Made by a program: the position numbers and the translations under genes. The notes beneath the pieces were generated by a model. It had not been told where the DNA came from and ran no database searches. It saw only the letters and a program-made list of their open reading frames with translations. DNA of 64,000 bases from Pontibacter sp. G13 (GTDB taxonomy: Bacteria; Bacteroidota; Bacteroidia; J057): positions 992,001 to 1,056,000 of the forward strand of contig NZ_CP134696.1 in assembly GCF_031851795.1 (NCBI RefSeq), in the 5' to 3' direction. This document shows, in pieces, positions 1 through 64,000 of this stretch; position 1 is the stretch's first letter; every line of letters begins with the position of its first letter.

Positions 1-987
1 ATCAGACAAACGCGCTCCTGCAGCAATCAAGATCTGAGAACGAACGATGTCCACGCCCGTGATCTCCTCGGTGATCGTGTGCTCCACCTGAATTCGGGGA
101 TTCACCTCGATGAAATACACCGCTCCATGCTTATCCACGAGGAATTCAACGGTCCCTGCATTGTTGTAGGAGACCTTCTTTCCGATTCGCAGGGCATATT
201 CGTACAGCTGATCACGCGTTTCTTGCGGCAAAGTGGAAGGAGCCATTTCGACCACCTTCTGGAATCGGCGCTGCACCGAGCAATCCCGTTCGTACAGGTG
301 AATGACCTCACCGTGAGAATCGCCCAACAGCTGCACCTCGATATGCTTGGGGTTTTCGATGAATTTCTCGATGAAAACGGTATCGTCCCCGAAGGCATTT
401 TTCGCTTCATTGCGAGCCTCATAGAAGGATTTGGCCAATTCCTCCTCATTGTTTACGACCCGCATTCCTCTACCTCCACCACCTGCGGCGGCTTTGAGCA
501 TGATGGGATATCCGATGCGCTCAGCCTCGGCAGCGGCATCCGCCAATTTCAGTAGCTTGATCTGGCTATCGGGAATCATGGGAACATCCACGGATTTGGC
601 GAGCTCCTTTGCTCTCACCTTGTCTCCGAGTTGATCCATCACCTCCGGTCGAGGCCCGATAAACACGATTCCTTCCTCGGCACATCTGCGGGCAAATGTG
701 ACATTCTCTGACAGAAAACCATATCCCGGGTGAATCGCATCCACGCCTTTGCGCTTGGCGGTCGCGATAATCGCCTCGATATCCAGGTAGGGTTTGAGGG
801 GTTCTTCGCGGTCACCAATCATGTAGGCCTCATCGGCCTTGTAACGGTGGAGTGAGTAGCGGTCTTCGTATGAATAAATGGCAACAGACTGGATCTTCAG
901 CTCCGAAATGGCCCGGAGCACTCGGATGGCTATTTCTCCGCGGTTAGCCACCAAGATCTTGTTGAACTTGCGGATATGTTGACTCAT
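1..987 (-). CDS. pyc: Pyruvate carboxylase-type biotin carboxylase domain (N-terminal part, cut by window edge)
   Basis: The first 329 codons read from an ATG at 987 to the window edge, and the frame stays open. The translation begins MSQHIRKFNKILVANRGEIA and continues with VAIYSYEDRYSLHRYKADEA, HPGYGFLSEN, the ATP-grasp glycine loop AAAGGGGRGMR and the catalytic segment NPRIQVEHTITEEITG. These are the biotin carboxylase signatures: ATP-dependent carboxylation of biotin with bicarbonate. The RYSLHRYKADEAY and EHTITEE wording matches pyruvate carboxylase better than the separate acetyl-CoA carboxylase subunit AccC. If so, the carboxyltransferase and biotinyl domains lie beyond base 1, and the full enzyme would make oxaloacetate from pyruvate. 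The biotin carboxylase domain is near certain; the choice of pyc over accC or propionyl-CoA carboxylase is an inference, because the rest is out of view. Confidence 0.85.
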   Translation of the reverse strand, partial: MSQHIRKFNKILVANRGEIAIRVLRAISELKIQSVAIYSYEDRYSLHRYKADEAYMIGDREEPLKPYLDIEAIIATAKRKGVDAIHPGYGFLSENVTFARRCAEEGIVFIGPRPEVMDQLGDKVRAKELAKSVDVPMIPDSQIKLLKLADAAAEAERIGYPIMLKAAAGGGGRGMRVVNNEEELAKSFYEARNEAKNAFGDDTVFIEKFIENPKHIEVQLLGDSHGEVIHLYERDCSVQRRFQKVVEMAPSTLPQETRDQLYEYALRIGKKVSYNNAGTVEFLVDKHGAVYFIEVNPRIQVEHTITEEITGVDIVRSQILIAAGARLSD

Positions 988-1247
988 GACGTGAATTACG
1001 GTTGGACAGCAGGACTGCCATTCGAAAAGGCATATCATCCGTCCCAAAGGGAAAGTGATATGGCTCAAGACCTTACCTCATGGAAGGTCTTTTCGTAAAA
1101 CAAATAGGTTGATTGGCGCAGTTATCCAATATAGAGGGGGGAAGGCATAGGCGAGGGCAAAAAACGAAATATGCGCTTGCGAAACAATTTCAACCCTCAG
1201 GTAATTTCTGCAAGATGTTCAACCACGTAATGGCGTAAACCTGCCTA

Positions 1248-1276
1248 TTTGTTGGAAGACAGTGGGATTATGGTTG
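1248..1276 (+). promoter_or_regulatory. Possible Bacteroidota-type promoter for the lipoprotein gene
   Basis: TTTG at 1248-1251 is followed after 17 bases by TATGGTTG at 1269-1276. This matches seven of eight positions of the Bacteroidota -7 element TAnnTTTG. The start codon at 1311 lies 34 bases further on. Found by eye only; short motifs like this also arise by chance. Confidence 0.35.
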
Positions 1277-1310
1277 TGTTTCCTCGATCACTTGGGTAAT
1301 TTTAACAGGT

Positions 1311-1811
1311 ATGACAAAACAAACACTCTTTACAACCTCCATTGCATGCGCGCTATTGGCTCTTGTTACAATTTCCAGTTGTGATCAGGGACCTGTTTTT
1401 TCAGAAATACCTGCCATTGAATTCATCGACATTCAGCCCAAGGAAGTCCGGCAATGGCAAGATTCCATCCTCGTGACTTTCCGATTTGAAGACGGGGATG
1501 GAGACCTCGGAGAAGCCAATGACACCTCCGCTTCCATTGCATTGATCGACTCACGGGTCAATGATGGAATTTCCGAACGAGATGCCACTCAAACCTTCCG
1601 GCTGCCCAACCTCGTTTCCGATGCCAAGAACCCCTCCATCCAAGGAGAGATTACGGTACGGATTCCTTTCACCGTGATTCGTCCGCCAGCATTGGCTGAA
1701 ACTATCCGGTACGAAATTCGCCTCTGGGATCAGGCAGGTCATGCAGCCACCCCCATCAATGGCGATTCCGATGACGGCGTTTTTACAGATTACATCATCA
1801 TCACCCAATAA
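1311..1811 (+). CDS. Small lipoprotein, function unknown
   Basis: This gene encodes 166 residues. The N-terminus is a lipoprotein signal: a basic start, a hydrophobic stretch and the lipobox-like TISSC, with the acylated cysteine at residue 24. The mature part contains FRFEDGDGDLGEAND, an acidic Gly/Asp loop of the kind seen in many unannotated Bacteroidota surface lipoproteins, and is mostly predicted beta in character. No enzyme motif is visible. The last 11 bases overlap the 3' end of the convergent speD-speE fusion gene. The protein is probably attached to the outer or inner membrane. The function is unknown. Confidence 0.8.
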   Translation: MTKQTLFTTSIACALLALVTISSCDQGPVFSEIPAIEFIDIQPKEVRQWQDSILVTFRFEDGDGDLGEANDTSASIALIDSRVNDGISERDATQTFRLPNLVSDAKNPSIQGEITVRIPFTVIRPPALAETIRYEIRLWDQAGHAATPINGDSDDGVFTDYIIITQ

Positions 1812-3036
1812 GATCATTGGGTAAGGCAAACGCCGCTGAATGCACAGCACGATTGTAGTGCTTGGTCGCCTTGGCCGGAAGTGCATGTTGCGAGGGAGGT
1901 GAGATCCATTGAGGGAGCTCACCTCCCTTTCTGCTTCCCAGCCAAAAACTACTCATCCCCCCCGGCAATGTAGAGATCGGCATGATGAAGGGCGCCACGG
2001 TTCCACCTTGGAAAATGGCTTTCATTTCCTTACCGATGTGTTGAAATGTTTCCACTGCCAATCTCGGCATTCCTCCGGGAACAGCGACCATTCCTGATGG
2101 ATTCAACCCCTTGATCCATTGAGGAATAGCGGATGAAATCGGAGCACCTTCAAAATCTACCAAAATCAAGTCAAAGCCCTCTTCCTCAGGCTTCCAATCC
2201 AGCGAGTCTCCGAATTCCACAGATACCCTTTTATCCGAAAAGCCCTCCACCATCTGCGGAAAATGAGCCTGACAAATCTCCAGTAGCTCCGCATCTATTT
2301 CCAAAACGGAGATGTACTCGATCTCCGGGTATTTGAGCAATTCACGCACAAGCCCCCCATCTCCTCCTCCCAGAACTTTCACCCGTTTCACCCCACCGTG
2401 CGCTTGCATGGGAACATGGACGGCCATCTCATGGTAGACGTATTCATCTCGCTCCCCATACACGATTCGTCCATCCGACACCAACAGCTTCCCAAAAGCA
2501 GGCGTCTGGTAAAGTTCGATTCGCTGAAAAGGCGTTTCTCGCCGAAGCAGTCTTGCGCCCTCGTATCGAACGGACAATGCGAGATGATCCATCCGGTCTG
2601 TCATCCAACTTCTTCGGGTAAATGGAGGGGGAATGGGCGTTGCACCCGAGGCAGGTCCCGGCTGAATAGGACGAGCTGGCCGCATCAATCGCGATTGCCC
2701 GCGGAGCAACTCCATCGCAGAACCGTGTCCAGCCTTGAGTTTGGCATGCAGGAAATCGTAGATGGTCCACGGATTGATTTCAGGGCCACAAGTGAAGAGA
2801 TCGACGGCTGCGTACCCTGATTCCGGCCAAGTATGAATCGCGAGGTGACTCTCCTGAATGACAACGACTCCCGAGACTCCAATGGGGGAAAAATGGTGAA
2901 ATGAGGCATCGATAATGGTGGCCTCGGCGGCGTCTGTAGCCTCGATCATGAGTTGCTCAATGGCTGCCACATCATCCAGCAAAACGGGGTCACAATCATA
3001 TAATTCCACCAATACGTGGCGTCCTAGTGCTTCCAT
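1801..3036 (-). CDS. Fused S-adenosylmethionine decarboxylase / aminopropyltransferase-like protein
   Basis: The protein has 411 residues in two domains. Residues 1 to about 115 are a class 1b prokaryotic AdoMet decarboxylase. ESHLAIHTWPE places the self-cleaving serine (future pyruvoyl group) at Ser63, with His68 and Cys83 (FTCG) at the same numbers as the well-studied Thermotoga enzyme. Residues about 140-400 form a spermidine-synthase fold with ERDEYVYHEM and the nucleotide loop VLGGGDGGLVREL. Together they could make decarboxylated AdoMet and pass its aminopropyl group to an amine. The synthase half is unusual. The usual DS(S/T)DP motif reads DFEGA, so the first Asp is kept and the second lost, and the TYPSG motif reads TLPGG, so a conserved Tyr is lost. 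Amine specificity or activity may therefore be altered. Decarboxylase-synthase fusions are known in bacteria. Confidence 0.9.
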   Translation of the reverse strand: MEALGRHVLVELYDCDPVLLDDVAAIEQLMIEATDAAEATIIDASFHHFSPIGVSGVVVIQESHLAIHTWPESGYAAVDLFTCGPEINPWTIYDFLHAKLKAGHGSAMELLRGQSRLMRPARPIQPGPASGATPIPPPFTRRSWMTDRMDHLALSVRYEGARLLRRETPFQRIELYQTPAFGKLLVSDGRIVYGERDEYVYHEMAVHVPMQAHGGVKRVKVLGGGDGGLVRELLKYPEIEYISVLEIDAELLEICQAHFPQMVEGFSDKRVSVEFGDSLDWKPEEEGFDLILVDFEGAPISSAIPQWIKGLNPSGMVAVPGGMPRLAVETFQHIGKEMKAIFQGGTVAPFIMPISTLPGGMSSFWLGSRKGGELPQWISPPSQHALPAKATKHYNRAVHSAAFALPNDLIG

Positions 3037-3323
3037 TTGAAAGATTCAAATTTACGGGGATATTGTAAAATCCGAATTTCATGATTTCAAATACCCAAGA
3101 TTCGGTAAACTTTTATAGATTTGTTGTTATGCGCTAGGGAATCTTGAAAGTTGGGAAATTCAAACTAAAGGCTTCACCAATCCAAATTTTTCCGGTCGCA
3201 ATAAGGACGCAAGGTACTATTTCGCAGTGGAGAGAGTCAACCGCTTCGAAATCGTCTTGATGCCGATATGAGGTTTGGCCTCACACGCTCAACCGAAAGC
3301 CATTCAACCATTTTCGACAACCC

Positions 3324-5636
3324 ATGCATCTTTTTACCAAAGCCATGTGGGTGCTGCATTTGCCGATATTCCTGATGGGATACTTCCAAATGCTCAACGC
3401 TACCCCCACTTCTGACAAAGTACAGTGTGTCACCACCATTTCCACGCTCGTTGTAGCAGACACCTGTGGAAAGTCTACGGGATCGATCACGTTGAACCAC
3501 GATGGACTAGCGCCCTTCACCTACACCTGGTCTCACGATGCCAACCTCAACCAGCCGGTTGCCACTGGCCTTGATGCAGGAAGCTACTCAGTTTCGGTTT
3601 CCGATGGAAATGGTTGCTCAGTTTCTGCCAATGTCATCGTCACCTATTACACCCCCCTTTTCCTGTTGGGAAGTTCTGTACCAGATACTTGCCAGGCAGG
3701 GGTCGGAATTGCCTCGGTCCTGCTCTTGGATCCAAATGCAGGAACAGCCCCCTATTCCTATGAGTGGAGTGCCAATGCAGGTGGGCAGATTACCAATACA
3801 GCCACCAACCTTACGCCTGGGACCTATGTGTGTACTGTAACAGATGCTGAGGGCTGCCGAGCGACCTTCACCACTTCTATTGTTTCAGTCAACAATAGCT
3901 TGGAGGCATTTGTCTCTCCCGCTCCCATTCCATGCTACGGCGACGTCACGGGATCAGCGGTCGCATTGCCTACGGGTGGTAGTGGTGAATATCTCTACGA
4001 ATGGACCGAAGCTGGAGATCCGACCATTATCGGCACAGATTCCACCATCACGAATCTTTCAGCAGGATCTTATGTGATGACTGTTTACGATGCCAATGGC
4101 CCCGGATGCTTTGTTCCTCAACCGTTCGAGTTGTTTGAACCATCTCAAATCGAAGCAGAATTCGACCTCACTCCTGCAACAGGTTGTAAAGTCAATGATG
4201 CCATCATCAATATGACCCCTAGCGGCGGAACTCCCGGCTACACCTACCTCTGGCAAGATGGTTCTGTGGATGCCTTGAGATTCAATGTTGCACCCGGTCT
4301 GTACGACATCACCATCACAGACGCCAATGGTTGTGAGCTTGATGCCACCATCGTTGTCGAAAGTAATGCTGGCCCAGTCATCGATGTCGAGGTCATTCAG
4401 GCAGATAATTGTGGCCTTGGAGAAGGGATCGCTCGGGTGAATATTCAACCGGGAACCGGCCTCGCTCCCTACCAAGTCGTTTGGTGGACCAATGAATCCC
4501 AGCCTACCGATAGTGCCATTTATGCCTACAACCTCTATGGCACACAGGGAACCTCCAATGAATACACAGCCATTGTCATCGACTCTGACAGCTGTGTAGT
4601 TCGTTACGATTTCCCAGTACCGGGAGCTGATCCACTAGAAATCACCTCCTTGACCAGCGAGCCTGAATACTGCGAATTGGCCAATGGCTCCGCAGCCGTA
4701 ACAGTCGCTGGAGGTACTCAACCATATACCTACGAATGGACCACATCCCCTCAGGGAACCGACTCTGAAGTATACAATCTGATCGAGGGCACCTATCAGG
4801 TGACCGTTCGAGATTTTTTCAACTGTACTGTTCAGGAGCAAATTTTCGTGGAAAAGGAGATTCCTATGGAGGTCTCAACGATCATTGTCGATGAAACCTG
4901 TTTTGGTTCTAAGGACGGTACCGCCGAAGCGGTCGTCACAGGAGGCTATCCTCCCTACGATTACTTCTGGACGACTGATCCCCCTCAGATCACCGATATC
5001 GCGATCGAGATGAGCGCTGGTGAACACGACTTGACCGTAACTGATGCGCGAGGATGTGAAGTGGGAGCATTGGCGATCATTGACACTGAAGGATTTGTAG
5101 AGGCAAGCTTTACCTCCTTGCCCGATACCAACTCGGTCCTCATCTTAGGCAACCACTCTGTGGAGTTCATCAATACTTCCATTGGTGCCTATCAGTACGA
5201 ATGGGACTTTGGAGATAGCACGACCTCCACGGCCATCGAACCTGTGCACACCTACACGGATTCCGGCACGTACTACGTCGAGCTCAAAGCTTATGAGCAG
5301 ACCATTGGATGTGCAGATTCCATCACACTCGGACCATTCATCGTCAAAAGTCAGGGCACGGTCTTCATGCCAACTGCCTTCTCTCCAAATGGCGACAACC
5401 GCAACGACGTATACTTGGTGAAGGGAACGCTCTTCAACACGTATCAGTTGAGAATCTTCAACCGTTGGGGTCAGCAAGTCTTCGAATCTGTGAATCCAGA
5501 GGAAGGCTGGAATGGCCAAGACCAGAAGTCCGGAGGAGACGTGCCTGAAGGTGTCTATGTCTATTTCCTCGAAGCTACGCTGGCAGATGGTGAAAGGACT
5601 GTCATCAAACAAGGAAATATCAACCTGATCCGATAG
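3324..5636 (+). CDS. SprB-repeat / PKD cell-surface protein with T9SS type B sorting domain
   Basis: The protein has 770 residues and an N-terminal hydrophobic signal segment. Most of it is a run of about seven SprB-type repeats, each with the pattern GG..PY.Y.W......NL.AGTY.VTVTDANGC. A PKD domain follows (WDFGDSTTSTAIEPVHTY, around residues 625-660). The end is the gliding-motility-associated CHU_C / type B sorting domain: PTAFSPNGDNRNDVY, then LRIFNRWGQQVFE and W-N-G-Q. This layout is typical of adhesins carried over the surface by type IX secretion and, in gliding species, by the gliding motor. The export route is well supported by the C-terminus; ligand and role are not visible. A strong terminator follows immediately. 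Confidence 0.92.
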   Translation: MHLFTKAMWVLHLPIFLMGYFQMLNATPTSDKVQCVTTISTLVVADTCGKSTGSITLNHDGLAPFTYTWSHDANLNQPVATGLDAGSYSVSVSDGNGCSVSANVIVTYYTPLFLLGSSVPDTCQAGVGIASVLLLDPNAGTAPYSYEWSANAGGQITNTATNLTPGTYVCTVTDAEGCRATFTTSIVSVNNSLEAFVSPAPIPCYGDVTGSAVALPTGGSGEYLYEWTEAGDPTIIGTDSTITNLSAGSYVMTVYDANGPGCFVPQPFELFEPSQIEAEFDLTPATGCKVNDAIINMTPSGGTPGYTYLWQDGSVDALRFNVAPGLYDITITDANGCELDATIVVESNAGPVIDVEVIQADNCGLGEGIARVNIQPGTGLAPYQVVWWTNESQPTDSAIYAYNLYGTQGTSNEYTAIVIDSDSCVVRYDFPVPGADPLEITSLTSEPEYCELANGSAAVTVAGGTQPYTYEWTTSPQGTDSEVYNLIEGTYQVTVRDFFNCTVQEQIFVEKEIPMEVSTIIVDETCFGSKDGTAEAVVTGGYPPYDYFWTTDPPQITDIAIEMSAGEHDLTVTDARGCEVGALAIIDTEGFVEASFTSLPDTNSVLILGNHSVEFINTSIGAYQYEWDFGDSTTSTAIEPVHTYTDSGTYYVELKAYEQTIGCADSITLGPFIVKSQGTVFMPTAFSPNGDNRNDVYLVKGTLFNTYQLRIFNRWGQQVFESVNPEEGWNGQDQKSGGDVPEGVYVYFLEATLADGERTVIKQGNINLIR

Positions 5637-5655
5637 ATTTGATCAAAAGAATCCC

Positions 5656-5694
5656 AAAGCGGCCGACTCGTTTTCCGAGTTCGGCCGCTTTTTT
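5656..5694 (+). terminator. Rho-independent terminator after the SprB-repeat gene
   Basis: A GC-rich stem, AAGCGGCCGA against TCGGCCGCTT with a short loop, is followed directly by a run of T. It lies 20 bases after the stop codon. Confidence 0.9.
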
Positions 5695-5922
5695 GTTGAC
5701 TATCCAGTTTTTCCTTGCTTGCTCATGATGAAGCATTTGCTGGAAAAATTCCCCTGAAGTCCCTGCACGATTGGTCAAATCGCGCATTTGTATGCAACAA
5801 TCACCCGCGATTCTTAGCAATTTGCACGGTATCCATCGGGATTGCGTTAATTTTTCAGAAATTTCCATTTGCCGACTTCCAAGCAAATATTCATCTATAC
5901 ACTTCCAATCAATCCGGAATTC

Positions 5923-6624
5923 ATGATGCGTACCCTCAAAATCTACCTGAGCGTGGTTTGCACCCTGCTGCTCCTTTCAGGTTGCCAAGAAGATGCCGAT
6001 CCCATTCTTCCGCATACTGAATTTATTCTTCCTGATGCCGAAGGCCTGACCAAAATCACCCAAATCATCGACACGACCTACAACACCGCTGGTCCCCTCG
6101 TCGAGAAGTATTTCAAGCAGGAAATTCAGCGAGGTACAGAAAAAGATTTGACGGGTAGGGACATTCGCCTGATTGATGTCTATCGCTCCGAAGATATCTA
6201 TGGCACTGACTTTCAATGGGAACTCAATCGCGTCTGGAGCCAATATATCGAGGAACGATCCGACTCCTACTATTTTGCCGAGCGTACCGAGGAAAACAAA
6301 CGCATCCAAATTCTCAAATTCCCCGTCTATCCCGGTATCCAATGGGATGGAAACCGCTACAATTCAGACCAAAGCCAAATTTACACCTACACACACCTCG
6401 ATACGATGGTGACCGTTCAAGGCCATATCTACGATCATTGTGTGGTGGTACTCAGAGAGGAAACCAGAACTTCGATTTCGGATATCTTGGATTATGAAAT
6501 CTATGCGCCCAATGTAGGATTGATCAAAAAGTACAACCGGACGAAAATATTCAATGGCTCCAATTTTGAATTCAATCCGGACCTCAGCCGTGTCTACGTC
6601 GAGGAAATTGTTGTGCATGATTGA
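5923..6624 (+). CDS. Lipoprotein of unknown function
   Basis: The frame is open from 5869, but the better start is the ATG at 5923 (the next codon is also ATG). From there the product begins MMRTLKIYLSVV and reaches the lipobox LLSGC with cysteine 21, a standard lipoprotein signal; the protein then has 233 residues. The mature protein is rich in Tyr and Asp, mostly beta, and has no enzyme motif I recognise. Its neighbours are also exported proteins. The function is unknown. Confidence 0.8.
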   Translation: MMRTLKIYLSVVCTLLLLSGCQEDADPILPHTEFILPDAEGLTKITQIIDTTYNTAGPLVEKYFKQEIQRGTEKDLTGRDIRLIDVYRSEDIYGTDFQWELNRVWSQYIEERSDSYYFAERTEENKRIQILKFPVYPGIQWDGNRYNSDQSQIYTYTHLDTMVTVQGHIYDHCVVVLREETRTSISDILDYEIYAPNVGLIKKYNRTKIFNGSNFEFNPDLSRVYVEEIVVHD

Positions 6625-6716
6625 TACTTTCCGCTAAATTGAAATTTGCAGGGTTTGCAAGGGCGGTTCTGCTCCCATTTTTTTTTCGAAAATGGAGAAA
6701 TGATTAACTTTCCAGT

Positions 6717-7436
6717 ATGCATGTAAGAAACGCCCTTCAGAAGCTATTACCCATTTTTCTGCTGGTTTCAGCCAGCCTGATTTCCCTCCCGCTACAAGCC
6801 CAGCGAGGCCCTTCCATGCAAGGCAAGACGGTAGGAATATATATCTCCAGCAAACGATTCACCATCGATGAGCGCCTTTACCTAGGGATCACTCAATTCC
6901 TCAAACAAGGCTCTGAGGATCGCTCTTGGGTGGGACAATTGAAGTCTGAATTGATCATCCAGTTGGGTTGGATGCTGTCCGAACAAATTCAGGAAATGAC
7001 CCAAGCGGACACGGTTTACTTCATCAATGCGGTACCAGAATTGGCCAAACCCCTGATTTCGCAATACGACCCCATTTCCAAAACGCTCGTGCGGAAATCC
7101 AATCAGCTGGATCAGTTGGATTATGTCATGGTGATGGATTCTGTGGAGCTCAAGTCTAGGATCGAGAAATCTGTTTACATCCAATCCAATCGGGTAAAAA
7201 CTGACCGCGTAGTGATCCCCAAGGTGGAGTTAGCTGTATGCGTCCTTTCACCCAGAGATCCCAAAACGCACATTTACACCGAAGTCTGCTACGACGACCA
7301 AAACAAGCCCCACCTTGATCTGGTGTTTGATTTTCACCGTCAGAAATCCAAGACCGGCAAATACCTGAGTAGAGCCTTCTCGTATTGGTGGGATCTGTTC
7401 AATCGAGGGCAATCATTTCCCTGCTTCTCGAACTAA
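6717..7436 (+). CDS. Secreted protein of unknown function
   Basis: The gene encodes 239 residues with a cleavable signal peptide (KLLPIFLLVSASLISLPLQAQ, likely cut after QAQ). The mature part contains KTVGIYISSKRFTIDERLYL and ends with YWWDLFNRGQSFPCFSN. No transmembrane segment follows the signal. No family is recognised. It lies 92 bases after the lipoprotein gene on the same strand and may share its transcript. Confidence 0.75.
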   Translation: MHVRNALQKLLPIFLLVSASLISLPLQAQRGPSMQGKTVGIYISSKRFTIDERLYLGITQFLKQGSEDRSWVGQLKSELIIQLGWMLSEQIQEMTQADTVYFINAVPELAKPLISQYDPISKTLVRKSNQLDQLDYVMVMDSVELKSRIEKSVYIQSNRVKTDRVVIPKVELAVCVLSPRDPKTHIYTEVCYDDQNKPHLDLVFDFHRQKSKTGKYLSRAFSYWWDLFNRGQSFPCFSN

Positions 7437-7817
7437 GGGCTTCCCGCAAAGCTTTGCAACGCCTCAGAATCAGGGCGATTAGGCTTTTCATATCAAATAG
7501 CATCCCGGAGAATAATTCTTGAAGAGAGTATTTCCCCTAATTTGACTTACCCAATTTCCCGAGTCAAGGAATCGAAAAAATACGGGCACCCAGAAACCGC
7601 TATATACGTATAATCAGCCGTTCCAAAATATTGAGGCATTTTGTGGAATCTCCTTTTCGGATGCTCCACGAAATCGGGATATACTTTTGTCCAGCTAGCT
7701 ACTTCGAAATCTTGAGAATTTCACATATTTTGTAATTAGCACCTCCGCATTCGAATATCTACACGCCCAGCTTCCCAACTGGAAGCCCAACATATAATCT
7801 CACCCTACCTCAACACC
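7437..7817. other. Intergenic region without a recognised gene
   Basis: This 381-base stretch is AT-rich, with no convincing open frame, RNA gene or terminator visible. It presumably holds the promoter of the following transglutaminase-like gene, but I could not pick out a clear -33/-7 pair. Confidence 0.5.
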
Positions 7818-9758
7818 ATGATAGACGCTTTTAGCAGGATTTGCCTGTCCATTTTCTTGCTGGGCACCCTACTTGCCCCGCTTGCAGCCTTTGCTCAGAG
7901 TCCTTATTTCAAGGCCCAAAAGCCACAGATCGTCACCTTTTCTGAATTTGAGCATTTTCAGGAAAGCTACCCATCCGATTACCTCCTTGCCTTGGATCAA
8001 CACTGGGAGTTCACCTTCGAAGTGGATGAAGCCCCCATCGTCCGCGTCGTCAAGGATGATGCATTACTTGGGCTATCTTCGTTTTTCAACTATGAGCATT
8101 CGGAGTTTTATCATGACCTCTGTACGATCGAAAAATTTCAGATGGTTTCATCCGAAGGAAAGGACCTAGGCGAAACCCTCCACACCAAATCATATGCGCC
8201 TAGAGGTATTTTTCATGATGATTCCAGAGTTGCCTGGATCGATGTGAATTATTTCTCCTACCGCCATCAGGCCTATTTCCATCTGGAAAAGACCTATCAC
8301 GATCCCAAGTATTTGACCACGCTCTATTTCCATGAGGCATTTCCCATTCAGGAAAAGAAGCTCGTATTCCATATTCCCAAAGAAATGGAAGTCGAGATCA
8401 AGGCATTCAATCTGGAAGGATTTGATATACAACGCTCAGAGGAAGAGACAGACGAAGGCAAGACCCTCACCTTCACTGCCAAAAAGCTTGCTGGAAGACC
8501 TGATCATGAAAATATGCCTGGGCCTTCCCATTACCTACCCCATCTTGTCGTGCTGACCAAAGCCTACACTTCCAACGACAAACGCATTCCCTTGCTGGAA
8601 GACATTCAAGCTCAGTACGCTTGGTACAAAAGTCTGGTAAACGAATTGGAGACGGACACTGCTCAGCTCAATCAATTGGTGGCAGAAGTAACCGAAGGCC
8701 TTGATACGGATCATGAAAAAGCGAAAGCTATCTTCGAATGGGTTCAATCGCACATTCGATACATTGCCTACGAAGACGGGATTGCAGGATTCAAGCCAGA
8801 TGAGGCGCATTTGGTGTGCGCCAAGCGATTTGGGGATTGCAAGGGCATGTCCCACCTGACTTGCGAAATGATGCGGATTGCTGGACTCGATGCAAGACAT
8901 GCATGGATTGGCACAAAACGGATCGCTCATGACTATTCCATCCCTTCATTGGCTACGGACAATCACATGATCGCATGCCTGAATATCGGAGGCGAGCGAT
9001 TATTCCTTGATCCTACCGAACGCTATCTGGCCTATGGAAGGTATGCCGATCGAATTCAAGGGCAAGATGTGCTGATTGAAGATGGAGACACATTCGAAAT
9101 CGATCGAATCCCCGTCGTGTTCGCCGAGTCCAATACCGAAAGATGGAACATGAATCTCCGCATTCAAGGAAATGCTTTTATCGGCGAGGGAACGTGGGAA
9201 TTACGGGGAGAATGCCAATCAGATCTTCTCTGGGGACTTGAAGATATTGCAAAAAGAGATGTCCCAAAAGTACTGGAAGAAGCCATGAAGATGGGCAATG
9301 AGAACAGCTTCATCGATTCCCTTCAATATTCTTCTCTGTCGCCGCACGCAGATGAACTAGCAGTCACCTATTCAAGCACCTTTCCCAGCAGAGTACATCA
9401 ATTCGGGGAGGATCTGATTTTGGATCTGCATTTCCGCTCTCCTTACACGGAGGACACGATGGAGGCAGAAAGATGGGCAGATTGGCAAATCGATTTTCCG
9501 ACCAAAAGGACCTTCGAGATTGTCTTGGATCTTCCTGAAGGATACATGATCAAGCACTTGCCAGAACCGGTGCATGCCAGTGGCGATAACTTTAGCATCA
9601 TCTGCCTATTCAGCGAATCCGACAATCAATTGATTCTCAGACAGGAATACCTATTCGAGCAAAATCATCTACCAGCATCCATTCATCAGACATGGAATGA
9701 TCTCGTCGATCAATTGAACGCTTTTGCCCACCAACAAGTCATTCTCACCCGCTCATAA
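7818..9758 (+). CDS. Secreted DUF3857/transglutaminase-like protein
   Basis: The protein has 646 residues with a signal peptide (LLGTLLAPLAAFAQ). The N-terminal half is the all-beta DUF3857 type. A transglutaminase-like core follows at about residues 295-405, with an intact triad: Cys341 (FGDCKGMSH), His383 (DNHMIAC) and Asp398 (LFLDPTERY). The fold is that of papain-like cysteine peptidases and transglutaminases; the substrate is unknown. The protein is predicted to act outside the cytoplasm. The stop codon is only 10 bases before the next gene, which encodes a related exported protein, so the two are probably co-transcribed. Confidence 0.88.
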   Translation: MIDAFSRICLSIFLLGTLLAPLAAFAQSPYFKAQKPQIVTFSEFEHFQESYPSDYLLALDQHWEFTFEVDEAPIVRVVKDDALLGLSSFFNYEHSEFYHDLCTIEKFQMVSSEGKDLGETLHTKSYAPRGIFHDDSRVAWIDVNYFSYRHQAYFHLEKTYHDPKYLTTLYFHEAFPIQEKKLVFHIPKEMEVEIKAFNLEGFDIQRSEEETDEGKTLTFTAKKLAGRPDHENMPGPSHYLPHLVVLTKAYTSNDKRIPLLEDIQAQYAWYKSLVNELETDTAQLNQLVAEVTEGLDTDHEKAKAIFEWVQSHIRYIAYEDGIAGFKPDEAHLVCAKRFGDCKGMSHLTCEMMRIAGLDARHAWIGTKRIAHDYSIPSLATDNHMIACLNIGGERLFLDPTERYLAYGRYADRIQGQDVLIEDGDTFEIDRIPVVFAESNTERWNMNLRIQGNAFIGEGTWELRGECQSDLLWGLEDIAKRDVPKVLEEAMKMGNENSFIDSLQYSSLSPHADELAVTYSSTFPSRVHQFGEDLILDLHFRSPYTEDTMEAERWADWQIDFPTKRTFEIVLDLPEGYMIKHLPEPVHASGDNFSIICLFSESDNQLILRQEYLFEQNHLPASIHQTWNDLVDQLNAFAHQQVILTRS

Positions 9759-9768
9759 CCCAAACTCC

Positions 9769-11853
9769 ATGAATACTCGACGCAGCATATCATTTCTGGC
9801 GATTACGCTTGGCCTTTTGACGATGGGATTTGGGCAGCGTGCCTTTGAGGGCGAGCCTATGTTCGACCAATTGGAATCTCCAACCGAATGGTCAGACTAT
9901 TCCGCAGTCATCTTAGGCTTCAAACACGAAATCTCCCAAGAAGAAAATCAATTCAAGGAGGTCAAAAGGATTAGAATCAAGCTCCATGACCAAGCGGCCT
10001 TGGATGAATTCGGAGAGATCACCTTTGATGAGGAAGAGCATCCCCAAATCCGCCTGATCAAGCCTTCCGGAGAAATCGAGGATATCGACATGCATCTCGC
10101 TATCCCCAGCTCATCCACTACCACGACATTTGGGCGCCGAGGCAACCAATCCGAAACCCGAAAGGAAACCGATTTCTTCAAATTGGCTATCCCAAATCTG
10201 GCCATTGGCGACATCTTGGATCTGGTCTATGAGGATTATTGGTTCGCCCCCAAAGAGGCAGAATTTGGATATCATGCTGAACAGCTTGGGGAATCCTTTC
10301 CAGTCATGGTGTATCGCCTCGCCTTTCGACTTCAGACTGAATCCGAAAAGGGGAATAACCTATTTGGCCTGCGCTTCCGGAGCCTAAATGGTGCAACCCC
10401 CATCGAACAAGTTTCCCCAGGTCAGTTTCATTTTGGCTATGAAATGAAGGAACCCGTGGAAGACGAGCAATGGAGCCTGCCTTTACTGGATTATCCAGCA
10501 GTCAAATACACTTTTTTCCGCATGGAAAAGGATGGACACACGAAACAATTTCAGGACCATCTACCTGTCGAGGCCATCGCTGCGGATGTTCAAGACATGG
10601 TGATTCCTCGTCCGATTCTTCGCGCTTCAACCAAGAAATTGTTTGCTGGCGAGAAATTGGCCGTCAGGAAAACCGATTTCAAGGATTTGATCAGGGAATG
10701 GTTTCTATTTCTTCAAACCACCCAACAGGAAGATATTCACTGGGGATTTGAAGGCAATTTCAGGCATCCTGAGACTTCCGAACTGATCTACCTGATGAAT
10801 GCCCAGAAAAAGCCCGCCTTTCTCCTCAAGGTCGTACCCCTGGCGTACGGGAAGATAGAAGACCTCATTTCTAGAGAGGAGCTTCGGACGATGTGGTGGT
10901 TTCCGGAAGATCAGCTATTTCTGGCAGAATTTGACGAAGGCTCCGAATTCAATCTACCTTCCCACAATCTCGAAGGCGGTCAAGCCCTCATGTTTGGAGA
11001 TCTTGAAACGCCGTGGCTGAGCTGGAAAAAACATTACTCCAAACGAGGCGCCCAAAGTCCCGATACCATGATGGTCCCATTCACCCATTGGAAAGGAAAT
11101 CTAGTGGGTCATGTCCTTCAGGTTTCGCTTGATTTGGAGGAAAATGAAATGGATATCGAAATGGGCATGCGGATCGCGGGCCTTTCCAAGATTTGGTATC
11201 GATCTTACTGGGAAGCAGATGATTACGACATCCAGAGAAAACGAAAATACAGTCGTTACCACTTTGGCCTTGCTCAATCACTCTCCAATTATACCGATCA
11301 ATCTGATAGCTACTACCAATACATGAACTATCAGCGGACGAAGGAAGTAATCGATGATCTGGAGAATGATTTCGGGAAAGTAGCCTTCCAAGAATTTGGC
11401 ATTCAAAACTATGGCCGGCTGCCCAATCAATCTACTTTCAAGTTCAGACAGACATTCAAGGCTATGGATTTGATCAAGCCTGCAGGTCCGCACAAGTTGA
11501 TCCAAGTCGGTGCATTATTGGGAGGAAATATTTATCCTGACACCACAGAGGCTCGACTCAAGGACATGCACATGCCGTTTGCCAGATGCTATCGACACAA
11601 AATCGAGATCGAAATTCCCTCGGGGTATTCGGTGGAAGGGATCAAACAACTGAATGTAGAAACCAAAACCGAGGCTGGGCATTTCATAGCGAAAGCCTAC
11701 ATGCAAAAAAGGAATCTGGTGATTGAGGCGGAAAAAGCCTACTACACCCCAGAGTTGCGAGAGGATCAATGGTCCGAGGTCCTTCCCTTCCTAGAGGCCG
11801 CCTACAAATACACCCAGACGCCAATTCTTCTCCGGAACATGCAACTGCAATAA
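9769..11853 (+). CDS. Secreted DUF3857-like protein without a transglutaminase triad
   Basis: The frame is open from 9724 inside the preceding gene, but the ATG at 9769 gives a proper signal peptide (MNTRRSISFLAITLGLLTMG) and leaves a 10-base gap, so I use it: 694 residues. The N-terminal region (WSDYSAVILGFKHEIS, VKRIRIKLHDQAALDEFGEI, KLAIPNLAIGDILDLVYEDY) is the beta-sandwich seen in DUF3857 proteins. I see no GDC or NH catalytic motifs, so a structural or binding role is more likely than an enzymatic one. It is paired with the upstream transglutaminase-like gene and ends in a strong terminator. Confidence 0.8.
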   Translation: MNTRRSISFLAITLGLLTMGFGQRAFEGEPMFDQLESPTEWSDYSAVILGFKHEISQEENQFKEVKRIRIKLHDQAALDEFGEITFDEEEHPQIRLIKPSGEIEDIDMHLAIPSSSTTTTFGRRGNQSETRKETDFFKLAIPNLAIGDILDLVYEDYWFAPKEAEFGYHAEQLGESFPVMVYRLAFRLQTESEKGNNLFGLRFRSLNGATPIEQVSPGQFHFGYEMKEPVEDEQWSLPLLDYPAVKYTFFRMEKDGHTKQFQDHLPVEAIAADVQDMVIPRPILRASTKKLFAGEKLAVRKTDFKDLIREWFLFLQTTQQEDIHWGFEGNFRHPETSELIYLMNAQKKPAFLLKVVPLAYGKIEDLISREELRTMWWFPEDQLFLAEFDEGSEFNLPSHNLEGGQALMFGDLETPWLSWKKHYSKRGAQSPDTMMVPFTHWKGNLVGHVLQVSLDLEENEMDIEMGMRIAGLSKIWYRSYWEADDYDIQRKRKYSRYHFGLAQSLSNYTDQSDSYYQYMNYQRTKEVIDDLENDFGKVAFQEFGIQNYGRLPNQSTFKFRQTFKAMDLIKPAGPHKLIQVGALLGGNIYPDTTEARLKDMHMPFARCYRHKIEIEIPSGYSVEGIKQLNVETKTEAGHFIAKAYMQKRNLVIEAEKAYYTPELREDQWSEVLPFLEAAYKYTQTPILLRNMQLQ

Positions 11854-11895
11854 AATGAAGCAAGACTGTCCTGTGGGGCAGTCTTGCTTCATTTT
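11852..11895 (+). terminator. Rho-independent terminator after the DUF3857 pair
   Basis: A long stem, AAATGAAGCAAGACTG against CAGTCTTGCTTCATTT, begins within the stop codon of the upstream gene. It is A-rich on the left and T-rich on the right, so it could stop transcription in both directions. Confidence 0.85.
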
Positions 11896-12036
11896 GGGGA
11901 TTTCCTATCACTTTCGACGAGGGCCAAATCGGGATCGAAATATCAAATTGGCCGAAAGTTTCAACCATTCCCACCGAAATCAGTTATGCCTGTATGAGCT
12001 CGGTTGCGTACGCCACGCTCGAATCCTTTGCTTTAC

Positions 12037-13161
12037 ATGCCACATCTCTCAGAAATCCTCTATAACTGGGTCACTCCGGCCATCGGCAACACCTCCAAAG
12101 ACTGGAATCGGATCATCGGCGAACTCCCTCATGATCAAATTCAGGAACGGTCATTGACCAAACGTAGGGTCGTCCAAGCTATCACCTCCATCCTCCGACC
12201 CTTTCGTGCCTTGGAGTCTGCTCGATACGGGCATGCGATTGAGCAAACTGAGATTCACCCAGAACCTATCTTCGTGATTGGCCATTGGAGAAGTGGCACC
12301 ACCCACCTACACAATCTTCTTTGCCAAGATCCCCAGTTTGGCTATGTCAGTCAGATTCAATCATTATTTCCGCATGCGACCACCTCGCCGCTGATCCCCT
12401 GGATCACCAAGATCACCATGCCAGAGACTCGGCCGATGGATAGCATGAAATTGTATTTGAATGGCCCTCAGGAAGAGGAAATGGCTTTGGTGAACATGGG
12501 CCCATATTCTCTCTACCATTTTTGGCACTTTCCCAATCACATGTGGGAAATCTACGAGCGAATGGTTCCATTCAAAGGGCCCGAAAAGGACCGAGAAGGC
12601 TGGAAGGCGGCGTACCTAGAATTGCTCCGGAAAGCCACGTATCGTGCAGATGGAAAACCGCTCGTACTGAAGAATCCCCCCAATACTGGACGTATTCGGC
12701 TGTTGTTGGAATTATTTCCCAAGGCCAAGTTCATTCACATTCACCGACATCCAGCCGAAGTCTATGGCTCTACCCTCAAATTGCACCGCAAAGTCCTACC
12801 GATTTTCCAACTAGAGGAAGTCTCGGATGAAGCCATTCAGACCAATATCCTGAAGATTTACCGCGCGATGATGATGGACTTCCTGGAAGCGAAATCAGCG
12901 ATTCCGGAGGGTCAGTTTGTGGAGTTGGGGCACCGAGAACTCAGCGCTCATCCATTGGCGGAATTGGCCGGAATCTATGAAAAATTAGGTCTATCGGGAT
13001 TTGCCCAAGCAAAAACGGGCTTTGAAAAGTATCTGAAAGGTCTCTCCAAACACTCCAAAGCCCAATATCAATTTTCCCGTGAGGAAGCTGAGATGCTTCA
13101 AGCAGAATGGGGATTTGCTTTCAAAGCGTGGAACTACGAGCCTCCCCAAATTTCAGGGTGA
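12037..13161 (+). CDS. Sulfotransferase family protein
   Basis: The reading frame could start with TTG at 12004, but the ATG at 12037 (MPHLSEILYNW) is preferred; it gives 374 residues. VIGHWRSGTTHLHNLL is the 5'-phosphosulfate-binding loop of sulfotransferases, and FIHIHRHPAEVYGSTLKL is the 3'-phosphate-binding strand and helix. The family moves a sulfo group from PAPS to hydroxyl or amino acceptors such as sugars, lipids or steroids. The acceptor cannot be told from sequence. The gene stands alone between a terminator and the convergent thioredoxin-fold genes, 7 bases from the end of the next one. Confidence 0.88.
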   Translation: MPHLSEILYNWVTPAIGNTSKDWNRIIGELPHDQIQERSLTKRRVVQAITSILRPFRALESARYGHAIEQTEIHPEPIFVIGHWRSGTTHLHNLLCQDPQFGYVSQIQSLFPHATTSPLIPWITKITMPETRPMDSMKLYLNGPQEEEMALVNMGPYSLYHFWHFPNHMWEIYERMVPFKGPEKDREGWKAAYLELLRKATYRADGKPLVLKNPPNTGRIRLLLELFPKAKFIHIHRHPAEVYGSTLKLHRKVLPIFQLEEVSDEAIQTNILKIYRAMMMDFLEAKSAIPEGQFVELGHRELSAHPLAELAGIYEKLGLSGFAQAKTGFEKYLKGLSKHSKAQYQFSREEAEMLQAEWGFAFKAWNYEPPQISG

Positions 13162-13168
13162 TTGTCGG

Positions 13169-13723
13169 TTAGCGTTTTTGAAAATCTGCCTCAAACGCCT
13201 TAAAAGAAACGCCCTCCTTATGCTTGTTTTCTCCAAAATAGGCGAGAATAGGGAGAATCTCACTAGCCTGTCGATACCCCGGAATAGGCTGAATCATGTT
13301 GAAATTTTCATCCAGAAAAACCACCGTAGGATAGCTCATTTTGCCATTGAGCAAGGCCGCTGCAAGCTCGTGATACCCTCTGCGACCATTTGGAACAAAT
13401 TTGAAAGTTTTGTCTCCCAAGGTAATGCTCTCTTTCTGTTCGGCATTGAACTTGACTGCGTAGTAATGCTTATTCATCATTTCCACGACTTTGGGATCGC
13501 GAAAGGTGGAACGATCCATTCTCTTGCACCACCCACACCAATCGGTATAGACATCGATGAAGACCAGTTTTGGGGTTTCACTTCCCAATTCGGCGGCCTC
13601 TTCGATAGATATCCAATTGATTTCGGCTTCAGGCTGCGAAGCGGAAAAGCGAGTCCATGACTGGGTACCGATGACCACAACGGCAACCAAAGTTCCAAAG
13701 AGCAGCTTGGCAAAAGTGTTCAT
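13169..13723 (-). CDS. Exported thioredoxin-fold protein (CGWC)
   Basis: The gene encodes 184 residues. An N-terminal hydrophobic segment (LLFGTLVAVVVIGT) exports or anchors the protein. The thioredoxin-like domain has YTDWCGWCKRMDRSTF with the redox pair CGWC and a cis-proline region MSYPTVVFLDEN. This resembles the thioredoxin_7/SoxW-like class of periplasmic reductases. It is a paralogue of the next gene upstream (13805-14338), and the two probably form a small operon. A role in periplasmic disulfide reduction is inferred. Confidence 0.85.
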   Translation of the reverse strand: MNTFAKLLFGTLVAVVVIGTQSWTRFSASQPEAEINWISIEEAAELGSETPKLVFIDVYTDWCGWCKRMDRSTFRDPKVVEMMNKHYYAVKFNAEQKESITLGDKTFKFVPNGRRGYHELAAALLNGKMSYPTVVFLDENFNMIQPIPGYRQASEILPILAYFGENKHKEGVSFKAFEADFQKR

Positions 13724-13804
13724 ATCAGTTCGGATTGATAGAGAATTTGAGGAAAGTTGAGGATTTTTGAGGAGCAGAATAGGAATCTAGCCGACACAAG
13801 TCAT

Positions 13805-14338
13805 TCATTCCTCCAATTGGTAGGATTTGAGGAAATTGGGCAAATCCATGAAAGTGTAGAATTCCCCAGCAAAATAGGTGATGACCTTCTGCATTTCCTT
13901 GGCATCTCGATACCCCGGAATCGGCCCAATCGGCTTGCCCGTTTCATCCAAAAAGGCAACCGTCGGATAACTATTTCGCCCTTGCATCAGCATCGAAGCA
14001 AGCGCATGATAGCCGCGATTTCCCGTTTTCACAAAGCTGTAGTTCTTACCCTGAAAGAGAATATCTCCCTGAAATTCTCCATCTAGCTTGACAGCGTAAA
14101 AATGGCGATTGACCAATTCCACCAAATTCGGATCTCGGAAGGTCGTCTGATCCAATTTTTTACACCAGCCACACCAATCTGTGTAGATGTCGATGAGGAA
14201 TTTTCGAGGATTCTCCTCATTGCGTCTGAGTGCTTCCTCCATCGATAGCCACTCGATCTCGGGGGTGGATGGCTCCTGAGCGTTCACAACCTGACACGCA
14301 AGGAGCAAGATGAGGAGAGAAAGTAAAATCTGTTTCAA
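13805..14338 (-). CDS. Exported thioredoxin-fold protein (CGWC), paralogue of its neighbour
   Basis: The longest frame starts with TTG at 14395, but that codon lies inside the trpA terminator hairpin. The TTG at 14338 opens directly onto a signal sequence (LKQILLSLLILLLACQVVNA), so I take 177 residues from there. No in-frame ATG is available at the N-terminus. The domain has IYTDWCGWCKKLDQTTF and NSYPTVAFLDE, as in its neighbour. The cysteine in LLLAC could be lipidated, or cleavage could follow VNA; I cannot decide. It probably works as a periplasmic thiol reductase. Confidence 0.8.
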   Translation of the reverse strand: MKQILLSLLILLLACQVVNAQEPSTPEIEWLSMEEALRRNEENPRKFLIDIYTDWCGWCKKLDQTTFRDPNLVELVNRHFYAVKLDGEFQGDILFQGKNYSFVKTGNRGYHALASMLMQGRNSYPTVAFLDETGKPIGPIPGYRDAKEMQKVITYFAGEFYTFMDLPNFLKSYQLEE

Positions 14339-14373
14339 AGCTAGGGGGATTACATTAGGATGTTTCAAGAACG

Positions 14374-14408
14374 GAAAAAGCCCAAGACCGGACAAGTCTT
14401 GAGCTTTT
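14374..14408 (-). terminator. Terminator of the trp operon
   Basis: On the minus strand AAAAGCTCAAGAC pairs with GTCTTGGGCTTTT with one mismatch and ends in a T run. It starts 24 bases after the trpA stop codon. Confidence 0.8.
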
Positions 14409-14431
14409 GCGATTCGCTTATTCGTCAGAAA

Positions 14432-15220
14432 TTATACGGGTTGCTTGGTGCCAATAATGGAGTGGACAAAAGCAGCGGTATCGACTGACACGTCATTGGA
14501 ATCCTTTAAGGCCCGAATGAATGCACTCCCGATGATTGCCCCTTGCTGGTATTGACTGGCTAATTGGAAGGTCTGAGCATCGTGAATGCCAAATCCCACC
14601 AACACCGGATTCTGGAGCTTCATGGCCTCGATCCGTTGGAAATAATCCGTTTGGCGATCTCCAAATGCTCCTGCCTTTCCTGTCGTACTATCAGTGGAAA
14701 CCGCATACAGGAATCCGGAAGACATTTCATCAAGTAGCCGAATTCGCTCATCTGGGGTTCTTGGGGTAATCAGGCAGACATTAGCCAACCCGTGCTTTTC
14801 GAAAATCTCCCGATACTTTCGTTTGAATTCGATCATAGGGAGGTCAGGAAGAATCACGCCATCGACTCCCACCGTTTCAGCTTGTTGGCAGAACTTCTCT
14901 ACACCGTATTGCAGAACTGGATTGAGGTATCCCATCAGCAACAAGGGAATTTGGACCTTATCCCGGATCTTTTCCAGTTGCTCAAACAACAAGGAAAGAG
15001 TCATACCATTGGCCAAAGCCTGTTGATTGCTCTCCTGGATGGTACCTCCATCCGCCAAGGGGTCAGAATAGGGAATACCGATTTCCACCATGTCGGCACC
15101 ACTATTCGCCAATGACTCTAAAATCATGGGGAGATCCTCCAGATTGGGATATCCAGCCGTGATGAATACGGAGAGCACTTTTCCCTCCTTTTCTTGAAAG
15201 AGTTTGTCGATTCTATTCAT
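14432..15220 (-). CDS. trpA: Tryptophan synthase alpha chain
   Basis: The chosen ATG at 15220 gives 262 residues ([20 protein letters not shown]), normal for the family; a longer frame upstream is only the overlap with trpB. The start overlaps the trpB stop by 8 bases, which suggests translational coupling. Signatures are [10 protein letters not shown], the catalytic Glu in [15 protein letters not shown], and [10 protein letters not shown] in the phosphate-binding region. It splits indole-3-glycerol phosphate into indole and glyceraldehyde 3-phosphate and feeds indole to TrpB through the alpha-beta tunnel. It is the last gene of the trp operon. Confidence 0.97.
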
Positions 15221-16409
15221 GATCAGCAGGTTGGTGGTGAATGTAGGTTTGCAAGTCCTTGTCGCCTCGGCCTGAAAGATTGAGCACGACGACCGCATCT
15301 TCTGGGAACGTGATTTGCTCAAGTGCAGCCAAAGCATGCGCAGTCTCCAGTGCAGGAATGATTCCTTCTAGTCGGGACAATTTGTAACCAGCTTCCAAGG
15401 CAGCCTGATCGGTTACATACTCAAAATGCGCACGGCCGGTATCGAACAAATGCGCATGAACAGGCCCAATTCCGGGGTAGTCCAATCCTGCTGAAATCGA
15501 ATACGGCTCCACGACTTGGCCATCTGGGGTCTGCATCAAAATGGTCTGGCTTCCATGCAGCACACCAGGTGTCCCTAGGGCTGTTGTAGCGGCAGATTCA
15601 CCAGAATCAATCCCGTGGCCAGCAGCTTCGACAGCTACGAGTTTCACCTCGGGCTGATCCAAATAGTGGTAAAACGCTCCCATCGCATTCGATCCTCCGC
15701 CCACGCAGGCGATGACAAAGTCAGGATTTTCACGGCCTTCCTTTTCCTTCAATTGCGCCTTGATTTCTGCGCTGATGACAGATTGGAACCTAGCGACCAT
15801 ATCGGGAAATGGATGAGGTCCGACAACAGATCCGATGATATAATGGGTTTCTGAAGGATGGTTGATCCAATATCTCATAGCATCATTGGTAGCATCCTTG
15901 AGCGTTTGAGAGCCTGAAGTAACCGGAATCACCTCTGCTCCCAGCATTTTCATCCGCTGGACATTGGGATTTTGGCGCTCCACGTCTATTGCCCCCATAA
16001 ATACCTTGCAGGGCAAGCCCATCAATGCACAGGCAGTTGCCGTAGCCACGCCATGCTGCCCAGCTCCAGTTTCCGCGATGATATGCGTCTTGCCAAGTCG
16101 TTTGGCCAGCAGAATCTGCCCAAGCGTGTTATTCACCTTGTGCGCGCCGGTGTGGCAGAGGTCCTCCCGCTTGAGGTACACCTTGGCTCCGACCTGTTCA
16201 GAAAGGCGGCTCGCGAAATAAAGCGGAGTAGGCCTTCCCACAAAATCACTGAGTAGTTGGTCCAAATCCGCCTGAAAACTGGGATCGGACAGAATCTCCA
16301 GATACTGAGTCCGGAGTTCTTCGACATTGGGGAAGAGCATCTCAGGAATGAATGCGCCACCGAATTTGCCGTAATATCCTAAATCGTCTACTTGAAACGT
16401 CGTGTTCAT
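15213..16409 (-). CDS. trpB: Tryptophan synthase beta chain
   Basis: The gene encodes 398 residues, the standard length of the TrpB1 class. [20 protein letters not shown] contains the lysine that binds pyridoxal phosphate. [12 protein letters not shown] is the phosphate-binding glycine loop and [12 protein letters not shown] the ligand loop with the catalytic region. The enzyme joins indole and serine to make tryptophan. It starts 22 bases after trpF and its 3' end overlaps trpA. It forms the alpha2-beta2 complex with the trpA product. Confidence 0.98.
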
Positions 16410-16431
16410 GTCGAATGAGTTTGGTTGTTCA

Positions 16432-17067
16432 TCACAGGCTTTTCCCTCTCCCCAAGCTGTTCATCAATTGTTTGATCGCAGGAATGTCCTTGTCTCCGGG
16501 TGCCCGCTCGAATTTGCTGTTCACATCTACTCCGAATGGCACAGGGATGTTGAATCTGTGTAATTGCGTAATCGAGGTTTCGTCCAATCCGCCACTCAGG
16601 AAGTAGGGCGTCTTGGAGCGAAATTCCCTGAGCGCAGTCCAATCGAATACCTCTCCATTTCCTCCCGGTGCTTTCCCTTTGGTGTCGAATAGGAAAAAGT
16701 CCACCTCTCCATCGTATTTCATAGCGTCAGACACATCCTGTGCGGATTTGACCGAAATCGCCTTGATCACCTGAAATCCGGCATTTCTGAGTGACCTGCA
16801 AGTTTCCACGGGTTCTTGACCGTGCAATTGGATCAAGTCCAATCCATAGCGACTGGCTTGTCGCAAAATCTCTATGGGTTCTTCATTGACGAATACGCCC
16901 ACCTTTTTTACTCCGTGAATCTGCCTTGCCAGTTCCTCGGGCAACACCTCTCCCACGTATCTGGGAGATGGCGGATAGAAAATGAATCCGATGTAATCAG
17001 GACGGAGTGCCAGCAATGCCTCGATATTTTCGGGCGCACGCATCCCGCACACTTTTAGATGAAGCAT
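16432..17067 (-). CDS. trpF: Phosphoribosylanthranilate isomerase
   Basis: The gene encodes 211 residues. [15 protein letters not shown] carries the catalytic Cys, and [19 protein letters not shown] and [11 protein letters not shown] follow, as in TrpF (beta/alpha)8 barrels. It catalyses the Amadori rearrangement of phosphoribosylanthranilate to carboxyphenylaminodeoxyribulose phosphate. TrpC and TrpF are separate proteins here, unlike the fused enzyme of enterobacteria. It lies between trpC (62-base gap) and trpB. Confidence 0.96.
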
Positions 17068-17129
17068 GAGAAGTAATGAGTTTGGTTGAGAATCCGGAAG
17101 ACATCCCTACGGGGAAGGATCTTCCCCCC

Positions 17130-17933
17130 CTATTTACCCACGAGCCCTGCCAGCGTACCGAGGTAATTTTGGCATGCCTTGTCGGGCGCATCTGTTTCCA
17201 TAAATTGTTGGCCGATCAAGAATCCTTCGTACCCAGCTTTCCGCAAAGTGAGGTAGTCATCAGGCGTATGAATTCCACTTTCGGCCACTTTGACAAATTC
17301 GGGGGGAATCTGCTCAGACAATTCCAGTGAGGTTTCCAGTGAAACGTCAAAGGTTTTGAGATTGCGATTATTGACCCCGACCATATCAATATATTGATTC
17401 AGGCAAGTTTCCAGTTCGTGTTCGTCATGCACTTCCATCAGTACATCCAGTCCCAAGGATTTGGCACGGGCAGCCAATGCCCTGAGATCCGCAGGGAGTA
17501 GGCATGCCGCGATCAGGAGAATGACATCAGCACCATGAGCCTTGGCTTCGAACAATTGATACTCATCGATGATGAAGTCTTTTCGAAGAATGGGTACCGC
17601 AGATGATTGGCGAGCCAGATGAAGATCATCCAAATTCCCGCCGAAATAGGGCGTGTCCGTCAATACCGAAACTCCCGATACCCCTGCCATTTCATAGCCG
17701 GCCACGACGTCCTCCAGAAATACCCCGGGACGAATAATCTGGCCTCGAGAGGGAGATTTTCGCTTGAATTCAGCGATGATTCCAAGCTGTCCGGGGCGCT
17801 TCAACCGTTTTGCCAGTGAATGACAATCTCGGTTAAACATGGGCAACTTGACCACCTCTGAGATGGGGGTATTTAATTTGGTCTGGATGACATCTTGCCT
17901 TTTCTGGCTGACGATTTTCGCCAAAATACTCAT
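17130..17933 (-). CDS. trpC: Indole-3-glycerol phosphate synthase
   Basis: The gene encodes 267 residues. IIAEFKRKSPSRG is the diagnostic IGPS motif, with the catalytic lysines. VLTDTPYFGGNLDDL, ILRKDFIIDEYQ, VGVNNRNLKTFDV and VAESGIHTPDD complete the barrel. It closes the ring of the TrpF product to make indole-3-glycerol phosphate. It starts 12 bases after the trpGD gene. Confidence 0.97.
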   Translation of the reverse strand: MSILAKIVSQKRQDVIQTKLNTPISEVVKLPMFNRDCHSLAKRLKRPGQLGIIAEFKRKSPSRGQIIRPGVFLEDVVAGYEMAGVSGVSVLTDTPYFGGNLDDLHLARQSSAVPILRKDFIIDEYQLFEAKAHGADVILLIAACLLPADLRALAARAKSLGLDVLMEVHDEHELETCLNQYIDMVGVNNRNLKTFDVSLETSLELSEQIPPEFVKVAESGIHTPDDYLTLRKAGYEGFLIGQQFMETDAPDKACQNYLGTLAGLVGK

Positions 17934-17945
17934 ATCCTGAATCGC

Positions 17946-19559
17946 TTAGTTCAATAGTTGGGAGGTATGGATAAACCGCTTGAAGGTGCTGAGCGCTTTT
18001 CCTGAATCGAGGGATTCCTTCGCCAATGCAATGCCTTCCTCTCTGCTCACGCCCTTGGCACACATGATCGCCATTCCTGCGTTGGCCAATACCGCGGCCT
18101 CTTGCGCATGAGTACCTTCATTTTGCAATACGCCCATGAAGATTTCCGCAGCCTCCGGAATGGTGTCCCCACCATGCAGTTCTGTGGGATCAAGCGCAGC
18201 ATATCCAAAATCCTGCGGGGTCAAAAGTGATTCCCCTGTCTTGGAAAACACCTTGCAAGAACCTGTCAATGAGCATTCATCATAGCCATCCAGCGCATGG
18301 AGAATGACATAGCGCGTATCCGTTTCCTGAAAGAGATACCCATACAGACGGGCCAATTCAAGGCTAAAGACTCCTGTAACCTGCTGTTTAGGGAAAGCCG
18401 GATTCACGAGCGGGCCCAACATATTGAAGAATGTCCGGATACCCAATTCGCGGCGGATAGGGGCCACATGCTTCATCGCCGGATGAAACAACGGTGCGTG
18501 TAGGAAGCAAATGTTGGATTCCTCCATGAGCTGATGCAGATGGCTGGAATCATTGGTGAATTTTCCACCGAGGTATTCAATGACGTGAGACGATCCACAG
18601 GCCGAAGAAACCCCGTAGTTTCCGTGTTTGGCAACAGAGACTCCTGCTCCTGCAGCGATAAAGGACGCCAAGGTGGAGATATTGAACGTATTCTTGCCGT
18701 CTCCGCCCGTTCCGCAAAGGTCGATCGGATCGTATGCGGATAGATCCACACGGATGCACAACTCGAGCATGGCATCTCTGAATCCCGCCAATTCCTCTAC
18801 CTTGATGGTCCGCATATTGAAGACCGTCAAGAAAGCGGCTACCTGAGAAAGTGGATATACATCTCCCTTGGCAATGTTCAAGAGCAATTCTCGTGACTGA
18901 GCCCTTGTGAGGTATTTATGGGCAAAAAGGTGCGCAAGGGTCTCTTTCATGTCGGGCACACCGATCGGTTTCTTGGGTTTGGCAACCGGAAGTGCCAACC
19001 AGTTTTTCACGATGGTCTTGCCATGATCGGTGATGATCGACTCCGGATGGAATTGAAGTCCATACACCGGATACTCCTTGTGGCGAATGGCCATGACGGT
19101 TCCTTCCTCATCTTCGGCCAGCAATGCCAAGTTCCCATTGAGGGAATTCTTCTTGACAGCCCAGCTATGATATCTGCCTGTCGGGAATGATCCGGGCACC
19201 TCTTCGAAAATCGGGTCCTCTCCTTTCAGGATATTGACTTCTGCAGAAATTCCGTGCTTTACTTCCTTGAGGTTGTAGAGTTCAGCACCAAAACATTCAG
19301 CAATGGCCTGATGCCCCAGACACACACCCAAAATGTGCTTGGATGCGGCATAACGCTGGATCAGTTGAGGCATGATACCAGCCTCTTCCGGGATTCCGGG
19401 GCCGGGCGAAAGCATGATTTTATCGTAGTTACCTACCTCCTCAAGATCTATTTCGTCGTTTCTCCGGACGGTGATTTGATCCTCATACCCCAACTCCCGC
19501 AAGATGTGCACGAGATTGTATGTGAAGGAATCGTAATTGTCCAATACCAAGATATTCAT
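17946..19559 (-). CDS. trpGD: Fused anthranilate synthase glutaminase / anthranilate phosphoribosyltransferase
   Basis: The gene encodes 537 residues. Residues 1 to about 190 are the class I glutamine amidotransferase TrpG: DNYDSFTYNLVHIL, LSPGPGIPEEAG, the nucleophile loop GVCLGHQAIAE and the His-Glu pair in LQFHPESI. A short Lys/Pro linker (PVAKPKKPIGVP) leads into TrpD, residues about 205-537, with DLCGTGGDGKNTFNIST and KHGNYGVSSACGSSH for binding PRPP and anthranilate. The first half supplies ammonia to TrpE; the second attaches phosphoribose to anthranilate. This fusion is familiar from enterobacteria. Finding it here shows an independent fusion or a transferred one. All key motifs are intact. 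Confidence 0.96.
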   Translation of the reverse strand: MNILVLDNYDSFTYNLVHILRELGYEDQITVRRNDEIDLEEVGNYDKIMLSPGPGIPEEAGIMPQLIQRYAASKHILGVCLGHQAIAECFGAELYNLKEVKHGISAEVNILKGEDPIFEEVPGSFPTGRYHSWAVKKNSLNGNLALLAEDEEGTVMAIRHKEYPVYGLQFHPESIITDHGKTIVKNWLALPVAKPKKPIGVPDMKETLAHLFAHKYLTRAQSRELLLNIAKGDVYPLSQVAAFLTVFNMRTIKVEELAGFRDAMLELCIRVDLSAYDPIDLCGTGGDGKNTFNISTLASFIAAGAGVSVAKHGNYGVSSACGSSHVIEYLGGKFTNDSSHLHQLMEESNICFLHAPLFHPAMKHVAPIRRELGIRTFFNMLGPLVNPAFPKQQVTGVFSLELARLYGYLFQETDTRYVILHALDGYDECSLTGSCKVFSKTGESLLTPQDFGYAALDPTELHGGDTIPEAAEIFMGVLQNEGTHAQEAAVLANAGMAIMCAKGVSREEGIALAKESLDSGKALSTFKRFIHTSQLLN

Positions 19560-19601
19560 GAAGCAGTTTGACTAAGGGTTGAATGGAGCTTTGGTGATGA
19601 A

Positions 19602-21047
19602 TTATCTGTTTTGAATGGGTTCGGCTACAGATGGAGCGGACATTTTGGTGGCACGCTGAATCGCTGCTCGGATCGCGCCGAGCTTGTTGTGCACCTCTTG
19701 CAATTCGTTGTTGGGTTTAGATTTGGAGACAATCCCTGCACCCGCCTGGAAGTAGAGCATGTGGTTTTTGCTGAGCAAGGACCGGATCATGATGGCCTGA
19801 TTGAAGCTTCCATCAAATCCCATATATCCGATGCAGCCACCGTAGAATCCGCGATTCTGGTTTTCGTATTCGTCGATCAACTCCATAGCTCTGTATTTGG
19901 GCGCTCCAGAAAGCGTACCTGCTGGGAAGGTGTCAGCTACGAGTTGTAAGGGAGAAGTACCTCCTCCCAATTGAGCGGTTACCTTGGAGACCAAGTGAAT
20001 CACATGGGAGAAGTATTGCACTTCTTTGAAGGTCTCCACCTTGACATCGGCACCATGACGGCTGAGGTCGTTTCGTGCCAAATCAACCAGCATGACATGC
20101 TCAGAAACCTCCTTGGGATCAGATGCGAGCTGCTTGGCCAATTCCATATCTTCGGAGTCGCGACCAGTACGACGGAAGGTGCCAGCGATGGGATGAATAG
20201 ACGCTTCGCCACCTTTGATCACCAATTGCGCCTCGGGAGAAGATCCCATGAGACGAAATGCCCCATAATCGGCAAAAAACAAATAAGGGGATGGGTTGAT
20301 GGCTCGAAGGCACCGGTAAACATTGAATTCATCTCCTACAAACCCCTGCTGGAATTGGCGAGATAGAACCATTTGGAAGACATCTCCACGCTGGCAATGC
20401 TTGATTCCCAAATCGATATGCCCCAAAAATTCTTCGTCCGTGAGATTGGAAGTCTCATCCCCTTCGAGGTCAAATTCATATTGGGGAAGTGCCTGGTACT
20501 GAATAAGAGAGAGCAATTTGTCTAGCCCTTGAGGCGCCTCTCCTTCAATCCCATGCTCAAACAAATACAAGTCGTTGTAGGCATGGTCCACCACAATCAC
20601 ATACCGATACACACTGTACCACACATCCGGGATGCTTCGGCGATCATCCTCATAGGTCTGGATATCAATCTTTTCCATATGACGGACGGCATCATAACTT
20701 GTATATCCAAACAGCCCATTGGTACTGAAAGGAAACTTGGAAACGGGGGTTTTGAAGGCGTCCAAGAAGGATTGCATCCCATTGATCAATGACTTGGGAT
20801 CAGTCAATTCCGTACGCTCTTCCTTGCCATCTGGGTACATCGCATAGAGTGTTCCCTGATCGACCTTTACTTCGGCCATGGGCTCCAGACAAATGTAGGA
20901 GTAGGGATTCTCTTGCCCGTGATAATCAGACGATTCCAACAACAATGGTCGTTCAAAATGATCCCTCAGCTTGAGATACAAGCTGACCGGGGTGATAGTA
21001 TCCGCCAGAAGACGGGTGTGTTGGATAGTGATGTGATAAGTATTCAT
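19602..21047 (-). CDS. trpE: Anthranilate synthase component I
   Basis: The gene encodes 481 residues. The chorismate-binding domain shows QMVLSRQFQ, PSPYLFF, GSSPEAQLV, HPIAGTFRRTG, ELAKQLASDPKE and FPAGTLSGAPKYRAMELIDE. LLESSDY near the N-terminus is the segment linked to tryptophan feedback inhibition in this family. It converts chorismate to anthranilate with ammonia from the TrpG domain of the next gene. It is the first structural gene of the operon. Its ATG is 108 bases downstream of the leader-peptide stop codon, behind an attenuator hairpin. Confidence 0.97.
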   Translation of the reverse strand: MNTYHITIQHTRLLADTITPVSLYLKLRDHFERPLLLESSDYHGQENPYSYICLEPMAEVKVDQGTLYAMYPDGKEERTELTDPKSLINGMQSFLDAFKTPVSKFPFSTNGLFGYTSYDAVRHMEKIDIQTYEDDRRSIPDVWYSVYRYVIVVDHAYNDLYLFEHGIEGEAPQGLDKLLSLIQYQALPQYEFDLEGDETSNLTDEEFLGHIDLGIKHCQRGDVFQMVLSRQFQQGFVGDEFNVYRCLRAINPSPYLFFADYGAFRLMGSSPEAQLVIKGGEASIHPIAGTFRRTGRDSEDMELAKQLASDPKEVSEHVMLVDLARNDLSRHGADVKVETFKEVQYFSHVIHLVSKVTAQLGGGTSPLQLVADTFPAGTLSGAPKYRAMELIDEYENQNRGFYGGCIGYMGFDGSFNQAIMIRSLLSKNHMLYFQAGAGIVSKSKPNNELQEVHNKLGAIRAAIQRATKMSAPSVAEPIQNR

Positions 21048-21070
21048 GCTGAGTTTGATGCGTGGGTGCC

Positions 21071-21111
21071 AAAAAGAAACCGGGCTTGACGCTTCGCAGC
21101 GACAAGCCCGG
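21071..21111 (-). terminator. trp attenuator terminator
   Basis: On the minus strand CCGGGCTTG pairs perfectly with CAAGCCCGG, with an inner CGCT/AGCG helix, followed by TTTCTTTTT. It lies between the Trp-rich leader peptide and trpE, only 23 bases before the trpE start. An intrinsic terminator here can only control readthrough into the operon. Confidence 0.85.
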
Positions 21112-21144
21112 TGGATTATATAGAAATATCTGTGACCACAAAGA

Positions 21145-21181
21145 GGCGTTCGTCCCTACGATTGGATTATCGTATGACGCC
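21145..21181 (-). promoter_or_regulatory. trp leader hairpin 1:2 (pause/anti-antiterminator)
   Basis: On the minus strand TACGAT and ATCGTA (21174-21157) form a six-pair hairpin with a six-base loop. Outside it, GGCGT, which begins in the third Trp codon, pairs with ACGCC. The leader stop codon lies in the 3' arm. A ribosome stalled on the Trp codons would prevent this fold. The freed 3' arm can pair with the left arm of the terminator (best run seen: GACGA with TTGTC). This fits the classic attenuation layout, but the antiterminator helix is short and was judged by eye only. Confidence 0.55.
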
Positions 21182-21212
21182 ACCACCAGTTTGTTTGAGC
21201 ACAGAAAGTCAT
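21156..21212 (-). CDS. trpL: trp operon leader peptide
   Basis: This short frame encodes 18 residues, MTFCAQTNWWWRHTIIQS, with three consecutive TGG codons at positions 9-11. Upstream, AAAACGAG is A-rich, in keeping with translation initiation in Bacteroidota, which rarely use strong Shine-Dalgarno sites. The leader ends within the 3' arm of a hairpin, and a terminator follows 45 bases later. Ribosome stalling at the Trp codons when charged tRNA-Trp is scarce is the expected sensor. The sequence directly shows the Trp triplet and the hairpins; the mechanism is inferred from known trp attenuators. Confidence 0.85.
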   Translation of the reverse strand: MTFCAQTNWWWRHTIIQS

Positions 21213-21232
21213 CTCGTTTTCGTTATTTGCTA

Positions 21233-21264
21233 CAAATGAATAGGCTCGATCTCAAAAATCCAAA
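21233..21264 (-). promoter_or_regulatory. Possible promoter of the trp operon
   Basis: On the minus strand TTTG (21264-21261) is followed after 20 bases by TTCATTTG (21240-21233), seven of eight matches to TAnnTTTG. Transcription would begin a short distance before the leader-peptide ATG at 21212, as expected for an attenuated operon. Confidence 0.4.
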
Positions 21265-21313
21265 CATTCCTCCAAAAAAATATCAAAACTGCATTTAGGA
21301 TCAACTAGGGCTC

Positions 21314-23338
21314 CTATTGCGGCGATCTTTTTAGGATGATGTCCTCCTGTTGCTTGTCCACGATGTACTGAAAAAAGGATTGAATCGTGGTATATTCATG
21401 CGGAAGGAAAAGTGTCTGATCTAGAATAATGGACGAAGACATATAAACCACACCGCGCAATTCGAAGGCATTGTAGATGAAATAACCCGCCTTCCCCGGC
21501 AAATTGACTCTGATGGGCGGGGGGAGTTGAGCTACTTCGAAATCCCCCGGCACCTCCAAGGCAAACATGTAAAACGCTCTTCTTGGGACATTGAGGTCAA
21601 TGGGCGTCATCCGTGGTGCATTGGGGAATGGATTTTCTGCCAACTGGCCAGAAATCATCGGCTGGATAAATAGAAACTCCTCGGTTCTGCGCATATATTC
21701 GGAGGTCTCCAGATTGCAGGAAACGATCCACTTGCTCCGTTCGGTTTCCTCCTGGCGAATGTTGATTTCCTGAAGTTCAATAGATTCCGCTCCTGTCAGG
21801 TACTCTCCTTGGACATATTGAGAAGAATCATCTTGGTAGGATTTCCATGCCTGTCTCGCCAATTCCGCAGCATATTCTTCGGCCTGAACCTCGAAATCCC
21901 CTTCAAGCTGGCCTGAGTTCGGATTGATTTGAAACCGGCCATAGGCAACCTCAACCATCCTGTTCCGAGAATTCAGCGGGACCCACCGTCCATTGTCTTC
22001 GGTCAACTCAAACCCAGCATGATTGAGCGAATTGGCAGGCAGGGCGCCCGTTTCGTAGGTTTCCCTTTGAGCCAAATCAATCCAAAAGTCCTTGCCTTGC
22101 TCTCTCAACTTGAGGACAATATGGTTGAATTGCCCTATTTGAGGCACATCCAAAAACGGAAGTCCATAATTCCGGGTCGCAATCAGAACGGGAGAAACTT
22201 GGTATCCCTCTTGTTGGAGGATTTTCCATAGCCAGAGATTCAATTCTGCGCCTGAGCCCGACTGATCTTGCTGCAATTTCCTCAAATTGGCCGTGAGGCC
22301 ATATTCACCATTCCAAGAGAAATTCTGTTGCACCAATTTGGCCCATTGCTCCCAATAGGGGACCATGGATTCTGGATTCAAATTTTGGGATTCAGCCCAA
22401 GTCTCTAGGTTTTTCGACTTGAGTTTCACCTTACCGTCACGGAGTTGACGTTGTACATAGTGATTCAATACGGGCCAAGAATCGAACCCAGATCCTTGAT
22501 GCTTTCCCGTCCATTCGTCTTTGGTTAACAAAAAATCAAGCCCAGGCCGCAGTCCTTCGCTATTTCTAGAAAAGGATTCCTCCTTAGCGGCAGCAATCAT
22601 ATTCATCACATAGGTTTCGGAGTGTCCAGAAAGGAATTCAGAAAGCATGGAACGCTCGAATTCATTTGCCCAACCATTCCCGGATCGGTCTCTCCGCTCT
22701 CGACGTTGGACAGGTTGCCTGAAATAGCCTGCATACCTCTCCATCTGCCGGAGATTGCCAATCGGGAGTATTTGAAAGGTAAGCGGTTCAGGTAACAGGA
22801 GATGAAACTCGCTGTGCGCCACTGGCCATTGGTGTTGAAACTTCCAAGGTCGCAGCTTCCGAATCTCCTTGGAAGTCACCATGAAGGAATATTCCAGAAT
22901 AGCTCCCGGCTTGACAAGGGAGAAGGGAATAACCTTGGCCTGACTCCCATCCAGCAAGGTCTTGGTCTTGATTTTCCTGGGAGGAATTTCGAAGGGAATC
23001 CAATCACCGTCAACATTCTGCAGATAGGTAGATGCCTCAACTTCTTGGATAGACTCCTTGCCATTGATCGGTAGTTCGATGTCCAATTGGCTAGTCCCTA
23101 TGGAATGCTGGACCCAAATTCTACGGACATATCTGTATTTGGCAATAGGGGCGCGATCCCTCCATTCGAAGGAAACGATCCCCACATCGTCCAAGATAAC
23201 CATCTGATCCTCTGGGAAATGATCTCCAAGGGTATCCGGAGCAACTGAAAAGTTACCCGGCTGGAGTCGATCCATGGATTGGCTCCAGGATAAATGAGCA
23301 AAGCAAATGGCCACCAGCCACAAACAGAACCTTTTCAT
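21314..23338 (-). CDS. Secreted DUF3857 protein with degenerate transglutaminase domain
   Basis: The gene encodes 674 residues with a signal peptide (MKRFCLWLVAICFAHLSWSQ). The DUF3857 beta domain fills the first half (KYRYVRRIWVQHS, LVKPGAILEYSFMV). A transglutaminase-like region follows, but the position of the catalytic Cys reads GSGAELNLWL, with Ala/Glu instead of Cys. The His (FNHIVLKL) and Asp (FWIDLAQ) positions are still there. The domain is therefore probably not catalytic; from memory this replacement is common in one Bacteroidota subfamily. It is a distant relative of the two genes at 7.8-11.9 kb. It is transcribed towards the trp leader region. Confidence 0.85.
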   Translation of the reverse strand: MKRFCLWLVAICFAHLSWSQSMDRLQPGNFSVAPDTLGDHFPEDQMVILDDVGIVSFEWRDRAPIAKYRYVRRIWVQHSIGTSQLDIELPINGKESIQEVEASTYLQNVDGDWIPFEIPPRKIKTKTLLDGSQAKVIPFSLVKPGAILEYSFMVTSKEIRKLRPWKFQHQWPVAHSEFHLLLPEPLTFQILPIGNLRQMERYAGYFRQPVQRRERRDRSGNGWANEFERSMLSEFLSGHSETYVMNMIAAAKEESFSRNSEGLRPGLDFLLTKDEWTGKHQGSGFDSWPVLNHYVQRQLRDGKVKLKSKNLETWAESQNLNPESMVPYWEQWAKLVQQNFSWNGEYGLTANLRKLQQDQSGSGAELNLWLWKILQQEGYQVSPVLIATRNYGLPFLDVPQIGQFNHIVLKLREQGKDFWIDLAQRETYETGALPANSLNHAGFELTEDNGRWVPLNSRNRMVEVAYGRFQINPNSGQLEGDFEVQAEEYAAELARQAWKSYQDDSSQYVQGEYLTGAESIELQEINIRQEETERSKWIVSCNLETSEYMRRTEEFLFIQPMISGQLAENPFPNAPRMTPIDLNVPRRAFYMFALEVPGDFEVAQLPPPIRVNLPGKAGYFIYNAFELRGVVYMSSSIILDQTLFLPHEYTTIQSFFQYIVDKQQEDIILKRSPQ

Positions 23339-23493
23339 GGGGAAGCTGAAGTTAGGATGCGATTGAAAGGATGAAGATTCCCATAGTGGAAATCAGGGTC
23401 CGATTCCCTACCCCGCTAATCTTTCGTCAATACCACCTTTGTGGATGATAAAAGATAATAAAAATTCCTGTTGTGGGTGATGTTTAGGCTGAA

Positions 23494-24996
23494 TTAGGCA
23501 TCAATGACCCAAGGAGTCAATTTGTCCACCAAGTCTCGGTTGTTGCTCAGTCGCGGAAACTTGTTTTGGCCTCCGAGTTTGCCGATTTGTTTCATATATG
23601 CTCGGGTGGCATTAAGTTCCAATTTCCTTACAATCGCTCTCCGGAGGATATTCCCCTCTCTCAGGTCATTGTAATAAGGATTTTGTTTTCTCAAGCTTTG
23701 ATCGAGTGCCTCTGCAAAAACATCTAGATCTACTGGAAGCTCCGTAAATTCCACAAACCACTCATGTGCAGAGGAGCCTTTTTCCTCCAAAATGAGCGGG
23801 GCTACCGTAAACTCCTGAACTTGTGCTTTGGTCTCAACCGTGGCGTCCATCATGGCACGGTTCACTTCTTCAGAAATCACGTGTTCCCCGAAAGCGCTAA
23901 TATGATGCTTTACCCTGCCAGACACGCGGATCTTAGGAGGATTTAAGGAAGTAAACTTGACTGTATCCCCAATATCATAGCCCCAAAGTCCGGCATTGGT
24001 GGAAATGATCAGGGCGTATTGCTCCCCTAATTCCACTTCTTCTAGCGTCAATCTTCTGGCATCTGCCTTTCCGTATTCTGCCAATGGGACAAATTCATAG
24101 AAAATGCCGTTGTCAGGAAGAAGCATTAAACCATCATCATCTAAAGAGGTCTGACAAGCGAAAAAACCTTCAGAAGCGGGATACAATTCCACCGTATCTA
24201 CGCGATCGCCAAAGTATTCATCAAAAATGGGCTGATAAGGCCGATAATCTACTCCCCCTTGCACAAACACCTGAAGATTGGGCCAAACTTCCAGAGGCCC
24301 CTTGCCTGTTTGCTCCTGCAATTCCTCAAAAAGCATCTGAACCCAAGGGGGAATTCCAGAGATCAAGCGAAGGTCCTCGCCCTTAATTTCCTGAACGATG
24401 GTTTTGACCTTTGTTTCCCAATCCTCGATGATATTTGCTTCCCAAGAAGGGACCCTATTTCGCAGCAGATAATTGGGGACAAAGTGATTAGAAATGCCAG
24501 AAAGTCGTCCAGTCATGATTCCATTTGGATTGGACTCAATCTCTGGGCTCCCTGAAAGGAACATCATCTTGCCATCCAGAAAGGCCGGGTTGCCTGAGTC
24601 GGCGATATAGGCGAGGAGGGTATCCCTTGCTCCGCGAACCTGATTGACCATCGATTCACGTGTAAGTGGGATATATTTTGCGCCAGAGGTGGTTCCTGAG
24701 GTTTTGGCCAAATAAAGGGGTTTACCGGGCCACATGACATCATCTTCTCCTTGATAGATCTTGTCAAACCAGCCTTTAGCCTGTTCATAGTTGCGAATTG
24801 GTACTCGCTGTTGAAAATCCTTCACGGATTGGATATCCTCGAATCCATGGGCTTGTCCAAATTGGGTTTTACGCCCTTGCTTCACTAGATACAGAAAGGT
24901 GTCCTGTTGGTGTCCAGTGGCATTGGCAGCGATTTTCCTTAGTTTTTGGGCTCTATTTCTTGCCCATAACTTCCCGATGAAGGCTTTCAAACTCAT
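23494..24996 (-). CDS. GH3-family acyl-adenylate/amido synthetase
   Basis: The chosen ATG at 24996 (MSLKAFIGKLWARNRAQKLR) gives 500 residues; an ATG eight codons earlier is also possible. Motifs of the GH3 fold are LAKTSGTTSGAKYIPLT (ATP-binding P-loop), VQGGVDYRPYQPIFDEYF, ELYPASEGFFA and GYDIGDTVKFTS with SGRVKHHISAFGEHV. Plant GH3 enzymes join amino acids to jasmonate or auxin through acyl-adenylates. Bacterial members have the same fold, but their substrates are mostly unknown. It lies upstream of DUF3857 and downstream of marR, each separated by its own gap. Confidence 0.9.
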   Translation of the reverse strand: MSLKAFIGKLWARNRAQKLRKIAANATGHQQDTFLYLVKQGRKTQFGQAHGFEDIQSVKDFQQRVPIRNYEQAKGWFDKIYQGEDDVMWPGKPLYLAKTSGTTSGAKYIPLTRESMVNQVRGARDTLLAYIADSGNPAFLDGKMMFLSGSPEIESNPNGIMTGRLSGISNHFVPNYLLRNRVPSWEANIIEDWETKVKTIVQEIKGEDLRLISGIPPWVQMLFEELQEQTGKGPLEVWPNLQVFVQGGVDYRPYQPIFDEYFGDRVDTVELYPASEGFFACQTSLDDDGLMLLPDNGIFYEFVPLAEYGKADARRLTLEEVELGEQYALIISTNAGLWGYDIGDTVKFTSLNPPKIRVSGRVKHHISAFGEHVISEEVNRAMMDATVETKAQVQEFTVAPLILEEKGSSAHEWFVEFTELPVDLDVFAEALDQSLRKQNPYYNDLREGNILRRAIVRKLELNATRAYMKQIGKLGGQNKFPRLSNNRDLVDKLTPWVIDA

Positions 24997-25067
24997 GGCC
25001 GCAAAAATACGGAATCCCATCGGATCGTTCCAGAAAAGATTCTGTATTTCCTACTGGACGATTTATG

Positions 25068-25103
25068 AAAAAAGCCCTTGGAGACCTGCTCCAAGGGCTT
25101 CGT
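25068..25103 (-). terminator. Terminator after the MarR-family gene
   Basis: On the minus strand AAGCCCTTGGAG pairs with CTCCAAGGGCTT, followed by a T run. It lies 20 bases after the marR stop. Confidence 0.9.
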
Positions 25104-25123
25104 TTTATCAAATATCCGTTATT

Positions 25124-25570
25124 CTAGTTGTCGCTACTTGCCTTAGCAAGCGTCTCAACGAATTCAGGAAGGTTTTCTTCGCGAGAGATTTCAGCAATTC
25201 TTTCTGCCAAAATACGCACTTGGCTGTTGTACTCATCGAGCATCCGCTTACCTTTCTTGGTGATGGTTACCAAGATAGAGCGACGATCCTCTTTGGAGTT
25301 TACACGCTTAACCAAGTTCAAACGCTCAATTTTGTCAACTAAAGAGGTCAAAGTTGAGAATTTAATTTTGAATCTCTCACCAATGGCTTTCATGCGTTGT
25401 GGCCCGAAGTCATTGATATAGAGGATGATTTCCATCTCATTGGCAGAAATCTTGTACTTCTTGCGAATTTCGTTTTGGTGATGTCTGAAGGCATCTCGCA
25501 TGTGGATCAGCTGTTGCTCCAATACATTGGATTCTTGTACGCTGGTATCCAAATTACTTTCTTTTGCCAT
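25124..25570 (-). CDS. MarR-family transcriptional regulator
   Basis: The ATG at 25570 gives 148 residues (MAKESNLDTSVQES); the longer frame would need a TTG inside the leader. The winged helix-turn-helix is clear: ISANEMEIILYINDFG, QRMKAIGERFKIKFSTLTSLVDKIERLNLV (recognition helix) and the wing RVNSKEDRRSILVTITKKGKRML, the MarR signature DxRSxxxxLTxxG. These proteins bind DNA as dimers and often repress themselves or efflux and stress genes. No target is adjacent apart from the CHAT-pseudokinase gene and the GH3 gene on the same strand. An imperfect inverted repeat at 25804-25830 might be an operator. Confidence 0.92.
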   Translation of the reverse strand: MAKESNLDTSVQESNVLEQQLIHMRDAFRHHQNEIRKKYKISANEMEIILYINDFGPQRMKAIGERFKIKFSTLTSLVDKIERLNLVKRVNSKEDRRSILVTITKKGKRMLDEYNSQVRILAERIAEISREENLPEFVETLAKASSDN

Positions 25571-25648
25571 AGTCGGTAAAGTTAAAGGTGATATCTGTAG
25601 CAGGCCCAACTGTTTGACCTGTGAATAGTTGGCTTTGGCCTAAGTTTA

Positions 25649-25679
25649 CAACGATATAAGATTCGGAAAAATTGCAAAA
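25649..25679 (-). promoter_or_regulatory. Promoter of the MarR-family gene
   Basis: On the minus strand TTTTG at 25679-25675 is followed, 18 bases later, by TATCGTTG (25656-25649), seven of eight matches to TAnnTTTG. The start codon is about 80 bases downstream. This is one of the better promoter matches in the window. Confidence 0.5.
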
Positions 25680-25803
25680 GTCTGTTTTTCGGTAATATTC
25701 CCGAGGTCCAAAATGTGCAAATATAGGCTTTTGGTTAGAACGTAAAAACCCAAAAAATGGTTTTCTGAAATTCCAGAAACTAATGGTATTTTTTTTGGTA
25801 TTG

Positions 25804-25830
25804 ACAGGTTGCTAAGTAACTGTCTAGCAA
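25804..25830. promoter_or_regulatory. Inverted repeat, possible operator
   Basis: GACAGGTT and TAACTGTC flank GCTAAG as a near-perfect inverted repeat. TTGCTA (25809-25814) and TAGCAA (25825-25830) form a second, overlapping one. It lies between marR and the end of the CHAT-pseudokinase gene, about 240 bases upstream of marR, in an otherwise empty AT-rich stretch (25571-25977). It could bind the MarR dimer or fold as RNA at the end of the kinase transcript. Confidence 0.3.
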
Positions 25831-25977
25831 CAGCCTCTACCTAGAGCGAACTTGGGTTGTTCAGAAGCATTTGGGAGGACACTTACAAAAATATCCAAGA
25901 AATCTGATCAAGAAACCCACAAAATGGGAAATCTTAACATGTACAGAAACACAAACTACAGGGAGACAGAAAAGTTA

Positions 25978-27636
25978 TCAATCATTAAACCAGAACCGGA
26001 CCCTTCTTACCACTTTTTTGTGTTTAGCCAGATCATTTGCCAGATCAGAAGCAGAATCATACCGATCATCCACATTGGGATGGGTTGCCCTAAACAGGAC
26101 TTTACTTAGGGATTTGGGAAATACCCTATAATTGCTTTTTACGAATCTATGCAGTTCATTGTCTGATTGAAAGTAAAATTCCCCTCTGTGCTTACCTGTT
26201 ATCATCTGAAAAAACACACATCCAAGCGCATATATATCAGATTGCTTATCCAATGAAGCACGTCCATCCAAGACCTCGGGCGGTCGAAAAAATTCTTGAT
26301 TTTCGGTTTTTAAGCGCGCTTTCACTGCCTCTGGGATCATAATTCTAATATTCCTTGAGCGCGAAAGGTCAAAAAACAGGAAATCTATAAGTTTGGGATC
26401 GCCTTCATCCGACATCATAACCTTACGGGTCCGAAGATTGCCATGCAAAATCCCATTTCGGGGAATTCCTGCATGATCGGTGTAAGATTGAGCATGCGCA
26501 GCGGCCAATCCAAGTGCCAATTTTTCTGCGGTTTCGAGAAATGCCAAGTGACCTTTTCTACCAATAAAGGCAGAACGATCAATCCAAGTGTCCAAATGAT
26601 CCCCTTTGATCAACTCCATGACAATGTATAATCGGGGGGTTCCCTGAAGCTCAATTTCTCCAACATCTGTGAAGCTCACGACGTTAGGATGATCGATCGA
26701 CATGATTCCCTTACTTCCTTCCAACAAAATATGCCGAAGATCCTGATAGCCCTGATATACGGGATGGGTAATTTTGATCGCTCGCTCTTCCCCTAAATTC
26801 TCATGAATTGCCCGAAAAACGGTACCGACCCTACCTTGACCAAGTACTTCCTCTAGTCGATAATTGTCAATTTTAGTTCCTATCAGCTCTGAAACATCAG
26901 GGAGTTCCGTAGGTCCCAACTCTGATTCTGGGGTATAAAACAATCTCCATTGAGACGGGAGCCATGCTTCACGTTCCCTCAAAAAAAGCTTCCAAGGCAA
27001 TTGGGGAATTTCCTCTGTCACATCTTCGTCTGATACCCCCCACGCCATACCACGGGTCATTCCTTGCTCCTCCATCCATTGGGGGCCCATCTTGGCCAGA
27101 ATCATCCCTTCAGCCTCCCCAAACGCTTCATCAATGCTTGCCCCATTTCCTAGTCCACGATAAAAATATCCAGCAAACTCTGTAGCTAAAGCATCGTCGA
27201 TTTCTTTGGATGTGGCGATTACCGCTGGGATTTGGGCATCCATGAGCAATTGGGCCTGATCCAGAGTAGCGCATCCATTTAGGAAGACCAACTTGAGGCC
27301 CTTTTGCACACTGAGGAATCTAGCCAGACCCACAGCAAACATGGATTGATTTTCTCCATGTTCCCCATGAACCCATAGGCGATCTGGATGCGCATGACCT
27401 CCATAATGAAAAATGGCAATCCGGTGATCATACCATGCATCCTGAAAGACCTTTGCAACGTCTCCCTGTTCGAGCGCGGGAACCAATTTCATTTGGCAAT
27501 GCTGGGCTCGGACGGCAGGCTCTAATCCTTCAAGGATCACCTTCATCTCAAAGCCCAATTTTCGGAGGAATCCTGAAGGTGTCCACTCGTTCGCAAACCC
27601 CATGAAGACCACCGGCGTGTTGGATTTCTTCGCCAC
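25978..27636 (-). CDS. CHAT-type caspase-like protease domain fused to a pseudokinase
   Basis: The gene encodes 552 residues from a GTG start (an ATG 11 codons later is also possible). Residues about 1-190 resemble a CHAT protease: FHYGGHAH gives a catalytic His81 and VFLNGCAT a catalytic Cys122. Residues about 255-545 are a eukaryotic-like Ser/Thr kinase fold: glycine loop LGQGRVGTVFRA, the ATP-anchoring Lys in RAIKI and SDIYALGCVFFQMITGK. However, the catalytic HRDLKPxN reads HGNLRTRKV (Asp to Asn, and the metal-binding Asn lost) and DFG reads DFL. The kinase is therefore probably inactive and may serve as a sensor or scaffold. CHAT proteases act in cell-death and CRISPR-linked defence; this fusion's role is unknown. 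No partner gene is adjacent apart from a MarR regulator. Confidence 0.8.
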   Translation of the reverse strand: MAKKSNTPVVFMGFANEWTPSGFLRKLGFEMKVILEGLEPAVRAQHCQMKLVPALEQGDVAKVFQDAWYDHRIAIFHYGGHAHPDRLWVHGEHGENQSMFAVGLARFLSVQKGLKLVFLNGCATLDQAQLLMDAQIPAVIATSKEIDDALATEFAGYFYRGLGNGASIDEAFGEAEGMILAKMGPQWMEEQGMTRGMAWGVSDEDVTEEIPQLPWKLFLREREAWLPSQWRLFYTPESELGPTELPDVSELIGTKIDNYRLEEVLGQGRVGTVFRAIHENLGEERAIKITHPVYQGYQDLRHILLEGSKGIMSIDHPNVVSFTDVGEIELQGTPRLYIVMELIKGDHLDTWIDRSAFIGRKGHLAFLETAEKLALGLAAAHAQSYTDHAGIPRNGILHGNLRTRKVMMSDEGDPKLIDFLFFDLSRSRNIRIMIPEAVKARLKTENQEFFRPPEVLDGRASLDKQSDIYALGCVFFQMITGKHRGEFYFQSDNELHRFVKSNYRVFPKSLSKVLFRATHPNVDDRYDSASDLANDLAKHKKVVRRVRFWFND

Positions 27637-27783
27637 CTACCTAAATAATTGCTAAATTTACCGCTTTCCAACGCCTAAGACGTCTACTTTTCCGCCAACG
27701 CCAGATTACGGACATGAATAATATTCAAAGTTACAAAAAATCCTGAGTGCGCGGTAAGTGAGCTTGAAAAAACCGGAATTTAT

Positions 27784-28371
27784 ATGAAACGCATTGGCAC
27801 ACACTGGTACAAGGCCCTTTTCGCAGGTATGATCCTGCTGGCACTTGGTTGCAACGGTGATCCTTGCAGCGACACTGACTGCGGCACCTTTGGTACTTGT
27901 TCCGAAGTTTCCGACGAAGCACTCTGTATTTGTGACACCGGCTACGAACCCGACGATGAGGGACGTTGCGAAATCCGTTCCGCCTCTAGATACGAAGGCA
28001 CCTGGACCGCCACCGAAACTTGTGTCGACCAAAACAACCAGACTTCCACCCAAACCTATTCAGTGGTGATCACCTCTTCTTCGGACACCACACAACTCAC
28101 GCGTATCTTCTTGTCCAACTTGGGCAATTTTGATTGTCAACCCAATGTAGTGGGTACCATTTCAAGATCCAGCCTTACCATTGCGGAAGCTACTTACTGT
28201 GTAGAAGTTGACAATATGGGCAACCTGATTGACCCAGGCGTACAATTCTCCACATCTACTGGACGCCTTGAAGCGACCAACGATACCCTGAATCTATCTT
28301 ACGAAGCTGTTTTCGAGGAAAACGGGGTAGCACAAAGCAAAGCATGCGAGGTATTCCTTGTGAAGGAATAA
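27784..28371 (+). CDS. Lipoprotein with an EGF-like cysteine module
   Basis: The gene encodes 195 residues with a lipoprotein signal ending in LLALGC (Cys23). The next 45 residues hold six cysteines in EGF-like spacing (DPCSDTDCGTFGTC, then ALCICDTGYEPDDEGRC). The remaining part is a beta-rich lipocalin-like or immunoglobulin-like stretch (YEGTWTATETC ... ACEVFLVKE). EGF-like modules are uncommon in bacteria but do occur in Bacteroidota surface lipoproteins. No enzyme motif is seen. It is divergent from the CHAT-pseudokinase gene across 147 bases and ends in a terminator. Confidence 0.82.
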   Translation: MKRIGTHWYKALFAGMILLALGCNGDPCSDTDCGTFGTCSEVSDEALCICDTGYEPDDEGRCEIRSASRYEGTWTATETCVDQNNQTSTQTYSVVITSSSDTTQLTRIFLSNLGNFDCQPNVVGTISRSSLTIAEATYCVEVDNMGNLIDPGVQFSTSTGRLEATNDTLNLSYEAVFEENGVAQSKACEVFLVKE

Positions 28372-28396
28372 CGCTCATATATATTTCGATTTCCTT

Positions 28397-28434
28397 GGGC
28401 CGGCAACTATTTGATTGCTGGCCCTTTTCTATTT
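28397..28434 (+). terminator. Terminator after the EGF-like lipoprotein gene
   Basis: GGGCCGGCAA pairs with TTGCTGGCCC (one G-T pair), followed by TTTTCT. It lies 25 bases after the stop codon. Confidence 0.85.
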
Positions 28435-28593
28435 CGCCAGTCATCCGACGCTGAGAGACCCGTAATACTTCCGAAGGCCCTCCCAAATACCGTTCGGAAT
28501 GCCTAGAGGGATTCCATTCTTTGGGCCCCTGTGCTGCATTTGGACAAAAGATTACCCGACTCCCTTCCCTATTTATTCCTTGCATCAAATTCA

Positions 28594-28632
28594 GAAAAAA
28601 AGGAGGGCCGCATGCAGTTGCAAGCGGCCCTC
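28594..28632 (-). terminator. Terminator after the PKD/T9SS gene
   Basis: On the minus strand GAGGGCCGC pairs with GCGGCCCTC across a 12-base loop, followed by CTTTTTTT. It lies 22 bases after the stop codon. Confidence 0.9.
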
Positions 28633-28654
28633 AATATATTTCGTCAAGCTATGA

Positions 28655-30163
28655 CTAGCGTACGATCAACTTGCGAGTCAACTGACCAGCTTCAGTCTGG
28701 ATGTTCAAGAGGTAAACACCAGCTTGCTGTCCAGCGAGATCCAAAGACCAGTTAGCGGAAGTAGCTTGAGTTACAGTGGACTCAGTAACTACTTGACCCA
28801 ACAGGTTAGTAACTGTAACTTTTACATCAGCAGCGTTAGCCATTTCCAAGGAAACATTGAATACGCCAGCAGATGGGTTAGGGAATACTTCCAAAGAAGC
28901 GTTCGCCAACTCGTTCAAGCTAGAAGAGATGTCTTCGATCACGACTTCTTCAGTTACTACGATGGAGTCACCGTTACAAGTGTTCCAAGCAGTAAAGATC
29001 GCAGTGTAAGTACCAGCAGTATCATACGTGTGGTCAACAACAGACATGTTGGAAGTGTTGCCATCACCGAAGATCCACTCAACGGAGTCAGCGTCCAATA
29101 CTTGACCAGTGAAGGAAACAGTGTTTCCGTTTACAACAGAACCAGCAACTGCGTTAGGTACAGGCGCCAAGATAGTCTTAACGGAAGAATCCAAGCAAGT
29201 AGCCCAGTATCCGTTCTGCAAAGCGAACAATTTCACTTCGTAAGGGAATCCACCAGCAGCGTAGCTGTAAGTCAAATCAACCGCGTTGGCAGTGTTGCCG
29301 TCACCCAAGTCCCACAGGTAAGTGGAGTCAGCGTTGCCACCAGCAAATACATTGAGGTTGTACATGCGGTTGTTGATCAGGTCAGAAGACTTGTTTGTGA
29401 AAACGTTAGGACTCTGTACAGAAATACAGTCCATTCCTTCCAATTCGTAGTCGATAGTCAAATCGTAGCTTACGTGAGGAACCATGAAGAAATCACAGTC
29501 CATCAATACTGGGTTGGTTTGGTCACCCAAGTTGATGGTGTAACCTGGCAACCAAGATCCTTGGAACTGGATGAAAGACAACCACTCGGAACCACCATCC
29601 TGAATACCAGGGGTTGGATCGTTGATGAACATCGTGATAGAAGAGTCACCAGCAGATTCCAAAACAACCATGTAATCACCAGTAACGGAGATTGGAGTTG
29701 CGAAATTGACAATATGCTTTACTTTGGAAGCTCCGTTCTCCAAAGTGAAGTTAGCAGAACCCAGCTGAGTGGCAGGGAAGGAGTCAGTACCTACAGACCA
29801 GATGGATGCAGTCGCAGCTTGGTTGATTACAGCCAAGGTGTCATCAGAGTCAATGTAAGCAAAGATGTTTACACCAGAGATAGAGATTGGTGTAGAATCA
29901 GAACCAGCGTAGTACTGACCGTAAGACAGACCTGGCAAGAAAGTCAACACGAAGTTGCTAGTAGCCTTGATCAATGGGTAGTTGGCAGTATCAGGACCGC
30001 AAGTAATGGTACGAGTCATGTCCTCGTGGCTGCGCATCATAGAAGCCACTTCAGCATTGATTTTGGCAGAAGCTTCTGGAGAGGCAGGTCTCACGACAGG
30101 AGACTGGGCCCAAGACCCAACAACGGCCAGCATAGCCGCTGCAAATAGCGTCAACGTTTTCAT
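28655..30163 (-). CDS. Secreted PKD-domain protein with T9SS type A sorting domain; strong codon bias
   Basis: The ATG at 30163 gives 502 residues with a signal peptide (MKTLTLFAAAMLAVVGSWAQ); an upstream in-frame ATG at 30241 does not. Two PKD-type domains are seen (YLWDLGDGNTANAVDLTYSY; VEWIFGDGNTSNMSVVDHTY). The end is the type A sorting domain: ASLEVFPNPSAGVFNVSLE ... VKVTVTNLLGQVV ... GVYLLNIQTEAGQLTRKLIVR. It is exported by type IX secretion and probably attached to the surface. The gene avoids TTA, CTA and TCA codons over at least 474 codons, leaving a long spurious antisense frame. This bias is typical of highly expressed proteins. No enzyme domain is recognised. Confidence 0.9.
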   Translation of the reverse strand: MKTLTLFAAAMLAVVGSWAQSPVVRPASPEASAKINAEVASMMRSHEDMTRTITCGPDTANYPLIKATSNFVLTFLPGLSYGQYYAGSDSTPISISGVNIFAYIDSDDTLAVINQAATASIWSVGTDSFPATQLGSANFTLENGASKVKHIVNFATPISVTGDYMVVLESAGDSSITMFINDPTPGIQDGGSEWLSFIQFQGSWLPGYTINLGDQTNPVLMDCDFFMVPHVSYDLTIDYELEGMDCISVQSPNVFTNKSSDLINNRMYNLNVFAGGNADSTYLWDLGDGNTANAVDLTYSYAAGGFPYEVKLFALQNGYWATCLDSSVKTILAPVPNAVAGSVVNGNTVSFTGQVLDADSVEWIFGDGNTSNMSVVDHTYDTAGTYTAIFTAWNTCNGDSIVVTEEVVIEDISSSLNELANASLEVFPNPSAGVFNVSLEMANAADVKVTVTNLLGQVVTESTVTQATSANWSLDLAGQQAGVYLLNIQTEAGQLTRKLIVR

Positions 30164-30429
30164 AAATGAAGTTTTGATAAGGTTTTCTGTAGATAACCCA
30201 AATGCAAAATAGTCTACACAAAGGAACAGACCGAAAATCATAATTCCTAATAGTTGGAATACAATCCAAGCTCGGTTTTCCCTACGGCAGGTAAAAAGAT
30301 ATTTTATATCAATAGCTCCAATTTCAAAAAATCCGGCCGCTTACAGAATTCAAACAAATTTTCCATAAAAAGCTGCCACTGTTAGGCATGCGGGCCTATT
30401 TTTGATCGTTTGGAAACTTGATATTTCGA

Positions 30430-31437
30430 CTACTGATTGTTTGCGGCCACCCGATCAAATCCTTCCTGAATCCGATCCACAATCTCATGAGCCACACGGA
30501 GTGCCTGATAACCGGCATTCAATCCTACCCGGATCGGAGCATCCGTCAGGATGGATTTACCGAATTCCTCCAGCTCCATTTTGATGGAATTTACCTCCTT
30601 CACTTCAGGTTGCTCGAAAACCAACCATTGGGTTTTCTTGCCATTGTTGAATTCGAATTTCATCGGGGCTGCCTCCTCGGGAGCATCGCTGAGGCGGAAC
30701 ACTTCCGCTTGCTTTTGCAGGAAATCAACCGCTAGATAGGTATTTCGCTGAAAGAATCGCAATCTCCGCATATTCTTGATGGATATCCGGCTCGCTGTCA
30801 GATTGGCTACACATCCATTCTCAAACTCAATGCGAGCATTGGCGATATCTGGAGAGTCGCTCACCACGGCTACCCCACTGGCAGAAATCTCTCGAACTGG
30901 TGAATCCACCATACTCAGCACAACATCCAAATCGTGAATCATCAAATCCAACACTACTGACACATCCGTGCCACGAGGATTATACATCGCAAGACGATGC
31001 CCCTCAATAAACATCGGGGTCAATTCACGATCCTGAACAGCCAAAAATGCAGGATTGAATCGCTCTACGTGTCCGACCTGGAACTTTAGATCGCTATACT
31101 GATGATGAAGTTTAATCAACCCCTCTGCCTCTTCGAGCGTCTGCGTTACAGGCTTTTCGACAAAAAGATGCTTTCCCCTTTGCAGGGAACGTTTGGCGCA
31201 TTCAAAATGCTGCGTGGTGGGCGCAACAATGTCTACAGCATCCACTTCATCCAATAATGCCTCGAAATCGGAAAAAGCCTTGATGTCGAACTGATCAGAT
31301 ACCGTTTTGGCGACTTCCGGATTGGGATCAAAAAACCCTACCAACTGAAAATCAGATACCTCCTTGAGAAGTTTTAGGTGAATTTTGCCGAGATGCCCAA
31401 CGCCCAGCAAGCCGATTCGAATGGGGGAAGACGCCAT
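30430..31437 (-). CDS. Gfo/Idh/MocA-family NAD(P)-dependent oxidoreductase
   Basis: The gene encodes 335 residues. The Rossmann N-terminus has IGLLGVGHLGKIHLK, and VEKPVTQTLEEA is the family's EKP motif, whose Lys is catalytic. The C-terminal domain includes GTDVSVVLDLMIHDLDVVLS, with the usual acid and His residues near the active site. Members oxidise or reduce sugars and related polyols. The substrate cannot be assigned. The gene stands alone upstream of a dispersed repeat (31597-31759). Confidence 0.9.
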   Translation of the reverse strand: MASSPIRIGLLGVGHLGKIHLKLLKEVSDFQLVGFFDPNPEVAKTVSDQFDIKAFSDFEALLDEVDAVDIVAPTTQHFECAKRSLQRGKHLFVEKPVTQTLEEAEGLIKLHHQYSDLKFQVGHVERFNPAFLAVQDRELTPMFIEGHRLAMYNPRGTDVSVVLDLMIHDLDVVLSMVDSPVREISASGVAVVSDSPDIANARIEFENGCVANLTASRISIKNMRRLRFFQRNTYLAVDFLQKQAEVFRLSDAPEEAAPMKFEFNNGKKTQWLVFEQPEVKEVNSIKMELEEFGKSILTDAPIRVGLNAGYQALRVAHEIVDRIQEGFDRVAANNQ

Positions 31438-31596
31438 GAATACGTTCAGGAATGAAATGCAAAGAAAAATCCAAACAAACCCCAGCTCGACAGATTCGAG
31501 CCATCAGGTTCATTTTCATTTCGCAAACATACAGGATTCTCAATCAATTCCCCAACGAAACCCTGCCTAGGTTTAGGAAGTCACCGATTTTACAGG

Positions 31597-31759
31597 GGTG
31601 CGGCTGGCTCGTGCTGGCGTGAAGGATGAGAATGGTGCGACCCCAAGGGAGCAGTCCGGAGCTCGCGGAGGACGGAGCAAAGCGAACCCATGACCAGCCT
31701 GACCCGGCGACCTATTTGCTGAGAGAGAAACGTGAACCCTAAACGCCGGGGCACGCCCT
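31597..31759 (+). repeat. Dispersed repeat, copy A
   Basis: This is one of three copies in the window (others 47636-47883 and, inverted, 51868-52009). It shares GGCGTGAAGGATG near the start, GTCCGGAGCTCGCGGAGGAC in the middle, CAGCCTGACCCGGCGAC further on, and ACGCCGGGGCACGCCC at the end. GGCGTG at the left and CACGCC at the right are complementary, so the ends can pair. It carries no convincing gene, and it sits between a gene end and a terminator. Confidence 0.7.
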
Positions 31760-31772
31760 CAACAGCCCGAAC

Positions 31773-31809
31773 AAAAAAATGGCTCACCTTGAAACTAAGA
31801 TGAGCCATA
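31773..31809 (-). terminator. Terminator after the sigma-factor gene
   Basis: On the minus strand ATGGCTCA pairs with TGAGCCAT, with a partly paired interior, and is followed by seven T. It lies 20 bases after the stop codon. Confidence 0.9.
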
Positions 31810-31828
31810 GATTTATCGGTGATCTCAA

Positions 31829-32437
31829 TTACATCTGAGATTTTACGTTCTTGAGTTCTTGGTTCAGCAACTCCCGGGCACGGAAAAGTTGGGCCTTCAC
31901 GGTTCCAAGCGGGATCTGAAGCTCTCGGGCAACCTCCTCATAGGAATACTCCTTGAAGTATCTCAATTCCACGAGAATACGGTATTTCTCGGGCAATCGG
32001 TCAATGGCCATTTCCAGATATCTGGCGCGTTGTTTTTTGAGCAGCGTGTCATTGGGATCCAAATTATGGTCCTTGACATCGAAGCGCATCGTACTACCAT
32101 CATCCCCTTCGAGTGGCTGGTCTATAGAAACCGTCTGCACTCGCTTCTTCCTGATAAAATCAATACAGTTGTTGGTGGCAATCCGAAACAACCAAGTTGA
32201 AAAGGCATATTTGGAATCGAACTTCTCGATGGATTTGAAGGCTTTGGCAAAAGCCTCTTGTGTCAGATCCTCGGCATCGTCCGAATTCCGCACCATCTTG
32301 AGAAGCATGTAGTAGACTGACTTGTGGTATTTTTTCAGCAAGGTCTCGAATGCGTGGTTCTCGCCCCGCTGCGCGGCAGCCACGAGCTTTCTGTCCTCTT
32401 GGGTATTCTTCGAGACTCTTGGTTTTATTTCGTCCAT
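31829..32437 (-). CDS. RNA polymerase sigma-70 family factor (ECF-like)
   Basis: The ATG at 32437 gives 202 residues (MDEIKPRVSKNTQEDRKLVA); the longer frame runs into the upstream gene. Region 2 is YMLLKMVRNSDDAEDLTQEAFAKAFKSI ... FSTWLFRIATNNCIDFIRKKR (core binding and -10 recognition). Region 4 is LPEKYRILVELRYFKEYSYEEVARELQIPLGTVKAQLFRARELL (-35 recognition). There is no region 1 or 3, so it is of ECF type. No anti-sigma gene is adjacent, so its trigger is unknown. It overlaps the end of the glycosyltransferase gene by 13 bases and is probably co-transcribed with it. Confidence 0.93.
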   Translation of the reverse strand: MDEIKPRVSKNTQEDRKLVAAAQRGENHAFETLLKKYHKSVYYMLLKMVRNSDDAEDLTQEAFAKAFKSIEKFDSKYAFSTWLFRIATNNCIDFIRKKRVQTVSIDQPLEGDDGSTMRFDVKDHNLDPNDTLLKKQRARYLEMAIDRLPEKYRILVELRYFKEYSYEEVARELQIPLGTVKAQLFRARELLNQELKNVKSQM

Positions 32438-33513
32438 GCAGGCTGATTGATTAAACCAAAAGGTACGATCGATAAGTTGTAGAGAAAAAACAACAAATCC
32501 AAAATCGGAAATGCAGCCCCCAAGGTAGGAGATCCCAGCTTGGAACCCGTTTTTCTCACCATCCACCAGCTCAACAAGAGCCGGATTATGTACAACGAAA
32601 ATCCCGCCAAACTCGTTTCAATCTGCCAACATGTCAGGATGGTTGCCACATACATCCCTATATGGCTTCCATGAAATGCGCCCAAGAGTGTTTTGGAAGA
32701 CAGGCTGTACTGATGCGAGGCGCTCACGTGGCGATTCTTTTGCCGAACCCATCCAGCAAAGCTTTCCTTGGGGATGGACCAACTTCTGGAGCCGGGTGCA
32801 ATCATCGTCCCTACCCTACCGGCTTGTGCAGCTTGATTGACCAGCAGATCATCATCACCGGACAGATGCTCCCGAATGGCCTCCATGCCTCCCACTCGCT
32901 CGTAGGCCTTCCTTCGATAGGCAAGGTTCCTGCCTACTCCCATGTATGCCATGCCCAATGCAGCAGCTCCGATGTACTGAAATGCCACATAGTAAGTCTC
33001 AAATTGGATGAATCGATTCAACCAGCCTGATCTGCGCTCATACCATCCCAAGCCCAAAATGACCTCATTCCCGTCTTGGGACTGGCGATTGACATGCGCC
33101 AATACCTGAGGTTCCAATACACAGTCTGCATCCGTAAAGGCGAGCAGATCATACCTAGCAGCCTCGATCCCCATCTGGAGGGCATACTTCTTAGGGGACC
33201 AATCTTCGGGCACATTGTGGACTTCGATGATCCGGAGTTGAGGGAAAGTCAATTGGAATTCCTCTGCGATCTCAAGCGAATGATCCTCACATCGGTCCAG
33301 CACCAAGATCACCTCAAAATCACCATACTCCTGATTTCTGACCGATTCCAGGCAGCGCCATAGGTTGGCAGCTTCATTTTTGGCGGCGATCACAACGGAA
33401 ATAGGCGCTTTCTGCTTCGTTGTTGGAACAGACTTAAGCCTGAGAATCCCAATCGTCAAAAGGGCCTGAAAACACAAATAAGCCAAGCTAAATGCCAGTG
33501 CAATCCATATCAT
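32425..33513 (-). CDS. Membrane glycosyltransferase, family 2
   Basis: The ATG at 33513 gives 362 residues; the frame could extend three codons to a TTG. One N-terminal membrane segment (IWIALAFSLAYLCFQALL) precedes a GT-A domain: ISVVIAAKNEAANL, the metal-binding DxD in LLAFTDADCVL, GVGRNLAYRRKAYERVGG and SGDDDLLVNQAA. Hydrophobic segments near the C-terminus anchor it again. This resembles membrane GT2 enzymes that build polysaccharides or glycolipids; the sugar and acceptor are unknown. It lies 64 bases after cysS, separated from it by a terminator. Confidence 0.9.
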   Translation of the reverse strand: MIWIALAFSLAYLCFQALLTIGILRLKSVPTTKQKAPISVVIAAKNEAANLWRCLESVRNQEYGDFEVILVLDRCEDHSLEIAEEFQLTFPQLRIIEVHNVPEDWSPKKYALQMGIEAARYDLLAFTDADCVLEPQVLAHVNRQSQDGNEVILGLGWYERRSGWLNRFIQFETYYVAFQYIGAAALGMAYMGVGRNLAYRRKAYERVGGMEAIREHLSGDDDLLVNQAAQAGRVGTMIAPGSRSWSIPKESFAGWVRQKNRHVSASHQYSLSSKTLLGAFHGSHIGMYVATILTCWQIETSLAGFSLYIIRLLLSWWMVRKTGSKLGSPTLGAAFPILDLLFFLYNLSIVPFGLINQPAWTK

Positions 33514-33520
33514 GGGCAAC

Positions 33521-33558
33521 AAAAAAAGGGGCGTTCATCCACGTGGAATGTACGCCCC
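33521..33558 (-). terminator. Terminator after cysS
   Basis: On the minus strand GGGGCGT pairs with ACGCCCC, enclosing a further palindrome TCCACGTGGA, followed by seven T. It lies 20 bases after the cysS stop and ends just before the glycosyltransferase start. Confidence 0.85.
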
Positions 33559-33577
33559 GAATTTATTCAAGTCCAAA

Positions 33578-35104
33578 TCACTTTTCGTAGTACCAATCGG
33601 TTCCTTGCTTGTTGTCCTCAAGCTTGATCCCGATGGATCCAAGGCTATCTCGGATCTGGTCAGATACCTCCCAGTTCTTCTCTGCTCGGGCAGTGGTCCG
33701 AATCTCCGTGACCAATTTCATCAGTCCATCAATCACTTCCTGGCTCTCATTGCCACTTTCCTCCACTTCTGATTTCATACCGAGAATGTCTGTAAAGACT
33801 TTCAAGAAATCTTCCCGGAATTGGTTGAAAGTATCTGGATTAACAGCAAATCCGCCTCCTTTGACCTTATAGAGCTGATTGACCACCGGAAGAGCGTCGA
33901 ACATCCGAGCGATCACACGGGCGGTATTGAAATCGTCATTTAGCGCGGACTGGACATCTTTCATGAAAGAAGCCAAGTTTTGCTCGAATTCTTCATTCAC
34001 TACGATTGCCTGGTCATCCGGATTGATTCCCCCCAGACGCTTGATGGCTTCATGGATACGCTTCAATGCCTTTTCCGATCCTTGCAAAGCTTGATTGGAA
34101 AAGTCCAATGTGCTGCGGTAATGCGCTTGCAGGATAAAGAACCTGATCGTCATCGGATGATAAGCCTGATCCAGCAACGCATGATCTCCCGAGAAGAATT
34201 CGCGCAGAGAAATGGCGTTGCCAAGCGACTTGCCCATTTTCTGGCCTTCGTAGGTGATCATGTTGTTGTGGAGCCAATATTTGGCTTCATCCTGCTGATC
34301 GGCAGGAGCATGGCAGTTGCATGCGTTTGACTGAGCGATTTCAGCTTCATGGTGTGGGAATAGCAGGTCCATTCCACCACCGTGAATATCATACTTAGCA
34401 CCCAAGTACTTAGTACTCATAACTGTACACTCGATATGCCAGCCCGGAAAGCCTTCTGACCAAGGCGAGTTCCAACGCATAATATGATTGGGACTCGCTT
34501 TTTTCCAGAGGGCGAAATCTGCCGAGGAACGCTTTTCGGATTGGCCTTCCAGATTGGTACGAGACTCCTCTAGCATATTGTCGAGATCCCGGCCGGAAAG
34601 CTTTCCATAGCCGAAATCCTCATTATACTTAGTCACATCGAAGTACACAGACCCCTCAGACACATACCCATATCCATTGTCGATAATCTGCTGAATAGCT
34701 TCGATTTGCTCCAAAATATGCCCTGTAGCACGTGGCTCGATACTTGGGCGCAGGAGATTCATCGAGGTCATATCGGCAGTGTAGGAGTTGAAATAGAGCT
34801 GAGCTACTTCCATGGGTTCCAACTGCTGAAGACGTGCCTGCTTCTCCACCTTACTTTCTCCTTCATCGGCATCATTGACAAGGTGTCCTACATCGGTGAT
34901 GTTGCGGACATACCGGACTTTGTAGCCGAGGAAGGTCAGGTATCGATATACTATATCAAAGGTGATCGCCGAGCGGGCATGGCCCAAATGCGCATGTCCA
35001 TAGACAGTAGGGCCACAGACATACATTCCGACGAAAGGCGGGTTGATGGGTTCGAACTGCTCCTTCTTTCGGGAGAGGGAATTATATACGCTTAATGAAT
35101 CCAT
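33578..35104 (-). CDS. cysS: Cysteinyl-tRNA synthetase
   Basis: The gene encodes 508 residues, the normal length. It has the class I HIGH motif ([18 protein letters not shown]), the zinc-binding residues ([10 protein letters not shown] and [11 protein letters not shown]) and the KMSKS loop as KMGKSLGN. The C-terminal helical and DALR regions are present. It attaches cysteine to tRNA-Cys in the cytoplasm. It starts with ATG and is followed by a strong terminator. Confidence 0.98.
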
Positions 35105-35321
35105 ATTGACAAGCTATGCGGGGCAAAGATAAGAGTTTTCACATCATCACAAGGACACTCGAACGGTTCGGTATCCAACATATCCCACAGGCATGTAGTA
35201 ATTTACATGCGAGAGGAAGGAACAACACAATTAAAGATGGGAAAAGGGATCTAAGCCCGACAACATCGATGCTCGGAGAAGGCGTGCCAATGGTAGTACA
35301 TGGGGGAATGTGAGGCGCTCA

Positions 35322-36377
35322 TCATGGCGACAAGATATAGGTTACCAGCACAGGATAATGATCTGAAACATCGTCTGGAATCACTTCATGCTGGATGGCC
35401 AGGAGCTCTTCTGAATAGAACTGATAATCAATCCTGAGTCCCAAGCCCTTCCACAGCGGAAATGTCCAGCCAAGTCCGTTCCCGGCTGTATCAAAACTGT
35501 CGGCAAAGTTATCTGACAAACGGCGAACGGTCAAGGAATGAGGCACAGAATTCATATCACCAGTCAAAATCATGGGGTATGGATACTGGTCAGTCTTGCT
35601 CAAGGTTTCATCGACCTTGGCCTGTTGAAGGTAGATCACCGCTTTGGCCTGATGGTACATGGCCGCAACCTTGGGACGAAAGGATTCATGCTCCGCCAAG
35701 GTTTGTGCAACTCGATAGGAACTCATGTGTAGATTCCCGATCCCGACTTTGCCAAAAGGAGCCTGAATAGTCGCCATGACGCCAGAATTGATTTCACGAG
35801 GCGGCATATACAGGGTGTCCATTCTAAGAATGGGCATCTTGGAATAGATGACTGCTCCATGAATATGCGCCCGCAAATGCTCAAAACGCATGTAGGGGAA
35901 GCCCAATGTACGACCCAAATGCTCCAACGCATGTTCACCATTGGGCATCTCAATATTCCGGAACTCCTGCAAACAGACTACATCTGGCTGCGTCTCATGG
36001 ATCAAATCCGCTACCTTGGAGATATTATCAGCCTCGTAGTCAAAGGTCCCCACATTGAAGCTCAACACTTTGAGGGGCTGATCAGAAATAGCATCTACGG
36101 GCTTGGCAACTTCAACATCCTGCATAAACACCCATAGGCATCCCAGCACACTCAGAGAGGAATACAGGGTCCATTTCCAGGACATTCGCCAGCAAAAAGG
36201 AAGAAATAATAGGTGCAACGGCCACATCCATCCCACGACTGGTGTCATGAGCTGGAAGATAGGGCTCACCGAAGCGGGTACCCAAGGAGCTATGATACCC
36301 ATCACCGTAGCTACGAGGATGGGTATATAGCAAAGCTGGACCAAAAACGCCCAAAAGCCGTTAATCCTTTTTTTCAT
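35322..36377 (-). CDS. Membrane-anchored endonuclease/exonuclease/phosphatase-family protein
   Basis: The gene encodes 351 residues. Three hydrophobic segments occupy residues about 8-100, and then comes an EEP domain: VLSFNVGTFDY, VVCLQEFRN (metal-binding Glu), ILTGDMNSVPHS and VSDHYPVLVTYI (the catalytic His near the end). The fold cuts phosphodiesters in nucleic acids, inositol phosphates or phospholipids. The domain would be extracytoplasmic or cytoplasmic depending on topology, which I cannot determine. Its start overlaps the upstream rhomboid-like gene by 17 bases, so it belongs to the mutL-rhomboid operon. Confidence 0.9.
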   Translation of the reverse strand: MKKRINGFWAFLVQLCYIPILVATVMGIIAPWVPASVSPIFQLMTPVVGWMWPLHLLFLPFCWRMSWKWTLYSSLSVLGCLWVFMQDVEVAKPVDAISDQPLKVLSFNVGTFDYEADNISKVADLIHETQPDVVCLQEFRNIEMPNGEHALEHLGRTLGFPYMRFEHLRAHIHGAVIYSKMPILRMDTLYMPPREINSGVMATIQAPFGKVGIGNLHMSSYRVAQTLAEHESFRPKVAAMYHQAKAVIYLQQAKVDETLSKTDQYPYPMILTGDMNSVPHSLTVRRLSDNFADSFDTAGNGLGWTFPLWKGLGLRIDYQFYSEELLAIQHEVIPDDVSDHYPVLVTYILSP

Positions 36378-37404
36378 CTTTGTTTCGGTCAGAAGCCTTG
36401 AAGAGGAGTTCCTTTTCCTCTCGGCTCAAACTCTCGTAGCCTTTGGCCGATATCTTGTCCAAAATACCGTCGATAATATCTTGGGAGACTTCTCCTTTCT
36501 TGGGGTCTGCCTTCTTTTTGGATTTGGCGGGTCGGGGAGCGGAATTTCCGTATTTCACCTTCATCTTGGGCTTAGAGCCTTCAGCGTAAAATTGCCAAAG
36601 CTGCTCTGTGATGTCGATTTTGTTCTTCATCAGATAGATGTGCAAATACCCCAGCGCCGCCGCCAACATCACCGCAATTCCCATCGGGGTGAAGAACCCA
36701 GCATTGTACCACATCAGCACGATCAGCGCAAGCCCAACCCAAAGGATCTTCACCCGACCAAATATGATCATCTGAATCGGATAGTCAGGTACCAACGTGA
36801 TGCAGGAAGCCAGCAACAACACCACCAAGACCATCATCCCAGACACGCGATAGTGATAGGAATGAAAGAACTTGGCTCCTTCCTCGCGATATACCCTAGA
36901 GGCATATTCTTCTCCTTCGGTTGCTTCTGAAGCTGCCGATTCACCCTCCACAGATTCAGTAACTGTTTCTACTGGAGATGAATTCGAGTTATTGGGAACG
37001 ATGGCGGTAGCCGAAAGTACCGTAATCAATCCAATGAGGGGCACAGCCAGAATGATCAATCGCCGGGTCCGGATATTCCCCAGCAATTGCTGATGAATTC
37101 TGCCAAATGACCACAGGATCAATCCACTAAACAGCACATTGAAAAACTGAAGCCCGAAATTCATCACCACGAATGGGTAGGTGATCAAGCTCCAAGGCTG
37201 AAAGACCAAATCCTTGATATGGACCGGAAGAGCCAATTTCTGGATGATCAGGTCGTATACACTGCCTCCAGAATCCATCGACATGCTGCCGAAAATCAAG
37301 TACAGGATTCCTTGCAAGAGCAGGCCTCCTCCCATCAGGAGCAGCAACCAGCCCGTGGTCTCATACTTTCGGAGGAAATCCTCTATCTGCTGCTTTACTT
37401 CCAT
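36361..37404 (-). CDS. Rhomboid-like membrane protein lacking the catalytic serine
   Basis: The gene encodes 347 residues with about six hydrophobic segments and a soluble C-terminus. A long acidic insertion (TESVEGESAASEATEGEEYA) interrupts the membrane part. GxSG and the catalytic His of rhomboid proteases are not found. The C-terminal SQDIIDGILDKISAKGYESL and SREEKELLFKAS match a short domain (DUF6576 type) found at the ends of Bacteroidota rhomboids. Position and length fit the second, inactive member of the rhomboid pair often seen next to mutL. It may bind or help sort substrates. It overlaps the EEP gene. Confidence 0.75.
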   Translation of the reverse strand: MEVKQQIEDFLRKYETTGWLLLLMGGGLLLQGILYLIFGSMSMDSGGSVYDLIIQKLALPVHIKDLVFQPWSLITYPFVVMNFGLQFFNVLFSGLILWSFGRIHQQLLGNIRTRRLIILAVPLIGLITVLSATAIVPNNSNSSPVETVTESVEGESAASEATEGEEYASRVYREEGAKFFHSYHYRVSGMMVLVVLLLASCITLVPDYPIQMIIFGRVKILWVGLALIVLMWYNAGFFTPMGIAVMLAAALGYLHIYLMKNKIDITEQLWQFYAEGSKPKMKVKYGNSAPRPAKSKKKADPKKGEVSQDIIDGILDKISAKGYESLSREEKELLFKASDRNKDEKKD

Positions 37405-37502
37405 GCGTTTTGCGAGATATCGTCAATATAACAAGGAATATTTTTCCTGCTTCAAGGTAACTACCGAACTGTCCAATTGGTTCCTCGTTCCGTCCAATCC
37501 CC

Positions 37503-38162
37503 TTACTGGCGTAGGATCGGCATGTATTTTTCCAGCTTGTAATACAGGAACGCGGCAATCATTCCAGACAAGTGACCAAAGTGGGAAATATTCCCTGTGT
37601 CAGTCCCCATAAATCCAGCAATCACCAGCAAGGCTGAAATTGATGCAAATCCAATCGCCAAATACTTTGCCTTGATCGGTATGAGGAAATAGAGTCTTAC
37701 TTCAAGGTCTGGATATTGAAAAGCCATGGCTGCGAACACACCGGAGATGGCTCCAGATGCCCCGAGAACCGCATACGGGGAGGGATCTACCAATCCTACC
37801 AATAGCCCCCCAACGACTCCACAAAACAGGTAAAACCGGAGAAAACGCTTACTACCAACGGTTTGCTCGACAATCGGCCCAATGAAGGCAAGTCCTAACA
37901 TGTTCCAGAAAATATGGCTAAGTGTCAGATGACTCCAAAACCAACCGACTACCTGAGAAGGTCTAAATGGACCTATTTGCTCAACCATCATCTTGTACAA
38001 AGCTGGATCGAACAATCCAAACACATTGGCTTTCTTCAAGACGAGGAAGTCGTACATGATGCTAAACAGATCTGGCGCATACATTTGTGCGATCTGATAC
38101 ATCAGAAAGATCGCCACATTAACAATAATAATATGCTTGACGATCGGTGTCAGTCGAATCAT
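37503..38162 (-). CDS. Rhomboid intramembrane serine protease
   Basis: The gene encodes 219 residues with six hydrophobic segments. The active site is intact: SHLTLSHIFWNMLGL (the conserved H..N loop), the nucleophile in LGASGAISG and the partner His in HFGHLSGM. The protein cleaves transmembrane helices within the inner membrane; its substrates are unknown. It starts 47 bases after mutL and comes before the inactive partner, so the two probably work together. Confidence 0.93.
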   Translation of the reverse strand: MIRLTPIVKHIIIVNVAIFLMYQIAQMYAPDLFSIMYDFLVLKKANVFGLFDPALYKMMVEQIGPFRPSQVVGWFWSHLTLSHIFWNMLGLAFIGPIVEQTVGSKRFLRFYLFCGVVGGLLVGLVDPSPYAVLGASGAISGVFAAMAFQYPDLEVRLYFLIPIKAKYLAIGFASISALLVIAGFMGTDTGNISHFGHLSGMIAAFLYYKLEKYMPILRQ

Positions 38163-38209
38163 GTGAATTTCTTTTGTTTCCTTCGAAGGAGAGATGAGTT
38201 AAATCATGA

Positions 38210-40108
38210 CTAGCGGAAATATTCCTCCAGTTCGATCCCCGAAACCTGCTTGAAGGTGGGCTTCCCATTGGGAGCAAATCCCGGCACCTGGCAGGCAAAA
38301 AGGTCATCGATCATTTGATTCATCTCCAAAATACTCAATTTCTGACTGGAGGTTACGGAACTTTTCCGAGCAATCGCACGCGCAATGCCCTCCATCAGAC
38401 GAGTTCTAGCAGCGCTACTGCCTATCAATTTTACCTCGTCCAAGATCTGCTCAAAGACTTCCTGAACACGCTCCATCGGAATTCCTGCGGGGATTCCGTG
38501 GACAACCAGGCTATCCATCCCAAATGGCGTCACCTCAAATCCCATCTCTGAGAGTACCGTCTGCACCTCTTTCATCAAGGCACTTTCAGAAGCAGAGAAG
38601 GGCAATTCCTGCGAAAACAATAACCGCTGAGTACCCTGTGCTTGTTCAGATTGGCGAGCCAAAAACCGCTCATACAGAATCCTGCGGTGTGCAAGGTGTT
38701 GGTCAATGATGATCAAATCTCCTCCACGACTGGTGAGGATGTAACGCTGCGAATATTGCGCAACAAATCGGTCCTGAGACGTCGGTACCACTCCTGATGG
38801 GATATCCCCCTCTCCGAAAAGGTTTCCGATTTTTTCGGGTGAATCAAACGGAGGTGGAACAGGTGGAATGGACGGATTGACCGAAGAAGAAGGCTGAGGC
38901 GGGGTAATGGGTTTGTACAACTGGTCCCAGGCTGCTGGGTCAACTGATTTGGCGCTAGGCGTTTTCGGAATTCGCGGGACATTACCAATGGTCTGGCCTG
39001 CATCCTCCCGTCCAAAATCCACCTTCCCAAAATCGGGCGCCTGAGGAGTGATGGTAGGTTGTGTCCCAAAAATCCCCGGCTGAACCCCATCTGCCAGCCC
39101 TGGCAATTCTGGCGCGTTGTGCGCTTCCCCGAGCACTCGCTTGACGATGGTGTGGAGCAACACAAACAGGGTCCGTTCATCATCGAATTTCACCTCGGTC
39201 TTGGTCGGGTGGATGTTGATATCCACATGCACCGGATCAAGCTCCAAGAATATGCAATAGAAGGGATACTGGTCGTGTTCGAGGAAATCTTCGTAGGCAG
39301 TCCGAATAGCGTGATTGAGGCTATTGCTGCGAATGTATCGACCGTTGACGAAGAAATAGCGATCTTTTCGCTTGGTGGTCGGAGCGGAAGGATCTCCGAC
39401 ATATCCCGAAATCTTGACATAGCCCGTAGACTCACTCACTTCATGCAATTTGCCTGCAAGCGAATTCTTCTGAGTGGCGAGGAGCCGATGTTTCAAATCC
39501 GCGGCGGGAAAATCATAGATCTGAACGGTGTCCAATTGGTAGGTAAATGCCACTTCGGGATGGGCGATGGCAACGCGGACAATTTCAGATTGAAGGTGGC
39601 GAATCTCGTTGGAATCCGAAGTCAGGAAATTTCGACGAGCCGGAACATTATAGAAAAGGTTTCGGACTTGGAAAGTCGTGCCTTGCGGCATGACGATGGG
39701 TGATTCCTTCTTGATCTGGCTGGCTTCGATCTCGATCTCGGTCCCCAGCTCGTCATCTGCACGGCGCGTCTTGACTTTCACTTGCGCGACCGCCGCGATG
39801 GAGGCCAATGCTTCTCCGCGAAACCCCAATGTCAAGATATTGAAGAGGTCTTCCTGCTTTTGGATTTTGGAAGTAGCATGGCGTTCGAATGCCATCCGAG
39901 CATCCTGAGGGGACATTCCAGAGCCATTATCGGTGACTTGGATGAGCGCCTTACCGGCATCCTTGATGAGGATGTCTATTTTGGTGGCGCCAGCATCGAT
40001 GGCGTTTTCAAGCAATTCCTTTATGACGGATGCAGGTCGCTGTACCACTTCTCCTGCGGCAATCTGGTTGGCTATAGCATCCGGAAGCAGACGAATTTGA
40101 TTTTGCAT
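38210..40108 (-). CDS. mutL: DNA mismatch repair protein MutL
   Basis: The ATG at 40108 gives 632 residues (MQNQIRLLPDAIANQIAAGE). The GHKL ATPase is complete: ELLENAIDAGAT (the metal-binding region), DNGSGM and GFRGEALASIA. The C-terminus, however, lacks the usual endonuclease signature: DQHA-xx-E-xxxx-E reads DQHLAHRRILYER, with Arg for the first Glu. The CPHGRP-type zinc site reads APNGKPT, and the ACR element reads ARKS. The nicking activity found in many MutL proteins is therefore doubtful. MutL links MutS-bound mismatches to downstream repair. It is the first gene of an operon with two rhomboid genes and the EEP gene. Confidence 0.95.
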   Translation of the reverse strand: MQNQIRLLPDAIANQIAAGEVVQRPASVIKELLENAIDAGATKIDILIKDAGKALIQVTDNGSGMSPQDARMAFERHATSKIQKQEDLFNILTLGFRGEALASIAAVAQVKVKTRRADDELGTEIEIEASQIKKESPIVMPQGTTFQVRNLFYNVPARRNFLTSDSNEIRHLQSEIVRVAIAHPEVAFTYQLDTVQIYDFPAADLKHRLLATQKNSLAGKLHEVSESTGYVKISGYVGDPSAPTTKRKDRYFFVNGRYIRSNSLNHAIRTAYEDFLEHDQYPFYCIFLELDPVHVDINIHPTKTEVKFDDERTLFVLLHTIVKRVLGEAHNAPELPGLADGVQPGIFGTQPTITPQAPDFGKVDFGREDAGQTIGNVPRIPKTPSAKSVDPAAWDQLYKPITPPQPSSSVNPSIPPVPPPFDSPEKIGNLFGEGDIPSGVVPTSQDRFVAQYSQRYILTSRGGDLIIIDQHLAHRRILYERFLARQSEQAQGTQRLLFSQELPFSASESALMKEVQTVLSEMGFEVTPFGMDSLVVHGIPAGIPMERVQEVFEQILDEVKLIGSSAARTRLMEGIARAIARKSSVTSSQKLSILEMNQMIDDLFACQVPGFAPNGKPTFKQVSGIELEEYFR

Positions 40109-40309
40109 GATGAGGTTTCCTCCCACAATCCTGATTATCCCGACAAAAGAGGGCGCAACTTCCCGCTCCCCCAGAAACCCTTGACTCGTTCCATCAAGGC
40201 CCATTCTTTCCAAAAATACAACTTTCACCGTTCAGGATAAAATATGTTTTTCCGTCAGGCCATGCTAAATTGCGAAAGGCAGTATCAACTCCTATTAGAT
40301 TTTTGCACC

Positions 40310-40897
40310 ATGAAACATTTCTGCTGGCAGTTAGTCCTCCTTTTCGGCCTTCTACAGATCGTTGAGGCCCAATCCTCTTCCACGTACAGAGAGGTCCATT
40401 CGCGAAATTCCTTTTTCTTTGAGGCGTATGGAAAAGCCATCAGCTGGTCCGCCAATCTCGAAAAACGGTTCTTGGTCTCGGAGTCAACTCAGTGGGGAAT
40501 CCAAATTGGCATCAATGATAGAAGCACAGTTCCGCTCTCATTGACCATGATCCGAGGCAAACATCCGCTCCAGTTGGAAGGTGGTGTGGGAATCCTCTTT
40601 CAATTCTACCATGATTTGACGGATGGACAAATCATTTACGACAAATGGGTAGCATCGGAAAAGGTGGGATACACTGGACATCTTGGACTTCGATACCAAC
40701 CCAAGAAAGGAGGGCTGCTTCTAAGGCTGATGTATACACCCGTTTGGGGAGAGTTTCGTCTTCCAGGTGAATATGCTATTGAGCGCCACAACCTACACAG
40801 AATTGGGATTAGCGTGGGTGTGGCGATTAAGCGCGGAATTCTCCAATCGAAAAAAGGACCGCCAATATGTATCAAAAACGCCTCCTACTCCTCATAG
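40310..40897 (+). CDS. Exported beta-rich protein, family unknown (paralogue of next gene)
   Basis: The ATG at 40310 (MKHFCWQLVLLFGLLQIVEA) gives 195 residues with a signal peptide; the longer frame from 40244 does not begin with one. The mature part alternates hydrophobic and polar residues, like a small outer-membrane barrel: WGIQIGIND, GYTGHLGLRYQPKKGGLLLR and LMYTPVWGEF. It shares these segments with the overlapping next gene, so the pair arose by duplication. The function is unknown. Confidence 0.75.
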   Translation: MKHFCWQLVLLFGLLQIVEAQSSSTYREVHSRNSFFFEAYGKAISWSANLEKRFLVSESTQWGIQIGINDRSTVPLSLTMIRGKHPLQLEGGVGILFQFYHDLTDGQIIYDKWVASEKVGYTGHLGLRYQPKKGGLLLRLMYTPVWGEFRLPGEYAIERHNLHRIGISVGVAIKRGILQSKKGPPICIKNASYSS

Positions 40898-41439
40898 CAC
40901 TGGCCCTGCCGGTCTATTCATTGAGTCAAACACATACTCCCTATCGAGATGAATACTCCCGCAATTCCGGATTTTTCGAATTGCTGGGCACGGGATTCTC
41001 AGGTTCCCTCAAACTGGAACGGAGGTGGATCACCAATGAATCGTGGCAATGGGGCATTCAGGTGGGCATCGGGCCAGGAACTCGGCAGTTGGTCATCCCG
41101 GTTTCGGCCACTGTGCTGTATGGTCCAGAATCCCATCATTTGGAGTACGGCGCGGGTTTGAGTTTCCCCTTTACCGCCAAAGTCAATACCAGTCCCAATA
41201 TCATCGGCCAGTGGAATCGGCCTGAAGAGGTGGTCTTTCATGGACAAGTGGGATATCGCTATCAACCCAAGAAGGGAGGATTCTTGTTTCGGCTGATGTA
41301 CACACCGCTGATTGGACGAGGGCTTCATCGGGAAGAATTGGTGGATCGATTTGCTTGGCACCATTGGGTGGGCGCCAGCTTGGGAGTAGCCATCAAACGG
41401 AAGGACCCAGCCCCTGATGTGGAAATCAAGCGGCTCTGA
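40867..41439 (+). CDS. Exported beta-rich protein, paralogue of preceding gene
   Basis: The gene encodes 190 residues with a signal peptide (KRLLLLIALALPVYSLSQ). It contains WQWGIQVGIGP, GQVGYRYQPKKGGFLFR and LMYTPLIGRG, clearly homologous to the preceding protein. It overlaps the previous gene by 31 bases, an unusually large overlap, which suggests translational coupling. Its own 3' end overlaps the convergent ligase-like gene by 14 bases. It may form a small outer-membrane barrel. The function is unknown. Confidence 0.75.
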   Translation: MYQKRLLLLIALALPVYSLSQTHTPYRDEYSRNSGFFELLGTGFSGSLKLERRWITNESWQWGIQVGIGPGTRQLVIPVSATVLYGPESHHLEYGAGLSFPFTAKVNTSPNIIGQWNRPEEVVFHGQVGYRYQPKKGGFLFRLMYTPLIGRGLHREELVDRFAWHHWVGASLGVAIKRKDPAPDVEIKRL

Positions 41440-42796
41440 AATTGGGAAAGTCAGTGGAATGCTCTTGCGTCTGATCGAATGATTCCATGGCTTCGAGCTC
41501 GAGAAACAAGGTATCTCCATGTTGGATCAATCGGCCAACATCTCCCGTGTACAAAAGACCATCTTTGGAAATCATCCCAGTGTGTGCAACACCTGGCGAT
41601 AGATACCCATTGCAGACCATCGGAGGGTGGATACATACATGTCCCAATTGGCCCAAAGGAAGCTTGTCTCCTGCTTTTCCGCCCGGCACAAATGTCTCAC
41701 GAATGGAGATCTGGGCAAATTCGGGAATCACTCGCCCAAACGTCCCAGAGGCAATTAGTTGGGTATCTCCCATCTGGACCGTCGCAAAACCACCCGCCTC
41801 CGTGAGGAACAGCCCCGTCATGGCACGCTTGCAGACATATTCAATTCCCCCAAGCCCCATTTCGGAAGGTGCGCCTACCACCATCCCAAGCTTCAAGCGA
41901 TTAAAAGCTCTGGAATTTCGCAGCTCATCTCCCATCAGTTCAAACCCTACCTGCATTTGCGCAAGAACGTCAATCCGGTAGGTATCCATGACTTTCAGAC
42001 ATTCCGAGGCATCCAATCCTTCCGCCAACACCGCCGTCATCCCGTGCTTCATGGCTAGCATGATTCCCATGATGCTTCCCCCCGCATGACTGAGGGGGAG
42101 ATTCACCAACATTTTGTCCTTCCAGTGGAATGGATACTGGCCGCTCAGCAGTTGAAGTTGTGTATGAATGGTTTCGTGACAGAGAATCGCCGCCTTGGGC
42201 GTATCGGTCGTGCCTGCAGTGAAAAGCACCAGCGCAGGGTTCCATGCATGCAGAGAAGAAGTCCGCTGCTCGAGTCCTTTACGGATTCTGTTTTGTGCCC
42301 TGAGCATCAGGATGCGCTTTCCATCCATGAGTTGCTCCAATCGATGGGAAGCGATTCCAGACAATTTGGGAGCATGCTCTCCTCCCCCGACGCATACATG
42401 CTTCAAGTTGGATAGCCGGGTGAGAGATCCGTGAAGATCCGGGTGCCAATCAGCTGGTGTGGGAGCAATCAGACATGCTGGCTGAATGGTAATCAGGCGC
42501 TCAACGAGGGTATCATGACTCAAATACTGCTCAAGCGGCGCGAAAGCAGCTCCCACCATCAGACAACCATACATGAGTGCGATCTGCTCGACATTCATCG
42601 GCATCCAAGCCGCGACCCGATCGCCCGGTTGCACCCCCAGATCCATGAGGTTCAAGGCATAGGCTTTCGCCCGATCTGCCAATTGCCCATACATCCGCTG
42701 ATTGCCATGCACGGCATCCACCAGGGCAATCTTGCCCGGCATCCCGACTTTCCAGCCGGAGATATCCTGATGTAGCAATTTGATGCGATGACTCAT
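41426..42796 (-). CDS. Truncated acyl-CoA ligase-like (ANL superfamily) protein
   Basis: The ATG at 42796 gives 456 residues (MSHRIKLLHQDISGWKVG). The N-terminal AMP-forming domain is recognisable: GDRVAAWMPMNVEQIALM, and the P-loop as FTAGTTDTPKAA (the usual form is TSGTTGxPKG). The adenylate motif YTGDVG is present, but the protein stops about 40 residues later, so the C-terminal domain of about 110 residues with the hinge and catalytic Lys is missing. It may be a degenerate or repurposed member, not a working ligase. I see no stop or frameshift inside the frame. It overlaps the paralogue pair's second gene. Confidence 0.75.
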   Translation of the reverse strand: MSHRIKLLHQDISGWKVGMPGKIALVDAVHGNQRMYGQLADRAKAYALNLMDLGVQPGDRVAAWMPMNVEQIALMYGCLMVGAAFAPLEQYLSHDTLVERLITIQPACLIAPTPADWHPDLHGSLTRLSNLKHVCVGGGEHAPKLSGIASHRLEQLMDGKRILMLRAQNRIRKGLEQRTSSLHAWNPALVLFTAGTTDTPKAAILCHETIHTQLQLLSGQYPFHWKDKMLVNLPLSHAGGSIMGIMLAMKHGMTAVLAEGLDASECLKVMDTYRIDVLAQMQVGFELMGDELRNSRAFNRLKLGMVVGAPSEMGLGGIEYVCKRAMTGLFLTEAGGFATVQMGDTQLIASGTFGRVIPEFAQISIRETFVPGGKAGDKLPLGQLGHVCIHPPMVCNGYLSPGVAHTGMISKDGLLYTGDVGRLIQHGDTLFLELEAMESFDQTQEHSTDFPNFRAA

Positions 42797-43286
42797 GTCG
42801 AGAGAGGTATGGGGTCTTGTCGGGTAGGCATGGCAAACCAAGTGCCAATCGCGATTCGAAAATTGCGTAGAGCCTCTGAATTGAAGGTTTTAGGGACACT
42901 TTGGATGAAAACGTGGACAGGTTGCAGGAAGATCTATCTTGCAATTTCCGCCCAACAATACCTGATATTCAATATATCCAATTATCAAATAATCCAAGAG
43001 TATCGTTATCTGAATTCCCTACAAGGGCGCGCACGACAACTTTCAGCAAATCGCAAATTCCAAACTCCCAGCTCACATTCCATTGAGCCAGCTGGAAGTG
43101 CCATTTGCCCCGAAAGACAATCACAATTGGGCCATAAACGCTAGATTCAGATGATTTGGTATGTCTAGCTGGAAAAACACCCCCTACAGCACGCCCACTT
43201 TCCAGCATGCTTTTCCCACCGTTTTTCCCGCGGATCTAACACGCTCATTTTCCAAATGACGCAACACGCAAATCCGCCATAATGGA
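42797..43286. other. Intergenic region without a recognised gene
   Basis: This 490-base stretch between divergent genes holds AT-rich segments and no open frame with a recognisable product. It must contain the promoters for the ligase-like and lytic transglycosylase genes. No clear -33/-7 pair or RNA gene was found by eye. Confidence 0.5.
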
Positions 43287-44513
43287 ATGGGAATTGTACT
43301 TCTCCCATCAACTCATCATAGATCCTTCAAACCGCTTCCTGTGAACTGGCGCATCATCGTGTATCTGGCCTCCGGAATCCTTCTCCTTGGCATTCCTCCT
43401 GCATTCTTTGTATTTCCAAAGATGACGAGCTCCCTGCACGCCGGAGTTTCCGTTCAGGAACTACCCAGTTTGGAACGATACTACTCCAGAACTGAAGTGA
43501 CAGTCTATCCAGATGGTACGCTGGGAGAAGTGATTATGCTGAATCAGGGCATCCCAGAAACGGCATGGGACACCCTGTTCCAGACGCACTTCACCATGGA
43601 TATTTTCCCCGAGGAAGAGAGTCGGTGTCTGTCTGTAGTCTGGGATTCCATCATGTATTTACAGCGATGGGACACGCTCCAGCAGCCGATCTTCTGGCGA
43701 ACGGTCATGAACATGAAGCGGGATTCCTGCATTGTGAATGTCGCCTCCACGCGTCAAATGCTCGCCATGATCCGTACGGATGAATGGGAACGCCTATCCG
43801 ACACGATGAAATACCAGTTCAGGGACAGCATCAGGCAGGCGCATGGTTTGACAGACTCTACAGCGATCTATGTGACGGCGGGCAAAAACCACTATTACGC
43901 ATTCGACAAGGTACTCCCCACCATCGGCAAGGCGGTTGAGGTATTTCGGCAAGAACATACGGACCCGTGGTATGCACAGGCCATTTTGCTGATCGAGAGC
44001 CCCGGGCAATTGCAATACTCCCCTGTAGGAGCGTATGGTTCCTTCCAACTGATGAAAGATGTGGCGCTGGAACACGGCTTGATCGTCAACGATAGCATCG
44101 ACGAGCGCGAAGACTTCGAAAAGGCTGCCAAAGCTGCCGCAGATTTGATCTCCACCCGTTGCGTTCCCCAGACTCGATACATGCTGAGAAAGCGCGAAAT
44201 CGAGTTTCAGGAGTCGGAACTATGGTTCAGGCTGCTGGTCCTGCATTCCTATCACGCTGGGGCGGGAAATGTAGAAGGAGTACTGTCGCAGATCAATCCT
44301 TCCGAAGGGGGCATCGACCTCATGAAATCGGTCTGGACCACCGAGTACGGAGGATTCAAAAATGCCTCCCAGAACTACTCGCAGGTGGCATTGGCGAGTT
44401 TGATGGAACTGGATCGCCTCATGGCCCAGATGCCCGATTCTGTGTGTCAGGAGCGAATCGATGCCAAACCGCATGTTCCGGTCCCCCGAACCACCACGAT
44501 GACCGCTCCCTAA
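43287..44513 (+). CDS. Membrane-anchored lytic transglycosylase
   Basis: The gene encodes 408 residues. A transmembrane anchor lies near the N-terminus (VYLASGILLLGIPPAFFVF). The SLT-type domain at about residues 225-370 shows ILLIESPGQLQYSPVGAYGSFQLM, with the catalytic Glu, and LHSYHAGAGNVEGVL, the usual AYNAGxGxV motif. These enzymes cleave the MurNAc-GlcNAc bond in peptidoglycan and form 1,6-anhydroMurNAc. It acts in the periplasm. The 3' end overlaps the convergent DinB-like gene by 4 bases. Confidence 0.88.
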   Translation: MGIVLLPSTHHRSFKPLPVNWRIIVYLASGILLLGIPPAFFVFPKMTSSLHAGVSVQELPSLERYYSRTEVTVYPDGTLGEVIMLNQGIPETAWDTLFQTHFTMDIFPEEESRCLSVVWDSIMYLQRWDTLQQPIFWRTVMNMKRDSCIVNVASTRQMLAMIRTDEWERLSDTMKYQFRDSIRQAHGLTDSTAIYVTAGKNHYYAFDKVLPTIGKAVEVFRQEHTDPWYAQAILLIESPGQLQYSPVGAYGSFQLMKDVALEHGLIVNDSIDEREDFEKAAKAAADLISTRCVPQTRYMLRKREIEFQESELWFRLLVLHSYHAGAGNVEGVLSQINPSEGGIDLMKSVWTTEYGGFKNASQNYSQVALASLMELDRLMAQMPDSVCQERIDAKPHVPVPRTTTMTAP

Positions 44514-44992
44514 CGTCTAGCCTTGTTTTTCCAATCCCACATCTGATGTTCTACATCTGCGGAAATAGGCTTGTCAATGGCAGTCAATTGCGCCACCATT
44601 TTGCCTCGAATATGGGCTTCCTGAGCGATCAGATAGCTGGGAAACATGGTCGCCGGATAGGAGAATCCCGTGATGCGTCCGGATTCCTCGGCACCTTCCA
44701 AGAGGCTGGCGATTCCGTCGCCTGATTCCTTCAAATGACGACCGATATATGCACGATCCCAAAGCCGTCCAGTCTCCATCTTGCCAATTGGGGCAATGAG
44801 ATTGACAGCGGATACCTTGAGCCACATGAGCCTGACATGGTGGATATAGGACCATGCGTACCCAATGGTTCGGTCTTCCCCAGGCACAGCGGCACTGAGC
44901 TGATCTTCCGAGAGATTGGCTAAGAGGTATTCATTCACTGATCGGTGGTGCTCCCACACACTCAACACATCCGAAATTTCCATATTCTCCAT
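44510..44992 (-). CDS. DinB-like metal-binding helical protein
   Basis: The ATG at 44992 gives 160 residues; another ATG three codons later is also possible. The helical bundle and the histidines in WSYIHHVRLMWL and AQEAHIRGKMVAQL match the DinB/YfiT-type metal site. The domain is found in thiol-S-transferases and bacillithiol-type enzymes, but many members are of unknown function. It lies just downstream of galM's terminator on the same strand. Confidence 0.78.
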   Translation of the reverse strand: MENMEISDVLSVWEHHRSVNEYLLANLSEDQLSAAVPGEDRTIGYAWSYIHHVRLMWLKVSAVNLIAPIGKMETGRLWDRAYIGRHLKESGDGIASLLEGAEESGRITGFSYPATMFPSYLIAQEAHIRGKMVAQLTAIDKPISADVEHQMWDWKNKARR

Positions 44993-44996
44993 ACAC

Positions 44997-45038
44997 AAAA
45001 GCCCGAAAGGATGTTTCTACAACTCCTTTCGGGCTTTT
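44997..45038 (-). terminator. Terminator after the galM gene
   Basis: On the minus strand AAAAGCCCGAAAGGA pairs perfectly with TCCTTTCGGGCTTTT. It starts 20 bases after the galM stop; the symmetric A/T flanks could stop transcription in both directions. Confidence 0.9.
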
Positions 45039-45058
45039 GATTGGATTCAATCGTTGCA

Positions 45059-46102
45059 CTAGGCGCGGAAAGCGTACACCGTCGTCGACTTGTAGGTTTC
45101 ACCGGGTTTGAGCTCCGTCGTGGGAAACTCGGGTCGATTGGGCGTATCTGGGAAATGCTGAGTTTCCAGACAGAAGGCGGTTCGGGGTTGATACACAGTT
45201 CCTCCCTTGCCCGTCAAATCCTTGAGGTGATTGGCGGTATACAATTGCACGCCGGGCTCTGAAGAAGACACCTCCATGAATATTCCCCGTGAAGGTTCAA
45301 AGACTTCTGCAATCAACCTCAGGGAATCGTCCCAATCTCGAATCACGAAATTGTGGTCGTACCCAAATCCCGCCTTGATGGCCGCATCATCCGCATCAAT
45401 GTCCGCTCCAATCGGTTTGGGCGCATTGAAATCAAACGGACCTTCCGCGACTTCCACCAATTGGCCTGTCGGAACCAAGGCCTCGTCTGTTTCGGTGATG
45501 CTGTCGGCGGTGATCATCAGTTCATGTTCCAGCACATCCCCTGCTCCTTTCAGGTTGAAATAAGCGTGTTGGGTGAGATTGACATGCGTGGCCTTGTCGG
45601 TCGTTGCCTCGTATTCGATGATCCACTGGTTGTCTTGGGTCAATGTGTAGGTCACCTCTACCTTGAGCGTTCCGGGATATCCCGCATCTCCGTCTGGGCT
45701 AGTGAGCGAAAGGACGACAAAATCGTCTCCTTCCTCGTTGGTTCCTGCCTGTGCGTCCCACAGCTGCTTGTCGAATCCCACGAATCCTCCGTGCAAATGG
45801 TGAGGTCCATGGTTCTTGTCGAGTTCGTAGGTAGTACCTTCGAGGGTGAAGGAAGATTGGCCGATCCGGTTTCCATAGCGACCGATGATCGCATTGAAAT
45901 AGGGATGATCGCCCAAGTATTCCTCAAGCGTATCAAATCCCAAGACCACATCCACCCATTCGCCTTTGGCATCGGGAATCCAGAGATTGACGAGAATTCC
46001 CCCGTAGTTCGTAATCCGGGCTTTTGCGCCCCCCTTGCTCTCTAGCGTGAACAAAGACACCTCCTCACCGGAAGGTAGCTGGCCAAATGGCTCGATGTGC
46101 AT
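45059..46102 (-). CDS. galM: Aldose 1-epimerase (mutarotase)
   Basis: The ATG at 46102 gives 347 residues (MHIEPFGQLPSGEEVSLFTL), the usual length; the longer frame has an upstream ATG at 46141. Conserved elements are RYGNRIGQSSFTLEG, HGPHHLHGG, the catalytic His in LTQHAYFNLKG, the LYTANHL region and the catalytic Glu in CLETQHFPD. It interconverts alpha and beta anomers of glucose and galactose. No sugar operon surrounds it. Confidence 0.93.
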   Translation of the reverse strand: MHIEPFGQLPSGEEVSLFTLESKGGAKARITNYGGILVNLWIPDAKGEWVDVVLGFDTLEEYLGDHPYFNAIIGRYGNRIGQSSFTLEGTTYELDKNHGPHHLHGGFVGFDKQLWDAQAGTNEEGDDFVVLSLTSPDGDAGYPGTLKVEVTYTLTQDNQWIIEYEATTDKATHVNLTQHAYFNLKGAGDVLEHELMITADSITETDEALVPTGQLVEVAEGPFDFNAPKPIGADIDADDAAIKAGFGYDHNFVIRDWDDSLRLIAEVFEPSRGIFMEVSSSEPGVQLYTANHLKDLTGKGGTVYQPRTAFCLETQHFPDTPNRPEFPTTELKPGETYKSTTVYAFRA

Positions 46103-46180
46103 AATGTATAGCGTGTGTTGAATAAGTAGCTGAATAGACATCAGGGAGAATCCGCCCCCCTGATAGCATGAATTTTCGGA

Positions 46181-47500
46181 TCAATCCTCCTCGTAGCCGC
46201 CACAATGGACATTCATGAATTCGATGGCATCCTTGCGGTCTTCTCCTTCCAGACCAAAGCTGAGGGATTGGCGGACTGCCTCACATGCTTCGTCCTTTTT
46301 GCCCTGCTTCTCAAATACTCTGCCACGATAATAGTATGACAGTGCCGTGAGTGCATTGACGGCCAAAGCATCGTCGATATAGTCCAGCGCCTGCGCATAC
46401 TGTTCTTCCTGATAGGCACAGAAAGCCAATCGATTGAAGGCCGCAATTCTCAGTGGCGTGGTACGAGTCTCTTCGGCCACTTTTTTCAGATCGACCATCG
46501 CTCCCTGATAATCGCCCGCGTCGGACTTGTAATAGCCGCGACTGTAGTAGAGCAATCGGTCTTCAGGATGGCATTCGATGAGTCCGTCGTAGATCTTCAC
46601 CAACTCCTGGGAGTTCTTCTCGACAAGTCCGATATCCGCGAGCAGTGGATACATGTCGCACTTGCTATCGGGCTCATGTTCGAGGACCCAGTTGTAGTCG
46701 CGCTTGGCCGCTTCGTTATCGCCATTGAGGAAATGTGCATACCCGCGCTGGACGTAGACTTGGGAGAGGATGGACTGTGCCAAGGTATCTGTGGCTTTCA
46801 TGTCCTCATACGTCTTGATCGCAGCGTCAAAATCGGCGATGGCCTTGGTGTAATCATCCTTTTGGCTATATGCCTTGCCCCGAGAAAATTGCGCATAGAA
46901 GAGGTAAGCATAATCGTCGGGCTTGTTCTTTTTGTTCTTCTTGGGATTGAAGGAAATGGATTCCGTGAAGTCGATGATCGCCTCGTCCCAGAGTCTCAGT
47001 TCGGATTGCTGGATGCCGCGTTTGTGCCAAAGCTTGTAATCTTTGGGGGCTTTTTCCAGCTGGGCGTTCAGTTCCTCGATAGACTTGCGAATCAGATCCT
47101 CTCGGTCCGTCATCATCTTGAAGGAGAACGGAATATTGATCCAGTACATGACAGGATTTCCGCCGAGCATGGCTGGAGTGAACTTGAGGAGGGGAATCTG
47201 ATCTGAAACGGCTTTGGCCAGGCTCGGGTGTACCCGCTTGACGATCTTGTGGTCGGCGGGCATCCCTTTTTGGTTGACGAGCACACGGGCGATGACGACG
47301 CCTTCTATTTGTGAATCTACCGCAGCTTGGGGATAGCCGATCTGTTGGCGGATTTGATCGAGATTGGTAGGAACCGGTTCGGAATCGACAAAGATGAAGT
47401 CATTGATGCCGGGCTTCTCTTCTTGGGCAAATAGATCGGCGGTAGGGATACTTGCCACGAGAAATGACAATAGGCAAGTCAGTAGTGCTGAACGAATCAT
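46181..47500 (-). CDS. TonB-C domain protein with tetratricopeptide repeats
   Basis: The gene encodes 439 residues with a signal peptide (LLTCLLSFLVASIPTADLFA). Residues about 45-130 resemble a TonB C-terminal domain: YPQAAVDSQIEGVVIARVLV, then LAKAVSDQIPLLKFTPAMLGG. The remainder carries TPR-type helix pairs (LWHKRGIQQSELRLWDEAI; YVQRGYAHFLNGDNEAAKRD; YYYRGRVFEKQGKKDEACEA). It has no TonB-style N-terminal transmembrane anchor but a cleavable signal, so it is periplasmic or secreted. It probably scaffolds a protein complex. Partners are unknown. Confidence 0.85.
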   Translation of the reverse strand: MIRSALLTCLLSFLVASIPTADLFAQEEKPGINDFIFVDSEPVPTNLDQIRQQIGYPQAAVDSQIEGVVIARVLVNQKGMPADHKIVKRVHPSLAKAVSDQIPLLKFTPAMLGGNPVMYWINIPFSFKMMTDREDLIRKSIEELNAQLEKAPKDYKLWHKRGIQQSELRLWDEAIIDFTESISFNPKKNKKNKPDDYAYLFYAQFSRGKAYSQKDDYTKAIADFDAAIKTYEDMKATDTLAQSILSQVYVQRGYAHFLNGDNEAAKRDYNWVLEHEPDSKCDMYPLLADIGLVEKNSQELVKIYDGLIECHPEDRLLYYSRGYYKSDAGDYQGAMVDLKKVAEETRTTPLRIAAFNRLAFCAYQEEQYAQALDYIDDALAVNALTALSYYYRGRVFEKQGKKDEACEAVRQSLSFGLEGEDRKDAIEFMNVHCGGYEED

Positions 47501-47635
47501 AGGAGCTGAAATCAGGTTTCGATCATGAAGTTACAAAAATACCACTGAACGCGTCCATCCGCTAGGCAAAGATTGGGGGACAGTATGCGCTTCCTGCGAA
47601 AGATCTGACCGAAAAGCACCAAGAACCCATCATCT

Positions 47636-47883
47636 AGGGTGCGGCTGACTGGTGAGGCGTGAAGGATGGTAACGGCGAGCCCCTCGCATGGCCTGTGTGC
47701 TGGCGGGGCGAGGTCTGAGGGAAACCAGATTCAAATCCAACCACCCCATGATCCGTTCGGGCAAATAATCCCAATTGGCATGATCCCCGAAGACGGAAGC
47801 GACAGCGGACTCGTGGACAGCCTGACCCGGCGACACACATGCCAGGGGAATGCTTGAAATCTCGATGCGCCGGGGCACGCCCA
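47636..47883 (+). repeat. Dispersed repeat, copy B (with internal insertion)
   Basis: The start (GGGTGCGGCTG, GGCGTGAAGGATGG) and end (CAGCCTGACCCGGCGAC, GCGCCGGGGCACGCCC) match copy A at 31597-31759. The middle is different and about 85 bases longer, so this copy contains unrelated sequence between conserved ends. Terminal GGCGTG/CACGCC complementarity is kept. It lies in a gene-free stretch (47501-48047) between convergent transcription ends, with no other gene visible there. Confidence 0.65.
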
Positions 47884-47987
47884 AATCATCCCAAGCCTTC
47901 ATATCCATCCCAAGCTTTCAATTTCCTTTTTATCCGTCAGGGAATCCCCAGACGCTGCTCTATGGACTAGGCAATCCCCTTCTCTCC

Positions 47988-48026
47988 AAAAAGTCGAGGG
48001 CTGAACCACGGTGATTCAGCCCTCGA
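47988..48026 (-). terminator. Terminator after the quinone oxidoreductase gene
   Basis: On the minus strand TCGAGGGCTGAA pairs with TTCAGCCCTCGA across a nine-base loop, followed by CTTTTT. It lies 21 bases after the stop codon. Confidence 0.9.
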
Positions 48027-48047
48027 TGAAAGATGGATTCGATGGAG

Positions 48048-49070
48048 CTACCAAGTGACCACGACCTTACCCATGGATTTGCGAGATTCGAGGAAAGCGT
48101 GCGCTTCGGCGATATCCTCGGCGGGAAATTCCCCTCCCACAACCGGATTGAGGTATCCTTCATCGAGCGCCTGACGCATCCCGGCATTGACGCGCCCCAT
48201 GACATGCGGGCGCTGATCGGCCAAGCGGAGCATATTCACCCCGAGCATCGAGCGACTGTTGCCGAGAAACATCACGGGATGATAGAATCCGAAGCTCAGG
48301 CCCGCCATGATCTTGCCGAAAAAGCCTTTGGCCTCGGTCATGGTGGAACCGCCAAAGCTCAGAATTCGTCCTCCAGCGCCTAGAAGTTTGAACCCTTTCT
48401 TGAGAGTCGCGCCTCCGATCGGATCAAAAATCACGTCAAGTCCCGCTTCTCCCCGAAGCTCGCGAATCACCTGATCAAATTCCGTGCTGCGGTAGTTGAT
48501 CGGATGGTCTACTCCCTGCTCTTTGAGATAGGCCAATTTGGCATCAGATCCTGCCGTCCCGTAAATCACACATCCCACTTGGCGGGCGATCTGGACCAGT
48601 GCCGTCCCTACTCCACCTGCGGCTGCGTGAATCAGCACATGCTCCCCTGCGCGGAGCTGGATCAGATCTTTGGCCATGTACCAAGCGGTGCCATACTGCA
48701 CGGGCAATGCCACGCCCTGGCCGACCGGAAGATCTTCCGGGATGGGCATGAGGACCCGCTGGTCAGCCACGGCAAACTGCGCATATCCGCCAAAGCGGGT
48801 CATGGAAGCTACGCGATCTCCAAGCTGATAGCCTTCCACCTCTGGGCCTAATTCCGAGATCCTGCCGACGACATCATAGCCCAAGACAGATGGCATCGGG
48901 GGCGCATCTCGATAGAGGCCGAGACGGGCCATCACATCGGCGAAGTTCAAGCCAAATCCCTCCACTTCGATCTGGACCTCCCCTGCTTGGGGGAGCGGCT
49001 TGGGCGTTTCGCGGATCTCGAATGCCTCCTTGGGGTCTCCCTGGCGGACGAGAAAGGCAGCTTTCATCAT
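48048..49070 (-). CDS. Zinc-free quinone-oxidoreductase-like MDR protein
   Basis: The gene encodes 340 residues. GFGLNFADVMARLGLY is the quinone oxidoreductase signature and VLIHAAAGGVGTALVQIAR the Rossmann loop for NADPH. The zinc-binding cysteines of alcohol dehydrogenases are absent, as expected for the quinone reductase/VAT1 branch. It probably reduces quinones or related enones in the cytoplasm. It starts with two adjacent ATG codons. No operon partner is present. Confidence 0.92.
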   Translation of the reverse strand: MMKAAFLVRQGDPKEAFEIRETPKPLPQAGEVQIEVEGFGLNFADVMARLGLYRDAPPMPSVLGYDVVGRISELGPEVEGYQLGDRVASMTRFGGYAQFAVADQRVLMPIPEDLPVGQGVALPVQYGTAWYMAKDLIQLRAGEHVLIHAAAGGVGTALVQIARQVGCVIYGTAGSDAKLAYLKEQGVDHPINYRSTEFDQVIRELRGEAGLDVIFDPIGGATLKKGFKLLGAGGRILSFGGSTMTEAKGFFGKIMAGLSFGFYHPVMFLGNSRSMLGVNMLRLADQRPHVMGRVNAGMRQALDEGYLNPVVGGEFPAEDIAEAHAFLESRKSMGKVVVTW

Positions 49071-49559
49071 GGGTCGATCTGTTAGATTTTGTGAAAATTA
49101 CGCACATTTTTCGGTTAGGCTACTACTCAATTTGCGAAGATCCCTTTCCTCCTTGCGAGCAGAAATTCCGAACCTGCATATCTTCTCCCTCAAATCCCTG
49201 TTCTCCAACCTTTAACCCTTTCAATCTGTTCCATCGGCCAATAACTTCGAAACCAGAATATCCTGCATGCATCGAATCATCCAGTTCGGATAGTCGGATA
49301 ATGATCATCGATAAAGCATCAATCGGTTCGATTTTTTGGGATAATTTCCGTTCTTTCGGGCTTTACTTGAAGCCGTTTGGGGGTTTGAGCTTTCAAGCTA
49401 GCGCGATCAAATTGGGTTCTCAACTTACTGTTTCTGCCGGACATCCTGCAAAGATGCCCGACCAGGTAGCCTTTTGAGAATTCCCAAAGAGGGCGTTTGT
49501 GGTACAAGACCATCCCCTTGAGAGGCTTCCATGTTTAGGTCCAGCAAGCAGTAATCAAC
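49071..49559. other. Intergenic region without a recognised gene
   Basis: This 489-base stretch separates the oxidoreductase gene from the divergent DPP-IV-family gene. Only short random frames are present, and no RNA gene, repeat or strong terminator is visible. Promoters for both genes must lie here, but none stands out. Confidence 0.5.
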
Positions 49560-51695
49560 ATGAACTTGTCCTTCCTTCGGCTTATTTTATTATCCCTGTC
49601 GTTATGGGCGCTGACTCCTCTTCAGGCGCAGCAGATCCAACTAGAGGCGGCAGTGACAGGTCAACTTTCCCCCGAGCGACTCCGAAATCTCCAATGGCGC
49701 CCCCAAGGAGACCAGTTTAGCTACATCTCCCCGACCACCCAAAATCTCATGGGCGGTTCCGTCAAAGGGAAAGATCACGCACTGCTCAGCCTATCTGAAC
49801 TCAACGAGCAGATCGGCCGGGAACTCCGATATTTCCCCAACATCCAATGGCTCAACGAAACCTCGTTTTACTTCCCGCTGCGCAATCAGATCTGGATGTA
49901 CGACCTTCAGGGATCGTCAGCCAAGGTGCTCACCGAGTTGCCCGAAGAAGCAGCGAATATCGAATTGGGACCTGACCAATCCGTGGCTTTCACCGTCGAC
50001 TACAATCTGTATGCAGGCGGGGCAGGCACCGCGAATTGGCAGGCCTTGACTGAAGACGGCACCCGGGAAATCGTCTATGGAGAAGCGGTACATCGCAGCG
50101 AATTCGGCATTCGGAAGGGATTGTTCTGGAGCCCGAAAGGCAATTTCCTGGCGTTCTACCGAATGGACCAAACTCCCGTAACGGATTACCCTCGGATCGA
50201 TTACGCCGATACGCCCGCAGACGACAAGCCCATCAAATATCCCATGGCCGGCCAAGCGAGTCATCACGTGACCATCGGCATCTTGAATCTGGCTACCCGC
50301 AACATCCAATACCTTGAGACCGGGACCCCAGAGGACCAATATCTCACCAACATCACGTGGTCTCCCGACGAATCCGAAATCTGGGTGGCTATCCTCAATC
50401 GTGACCAAAACAACCTCGAACTGACGACCTTTGACCCCAAATCCGGCCGGAAGAAAGCGGTCATCCTCAGAGAAACCGACGACAAATATGTCGAACCAGA
50501 ACACGGGCCGATCTTTTTGCCAGAAAGCCCAGACCGATTCATCTGGATGAGCGAGCGCAACGAATTCAACCATCTGTACCTCTACACCAAGCGAGGCAAA
50601 CTGATCAGTCAGCTGACCCACGGCAACTGGATGGTGACGGATTTCCTCGGATTCGATGAAAAGGGCGAATTGGCGTACTTCACCGCTACGGAAGCGAGTC
50701 CGCTGGAAAGTCATGTGTACAGCGTGGACGTGGAGACCGATGAACTCACCAAAATCACCCAAGAGACTGGTACGCATTTTCCATTCCTGTCTGAAGATGG
50801 CAAGTATCTACTCGATATGTGGTCCAGTCGGTCGGTGCCCAGCAAAACGCAGATCATCGACGTGAAGACGGGCGAATGGAAGCGCACCATTCATGAAGCA
50901 CCGAATCCACTTGCGGGTATGGACTTGGGGGAGATGAGCATTTTCCCGCTGAAGGCAGAAAACGGCACCAACCTCTACTGCCGCCTGATCAAACCTGCCA
51001 ATTTCGACGAATCCCAAACTTATCCGGTACTGGTCTATGTCTATGGTGGGCCACATGCCCAACTCGTTCGCGAAAGCTGGCTCGGCGGCGCGCAATTGTT
51101 TCTGCAACACATGGCCCAGAAAGGCTATGTCGTATTCACCTTGGACAATCGCGGTTCGGCAAACCGGGGGCTCGGCTTCGAACAGGCGGTGTTCCGGCAG
51201 TTGGGCGAGGCGGAACTAGCCGACCAACTTGTCGGAGTCGAATACCTCAAAACGCTTCCTTTTGTCGATCCAGATCGTATGGCGGTCTATGGCTGGAGCT
51301 TCGGCGGATTTATGGCCACCAGTCTCATGACACGTCACGCGGGCACCTTTCAAGTCGGTGTAGCGGGCGGTCCAGTGATCGACTGGAGCTTGTATGAAGC
51401 CATGTACACCGAGCGATACATGGACGCCCCCCAGCAGAATCCGACTGGGTACGCCAAAGCCAATCTCCTACAATACGCCGACCAACTCGAAGGCAAGCTC
51501 CTGATGATCCACGGGTTGCAGGACGATGTGGTAGTTCCCCAACATTCCACCCGATTTGTCCGCGAATGCGTCAAGAAGGGCATCCAGCTGGATTATTTCC
51601 CCTACCCTGCTCACCCGCACAATGTCCGCGGCCGTGACCGGGCACACCTCCTGCACAAGGTCAGCGATTACATCGACCTGCACTTGGCACGGTAA
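49560..51695 (+). CDS. Secreted dipeptidyl-peptidase IV-family serine peptidase (S9)
   Basis: The gene encodes 711 residues with a signal peptide (ILLSLSLWALTPLQAQ). The N-terminal two-thirds form the beta-propeller, with HRSEFGIRKGLFWSPKG at the position of the N-terminal-binding Glu loop. The C-terminal alpha/beta hydrolase has the triad Ser580 (GWSFGGF), Asp655 or Asp656 (GLQDDVV) and His696 (RAHLLHK). The family removes N-terminal dipeptides, often X-Pro, in the periplasm or at the surface, where it helps digest peptides. A terminator follows. Confidence 0.94.
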   Translation: MNLSFLRLILLSLSLWALTPLQAQQIQLEAAVTGQLSPERLRNLQWRPQGDQFSYISPTTQNLMGGSVKGKDHALLSLSELNEQIGRELRYFPNIQWLNETSFYFPLRNQIWMYDLQGSSAKVLTELPEEAANIELGPDQSVAFTVDYNLYAGGAGTANWQALTEDGTREIVYGEAVHRSEFGIRKGLFWSPKGNFLAFYRMDQTPVTDYPRIDYADTPADDKPIKYPMAGQASHHVTIGILNLATRNIQYLETGTPEDQYLTNITWSPDESEIWVAILNRDQNNLELTTFDPKSGRKKAVILRETDDKYVEPEHGPIFLPESPDRFIWMSERNEFNHLYLYTKRGKLISQLTHGNWMVTDFLGFDEKGELAYFTATEASPLESHVYSVDVETDELTKITQETGTHFPFLSEDGKYLLDMWSSRSVPSKTQIIDVKTGEWKRTIHEAPNPLAGMDLGEMSIFPLKAENGTNLYCRLIKPANFDESQTYPVLVYVYGGPHAQLVRESWLGGAQLFLQHMAQKGYVVFTLDNRGSANRGLGFEQAVFRQLGEAELADQLVGVEYLKTLPFVDPDRMAVYGWSFGGFMATSLMTRHAGTFQVGVAGGPVIDWSLYEAMYTERYMDAPQQNPTGYAKANLLQYADQLEGKLLMIHGLQDDVVVPQHSTRFVRECVKKGIQLDYFPYPAHPHNVRGRDRAHLLHKVSDYIDLHLAR

Positions 51696-51720
51696 ACTCC
51701 GGCTTGCCAAAAGCATGAAT

Positions 51721-51759
51721 CAGGGCTTTCTCCGGCAGGGGGAAGCCCTGTTCGTTTTT
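51721..51759 (+). terminator. Terminator after the DPP-IV-family gene
   Basis: CAGGGCTT pairs with AAGCCCTG across a 14-base loop, followed by TTCGTTTTTA. It lies 25 bases after the stop codon. Confidence 0.85.
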
Positions 51760-51867
51760 ATGGGACTGGTCCCGGGGTTTCCCTCCCGACCATTGGAGAA
51801 ACGAGCGGGCGGATGAAGGGAGAAACCTGGTTTTTTTGTGGGGGCGAGGCATAGGATTTGGCGGATT

Positions 51868-52009
51868 TGGGCGTGTCCCGGCGTACCTGGCAAAAGGCTT
51901 CCTTTGGGCATCTTGCGCCGGGCCGGGCTGTTCAGTGGTTCGCCTTGCTCCGTCCTCCGCGAGCTCCGGACCGCTCGTGACCTCGCGCACTTACCATCCC
52001 TCACGCGGG
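51868..52009 (-). repeat. Dispersed repeat, copy C (inverted)
   Basis: Read on the minus strand, it begins GCGTGAGGGATGGTAA, has the middle block GGTCCGGAGCTCGCGGAGGA shared with copy A, and ends ACGCCGGGACACGCCC. Compared with copy A, the start is shortened and the CAGCCTGACCC segment is altered to CAGCCCGGCCC. It borders the 116-bp array. Confidence 0.65.
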
Positions 52010-52157
52010 GAATACTCTTTGGCTGAGGCGGATTTCGGCAAATGCTTCGGTCTGTGCATAATCCTGCTCCTGCTCGGTTCCTTGGCATCTTTACCGATCG
52101 CTTCTGGGGCATGTGAGGCGCATGGCATAGACTCCGCGCTCGGGAGATTCCACCTCT

Positions 52158-53322
52158 GCCCCCAACACACAACCCACGGCCGATGGCAGGCTGGAATGAC
52201 GTGATGGCCAGCGGAATACACGTCCTGTAGGGACGACAGATCACAGGCGGGTTTTTCAAAGCCCGGATTTATTGCCCCCAACACACAATCCACGGCCGAT
52301 GGCAGGCTGGATTGACGTGATGGCCAGCAAAATACAAGTCCTGTAGGGACGACAGATCACAGACGGGTTTTTCAAAGCCCGGATTTATTGCCCCCAACAC
52401 ACAACCCTCGGCCGATGGCAGACTGGAATGACGTGATGGCCAGCAAAATACGAGTCCTGTAGGGACGACATCCCACAGGCGGGTTTTTCAAAACCCGGAT
52501 TTATTGCCCCCAACACACAATCCACGGCCGATGGCAGGTTGGAATGACGTGATGGAGAGAAAAATACGAGTCCTGTAGGGACGACAGATCACAGACGGGT
52601 TTTTCAAAGCCCGGATTTATTGCCCCCAACACACAATCCTCGGCCGATGGCAGGCTGGAATGACGTGATGGCCAGCAAAATACAAGTCCTGTAGGGACGA
52701 CATCCCACAGACGGGTTTTTCAAAACCCGGATTTATTGTAGGGACGACAGATCACAGACGGGTTTTTCAAAGCCCGGATTTATTGCCCACAACACACAAT
52801 CCACGGCCGATGGAAGGCTGGAATGAGGTGATGGCCAGCAAAATACGAGTCCTGTAGGGACGACATCCCACAGGCGGGTTTTTTAAAGCCCGGATTTATT
52901 GCCCCCAACACACAACCCTCGGCCGATGGCAGACTGGAATGACGTGATGGCCAGCAAAATACGAGTCCTGTAGGGACGACATCCCACAGGCGGGTTTTTT
53001 AAAGCCCGGATTTATTGTAGGGACGACATCCCACTGGATTGACGTGATGGAGAGAAAAACACAAGTCCTGTAGGGACGACATCCCACAGGCGGGTTTTTC
53101 AAAGCCCGGATTTATTGTAGGGACGACATCCCACAGACGGGTTTTTCAATGCACGATTTATAGCCCCCAACACACAACCCTCGGCCGATGGCAGGCTGGA
53201 ATGACGTGATGGAGAGAAAAATACGAGTCCTGTAGGGACGACAGATCACAGACGGGTTTTTTAAAGCCCGGATTTATTGTAGGGACGACATCCCAAAAAC
53301 GGGTTTTTCAAAGCCCGGATCA
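52158..53322 (+). repeat. Tandem array of about 116-bp units
   Basis: Units begin GCCCCCAACACACAA at 52158, 52274, 52390, 52506, 52622, 52785 and 52901, a spacing of exactly 116 bases for most, and again near 53163. Each carries CGGCCGATGGCAGGCTGG, GACGTGATGG, CCTGTAGGGACGACA and a hairpin CGGGTTTTTCAAAGCCCG. Truncated units of about 47 bases, consisting of the GTAGGGACGACA-plus-hairpin part alone, are inserted at several places (for example between 52622 and 52785). There are no unique spacers, so it is not a CRISPR array. Short frames in it are unlikely to be genes. Confidence 0.85.
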
Positions 53323-53331
53323 TCGGCCATC

Positions 53332-53373
53332 CAAAAATCACCAACGGGCTCCACATCCTAAGATGGAAGCCCG
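53332..53373 (-). terminator. Possible terminator of the leu operon
   Basis: On the minus strand CGGGCTTCCATC pairs imperfectly with GATGTGGAGCCCG, and TTTTT follows some bases later. The position, 37 bases after the leuB stop, fits an operon end, but the stem is imperfect and the T run is delayed. Confidence 0.4.
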
Positions 53374-53409
53374 ATGGCATTCAAATCAAGTAACGTACAG
53401 GTTGATGGC

Positions 53410-54483
53410 TTATACGCCGATGGTTGCACGGATTTGGGAAGCGATGAAATCGCCCACCTCGGTACAACTCAGGCTGCCATTGGCTAGATCTTCCGTGGTC
53501 TTTCCCTCGGCGATGGCGACATCTACCGCAGCGCGGATTGCCTGCCCTTCTGCATGAAGACCGAAAGCCATTTCCAGCATCATCGCAGCCGATAAAATGG
53601 TTGCGATGGGATTGGCGCGGTTTTGCCCCGCAGCTTGTGGATAGGAACCGTGAACAGGCTCGAACAAAGAGGTCTGTTCGCCCACAGATGCAGACGGCAA
53701 TGTCCCCAATGATCCCGTGATCACGGAAGCTTCATCGCTCAGAATGTCCCCAAACAGATTGCCCGTCAAGACCACATCAAAGACCTTGGGATCGCGAATC
53801 AATTGCATGGCGGCATTGTCCACAAACATGGTCTCGAACTCGATGTCGGTCTGCGTTGCGGCATATTCGGTTACCACTTCTCGCCATAGACGCGAAGTCG
53901 CGAGAACATTGGCCTTATCCACGAGGGTGACTTTCTTGCGGCGATTTCGGGCCATTTCGAAAGCTTCCTTGGCCATGCGAAGGATCGTTTCCTTGTCGTA
54001 GACGCACGTATCGAACGCCTGGGTTCCAGCTTCATTTCTGCCCCGCGGCTGTCCGAAATAGATTCCGCTGATCAATTCACGGAGAATCACCAGATCCACG
54101 CCCTGAATCACTTCTGGACGCAAGGGAGAGGCTTCCGCCAATTGGTCCCACGCCTTGACTGGGCGGATATTGGCAAAGAGCCCCAACGCCTTCCGCATCG
54201 CCAATAGCCCCTGTTCCGGGCGGACCTTGGCAGTCGGATCATTGTCATACTTGGGATCGCCGATGGCCCCAAACAAGATGGCATCCGCCTTGACGCAAAG
54301 CGCATGGGTCGCTTCGGGAAATGGATTACCCGTGGCATCGATGGCTGTAGCACCGACCAACCCTGTTTCGTAGGTGAAGGTATGCCCGAATCGCTCGGCG
54401 ACAACCGCCAGCACCTTCTGAGCTTCCTGAATGACTTCCGGGCCGATTCCGTCTCCCGGCAACAATGCGATAGTTGCTTGCAT
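53410..54483 (-). CDS. leuB: 3-isopropylmalate dehydrogenase
   Basis: The ATG at 54483 gives 357 residues (MQATIALLPGDGIGPEVIQE), the standard length; the longer frame only overlaps leuD. Typical features are LLPGDGIGPEV, the Arg/Asp residues of the substrate site (RELISGIYFGQPRG) and GNLFGDILSDEASVITGSLG. It oxidises and decarboxylates 3-isopropylmalate to 2-oxoisocaproate with NAD+. It is the last gene of leuACDB. Confidence 0.97.
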   Translation of the reverse strand: MQATIALLPGDGIGPEVIQEAQKVLAVVAERFGHTFTYETGLVGATAIDATGNPFPEATHALCVKADAILFGAIGDPKYDNDPTAKVRPEQGLLAMRKALGLFANIRPVKAWDQLAEASPLRPEVIQGVDLVILRELISGIYFGQPRGRNEAGTQAFDTCVYDKETILRMAKEAFEMARNRRKKVTLVDKANVLATSRLWREVVTEYAATQTDIEFETMFVDNAAMQLIRDPKVFDVVLTGNLFGDILSDEASVITGSLGTLPSASVGEQTSLFEPVHGSYPQAAGQNRANPIATILSAAMMLEMAFGLHAEGQAIRAAVDVAIAEGKTTEDLANGSLSCTEVGDFIASQIRATIGV

Positions 54484-54512
54484 GAATGTATGCTTTAAAC
54501 AGGTATGTTGGC

Positions 54513-55100
54513 TTAGTTCCTGGCCGATTCGAAGGCCTCGATTTGCGATTTCTGGGAGATCAGGTAATCGATGTCGTCGTACCCGTTTTGCAGGCACATC
54601 TTCTTGTAGGCATTAATCTCAAAGGATTCCACACGCCCCGTGGCCGTCTCCAGAATCTGTTGGCTCTCCAGATCCACCGATACTTGCATCTCTGGATTGG
54701 CTTCAATTTGTTCCAACAAGTGCGCCAAAAATTCCTCCGAAACGGTGATCGGCAACAGCCCATTGTTCAGGGCATTGGACTTGAAGATATCCGCAAAAAA
54801 GCTGGAAACTACTACGCGGAACCCATGATCAAACAGGGCCCAGGCCGCATGTTCTCGGCTACTTCCACATCCGAAATTCTGTCCGGCCACCAATACCTGT
54901 CCGGTGTAGGTCTCATCATTCAGCACAAAATCGAGATTCAATTCATCCTCAGAGTGATATCTCCAGTCGCGAAATAGATTTTCTCCGAATCCTTCTCGGG
55001 TGGTTGCCTTAAGGAATCGCGCAGGAATGATCTGATCGGTGTCTACATGCTCGACCGGCAATGGGACACAGCGGGAGGTCAATTTGTTGATTTTTTCCAT
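54513..55100 (-). CDS. leuD: 3-isopropylmalate dehydratase small subunit
   Basis: The gene encodes 195 residues, a normal length for LeuD. Typical features are [30 protein letters not shown] and the swivel-domain motif [14 protein letters not shown]. With LeuC it isomerises 2- to 3-isopropylmalate. It starts 19 bases after leuC and ends 29 bases before leuB. Confidence 0.97.
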
Positions 55101-55119
55101 GTTCTGTGAGCTTGCCGGA

Positions 55120-56520
55120 TTACATCAATTGTCGGACATCGGTGATTTCCCCAGTCAATGCAGCTGCTGCCGCCATGATCGGGCTTGCCAAGAAGGTGCG
55201 AGAGCCGGGCCCTTGGCGTCCTTCGAAGTTTCTGTTGGACGTGGACACGCAGTATTTTCCTGCGGGAACTTTGTCCTCATTCATGGCGAGACAAGCGGAA
55301 CAACCGGGTTCGCGAAGCTGGAATCCTGCTTCGGCGAGGACGGCATCCAGCCCTTCCTCCTGTGCCTGTGCGCGAACTTGCATGGAGCCGGGCACGATCC
55401 AAGCTTCCACATTCGCCGCCTTTTGACGGCCCTTGACAAATTCAGCCACAGCGCGGAGATCCTCGATCCGGGAATTGGTGCAGCTTCCAATAAACACATA
55501 GTCGATCGGATGTCCCATCATGGATTGACCTTCCACCAACCCCATGTATCCCAATGCCTTACCCAAGGTATCTCGCTCCGAATCGGTGCCCATTTCTCCG
55601 GCAGTCGGCACCGCTTGATCGATCTTCACGCCCATACCGGGATTGGTTCCATACGTGATCATCGGTGCAATATCCGCCGCATCGAAGGTGTATTCCTTGT
55701 CAAAGACTGCGTCCGGCTCTGTGACCAGCGTTTTCCAATCGGCTACTGCCTGCTCAAATGCTTCCCCCTTGGGAGCGAAGTCGCGCCCTTTCACATATTC
55801 GAAGGTCGTTTCATCTGGAGCGATCATTCCGCCACGAGCGCCCATCTCGATGGACATATTGCAGACGGTCATTCGGCCTTCCATCGTGAGGGAACGAATC
55901 GCGCTACCGGCATACTCCACGAAGTATCCCGTACCGCCAGAAGCGGAAATTTGGGAGATGATGTACAGAATCACATCCTTGGCGGTCACGCCCTGCCCCA
56001 ATTCTCCCTCGACGGTGATCCGCATGGTTTTGGGACGTTCTTTCAGGACACATTGCGTAGCCAAGACCTGCTCGACTTCGCTGGTTCCGATCCCAAATGC
56101 GATTGCACCAAAAGCTCCGTGGGTAGACGTATGGCTATCTCCACACACCATGGTTTTCCCCGGGAGGGTGATTCCCAGCTCCGGCCCGATGACATGGACG
56201 ATTCCCTGATTGGGATGACCGAGTCCATAGAGTTCCAGACCAAATTCCTCGCAGTTACGGATCAGGGTATCCACTTGCTTGCGGGATAGCGGCTCTTCGA
56301 TGGGAAGATGTTGGTTGAGCGTGGGGACATTGTGATCCGCGGTGGCCACGGTTTGTAGGGGACGGGCTACGGGCAAATTGCGCACGCGAAGGCCGTCAAA
56401 CGCTTGAGGACTGGTGACCTCGTGGATCAGGTGGGTGTCAATGTACAAGATATCTGGGCCATCGGCAGGTCGTCCGACGACGTGCCGATCCCAGATCTTG
56501 TCAAAAAGGGTCTTAGCCAT
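55120..56520 (-). CDS. leuC: 3-isopropylmalate dehydratase large subunit
   Basis: The gene encodes 466 residues. The three cysteines for the [4Fe-4S] cluster are in [13 protein letters not shown] and in [13 protein letters not shown] (CxxC). [15 protein letters not shown] is the other aconitase-family motif. It is the catalytic subunit of isopropylmalate isomerase. It lies 77 bases after leuA and just upstream of leuD. Confidence 0.98.
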
Positions 56521-56597
56521 GATGGGTGATTCAGTGTAGGATTCCCGAAATGGGGGAGTTGAAGTGTAGGTTTTTTTGTTGATTCGCAGAACAGGGA

Positions 56598-58088
56598 TTA
56601 TACTTTCGAGATCGCGTCCAGATACGCGCGGGCAGTCGCCAAAACAGTGTCGGTATCGCAGCCAAATCCGTGGAAGAAGGTGTCATCCTGTGAAATCTGC
56701 ACATGGACCTTGGCCAAATCATCCGATCCGCCTGTGATGGCCTGCACGAGATATTCCTCCAGTTTCACGTTCAATCCCATGATCTCGGTGATCGCCTTGA
56801 TGGTGGCGTCTACCGGACCGTTTCCAGCGGCTTCATTATAGGCTTTCACCCCGTTTCGATTGATGGATACAGCTGCTTTGGCCGTGTCGTTGGAGCCGCA
56901 AACCACTTCCAAAGATTCAATTTCCAGCACACGCTGCTTTACTTCCTGACCGATCAATTTCATGAGATCCTCGTCGTTGATCTCTTTCTTCTCATCGGCC
57001 ATGAGCAAAAATTTGTCGTAGGCAGCCGACAATTCTTCGCGATTGAGGGTCACGCCCAATTTGTCCAGACGATGGCTCAAGGCAGCCTTTCCGGAACGAG
57101 CTGTCAAGATGATCGAGCTGGCGGGAATTCCCACGTCCTGAGGATCGATGATCTCGTAATTTTCGCGGTTTTTTAAGACGCCATCTTGATGAATGCCCGA
57201 GGAATGCGCAAAGGCATTTCTACCCACAATCGCCTTGTTGGGCTGCACAGGCATGCGCATCAATCGGGTCACCATTCGGCTCGCGGGATAGATCCGCTGA
57301 ATGTCGATGTTGTGATCCAACTTGAGCGTCTCGTAATGGCTGCGCATGATCATCACCGCTTCCTCCAAGGAAGTATTTCCGGCGCGTTCACCGATGCCAT
57401 TGACGGTCACCTCCATCTGGCGGGCACCTGCACGTAATCCCGCGATGGTGTTGGCAGTGGCCAGTCCGAGGTCATTGTGGCAATGGACGGAGAGAATCGC
57501 CTTGTCGATGTTGGAGACGTGATTCATGAGATAGTCGATCAACGCTCCGTACTGATCCGGCAAGCAATACCCGGTAGTATCGGGGATATTGATGACGGTT
57601 GCGCCTGCGTCGATGACTGCTTCGACCATCTGTGCGAGGAATTCAGGACGGGAGCGGCCGGCATCTTCGCAGTAGAATTCTACCTCATCGACCAGATTCC
57701 GGGCAAATCGCGTGGCCTTCACACCGCGCTCGAGAATGGCCTCGGGCGTGGATTTCAGCTTGTGGTAAATGTGAATATCGGAACTGCCGATACCCGTGTG
57801 AATGCGTTTTCGTTTCGCGAACTCCAAGGCCTGTGCCGCCACCTCAATATCATGCTCCACTGCTCGCGTCAACGCGCAGATCACCGGCTCGGATACAGCC
57901 TTGGACACCTCCACGACGCTGCGGAAGTCCCCCGGGCTGGATACCGGAAATCCTGCTTCAATCACATCCACACCCAATCGTTCCAGTTCCCGGGCCAGCT
58001 CGATCTTTTCGACCGTGTTGAGTTGGCATCCTGGGACCTGCTCTCCGTCGCGGAGGGTCGTGTCAAATACGTACACTCTGTTACGCAT
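56598..58088 (-). CDS. leuA: 2-isopropylmalate synthase
   Basis: The gene encodes 496 residues. [14 protein letters not shown] and [14 protein letters not shown] are the metal- and substrate-binding motifs. The C-terminal regulatory domain ([20 protein letters not shown]) is the leucine-sensing part that causes feedback inhibition in this family. It condenses acetyl-CoA with 2-oxoisovalerate. As first structural gene, it lies 76 bases behind a leader peptide rich in Leu codons. Confidence 0.97.
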
Positions 58089-58090
58089 AA

Positions 58091-58161
58091 CCTGTTTGGG
58101 TTAAATGGTGGAAAAAGGAATTGGGGATATTTCGAGAATGGGGGGCGTGGGCGGAAAGGGA
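58091..58161 (-). promoter_or_regulatory. C-rich, G-poor leader segment before leuA (possible Rho-loading region)
   Basis: Between the leader peptide and leuA the transcript is strongly C-rich and G-poor: I count about 31 C against 5 G over some 73 bases. No strong hairpin with a U-run is found here. Such stretches are typical of Rho-binding (rut) sites, and Rho could act when leader translation ends upstream. This is an inference from composition alone. Confidence 0.35.
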
Positions 58162-58200
58162 CGACTATCGGGATAGTCGCAGGAGCCCTAGGGATAGGGC
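58162..58200 (-). promoter_or_regulatory. Hairpins within the leu leader
   Basis: On the minus strand, GCCCTA and TAGGGC (58200-58185) form one hairpin. CGACTAT and ATAGTCG (58179-58162) form a second, with a CCCG loop. The AGGG of the first can instead pair with CCCT just after the second, extending it. All lie within or directly after the leader codons, so translating or stalled ribosomes would change them. No U-run follows, so this is not a plain intrinsic terminator. Confidence 0.5.
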
Positions 58201-58233
58201 TAGTAGGGATAGACGTAGTGCGATGGCTTTCAT
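58165..58233 (-). CDS. leuL: leu operon leader peptide
   Basis: This short frame has 22 codons and begins MKAIALRLSLLALSLGLL. Nine of the residues are leucine, seven of them encoded by CTA. The stop TAG lies in the 3' arm of a hairpin. Its position ahead of leuA fits a leucine-sensing leader, where ribosomes pause when charged tRNA-Leu is short. No cognate intrinsic terminator is obvious, so the exact mode of control is open. A chance frame is possible, but the density of one codon is striking. Confidence 0.75.
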   Translation of the reverse strand: MKAIALRLSLLALSLGLLRLSR

Positions 58234-58594
58234 AATCCGAACAATCTCGATCTATGGAAACTGTGGGGCGGATTGGCCTCCAAATGAAGACAAAACCCCG
58301 TCAATAGCTTCGTGGTAAAAATGGGGAATCGCTGGTCAATTTTCCAATTTTTTCTGAAAAAAATTAAAAATCGTCATCTCAGCAGTTCAATTGTTGACAA
58401 TTTGACACCGATAAAGGTCCAATTTCTCCAATTTTCGGACCTTCGGAGTCGATTTCCCATGACTTTTGGCACCCTATCACTTTCTTTCACTCATTGCACA
58501 CGCTGGTTGGATCAAGGTGCCCTGCTATTCATTCCGACTGGAAAAACGGAGTGAGAGCATTCATTTTGGAGATTCACTATCAACCCTCGTCGCA

Positions 58595-59791
58595 ATGAAA
58601 ACCATCCTCTTCGCTTCGTTGCTGTGTCTGGTCGCGGGATCTGTCCAGGCTCAGGGAACTAGTAGGCGATACTCCTTCAAGACGGGTCAATCCGGAGTTC
58701 AGACTGTCTACTTCGACAAGGCCAACCGACTTGAATATCTGAGCATCGATCAACTCCGGAGATTCGACTCCCTGAATTTCGTCCAAGACCTCGACCACCG
58801 CAGACGACTCCTCAAATCCATCAACAAAACAGGCAAGTTCTACCTGAAATCGGGATTCCTCATCAATCCCAAACCGGAGGATCATTTCCAATTTCCCTCG
58901 ACCTATTGGGATCAGATTTGGTTTGCCTATGCCAGCGAAATTCATCTCAAACACCGAAGCGACACCGCGCATGTATCCAAAATCCGTCGGGCGCGTCAAG
59001 CTGCCTACTACGAATTCATGGAAATGGGCGTGCAGAATCAGAGCATTCTGGTACAAGATTACCTACAGCAGCTCGTCAAACTCCTACACCCCGGTCCCTT
59101 CAGGGAATACCCTACCCCAACGGTCTATCCTCGGATATTTTTGGTGACAGCCCACGACAGTCAGATGCTCCCCATCGGCGATCGATATTTCGCCATGTCC
59201 ACGGGAAAGCTTCTGGCATTCAAGTCTCAGCGGGAACTGATCAAGCACCTTCACCTCTGGCTGGTGGAAGCGGAATTCGGGAATTTGGCACGACATCCCT
59301 ACGAACCCGGCAAGCTCGCCAAGAAACTAAACGACCAGTATTTCGAGACCCAATACGACTCCACCGCATTCCCTCCGCTGGCCCAATTCGAGGCACTCAC
59401 CTCCGACCTGAGGCTCTACCAAGCCAAATTCAAGCTCGACCAAGGCCGATATACCGAAGCGCTGCAAGACCTCATGCGCATCAAGGAAAAAGGCGTTCCC
59501 GCACCGGAAGTCTATCTGCTCCTTGCGCAGCTCTACCGCCAGAATTACCAACAGCCTGCCTATCTCCACCAAGCGCTGGCCTATCTGGATGAAGGCGAAG
59601 CCATCGCCGACCAGCCCATCTTGGAATTTCTCCCCGAGCGCGGCATGATCCTCATGCGGCTCGACCGTCACACCGAAGCCCGCGAGTCATTCGTCGCCTA
59701 TCGCAAGGCGCTATTGCAACTCAATGACGACCCCATGGCCCTACAGCACGCTAATCTGATGATCCGGGTATGTGACCGGAAAACGGAGTAG
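58595..59791 (+). CDS. Secreted TPR-type protein of unknown function; source of the repeated 3' fragment
   Basis: The ATG at 58595 (MKTILFASLLCLVAGSVQAQ) gives 398 residues with a signal peptide; the longer frame from 58466 lacks one. The C-terminal half has helix pairs like TPRs: RLYQAKFKLDQGRYTEALQD, VYLLLAQLYRQN and LHQALAYLDEGEA. No catalytic motif is seen. Its last 168 coding bases plus the following hairpin recur, nearly unchanged, at 61681 and 63703, where they border RHS cassettes. Only this copy is full length. Confidence 0.8.
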   Translation: MKTILFASLLCLVAGSVQAQGTSRRYSFKTGQSGVQTVYFDKANRLEYLSIDQLRRFDSLNFVQDLDHRRRLLKSINKTGKFYLKSGFLINPKPEDHFQFPSTYWDQIWFAYASEIHLKHRSDTAHVSKIRRARQAAYYEFMEMGVQNQSILVQDYLQQLVKLLHPGPFREYPTPTVYPRIFLVTAHDSQMLPIGDRYFAMSTGKLLAFKSQRELIKHLHLWLVEAEFGNLARHPYEPGKLAKKLNDQYFETQYDSTAFPPLAQFEALTSDLRLYQAKFKLDQGRYTEALQDLMRIKEKGVPAPEVYLLLAQLYRQNYQQPAYLHQALAYLDEGEAIADQPILEFLPERGMILMRLDRHTEARESFVAYRKALLQLNDDPMALQHANLMIRVCDRKTE

Positions 59792-59865
59792 AAACGATGA
59801 GGGCCAGCCTGGGAGGAGGCTGGCCCTGTGGGGGGGGGTGAGAGAGACTTTTCTGAACATTCTCG
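59624..59865 (+). repeat. TPR 3'-end repeat, copy 1 (native)
   Basis: This covers the end of the TPR gene, its stop, a GGGCCAGCCT/AGGCTGGCCC hairpin (59801-59826), a tract of nine G and an ACTTTTCTGAACATTCT motif. Copies 2 and 3 match it with only a few base differences until the G tract. The hairpin may serve as terminator, although no T run follows. Confidence 0.85.
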
Positions 59866-59937
59866 GTGGCTGGAACACTTTTCTGAACATTCCCAATGAA
59901 AGCGCGGGAGAGATAACTGAAAAGTTCATGATAACCT

Positions 59938-60525
59938 CTATTCAAGAACAAGCCATTCAAAATTTTTATCATTCCAACCTAAATATACCCTTACCCCCTC
60001 CTCTTGTGTCAAGAGGAGGGATTCTCCATCTAAAAAATAATCTTCTGTACCAATTATCTCAAAATCAGGGGAAATAATAGATTTGCTTACTTTTCTATCA
60101 TCGTTAACTCCCCAAGCATCAACCCATTTTAGGTCTCTTCCGCTTTTTTTAAATTCTGCCCCAGCCCCAAGAATAAGTATTTTTTGATTGGGTCCTCGAA
60201 CTGCAATACCTCTTCTATTACTTGATATTTCGACAATGGCTATAGCATACTCATTCTTTCCATCCTTATCAAAATCTAGAGAGAGATAGCACGGAGTAAC
60301 CCAGTTTGCAATGATGAAACTGGAAGTATCTATCCAACTAGCGATACCGCTCCTTACAGAATCTGGAATTACACAAATTCCGTCTTTTTTATCTGTCAAT
60401 GATATAGATTGATTAGAATCAATCGTAAAATGTGAAGTGTTGCCATCACTCTCTCTTTGAGAGACTTTACAAGAGAATAGCGATACGCTAATAATTATAA
60501 TTGCCAATACTCTAATTTGGTCCAT
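59938..60525 (-). CDS. Lipoprotein, candidate immunity protein for the adjacent RHS tip
   Basis: The gene encodes 195 residues with a lipoprotein signal (LAIIIISVSLFSC, Cys19). The mature part has LDFDKDGKNEYAIAIVE, an FG-GAP-like Asp loop, and is predicted mostly beta. It is AT-rich compared with the rest of the window. It starts 11 bases after the RHS toxin-tip frame on the same strand. This is the usual place for an immunity gene, and a periplasmic lipoprotein would fit a toxin that attacks peptidoglycan. The role is inferred from context, not from homology. Confidence 0.65.
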   Translation of the reverse strand: MDQIRVLAIIIISVSLFSCKVSQRESDGNTSHFTIDSNQSISLTDKKDGICVIPDSVRSGIASWIDTSSFIIANWVTPCYLSLDFDKDGKNEYAIAIVEISSNRRGIAVRGPNQKILILGAGAEFKKSGRDLKWVDAWGVNDDRKVSKSIISPDFEIIGTEDYFLDGESLLLTQEEGVRVYLGWNDKNFEWLVLE

Positions 60526-60536
60526 AGGAATAAATT

Positions 60537-61673
60537 TTACTCCATAAAGCTAGGCACACTGACTATTTGCAGATTTGGAGAATAACCTTGGAGGTGAAAG
60601 TGGTGATGATGATTTGCTAAATGAGATGTTCCAGGAGTTATCCACCCATTGTGTTCAAATGATTTTAAATTTGACCACCCATATTTTATAAAAGCTGCCG
60701 CCATATTTGTGTTTCGGGTCTTGTCAAACTCATCATGTTGAACCCAAACGGCTTGAGTCCAATCTGCATCTGTCCGTAAATATCTGATGTCCCCATTTTT
60801 CCCTTGTACATGACTTGAGCTTGGAGAAGGAGATGATCCATCTTCATTACTAAAATGATTGACAGCCATTTCTTTAGTGTTTAACTCCACGGCTGCGCCT
60901 AGAAGTGATCCCATAGCATCTGGCCTTATCCACATTTCATCTTCAGGGCCATTTGGCTTTTGCCTAATCGTAAATTCTACTCCATCATCACTATAATCAC
61001 AGTAACTTACACAAAGTTCCTCTGGTAAGTATAAGAGTCCATGATCATTCTGTTCAAATGACGCAAGATAAAAGGATTTATAATCAGTCTCTGTTTCTAC
61101 AACAAAATAGAAATGATCAGCCCCTTCTGCTTCTATCTGTTCAATTGAACCATCTTCATAAATAAAAAATATATCGTCTAGCATTCCATCTGGATCAATC
61201 CTAATGATAGGGCTATTTTGAACAAAATTGTAGGGAGTAACCCATTCTCGCATTGACATCGCAGGATCCAAACTCAACCATCTCCCCACCCGCGAATCAT
61301 ACACCCGTGCCCCAAAATCATAGCTATTCCCTGCCCCCTTCATCTCATCATCTCGCTCCATCCCATTAAACCCATACCGATATCCATCCCGCTGCCCATT
61401 CCTACCCGGCATCAGCATCCCGAAGGGGAAATAGTCATTATACGCATAGATCTCGGCGGTGTAACCATCGACGTTTTCGAGTACGGCATCGGGGATCTGG
61501 AGCTTACGGTCGGAGAAGACGGAGAGCACATTGCCGAGGTGGTTGGTGCCCTCGTAGCGCTTGCGTCCGAGTACCAGGCGGTATCTCGTGACCGGATCGG
61601 GCGCCTGCCCGGACTCGGGGTCTTCCTGATCGCCTAGCTGAAGGTCATAGTCCTCCGGGAAGCCGAAGTAGCC
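60537..61673 (-). pseudogene. Orphan RHS core with LAS-peptidase-like toxin tip (cassette A)
   Basis: The frame is open from 61673 to the stop at 60537 (378 codons) but begins just after an in-frame TAG at the junction with the TPR repeat. The first usable start is a GTG at 61529. It therefore has no signal or YD-repeat N-terminus. The core reads IYAYNDYFPFGMLMPGRNGQ, then YDSRVGRWLSLDP and IRIDPDG, where the RHS core normally ends. The tip (from about 61190 down) has HVQGKNGD, a His-x6-Asp, and a later HHHHFHL, together the zinc ligands of LAS metallopeptidases that cut peptidoglycan. Probably a silent, swappable toxin module; it could also be expressed from the GTG. Confidence 0.7.
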
Positions 61674-61932
61674 CTAGCTAGAATTTCTCCCCGAGCGCGG
61701 CATGATCCTCATGCGGCTCGACCGTCACACCGAAGCCCGCGAGTCATTCGTCGCCTATCGCAAGGCGCTCTTGCAACTCAATGACGACCCCATGGCCCTA
61801 CAGCACGCCAATCTGATGATCCGGGTATGTGACCGGAAAACGGAGTAGAAACGATGAGGGCCAGCCTGGGAGGAGGCTGGCCCTGTGTGGGGGGGGGGGG
61901 GGAGGTGAGAGAGACTTTTCTGAACATTCTCG
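61371..61932. repeat. RHS-core plus TPR-3'-end repeat block, copy 2
   Basis: Bases 61371-61680 encode the RHS core on the minus strand. Bases 61681-61932 are a copy of the TPR 3' end on the plus strand, with a tract of 14 G. The whole block matches 63393-63951 at about 97-98 percent by eye, with a constant offset of 2,022 bases. The flanking DNA, by contrast, is unrelated. Confidence 0.88.
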
Positions 61933-62027
61933 AGCATTCCCAATTCAAGGTCCTGACACGGGTAATCTAACACTCCATCGTATTATTCAAAAGTTTCTTT
62001 TGACAGAAAGGTGTTTCACCACCATCA

Positions 62028-62462
62028 TCACAACACGAACCCTACGTTCATTTTTGCCTCCAAGTATGGCAAATTGGCCCACCTTGGTATATATTTCAAT
62101 ATTTGTTCTTCACCAAACTGGTGTAATCCGCCCAAATCTATAAGTATTATGACTAAGACACCCTCAAGGTAAGTATTGTCATTGTTAAAATCTTGAACGT
62201 AAAACCCAATATTCTTCGAGTTGGGATATGGGGTTATTTTAATTTCATACCCAGAGTCCGGATGTGAAATATAATATGAAGATGCTGGAGGCGAGTAGAC
62301 TCCGGTATCAAATCCTGTCCTTTCAAGTATTGACTTGCGAGGGTTTTCATCAACCTCTCTCCTAATAATCAAAGACAGTCCAGAGTGATTCTCCATTTCC
62401 GCATGAACTTGCTCAATAGTAGGAGCCTTCTTGTTAAAGGAGAACTTTCTAAATGATTTCAT
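62028..62462 (-). CDS. Hypothetical protein, candidate immunity for RHS cassette B
   Basis: The gene encodes 144 residues, starts with ATG and has no signal peptide or membrane segment, so it is cytoplasmic. It includes ILERTGFDTGVYSPPASSYY and YEIKITPYPNSKNIGFYVQD. It is AT-rich. It starts 13 bases after the end of the cassette-B toxin frame and ends before the TPR repeat, the same order as in cassette A. No family is recognised. The immunity role is inferred from position only. Confidence 0.6.
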   Translation of the reverse strand: MKSFRKFSFNKKAPTIEQVHAEMENHSGLSLIIRREVDENPRKSILERTGFDTGVYSPPASSYYISHPDSGYEIKITPYPNSKNIGFYVQDFNNDNTYLEGVLVIILIDLGGLHQFGEEQILKYIPRWANLPYLEAKMNVGFVL

Positions 62463-62475
62463 ATGAGAACTACTT

Positions 62476-63703
62476 TTACAGTTTTTTAAACCAATGAAAC
62501 AAAAGGCTAGGGACTTTTGATGGCCAATGTGGTGGATTTAAGCTAGCCCCTTTGAGTACGTCGGCACAGTTCGTAGAACAGTTATTGTACTGTTTGCTAT
62601 AAGGCTTTCCAGGTTCAAATGTTTTGTCAATAGCAGTATTCAACGAGCTTTGCACCTGAAAGTAATCTACCTCCTTAATAGCAATATCCGTGTTCCCGGA
62701 TAAGAATTCTTGAGCTTCGAATGGATCCATTTCTACAAATGAGCTTATATCTCCTTCTATGCCGTTCGAAGCTTGATGAAACCAAATAGTTGGGGCATTG
62801 GGTTTAGAGGATAGGGATAGTCCAACAATTATATGTCCTGCGGGACCGACGGAAGAATTATGAGCAAGAAGAATCCTTCCAGTTTGCTAGAAAAGTCAGG
62901 CCTCCCAGTCTGATACGGCTTTGCCACCAAAGCTAAGGCTAATATTACGGGATTTGGAGCTGTTAGGGATATTTTGGGAATTTCTTTTATGGGAGATGGA
63001 CCATTTTGATATGAAATATTTGTATTGAATTTCGCAGCCTCCGTAGATTTCGGTACAGCAGATGGAAAATGGGAAATATTAGGAGCATTTCGTTGAATGG
63101 AAGGACTATAGTTTTCGAATTCAATTGATTTATTCTTTTCGTCGATATATTCTGGAGTAAAAGGACCATGTATTTCAGACTCATCATTCAGCACATGCAC
63201 TTCTAATCCCTCCAACTCAACCCCATCAATCACCCGATTCTCCGAAAACGCATATGGCGAGTTATGCGGATAATCAGGCGCCAGCGGATCGATCGACAAG
63301 AACCGCCCTATCCGCGCATCATGCACCCGATACTTGTAGCTCACGGCACTTCCTTTTCCATACACCTCATCGTCCGTCTCCTGCCCTTGGAACCCATACC
63401 GATACTCATCCCTTTGCCCATTCCTACCCGGCATCAGCATTCCGAAGGGGAAATAGTCATTATACGCATAGATCTCCGCGGTGTAGCCATCGACGTTTTC
63501 GAGTACGGCATCGGGGATCTGGAGCTTACGGTCGGAGAAGACGGAGAGCACATTGCCGAGGTGGTTGGTGCCCTCGTAGCGCTTGCGTCCGAGTACCAGA
63601 CGGTATCTCGTGACCGGATCGGGCGCCTGCCCGGACTCGGGGTCTTCCTGATCGCCTAGCTGCAGGTCATAGTCCTCCGGGAAGTCGAAGTAGCCATAGC
63701 TAG
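62476..63703 (-). pseudogene. Orphan RHS core with frameshifted permuted-papain-like toxin tip (cassette B)
   Basis: The frame from 63703 contains the RHS core (IYAYNDYFPFGMLMPGRNGQ; VHDARIGRFLSIDPLAPDYP) and a low-GC tip, but stops at 62829 after PSVPQDI. From about 62875 another frame continues to 62476: LLAHNSSVGPAGHIIVGL, then YNNCSTNCADVLKGA. His before Cys in this order suits permuted papain-like (NlpC/P60-LRAT type) enzymes. One missing base near 62858-62880 would explain the break. As in cassette A, there is no native start; the ATG at 63734 comes from antisense TPR sequence. It looks like an inactivated, silent module. Confidence 0.65.
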
Positions 63704-63951
63704 AATTTCTCCCCGAGCTCGGCATGATCCTCATGCGGCTCGACCGTCACACCGAAGCCCGCGAGTCATTCGTCGCCTATCGCAAGGCGCTCTTGCAACT
63801 CAATGACGACCCCATGGCCCTACAGCACGCCAATCTGATGATCCGGGTATGTGACCGGAAAATGGAGTAGAAACGATGAGGGCCAGCCTGGGAGGAGGCT
63901 GGCCCTGTGGGGGGGGGGGGGAGGGTTGGCACACTTTTTTGAACATTCTCG
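63393..63951. repeat. RHS-core plus TPR-3'-end repeat block, copy 3
   Basis: The RHS core lies at 63393-63702 (minus) and the TPR 3' end at 63703-63951 (plus), with a tract of 13 G. The ACTTTTTTGAACATTCT motif is altered by one base from copies 1 and 2. The last 49 bases of the window after it are AT-rich and unrelated, as expected for the edge of another cassette. Confidence 0.85.
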
Positions 63952-64000
63952 ACCAATAGAATTAAACCTTTGTTAGAAGCTTCACTCTTTTTCTGATCAC

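Follow-up and report, generated by a model that had tools for sequence, protein, structure and literature searches.

The window, a stretch of 64,000 nucleotides from Pontibacter sp. G13, contains a gene that joins a protease-like domain to a kinase-like domain, and the locus raises the question of what a kinase without its catalytic residues contributes to a peptidase in the same chain. The initial annotation had described the product as a CHAT-like protease fused to a pseudokinase and had proposed that the inactive kinase may sense a ligand or ATP and switch on proteolysis. Its description of the protease as being of the death type is unproven. The open reading frame was recovered at its annotated position; no strand had been given, and the gene runs on the minus strand (Table 1). 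Both halves exceeded their Pfam-A cut-offs, PF12770 (CHAT) with 27.4 bits against 24 over residues 72-184 and PF00069 (Pkinase) with 81.4 bits against 31.7 over residues 259-538. The genome of the strain carries one full-length copy.

Table 1. Coordinates of the CHAT-pseudokinase gene, its domains and predicted functional residues, and the adjacent regulator gene in the window
Feature	Position	Strand	Observation
CHAT-pseudokinase gene	25978..27636	(-)	ORF, GTG start, 552 aa; Pfam CHAT and Pkinase above gathering cut-off
CHAT (caspase-like) peptidase domain, residues 5-190	27067..27624	(-)	PF12770; profile and fold similarity to 8tl0
Predicted catalytic His81 (HYGGH)	27394..27396	(-)	Kept in 10/10 CHAT-pseudokinase proteins showing the position; codon checked
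Predicted catalytic Cys122 (LNGC)	27271..27273	(-)	Kept in 12/12 proteins showing the position; codon checked
Variable linker, residues 191-250	26887..27066	(-)	Partly low model confidence; poorly conserved in the alignment of relatives
Pseudokinase domain, residues 251-544	26005..26886	(-)	PF00069; fold similarity to PknA 4x3f
Lys288, beta-3 (VAIK) Lys, AIK here	26773..26775	(-)	Kept in 14/14 pseudokinase domains covering the position
Gly307 in the place of the helix-C Glu (Glu lost)	26716..26718	(-)	No Glu in 14/14 domains covering the position
HGN (398-400) for HRD	26437..26445	(-)	15/15 pseudokinase domains; Asp in 38/38 other kinases covering the loop
Lys405 for the metal-binding Asn	26422..26424	(-)	15/15 pseudokinase domains; Asn in 38/38 others
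DFL (418-420) for DFG, Asp418 kept	26377..26385	(-)	Asp kept and Gly lost in 15/15; DFG in 38/38 others
MarR-family regulator gene, next downstream	25124..25570	(-)	Pfam MarR PF01047, 40.6 bits; ATG start checked

The peptidase half was assigned by profile, residues and fold. The His/Cys pair named in the annotation lies in the motifs HYGGH (residues 77-81) and LNGC (residues 119-122) and is present in every copy in which the positions are visible, which together with the passed profile cut-off places the domain in PF12770. A profile built from eight N-termini matched the SAVED-CHAT protein 8tl0 at 1.3e-13 by sequence alone. A structure search with the model of the whole protein returned kinases only among the matches listed, and the N-terminal 241 residues were thus folded separately (mean pLDDT 62.3). 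This model aligned with 8tl0 over 185 residues (Z 14.9, rmsd 4.0), so that the same chain was the closest solved relative by sequence and by fold; the next structural matches were caspases with Z 8 to 10, and the best Foldseek match had an E value of 1.8e-8. The caspase-type fold that defines CHAT peptidases was accordingly found in the predicted model, whose mean pLDDT is only 62. In sum, the N-terminal half is an intact-looking caspase-like peptidase with the predicted dyad His81/Cys122.

AlphaFold2 was run on the window protein together with eight relatives (mean pLDDT 75.9, pTM 0.56). The pTM is too low for the packing of the CHAT and pseudokinase halves to be predicted. Weak stretches of the full model include residues 82-99, 188-212 and 421-428, and within and around the linker pLDDT fell below 50 at residues 188-212, 223-225 and 235-242. 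The predicted kinase half superimposed on PknA (4x3f) over 251 residues with Z 27.2 and rmsd 2.2.

The annotation had listed the glycine loop and the VAIK-type Lys as kept and the HRD Asp, the metal-binding Asn and the DFG Gly as lost, and all of these features were seen in the window copy, where the loop reads GQGRVG (266-271). The apparent loss of the helix-C Glu (Gly307) had been absent from that list. For comparison, 54 kinase-like domains were aligned, collected from the loci with a profile of the pseudokinases at E 1e-10 after removal of identical rows. Fifteen rows were pseudokinases, namely the domains of 13 proteins and the second domains of two proteins, from two genomes, in which the pseudokinase is tandemly duplicated. 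The remaining 39 were other kinase domains, 38 of them covering the catalytic loop and twelve being near copies from one family (f50). The position of the helix-C Glu was occupied by Gly in 11 of the 14 pseudokinase domains that cover it and by Asn, Lys and Ser in one each, with a Glu one or two positions before it in some of them and a register error possible for a minority; 34 of the 39 other kinases have the Glu. The altered DFG motif reads DFL, DFM or DFA, and a single tandem domain has DML. Degenerate glycine loops were seen in three genomes, two with NIGNFG and one with SIGNFG, and twice in a tandem protein, whose two domains read GAGTTS and GANENN.

Replacement of HRD by HGN throughout the homologues had been named as a check on the annotation, and it was found in every domain of the CHAT-pseudokinase family. 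The check by profile similarity to CHAT likewise came out in favour of the annotation. Decay of a single copy was ruled out by the identical changes in 15 of 15 domains and by their grouping on one branch: in an unrooted tree of 51 domains, without the three rows shorter than 200 aa (a pseudokinase among them), a branch supported at 100/99 separated the 14 pseudokinases from the rest. The predicted model shows a kinase fold, and the aligned orthologues have all lost the same catalytic residues, two traits that characterize Hanks-type pseudokinases. Judged by residue loss, the reading of the C-terminal half as a genuine, family-wide pseudokinase is thus supported. Estimates of dN/dS for two genome pairs met saturated synonymous sites; the sole ratio, 0.133 for one CHAT half at a dS of 3.2, is unreliable.

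A functional context for this domain was given by the paralogues of the CHAT module. BLAST of the window protein against the paralogous loci found 24 proteins, 19 of which were scanned with Pfam; 16 of the 19 matched on the CHAT module and three on the kinase only. In the paralogues the module comprises about 220 aa, is N-terminal and is 28-43% identical over the aligned part. Its C-terminal partners were iSTAND in four proteins (L030, L032, L033, L035), nSTAND1 with WD40 in three (L028, L029, L036), nSTAND1 with weak beta-propeller matches in one (L037), nSTAND1 with an FGE-sulfatase domain in two (L026, L027) and EAD11 in one (L031). Three paralogues had no C-terminal partner above the cut-off (L034, L043, L045); L002 fell just under the CHAT cut-off (23.4 bits) and L004 was without a CHAT match. 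Several CHAT-STAND or CHAT-EAD paralogues occur per genome. STAND, iSTAND and EAD domains are described as components of conflict systems (Kaur et al. 2020, PMC7159879). By domain order, the pseudokinase occupies the slot in which the switch of a conflict system normally sits. Because the paralogues have STAND-type or EAD domains in that place, a role as switch or sensor is the natural reading of the pseudokinase.

The pattern of residues recalls the JH2 domains of the JAK kinases, which have HGN for HRD, Ala for the helix-C Glu and DPG for DFG (PMC6287396). JAK3 JH2 in addition carries Lys652 at the position of the metal-coordinating Asn and binds ATP tightly and independently of cations, which the authors consider explicable by this Lys (PMC6287396). 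JAK3 JH2 and the bacterial pseudokinase therefore have in common HGN, a Lys at the metal Asn, the lack of the helix-C Glu and the Asp of DFG, and in both proteins a regulatory domain is joined to a catalytic one. They differ in the DFG residue that was lost, the middle one in JAK JH2, where Gly is kept, and the last one in the bacterial domain, and in the joined domain, which is a kinase in JAK and a protease here. The likeness, for which the JAK residues were taken from PMC6287396, is regarded as convergent, as the bacterial Ser/Thr kinases StkP, PknA and PknB were the nearest solved chains in sequence among the best 60 of 918 matches.

From the JAK3 JH2-like residue set, metal-independent nucleotide binding by the pseudokinase follows as the leading prediction. 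The domain would be unfit for normal phosphotransfer, with Lys288 and Asp418 of the nucleotide site kept and Lys405 in the place of the metal-binding Asn. Like JAK3 JH2, it would bind ATP or a related nucleotide without metal, or else it would dock a partner in a nucleotide-stabilised shape. The change in occupancy may then free or assemble the CHAT domain, and the released CHAT would cleave a target protein. Since the pseudokinase holds the STAND/EAD slot of the paralogues, our main reading is a single-polypeptide CHAT protease gated by nucleotide or partner through its pseudokinase, to which we assign a probability of about 0.5. Against gating counts the estimate that 30-40% of pseudokinases bind nucleotides (cited in PMC6287396). 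The degenerate glycine loops and a MarR gene unlinked in three genomes (see below) were also counted against nucleotide gating.

Degenerate glycine loops would also fit a pure scaffold, in which the pseudokinase, free of nucleotide, would bring a docked partner (an active kinase or a regulator, for instance) or a substrate to the CHAT domain. Scaffolding pseudokinases exist. The loop is poorly kept in the genus g9 and in one tandem protein, and the tandem pseudokinases of two genomes would suit a docking platform. However, every copy that covers Lys288, Lys405 and Asp418 retains these residues, which are expected to line the nucleotide site and which a scaffold does not obviously need. We regard this explanation as tentative, and as unlikely beside the gated protease.

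The distribution of the gene bears on whether it serves in defence. Sixty genomes including that of the strain itself were searched, and then 22 genomes of the order, 13 of which belong to the family of the window, a family of uncultured Bacteroidota. All 13 family genomes had a match to the protein: it is complete in seven, truncated by contig ends in five, where parts of both halves are nevertheless visible, and in G005 only its C-terminal part is seen, at the start of a contig. In the nine other genomes of the order no match spanned both halves. Searches of the class (395 genomes) and phylum (296), overlapping sets in which the E limit was 1e-30 and at most 3 or 4 candidates were scored per genome, gave kinase-only matches outside the family among the matches listed. 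A single alignment-derived pattern hit eight loci in 84,980 species genomes, all on contigs of Bacteroidota MAGs coinciding with known family members; it is not exhaustive, as it misses the window protein (P0001) and at least three known members (L011, L012, L014). A scan of genome contigs with the single protein gave no match, viral contigs gave two kinase-only matches, and none of the 188 matching plasmid records covered 80% of the query. Within the limits of these searches, the CHAT-pseudokinase architecture looks restricted to the family.

The gene lies among trp genes and genes for a GH3 protein, a DUF3857-like protein, an ECF sigma factor and a glycosyltransferase; its upstream neighbour is divergently oriented and has no Pfam match. 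Downstream, the MarR-family gene adjoins it in 10 of the 13 family genomes, that is, in all outside the genus g9. Adjacency is direct in nine (the window, L046, L047, L049, L050, L051, L052, L053 and L057) and for G006 was pieced together from a pair of overlapping contigs; the three genomes of g9 have MarR and the CHAT-pseudokinase gene on different contigs. GH3 follows MarR in nine of the ten linked loci. A MarR orthologue is present in all 13 family genomes, and among the nine other genomes of the order one had a match (E 1e-20, 48% identical). No partner gene was linked at all 13 loci.

Searches for defence genes were made on the protein and on its neighbours. The best 25 of 32 PADLOC matches on the CHAT-pseudokinase protein all fell within the kinase half; the top models were PD-T4-6 (2.6e-34, kinase half only), a result expected of any bacterial kinase, and the half that matches them is the one without catalytic residues. 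Among the ten neighbouring window proteins PADLOC gave no convincing match, and Pfam found no cas, vWA, MoxR or gasdermin gene. The MarR protein drew two weak PADLOC matches (E about 8e-4), which probably reflect winged-helix similarity and were discounted. The location in defence islands which had been suggested as a check on the annotation was not borne out: with its conserved chromosomal and housekeeping neighbours and its presence throughout the family, the locus is core and not a defence island.

The same observations weigh on the idea of a lone antiviral effector of abortive infection, in which a phage trigger would activate CHAT and lead to cell death. Gasdermin-dependent defence and type III CRISPR defence both employ CHAT proteases (PMC10197012, PMC11417357), and the paralogous CHAT-STAND genes resemble conflict systems. 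The protein also diverges more, with 35-50% identity to its 12 relatives, than MarR (59-79% in the 12 other genomes), GH3 (67-68%, four best) or TrpE (61%, two found). The DUF3857-like neighbour, however, diverges further (29-32%), and fast divergence is thus not special here. A conservation below that of MarR, GH3 and TrpE and above that of the DUF3857-like protein would be in keeping with a sensor that faces changing pressure, but proves nothing. Against an antiviral role stand the fixed presence in the family, the same neighbours in 10 genomes with housekeeping genes around, and the results for PADLOC and gasdermin given above. We consider it unlikely.

A more specific version of the gated protease makes use of the MarR neighbour. 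The pseudokinase, convergent with JAK3 JH2 and with a Lys for Mg2+, would gate the CHAT domain in its own chain, and the activated protease would cleave MarR, leading to irreversible derepression instead of, or besides, cell death. We hold this version to be improbable. The gap between the two genes measures about 285-485 bases and therefore does not imply co-transcription. An operator common to MarR and the CHAT-pseudokinase promoter was considered and rejected: the palindrome GGNAATATTNCC, chosen after looking, exceeded shuffles in 0 of 7 CHAT-pseudokinase upstream regions. It did so before MarR at four of ten loci and in none of the three g9 MarR upstream regions, and was not used as evidence.

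The constant CHAT module and variable C-terminal partner of the paralogues may alternatively point to autoproteolytic release, in which CHAT would cut the linker (about residues 191-250) and free the pseudokinase as the acting part. The linker is variable and modelled with low confidence, and a comparable event has been proposed for caspase proteins that are linked to EACC1 and vary in their C-terminal domains (PMC7159879). At this locus, however, the upstream gene is divergent and without a Pfam match, and no EACC1-like partner is evident, which leaves autoproteolytic release doubtful.

SelO and SidJ are kinase-fold proteins with non-kinase chemistry. Kinase folds with other chemistries have been described (PMC10870513), and Lys and Asp of the nucleotide site are retained. 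A non-canonical transferase that would, for example, AMPylate or glutamylate a substrate held for CHAT is nonetheless very improbable, as no copy covering their positions has the metal-binding Asn or the helix-C Glu, which speaks against metal-dependent transfer.

Among known systems, the gated CHAT protease that we favour is closest to SAVED-CHAT (8tl0) and TPR-CHAT/Craspase, which share the peptidase family and fold and in which sensor and protease form a single chain. Their partner is SAVED or TPR and not a pseudokinase, and in 8tl0 the CHAT domain is C-terminal (matched at chain residues 286-454), whereas it is N-terminal here. Both are CRISPR-linked (PMC11417357), in contrast to the window gene, for which the Pfam scan of ten neighbours gave no cas gene. 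The title of PDB entry 8tl0 refers to an activated filament. In CalpL, another CRISPR-linked protease, binding of cA4 by SAVED leads to oligomerisation and activation (PMC11417357). The paralogous CHAT-nSTAND1-WD40, CHAT-iSTAND and CHAT-EAD11 proteins share the N-terminal CHAT and differ in a C-terminal module that is not a pseudokinase.

The annotation had also stated that no such single-protein design was described. This holds for the combination: among the matches listed, no CHAT-pseudokinase protein was found in the PMC literature, protease-kinase combinations included, a collection outside which most subscription papers lie. The available text of a review of bacterial pseudokinases (PMC12599244) contains neither 'HGN' nor 'Bacteroid', and 'chat' in author names only. 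As to the components, caspase-type domains with variable C-terminal partners and disrupted kinases are already known in conflict systems (Kaur et al. 2020, PMC7159879). The vWA-MoxR (VMAP) systems likewise place catalytically disrupted kinases in conflict-type architectures, but these are mainly actinobacterial and sit on vWA components (PMC7159879); no CHAT-pseudokinase polypeptide was found in the available part of that article. Each half thus has close precedents (Kaur et al., PMC7159879), and the annotation's claim of originality is mostly right.

Bacterial pseudokinases are largely unexplored experimentally (PMC12599244). With a dead kinase fused to its presumed output, a protease, a switch function would be directly assayable here by nucleotide-dependent cleavage, and the arrangement of Lys for metal would allow the explanation proposed for JAK3 to be tested independently. 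A CHAT protease as core gene of one bacterial family is at odds with the picture of these proteases as mobile defence parts.

MLKL has an N-terminal executioner and a C-terminal pseudokinase in one polypeptide. The CHAT-pseudokinase resembles it in this layout, but the executioner of MLKL is a four-helix bundle, and no common origin is suggested. The DFG motif of MLKL reads GFE (PMC6287396). Differences were also evident from the bacterial groups already described. CP1 pseudokinases are joined to a COG3899 ATPase domain (PMC12599244), whereas the Pfam-A scan of the window protein gave CHAT and kinase only and no ATPase domain above the cut-off. DLHK pseudokinases keep the HRD Asp (PMC12599244), which is Asn in all CHAT-pseudokinases, and GLW pseudokinases have Leu or Trp for the ATP-binding Lys (PMC12599244), whereas the CHAT-pseudokinases retain Lys288.

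The aligned CHAT-pseudokinase proteins gave 20 matches in one genome of the same bacterial family (G004), two of them kinase-only, and three in the window's own genome (G000). Many of the 20 carry STAND, WD40 or other partners. In G000, one of two adjoining CHAT-like genes retains the His and Cys residues (HFTGH, LSGC), while both are gone from the other (HLAGF, LNGS), which contains TPR repeats. The neighbours may form a protease/pseudoprotease pair. Proteins of ~870 aa in which CHAT precedes two tandem pseudokinase domains were observed in two genomes of a single genus; the aligned kinase domains have HGN in both pseudokinase domains of these proteins.

The putative lipoprotein encoded divergently from the CHAT-pseudokinase gene had no match in Pfam. 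A counterpart with 34% identity adjoins the CHAT-pseudokinase copy of another family member, G006. The palindrome 5' of the MarR gene, picked post hoc after inspection of the sequences, exceeded shuffles in 4 of 10 loci and is a possible autoregulatory operator. The 474-aa antisense frame is probably a composition shadow.

Coordinates of the features (G, genome; C, contig; L, fetched locus or protein)
Feature	Location	Strand	Remark
Tandem CHAT-pseudokinase loci	G010:C29:97642-100230; G002:C73:36137-38722		L013, L014, L052, L053
Adjoining CHAT-like genes	G000:C1:3186249-3188937		L004, L002
Cysteine-rich putative lipoprotein gene	window 27784-28371		divergent; judged by eye
Its counterpart in G006	L048:1767-2357		
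Palindrome like GGNAATATTNCC	window 25571-25977		coordinates of the interval between CHAT-pseudokinase and MarR genes
474-aa open frame	window 28724-30148	+	antisense to the following gene
PKD/type IX secretion-tail protein gene	window 28655-30241	-	opposite the 474-aa frame
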